Assembly: GCA_903853735.1 (NCBI GenBank)
Contig: CAINUH010000023.1
Location: 1 to 5,218 of the forward strand
From: an uncultured Desulfomonile sp.
Lineage (GTDB): Bacteria; Desulfobacterota; Desulfomonilia; Desulfomonilales; Desulfomonilaceae
DNA: 5,218 bases
Reading direction: 5' to 3'
Positions within the stretch are counted from its first letter, which is position 1, and the number at the start of each line of letters is the position of its first letter. This document shows positions 1-5,218 of this stretch, one piece after another. The notes beneath the pieces are model-generated. The model had not been told where the DNA came from and searched no databases. It worked only from the letters and a program-made list of their open reading frames with translations. The translations under genes and the position numbers were made by a program.

Positions 1-305
1 ATTTCGAACAGGTACGGGTTAAGTCCTGCTTCCTCGCACGCACTCATGAAAAGTGGTTCGTGAGTTCGCGGAGTACAGGACGCTACGACCACGCGATTCA
101 GTTTTTCCCTGGGAATGGCCTCTTTGATCTCGTTTATCCCACCTTCGGAGCAGGTGTAGAGGTTTTCCTGAACAAAGACTACTCCAGGCAAAGTTTTTGC
201 ATGATCGACGAGTTCCTGCATGTGCAAGTATCCCGCGATGTTGGAACCACAGTCGCAAACAAAAACCCCTATTCTCACTTCAGATTTGGATTGGTCTTTC
301 AACAC
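1..305 (-). CDS. HdrA-type protein, N-terminal domain only (3' end outside window)
   Basis: Only the first 101 codons are present; the gene continues beyond the left edge. The visible part is the HdrA N-terminal iron-sulfur domain: RIGVFVCDCGSNIAG (C17, C19), ENLYTCSEGG (C52), then VVVASCTPRTHEPLF (C77) and EEAGLNPYLFE. It is clearly paralogous to residues 27-117 of the 582-residue HdrA in this window, sharing ASCTPRTH, EAGLN.YL and the spacing of all four cysteines, but it is not a close duplicate. Start is assigned to GTG 305 because GGAG (311-314) lies 5 nt upstream and no in-frame ATG is available close by; TTG 302 is the adjacent alternative. The start is 10 nt after the stop of the Sec-containing hdrA, so the two are probably co-transcribed. 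Whether it carries a flavin domain, ferredoxin domains or an MvhD fusion cannot be seen. Confidence 0.85.
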   Translation of the reverse strand, partial: MLKDQSKSEVRIGVFVCDCGSNIAGYLHMQELVDHAKTLPGVVFVQENLYTCSEGGINEIKEAIPREKLNRVVVASCTPRTHEPLFMSACEEAGLNPYLFE

Positions 306-310
306 TACAT

Positions 311-314
311 CTCC
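311..314 (-). promoter_or_regulatory. Shine-Dalgarno site for the GTG-started hdrA-type gene
   Basis: GGAG lies 5 nt before GTG 305, just past the TGA stop of the preceding gene. The two ATGs nearby (310 and 316) are in another frame and hit TAG at once, so the site supports the GTG start. Confidence 0.55.
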
Positions 315-315
315 A

Positions 316-1749
316 TCAAACGGCAAGAGACCGGTTGCCTATCATTACGGCTTCAGCAGCCCGAGCAGCAGCACTGCCGGCCTGGACCACGGACTCAGGA
401 ATGTCCAGCGGCCCCTGGGCGCATCCACACGTGTAGATTCCTGGAATACTCGTATCCAACGGCCTATTCGGGTGAGTCTTAACGAAGTTGTTTTCGTCCA
501 ACTCCACACCGAGAAGGCTGGCCACGCCACTGATCCCACGTGAAGCCGAACACGCATTTGCCAGTATCACCATGTCGAGGGTCAGGCTCACAACCTTACG
601 CAGTTCAGTGTCCTCATAACAAACCACCGGATTAAGATCCCCGTCCTGAACAATCTCAGCCACTCTGCCGCGAATGTATTTGACACCTGAGACCTTGGCG
701 CCTCTTACCTTGTATTCCTCGAAACCCTTTCCTACGGTTCTCAGGTCCATGTAAAAAATGTAGGATTCCGTTTCCGGCTCGTGCTCCTTTGCTATTATGG
801 CTTCCTTGATCGAATGCATGCAGCAGTAGCTTGAACAATACTTGTGAAAGCGAAAATCTCGCGACCCCACACATTGGACGAATCCAAGCTTCTTGGCTGT
901 GTGGTACCTGTGCACATGATCTTCAAGACGCGTCTGCTCCTCCTGAAGCTTCATCAACTCATCGGCGTTCTCCGATTTCTCGGCTTTCTTGATCAACTTG
1001 GAAAGGTCTTTGAGCCGAGCTTCGCCGTGAATCACCGACGGCCTACTCAAATGGCCCTTGGTAGGGCCGCCCGCACTGAGGAGACGTTCCATTTCAAGTG
1101 ACGAAATCACATTGGGGAGCCGACCGTATCCGTATTCCGATATCTGAGCGGCGTCAAAAAGCTCGTACCCGGTGGACACGATCACTGACGCCACGCTAAG
1201 CTCAACATCCAAATCTTTTTGCTCGTAGTCAATTGCTTTGGCCTGGCATACCTTCGCACATACCCCGCATTTACCACCCTGGAGCACCTTGCAGTTGTTG
1301 GGATCTATGGTGTAAACGGAAGGAATTCCCTGGGCATAATCCTTGTAAATAGCTTTGCGCTGGTCCAGACCAAAATTAAACTCATTCGGCACCTTGGTGG
1401 GGCACTTTTCAGCGCAAGCTCCACATGCAGTGCATCTGGTTTGGTCGACAAAGCGAGCCTTTCTATGCACATTCACTTTGAAATCACCTAACCGGCCCGA
1501 GAAATCAGTTACTTCACTGTAAGCCAACAGGTTTATGTTCGGATGCCGACCGACATCCAGCAGCTTGGGCGAAAGAATTCATATTGTACAGTCGTTGGTG
1601 GGAAATGTTTTGTCAAGCTGGGCCATTTTCCCGCCAATGCTCGGGTTCTTCTCCACCAGGTGGACACGAATCCCCATTTCGCCCAGATCCAAGGCGGCTT
1701 GCATGCCCGCGATCCCGCCGCCGATTATAAGAACCTCACGTGATGCCAT
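316..1749 (-). CDS. hdrA: Short HdrA/QmoA-like FAD/iron-sulfur protein, predicted selenoprotein (Sec57)
   Basis: This is an HdrA-family flavoprotein, the electron-splitting subunit in Hdr complexes. The 477-residue frame has an FAD Rossmann motif LIIGGGIAG (7-15) with acidic E33, and [18 protein letters not shown] (38-54). Codon 57 is UGA within NDCTIU; the family has NDCxxC here, so Sec replaces the second Cys. [15 protein letters not shown] follows directly and matches HdrA. The internal ferredoxin has C106/109/112/116 and C153/161/164/168, the latter as the HdrA-type Cx7CxxCxxxC. The FVQCVGSRD...CSSYCC motif has C293, C305, C309 and C310. [16 protein letters not shown] near the C-terminus is also typical. 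Neither the HdrA N-terminal domain nor the C-terminal ferredoxin is present, giving QmoA-like size. Residues about 239-287 are a charged, helix-prone insertion. Start ATG 1749 has AAGGA 10 nt upstream. Starting at TTG 1527, after the UGA, would remove the flavin motif. The stop TGA is 10 nt before the next gene. Confidence 0.9.
1541..1558 (-). promoter_or_regulatory. Bacterial SECIS-like hairpin of hdrA
   Basis: On the coding strand GGATGTC-GGTC-GGCATCC pairs over 7 bp, including one U-G pair, around a GGUC tetraloop. A flanking U-G pair could extend the stem. It begins 20 nt after the UGA, so the apical loop starts 27 nt after the UGA, within the bacterial SECIS range and with G at both leading loop positions. 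The stem also codes for the conserved DVGRHP segment. Found by eye, not folded computationally. Confidence 0.72.
1579..1581 (-). other. In-frame UGA, predicted selenocysteine codon 57 of hdrA
   Basis: TGA falls between NDCTI and [15 protein letters not shown], both strongly HdrA-like, at the second Cys of the family's NDCxxC motif. The frame is open for 56 codons before and 420 after. A SECIS-like hairpin follows. Sec-containing HdrA proteins are known in some methanogens and deltaproteobacteria. Confidence 0.88.
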
Positions 1750-1844
1750 ACTGTTACCGTCCTTAGTCCAGTGTCGAAGGCGAATAAGTATTATGTATTA
1801 ACGCTGGTAAATTCAATACTATCAAAACGATCAGTTCGCCTGAG
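1750..1844. other. 95-nt AT-rich intergenic gap before the Sec-hdrA
   Basis: This is the longest gap in the cluster and is visibly more AT-rich than the genes. On the coding strand it contains an imperfect inverted repeat, GTATTGA-11 nt-TTAATAC (1795-1819, one G-T pair). It also has TTGAAT followed 15 nt later by CATAAT, a weak sigma-70-like pair. AAGGA (1760-1764) is a plausible ribosome-binding site 10 nt before ATG 1749. No U-run follows the inverted repeat, so it is not a convincing terminator. It may hold a secondary promoter or an RNA processing site, but none of these is strongly supported. Confidence 0.3.
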
Positions 1845-2975
1845 TCAAGTTTTTAAGGCCTGTGCCAGAAGGTCGTTTATGTCTCTAATCTTCAGATTCT
1901 TATCCGTATCACGAAGTGCACAATTCAGATGCACTCGGCATTTGGGGCATGCGGTCACCAGGGTGTCAGCGCCGACAGCCACTGCTTCATCGAGACGTCT
2001 TTTTTGTATTTCCTTGGAGCACGCTGAACAGTTCATCCACGCACTTGTGCCGCAGCACAGACCATTTTCCCTGTTGTGTTCCATTTCTCGAAGGACAACC
2101 CCGGGAATGCCGGCGATCAAGTTTCTCGGCGCATCCATTATCCCGGCCTGGCGACCCAGGCGACACGGGTCATGATAGGTCAACACACCGTCCAATGGAT
2201 CCAGTTCCACCGACCCTTTCTTGAATTCCGAGGCCAATAGTTCGTAAAAATGGACCGGCTCGAATCCCAGTTCACCCACAACTTCAGGATAATACTTCTT
2301 GAAAGTGAGATAACCTTCCGGACAGTGAAACACTACCCGTTTGACACCAAGACCTCGTATGAGGTCAACATTACGCTGTGCCAGGCGGGCAAAATTCGCA
2401 CGGTCGCCGTTCCACATGAGGTCATGGCCGCAACAGCGCTCGTCATCATGAATTATTGGTTCGATCCCTAAAGTGTTGAGGAGCTTGAGCACCCCGCGCG
2501 GCCCGTCCATGACGTCCAAGCCCCAATCGTCCAAGAATTCCACCTCGAAGAAAGGAGAGCATCCAACAAAAAAATAGGTGTCGCCATGGTCGGATATTCG
2601 GCCTATCTCACGGGCCCACTCCGTCCTGCTCTGTTTCACTTCCAGAGTTTGCAGACGCATTATGCCCTGGAAAAGTCCTCGATGCGCCTGGACTCCCCCT
2701 TTACCACGACGTACAGCCTCTTCCCTAACCATCCTTACGAACTCCGGGTAATCGATATTGGATGGGCACCGTGAACTGCACTGGCCGCACGACAGACAGG
2801 ACCAAATATTGATATCCTCAAAGGGGTTTTCTTGTTCACCCATGAGGACCTTTTCAACCATGAGACGAGGGGAAAAGTCGGGGGTTACTCGGGAAACCGG
2901 GCAGCTTCCCGTGCATATCCCGCAGTCTAAACAGTAATAAGCATGTGTTCGATCCACAATATCGGGTAAATTCAT
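1845..2975 (-). CDS. HdrC-HdrB fusion (HdrD-like), CCG-domain iron-sulfur protein
   Basis: This subunit combines HdrC, which carries electrons, and HdrB, whose CCG domains in the family bind noncubane [4Fe-4S] clusters and reduce a disulfide. Residues 15-25 (YCLDCGICTGSCPV: C15/18/21/25) and 60-70 (SCLSCGQCSSRCPS: C60/63/66/70) are two [4Fe-4S] ferredoxin motifs. The first CCG repeat has C139, C181-C182 and C218; the second has C271 (YHDPCRLGRQ), C307-C308 (GLCCGTSAWM) and C343/C346 (ACPKC). The first repeat ends in CPEG instead of CxxC, so it lacks one usual cluster ligand; the second is complete. The size, 376 residues, fits fused HdrCB and BamD-like proteins. The ATG overlaps the mvhD stop (ATGA), implying translational coupling, and a purine stretch GAGAG lies about 8 nt upstream. 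It has no signal peptide or membrane span, so it is probably a soluble cytoplasmic subunit rather than a membrane-bound HdrD partner of HdrE. The stop is TGA. The in vivo substrate is not known. Confidence 0.9.
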   Translation of the reverse strand: MNLPDIVDRTHAYYCLDCGICTGSCPVSRVTPDFSPRLMVEKVLMGEQENPFEDINIWSCLSCGQCSSRCPSNIDYPEFVRMVREEAVRRGKGGVQAHRGLFQGIMRLQTLEVKQSRTEWAREIGRISDHGDTYFFVGCSPFFEVEFLDDWGLDVMDGPRGVLKLLNTLGIEPIIHDDERCCGHDLMWNGDRANFARLAQRNVDLIRGLGVKRVVFHCPEGYLTFKKYYPEVVGELGFEPVHFYELLASEFKKGSVELDPLDGVLTYHDPCRLGRQAGIMDAPRNLIAGIPGVVLREMEHNRENGLCCGTSAWMNCSACSKEIQKRRLDEAVAVGADTLVTACPKCRVHLNCALRDTDKNLKIRDINDLLAQALKT

Positions 2976-3400
2976 GCTGCGGTCTCTCTTTTTATAATAG
3001 GATTCTTTCCCAGTTGTAGTATTGTCTCGGTAAACTCACGTATTGTCTGGGCAAACCTGATGCCCTCTGATGCCGATATCCATTCCTTACGGAGGCGAGC
3101 ATCTTCTATTCCCAGCAGTTTCATTAACTTCCTGGTTTTCTCAATGACTTTGACAGCTTTTTCATTACCTTCCAGGTAATGGCATTCACCAATGTGTCAA
3201 CCAGTTACAAGGACACCGTCAGCTCCTTTTTCAAAGGCTTTGAGAATGTATGACGGCGCGAGCATACCCGAACACATCAGGCGGATCAGGCGAATACTGG
3301 GAGGGTATTGCATCCTTCCCACCCCGGCCAAATCCGCTCCCGCATACGAGCACCAATTACAGGCGAACGCTATGATCTTGGGATCAAAATCTTGAGTCAT
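2972..3400 (-). CDS. mvhD: MvhD-family [2Fe-2S] electron-transfer subunit, predicted selenoprotein (Sec68)
   Basis: MvhD passes electrons from a hydrogenase, formate dehydrogenase or other oxidoreductase to the flavin of HdrA, using a [2Fe-2S] cluster held by conserved cysteines. The 142-residue frame contains the family hallmarks [14 protein letters not shown] (C14, C17), [15 protein letters not shown] (C43), [14 protein letters not shown] and then UHIGECHY (codon 68 UGA, C73). The tail includes [13 protein letters not shown]. The family normally has Cys at position 68, so UGA is best read as Sec. Read through, length and C-terminus are normal for the family; stopped at UGA it would be a 67-residue fragment lacking the second half of the domain. 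ATG 3400 is chosen because GGGAG (3406-3410) sits 5 nt upstream; a GTG at 3406 is also in frame but overlaps that site. The gene follows the 582-residue HdrA by 68 nt and its TGA stop overlaps the next ATG (ATGA). The Sec reading depends on selABCD genes that are not in this window. Confidence 0.9.
3163..3181 (-). promoter_or_regulatory. Bacterial SECIS-like hairpin of mvhD
   Basis: On the coding strand CATTACC-TGGAA-GGTAATG forms a perfect 7-bp stem with a 5-nt loop. It starts 15 nt after the UGA, so the apical loop begins 22 nt after it. A G is in the first two loop bases. Both features fit the bacterial SECIS (SelB-binding) consensus of a small G-containing loop roughly 16-37 nt past the UGA. 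The stem also codes for the conserved HYLEGN segment, so part of the pairing could be coincidental. Found by eye, not folded computationally. Confidence 0.75.
3197..3199 (-). other. In-frame UGA, predicted selenocysteine codon 68 of mvhD
   Basis: TGA interrupts an otherwise continuous MvhD reading frame exactly where the family has a conserved Cys (VTG-U-HIGECHY). The frame continues for 74 well-conserved residues to a TGA at a family-typical C-terminus. Sec-containing MvhD-family proteins are known in some methanogens and deltaproteobacteria. A SECIS-like hairpin follows at the expected distance. Confidence 0.88.
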
Positions 3401-3405
3401 TTTCA

Positions 3406-3410
3406 CTCCC
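3406..3410 (-). promoter_or_regulatory. Shine-Dalgarno site deciding the mvhD start
   Basis: GGGAG lies 5 nt before ATG 3400. The alternative in-frame GTG (3404-3406) begins at the last G of this site and would have no usable spacing, so ATG 3400 is preferred. Confidence 0.6.
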
Positions 3411-3411
3411 G

Positions 3412-3425
3412 TTATTGATCAATAA
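3412..3425. repeat. Perfect 14-bp palindrome in the hdrA-mvhD gap
   Basis: TTATTGATCAATAA reads identically on both strands. It sits in the 68-nt gap between the 582-residue HdrA gene and mvhD, ending 11 nt before the mvhD ATG and just upstream of its ribosome-binding site. With no central loop it is a poor RNA hairpin and better suited to a dimeric DNA-binding protein. It does not match the spaced FNR/CRP half-site pattern (TTGAT-N4-ATCAA). No regulator can be assigned. AT-rich palindromes of this length can arise by chance. Confidence 0.35.
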
Positions 3426-3468
3426 ACCTCAGTAAATTTCTTAGCACCTCGATCACATTACTTTGGTC

Positions 3469-5217
3469 TCAGGCAATGGCTGCATCGATCATTTGTCCAA
3501 TCTGCTCATCCTTGAAGTGGCGGACCTGGGCCGCTCCCGTGGGACATGCTACGCCGCACGCCCCGCATCCCTTACAGAGAGCGGGATTGATCTGAGATTG
3601 TAATATGCCTGTGGCCGCTTCCTTTAACTCCGGCGCATGGAAAGGACATACATCGACGCATCTGCCGCATCCCCTGCACAGGAATTGATCTACCACCGCG
3701 ACCATCCCTGGTGCTTCCACATAGCCTCTTGCGAGAACCTGTGCAGCATGCGAACCCGCAGCTTCCGCTTGGGCTATCGACTCGTCGAGCGGCTTGGGAT
3801 AATGGGCGAGCCCTGCCAGAAAAACGCCGTCAGTCGCAAAATCAACCGGCCTCAGCTTCATGTGGGCTTCGAGAAAAAAACCGTCCTCGTTGACGGAGAC
3901 CTTGAATAGCCTGGCCAATTCTCTGTTATATTCACTTGGAATAATTGCGGCCGCCAGAACCAAACTGTCGACTTCAAGGTTTATGGTTCCGCCCAACACC
4001 AAGTCTTTGAACCTCACAGTTAATTTGGCGCCAACTTCCACGACAGGAGGATCTTCCGGCTCATAGCGAGCGAATATAACGCCTAAGCGCCTTGCTTTCT
4101 CGTAGTACGGCTCATTGAGCCCGAAAGTCCGCACATCCCGGTACAGAACGAATATGTTAGCGGTAGGATTGGCTTCTTTGAGAGTTATGGCTTCCATGAC
4201 CGTGTGGTTGCAGCACACCTTGCTGCACCATGGCCGTTCGTCACACCTCGACCCCACGCACTGGATGAACACGGTAGTCCCCGCGTTCATTACTGCCGGA
4301 TCTTTGGTTCCTGTTGCTTGACTCATTTCCAGATGAGTTCTGATCCGCTGGTCCAGGCCGTACCCATAAACATCAGGCTTCCATTCACCGGCACCTATGG
4401 AAACGACCGCCACTCCGTGTTCGATCTCCTCAGGTTCACTGCCATTAGAACTTATCTTGGTCTTGAAATTGCCTATGAAGCCTTGAACCTCTTCGATATG
4501 TGAGTTGAAACGGACGGTGATTCGATCATGAGAAGTAACCTTATCGATCAGTTCACGCACAAACGGCTGAATATTTTCATTCTTCAGTGTGTGGACCAGC
4601 CTCAAGGCATTACCGCCAAGCTTATCGGTTGCCTCGAGCAGATGCACCTGGAACCCCTGGTCTGCGATGTTGAGAGCGGAACTCATGCCGGCAACGCCGC
4701 CTCCGATTACCAGTGCAGCCTGCACCATAGGCAACTGCTGGTCTTCCACTTGTTCCAACCGGGCGGTCCTGACAACCGCCATACGGATCAAGTCTACAGC
4801 CTTATCGGTAGCTTTCTCTTTCTCCTGCATGTGGACCCACGAACAGTGCTCTCTGATATTGGCCATTTCAACCAGGTACTTGTTCAACCCGGCCTCACGA
4901 GCCGTTTCATGAAAAAGAGGGAGATGGGTTCGGGGAGTACAGGACGCAACTATCACTCGATTAAGGTTATTTTCTGTAATGGCTTTTTTGATCTGTATTT
5001 GAGCGTCCTGAGAGCAAGTGAAAAGATTCTCGTTTGCGTACGCGACTCCGGGGATATTCCTGATACGTTCCACCACATCCGGGACATTTACTGTGGAGGC
5101 AATATTGATGCCGCATCTGCAGACAAATACGCCTATTCTCGGCTCTTGTCCGCTGAAATCCTTTTCAGGGGGAAGTTCTTTCTTGACGGTGAGCGTATTC
5201 CGGTTTTCAGCGAGCAT
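3469..5217 (-). CDS. HdrA-type FAD/iron-sulfur electron-transfer protein (QmoB/HdrA-like, no internal ferredoxin)
   Basis: This is a cytoplasmic flavin and iron-sulfur subunit of a heterodisulfide-reductase-type complex, inferred to pass electrons between MvhD, ferredoxin and the other Hdr subunits. Residues 27-130 form the HdrA N-terminal domain (RIGVFVCRCGINI with C33/C35, TCS C68, ASCTPRTH C93, EHCSWVH C125). A Rossmann FAD motif VIGGGVAG lies at 170-177. The HdrA cluster motif IQCVGSR...CSKVCC has C320, C325, C331, C335 and C336. A C-terminal 2x[4Fe-4S] ferredoxin has C514/517/520/524 and C548/551/554/558. Between C125 and C320 there is no cysteine, so the ferredoxin normally inserted in HdrA, and the NDCxxC motif, are absent. 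In this it resembles QmoB without its MvhD tail, and a separate mvhD follows 68 nt later. The ATG at 5217 lies one base from the edge. No later ATG, GTG or TTG precedes RIGVF, so this start or an upstream one is used and the gene may be 5'-incomplete. Stop is TGA. Family call is firm; partner assignment is inference. Confidence 0.9.
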   Translation of the reverse strand: MLAENRNTLTVKKELPPEKDFSGQEPRIGVFVCRCGINIASTVNVPDVVERIRNIPGVAYANENLFTCSQDAQIQIKKAITENNLNRVIVASCTPRTHLPLFHETAREAGLNKYLVEMANIREHCSWVHMQEKEKATDKAVDLIRMAVVRTARLEQVEDQQLPMVQAALVIGGGVAGMSSALNIADQGFQVHLLEATDKLGGNALRLVHTLKNENIQPFVRELIDKVTSHDRITVRFNSHIEEVQGFIGNFKTKISSNGSEPEEIEHGVAVVSIGAGEWKPDVYGYGLDQRIRTHLEMSQATGTKDPAVMNAGTTVFIQCVGSRCDERPWCSKVCCNHTVMEAITLKEANPTANIFVLYRDVRTFGLNEPYYEKARRLGVIFARYEPEDPPVVEVGAKLTVRFKDLVLGGTINLEVDSLVLAAAIIPSEYNRELARLFKVSVNEDGFFLEAHMKLRPVDFATDGVFLAGLAHYPKPLDESIAQAEAAGSHAAQVLARGYVEAPGMVAVVDQFLCRGCGRCVDVCPFHAPELKEAATGILQSQINPALCKGCGACGVACPTGAAQVRHFKDEQIGQMIDAAIA

Positions 5218-5218
5218 G

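Follow-up and report, generated by a model that had tools for sequence, protein, structure and literature searches.

A predicted selenocysteine-containing HdrA core, split from its other domains, in Desulfomonile and related bacteria

The window, by which we mean the whole 5,218-nucleotide stretch of DNA from an uncultured Desulfomonile sp. that was analysed here, contains on its minus strand a short hdrA gene (316..1749) in which an in-frame UGA at codon 57 is very likely decoded as selenocysteine (Sec). Comparison with relatives reveals a conserved UGA, a conserved hairpin downstream of it, the Sec machinery in the related genomes, and homologues that have cysteine at the same site. The explanation that we hold to be highly probable as a whole is that the hairpin and the SelA/SelB/SelD/tRNA-Sec system together would convert UGA57 into Sec, and that the product would serve as the HdrA core of a heterodisulfide reductase (Hdr)-type complex.

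Results

The reading frame that opens at ATG 1749 on the minus strand has a single internal stop, TGA 1581-1579, before it ends at TGA 318-316, and comprises 477 sense codons including the predicted Sec57. The UGA (1579..1581, minus strand), identified as the predicted Sec codon by orthologue comparison and alignment with solved structures, is at the second cysteine position of an NDCxxC (CxxC) motif, which reads NDCTIU in this gene (codons 52-57; 1579..1596, minus strand). An earlier note, made from the sequence of this DNA, had proposed that the frame from ATG 1749 runs through a UGA at codon 57 and that conventional gene calling starts at TTG 1527; the frame is indeed otherwise open as far as its terminator, and the table-11 open reading frame (ORF) does start at TTG 1527.

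How well is the UGA conserved? In a search of 42 genomes from the class of genome G001 (hereafter the class), the short HdrA was found in 13, at full length in 12 and at a contig end in one, and the matched portion of every one of the 13 (77-91% identity) contains a single TGA and no further stop. Nine HdrA fusions with no internal stop also came out of this search, one belonging to a fourteenth genome. Two loci fetched for their mvhD genes (L075 and L076) revealed the short-hdrA UGA in two more genomes, one being that fourteenth genome, and with the window the UGA-bearing short hdrA genes number 16. A search of the phylum, in which the best four candidates per genome were scored, gave at least 8 of 395 genomes. 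The isoleucine codons that flank the UGA (window 1576-1584) are ATA before it and ATT after it in all 13 full-length genes, and likewise in three other loci; ATA represents 26% of the isoleucine codons in those full-length genes, and the UGA of three short forms from outside the class is preceded by ATC, CTC and ATC. The fixed flanks are possibly a context for UGA decoding, or else a product of shared ancestry.

Alignment with solved structures places codon 57 on Cys197 of 5odc_A, on a cysteine of 8rvu_a and on an X of 9sfi_A, which we infer to stand for Sec. The fused HdrA paralogues have TGC or TGT in the same column. Among the 120 homologues listed, of 8000 that passed the threshold, only eight reach the site: seven span residue 57 with a cysteine and one (P0121) has a gap there, in keeping with the proposal that the UGA replaces a conserved cysteine. 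The other 112 begin past the site, their starts falling on 14 different codons between 63 and 120; this confirms the expectation that databases hold truncated forms. Listed homologues that are 99% identical include those of a Deltaproteobacteria bacterium (P0003) and a Desulfomonile sp. (P0006). Because their starts lie past codon 57, the 112 records lack the flavin motif, and functional surveys would misread them. Could the truncated form nevertheless be real, with translation stopping at UGA 57 and restarting, at TTG 1527 for example, to give two proteins, the second an HdrA without the FAD motif? It is the form that gene callers record, but the scatter of the called starts over 14 codons means that no single restart site is conserved, the GGGIAG flavin motif upstream of the UGA is kept in every orthologue displayed, and the cysteine homologues are one continuous chain. 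Of the alternatives to Sec insertion, restart is the best survivor and is still very improbable.

The SECIS-like hairpin (GGAUGUC-GGUC-GGCAUCC; 1541..1558, minus strand) was assessed by conservation, synonymous diversity and a hairpin control. Its stem begins 20 nt past the UGA and its GGUC loop 27 nt past it; the earlier note was correct in describing an 18-nt hairpin with this loop, although the 27 nt that it gave as the distance to the hairpin is the distance to the loop. Bacterial SECIS elements have a spacing of 16-37 nt, the value used in the hairpin control, and this hairpin resembles them in lying just downstream of the UGA and in having a G in the first loop positions. It is kept in all 15 sequences folded, the window and 14 relatives (L075, which is cut, and L001, the same gene as L054, were left out), with the consensus GGAUGUC-GGUC-GRCAUCC, and only one of its 18 nucleotides varies, pairing as U-A or U-G. 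The folding energy is ordinary (z of -0.90, -0.40 and -0.42 for three stretches), and in Rfam, scanned at E values as high as 5, there was nothing beyond one chance snoRNA match. Since the folding energy was unremarkable, synonymous-site conservation was used as support for a SECIS instead. Synonymous diversity was measured at 256 invariant degenerate codons in a set of 13 full-length genes (L056, L075 and L076, with the gene incomplete in these loci, were left out, as was L001). Codons 64-71 form the least diverse of 251 windows, with a value 0.28 of that expected, and none of 20,000 amino-acid-matched draws was as low, a count that is not a strict probability because the 13 genes are related. 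In the hairpin control, run with stringency matched, a comparable hairpin follows 139 of the 5876 codon positions; 12 or more of the 13 genes share one solely at codons 54-60, from each of which the GGUC hairpin is the one seen. Two of three fused cysteine paralogues of the class are without a hairpin and the third has a stem of -0.5 kcal/mol, whereas a hairpin is present in all eight Sec forms tested alongside them. Outside the class, the short Sec forms have the same GGUC hairpin (3/3) and the fused Sec forms a different one, with an AGGU loop (4/4).

The machinery for Sec insertion is found in the relatives that have the UGA: all 15 have SelB and SelA, the latter truncated in G003 and G016, and 14 have tRNA-Sec and SelD. 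The exception is G004, an assembly in at least 508 contigs, where neither tRNA-Sec nor SelD was matched at the thresholds applied. SelD itself has one in-frame TGA in 13 of its 14 matches. The presence of SelA and SelB does not single out the short hdrA, because they are common in members of the class without the gene (SelB in 37 and SelA in 35 of the 42 genomes). If UGA were reassigned throughout the genome, or read through by a normal tRNA for Trp or Cys with no need of SelB, it would be expected that two or more genes of the operon tolerate it, as they do. However, UGA is still a stop signal here because the short hdrA itself terminates with TGA, the residue aligned to the internal UGA is cysteine and not tryptophan, and the hairpin and the SelA, SelB and tRNA-Sec of the relatives also speak against it; reassignment or readthrough is scarcely credible.

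To which family does the protein belong? It matches NF040770 (E 9.9e-153), NF041778 (over residues 4-475) and 5odc_A (E 3e-129), and corresponds to the flavin/ferredoxin core of HdrA, at roughly positions 138-577 of profiles that are 771-777 long. Scores against the HdrA models, which describe full-length proteins, are below the curated cut-offs (510 of 1100 and 422 of 1400 bits), as fits the missing domains of a split HdrA core. The N-terminal domain and the C-terminal ferredoxin domain of a single-chain HdrA are absent; the N-terminal part is in the next ORF (3..326, minus strand), which is cut by the window start and is the beginning of a long HdrA with the N-terminal HdrA domain. The AlphaFold model (mean pLDDT 68.2) was not used for the Sec site because residues 37-62 fall below 50. 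A functional role for the short HdrA is suggested by homology. The earlier note's reading of the gene, a Sec-HdrA that has a SECIS-like hairpin and lies next to a Sec-MvhD, is supported, but its description as QmoA-like is not. QmoA of the quinone-interacting membrane oxidoreductase is an HdrA-related flavoprotein of similar length, and the protein is 31% identical to the QmoA of one relative. Yet that QmoA, encoded beside qmoC, has FPKLCPPTC in place of FPTNDCTIU, is missing the majority of the ferredoxin cysteines and belongs to a separate qmoABC locus, qmoC lies away from the short hdrA in all three relatives searched, and the best-fitting families are HdrA models among the 25 displayed, which include no QmoA model, so that the protein is most unlikely to be QmoA. 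Weakest of all is a pseudogene or a sequencing error (TGC or TGT to TGA), for which nothing speaks besides the stop itself, and against which stand the TGA in 13 of 13 orthologues, never replaced by TAA or TAG nor joined by a second stop, and the conserved hairpin.

The neighbouring genes are on the same strand as the short hdrA. The MvhD/FlpD gene (2972..3406; PF02662, E 4.7e-52) encodes an FlpD domain with an in-frame UGA at codon 70 (3199-3197) before HxGxCHY. Downstream of this UGA is a SECIS-like hairpin, CAUUACC-UGGAA-GGUAAUG (3163..3181, minus strand), recognised by folding and by synonymous diversity, which is there the lowest of 72 windows at 0.16 of expectation (16 genes). In each of 15 genomes the closest mvhD match (78-90% identity) has one TGA. 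Between mvhD and the short hdrA is a gene for an HdrD-like protein with Fer4 domains and two CCG stretches (1845..2975, minus strand). The ORF at 3469..5217 (minus strand) is part of a long HdrA cut by the window end, and its apparent ATG there is probably not its true start, because its counterpart in relatives is the second half of a fusion of ~1010-1030 aa with a cysteine-containing HdrA core. In relatives, the gene next after the short hdrA encodes a long HdrA, which has the C-terminal ferredoxin part as well.

The complete arrangement can be read in one relative on a single 6.5 Mb contig: hdrC, hdrB (assigned by eye), fused hdrA (Cys), mvhD (Sec), hdrD, short hdrA (Sec), long hdrA, a second mvhD (Sec) and an FdhB/FrhB-like gene (also by eye). 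In 11 of the 13 short-hdrA genomes a second Sec-mvhD is found nearby, a few kb away at most and on the same contig. This second mvhD, downstream of the long hdrA (for example G012:C1:4959941-4960342), has one TGA and is 54% identical to the mvhD of the window. BamE of class II benzoyl-CoA reductase, also considered as a possible identity, would be expected in a cluster with bamB and bamC; neither was noticed by eye in one relative, among plus-strand ORFs of at least 110 aa in a joined stretch of 34 kb, read onwards of base 7500.

Operons of the class have two HdrA cores, the fused one with cysteine and the split one with Sec (three genomes). Two genomes from other classes, G327 and G398, the latter with two copies, have a UGA in both cores (the loci compared include L089, at 11086 and 15760, and L097-L099), in the order fused hdrA, mvhD, hdrD, short hdrA, long hdrA, mvhD, and only a fused hdrA, with UGA, was found in G288. 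A midpoint-rooted tree of 31 rows requires at least three changes between Sec and cysteine. The seven cysteine short forms of this tree are one clade (100/100); long branches meet in the tree, and the placement of the clade relative to the Sec forms is tentative, as is any order of Sec and cysteine drawn from it. Having both forms in one operon gives a natural Sec/Cys pair, with which the contribution of Sec to HdrA could be studied. That the choice between Sec and cysteine marks which of two flavins bifurcates, in a complex where Sec would tune one of the two flavin sites, is an idea that we put forward as improbable but worth stating.

Discussion

What might a Sec-containing HdrA core do in these bacteria? 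The SelA/SelB/SelD/tRNA-Sec system would decode the UGA of codon 57, directed by the hairpin that starts 20 nt downstream, to give a predicted FAD-binding HdrA core of 477 residues. The N- and C-terminal domains that this core lacks would be provided by the adjacent long HdrA, the two jointly making up one HdrA. Its partners would be the Sec-containing MvhD and HdrD, and in relatives also HdrB, HdrC, the fused HdrA and the second MvhD, in a cytosolic heterodisulfide reductase-type electron-transfer complex that is probably flavin-based bifurcating or confurcating. Electrons would run through the flavin and a chain of Fe-S clusters, as in the HdrABC-MvhAGD complex of methanogens. A similar mode has been proposed for Desulfobacterium autotrophicum (PMC2702500, in the portion available). 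Sec would replace the cysteine equivalent to position 197 of 5odc_A and may have a chemical role there; no passage on the role of HdrA Cys197 was found in the literature looked into, which included part of PMC12054007.

Sec-HdrA with a CxxU motif is a listed selenoprotein family in the available sections of PMC13188914 and PMC9312934. Its misreading at the UGA in methanogens is described there and in parts of PMC11227280 and PMC12054007, the last of which reports a truncation artefact similar to the one found here. Like the short HdrA, members of this family (COG1148/NF040770) in archaea and bacteria have Sec at the second cysteine of CxxC and an adjacent mvhD or frhD, and the hairpin of the short hdrA is inside the coding sequence, as in bacteria. 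Unlike them, the Sec gene here encodes the flavin/ferredoxin core alone, with the other domains in the next gene.

No literature linking Desulfomonile with a selenoprotein was found; PMC5296606, in the part accessible, covers Desulfomonile, heterodisulfide reductase and HdrA. Within the literature searched, much of it in partial text, the short Sec-hdrA of Desulfomonile is undescribed, while Sec-HdrA, the Sec-MvhD operon and the truncated annotation are already published. What is added is a Sec-HdrA that is well supported and that has been conserved in a lineage of bacteria. The earlier note had considered the combination of Sec-HdrA with Sec-MvhD noteworthy; the combination stands, but it is less noteworthy because excerpts of PMC1794560 and PMC2702500 already describe deltaproteobacterial clusters in which Sec-HdrA accompanies Sec-FrhD/MvhD and hdrA is present as tandem or split genes.

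In Desulfococcus multivorans (dmul_C02770/80; PMC5109826, from the text available), hdrA contains a UGA and a SECIS and was annotated as two ORFs, and MvhD also has Sec, a likeness that we draw from the description. Other close parallels are the Sec-hdrA/Sec-frhD (mvhD)/glpC operons of Syntrophobacter fumaroxidans and Desulfobacterium autotrophicum (PMC1794560 and PMC2702500, as excerpted), which share with the present cluster the tandem or split hdrA, Sec in MvhD/FrhD and an HdrD/GlpC-like Fe-S protein. Unlike those operons, the cluster of the relative had no hydrogenase FrhA or FrhG genes that were noticed by eye. It also differs from them in having HdrC and HdrB at its front, and a fused cysteine-containing HdrA beside the split Sec-containing HdrA.
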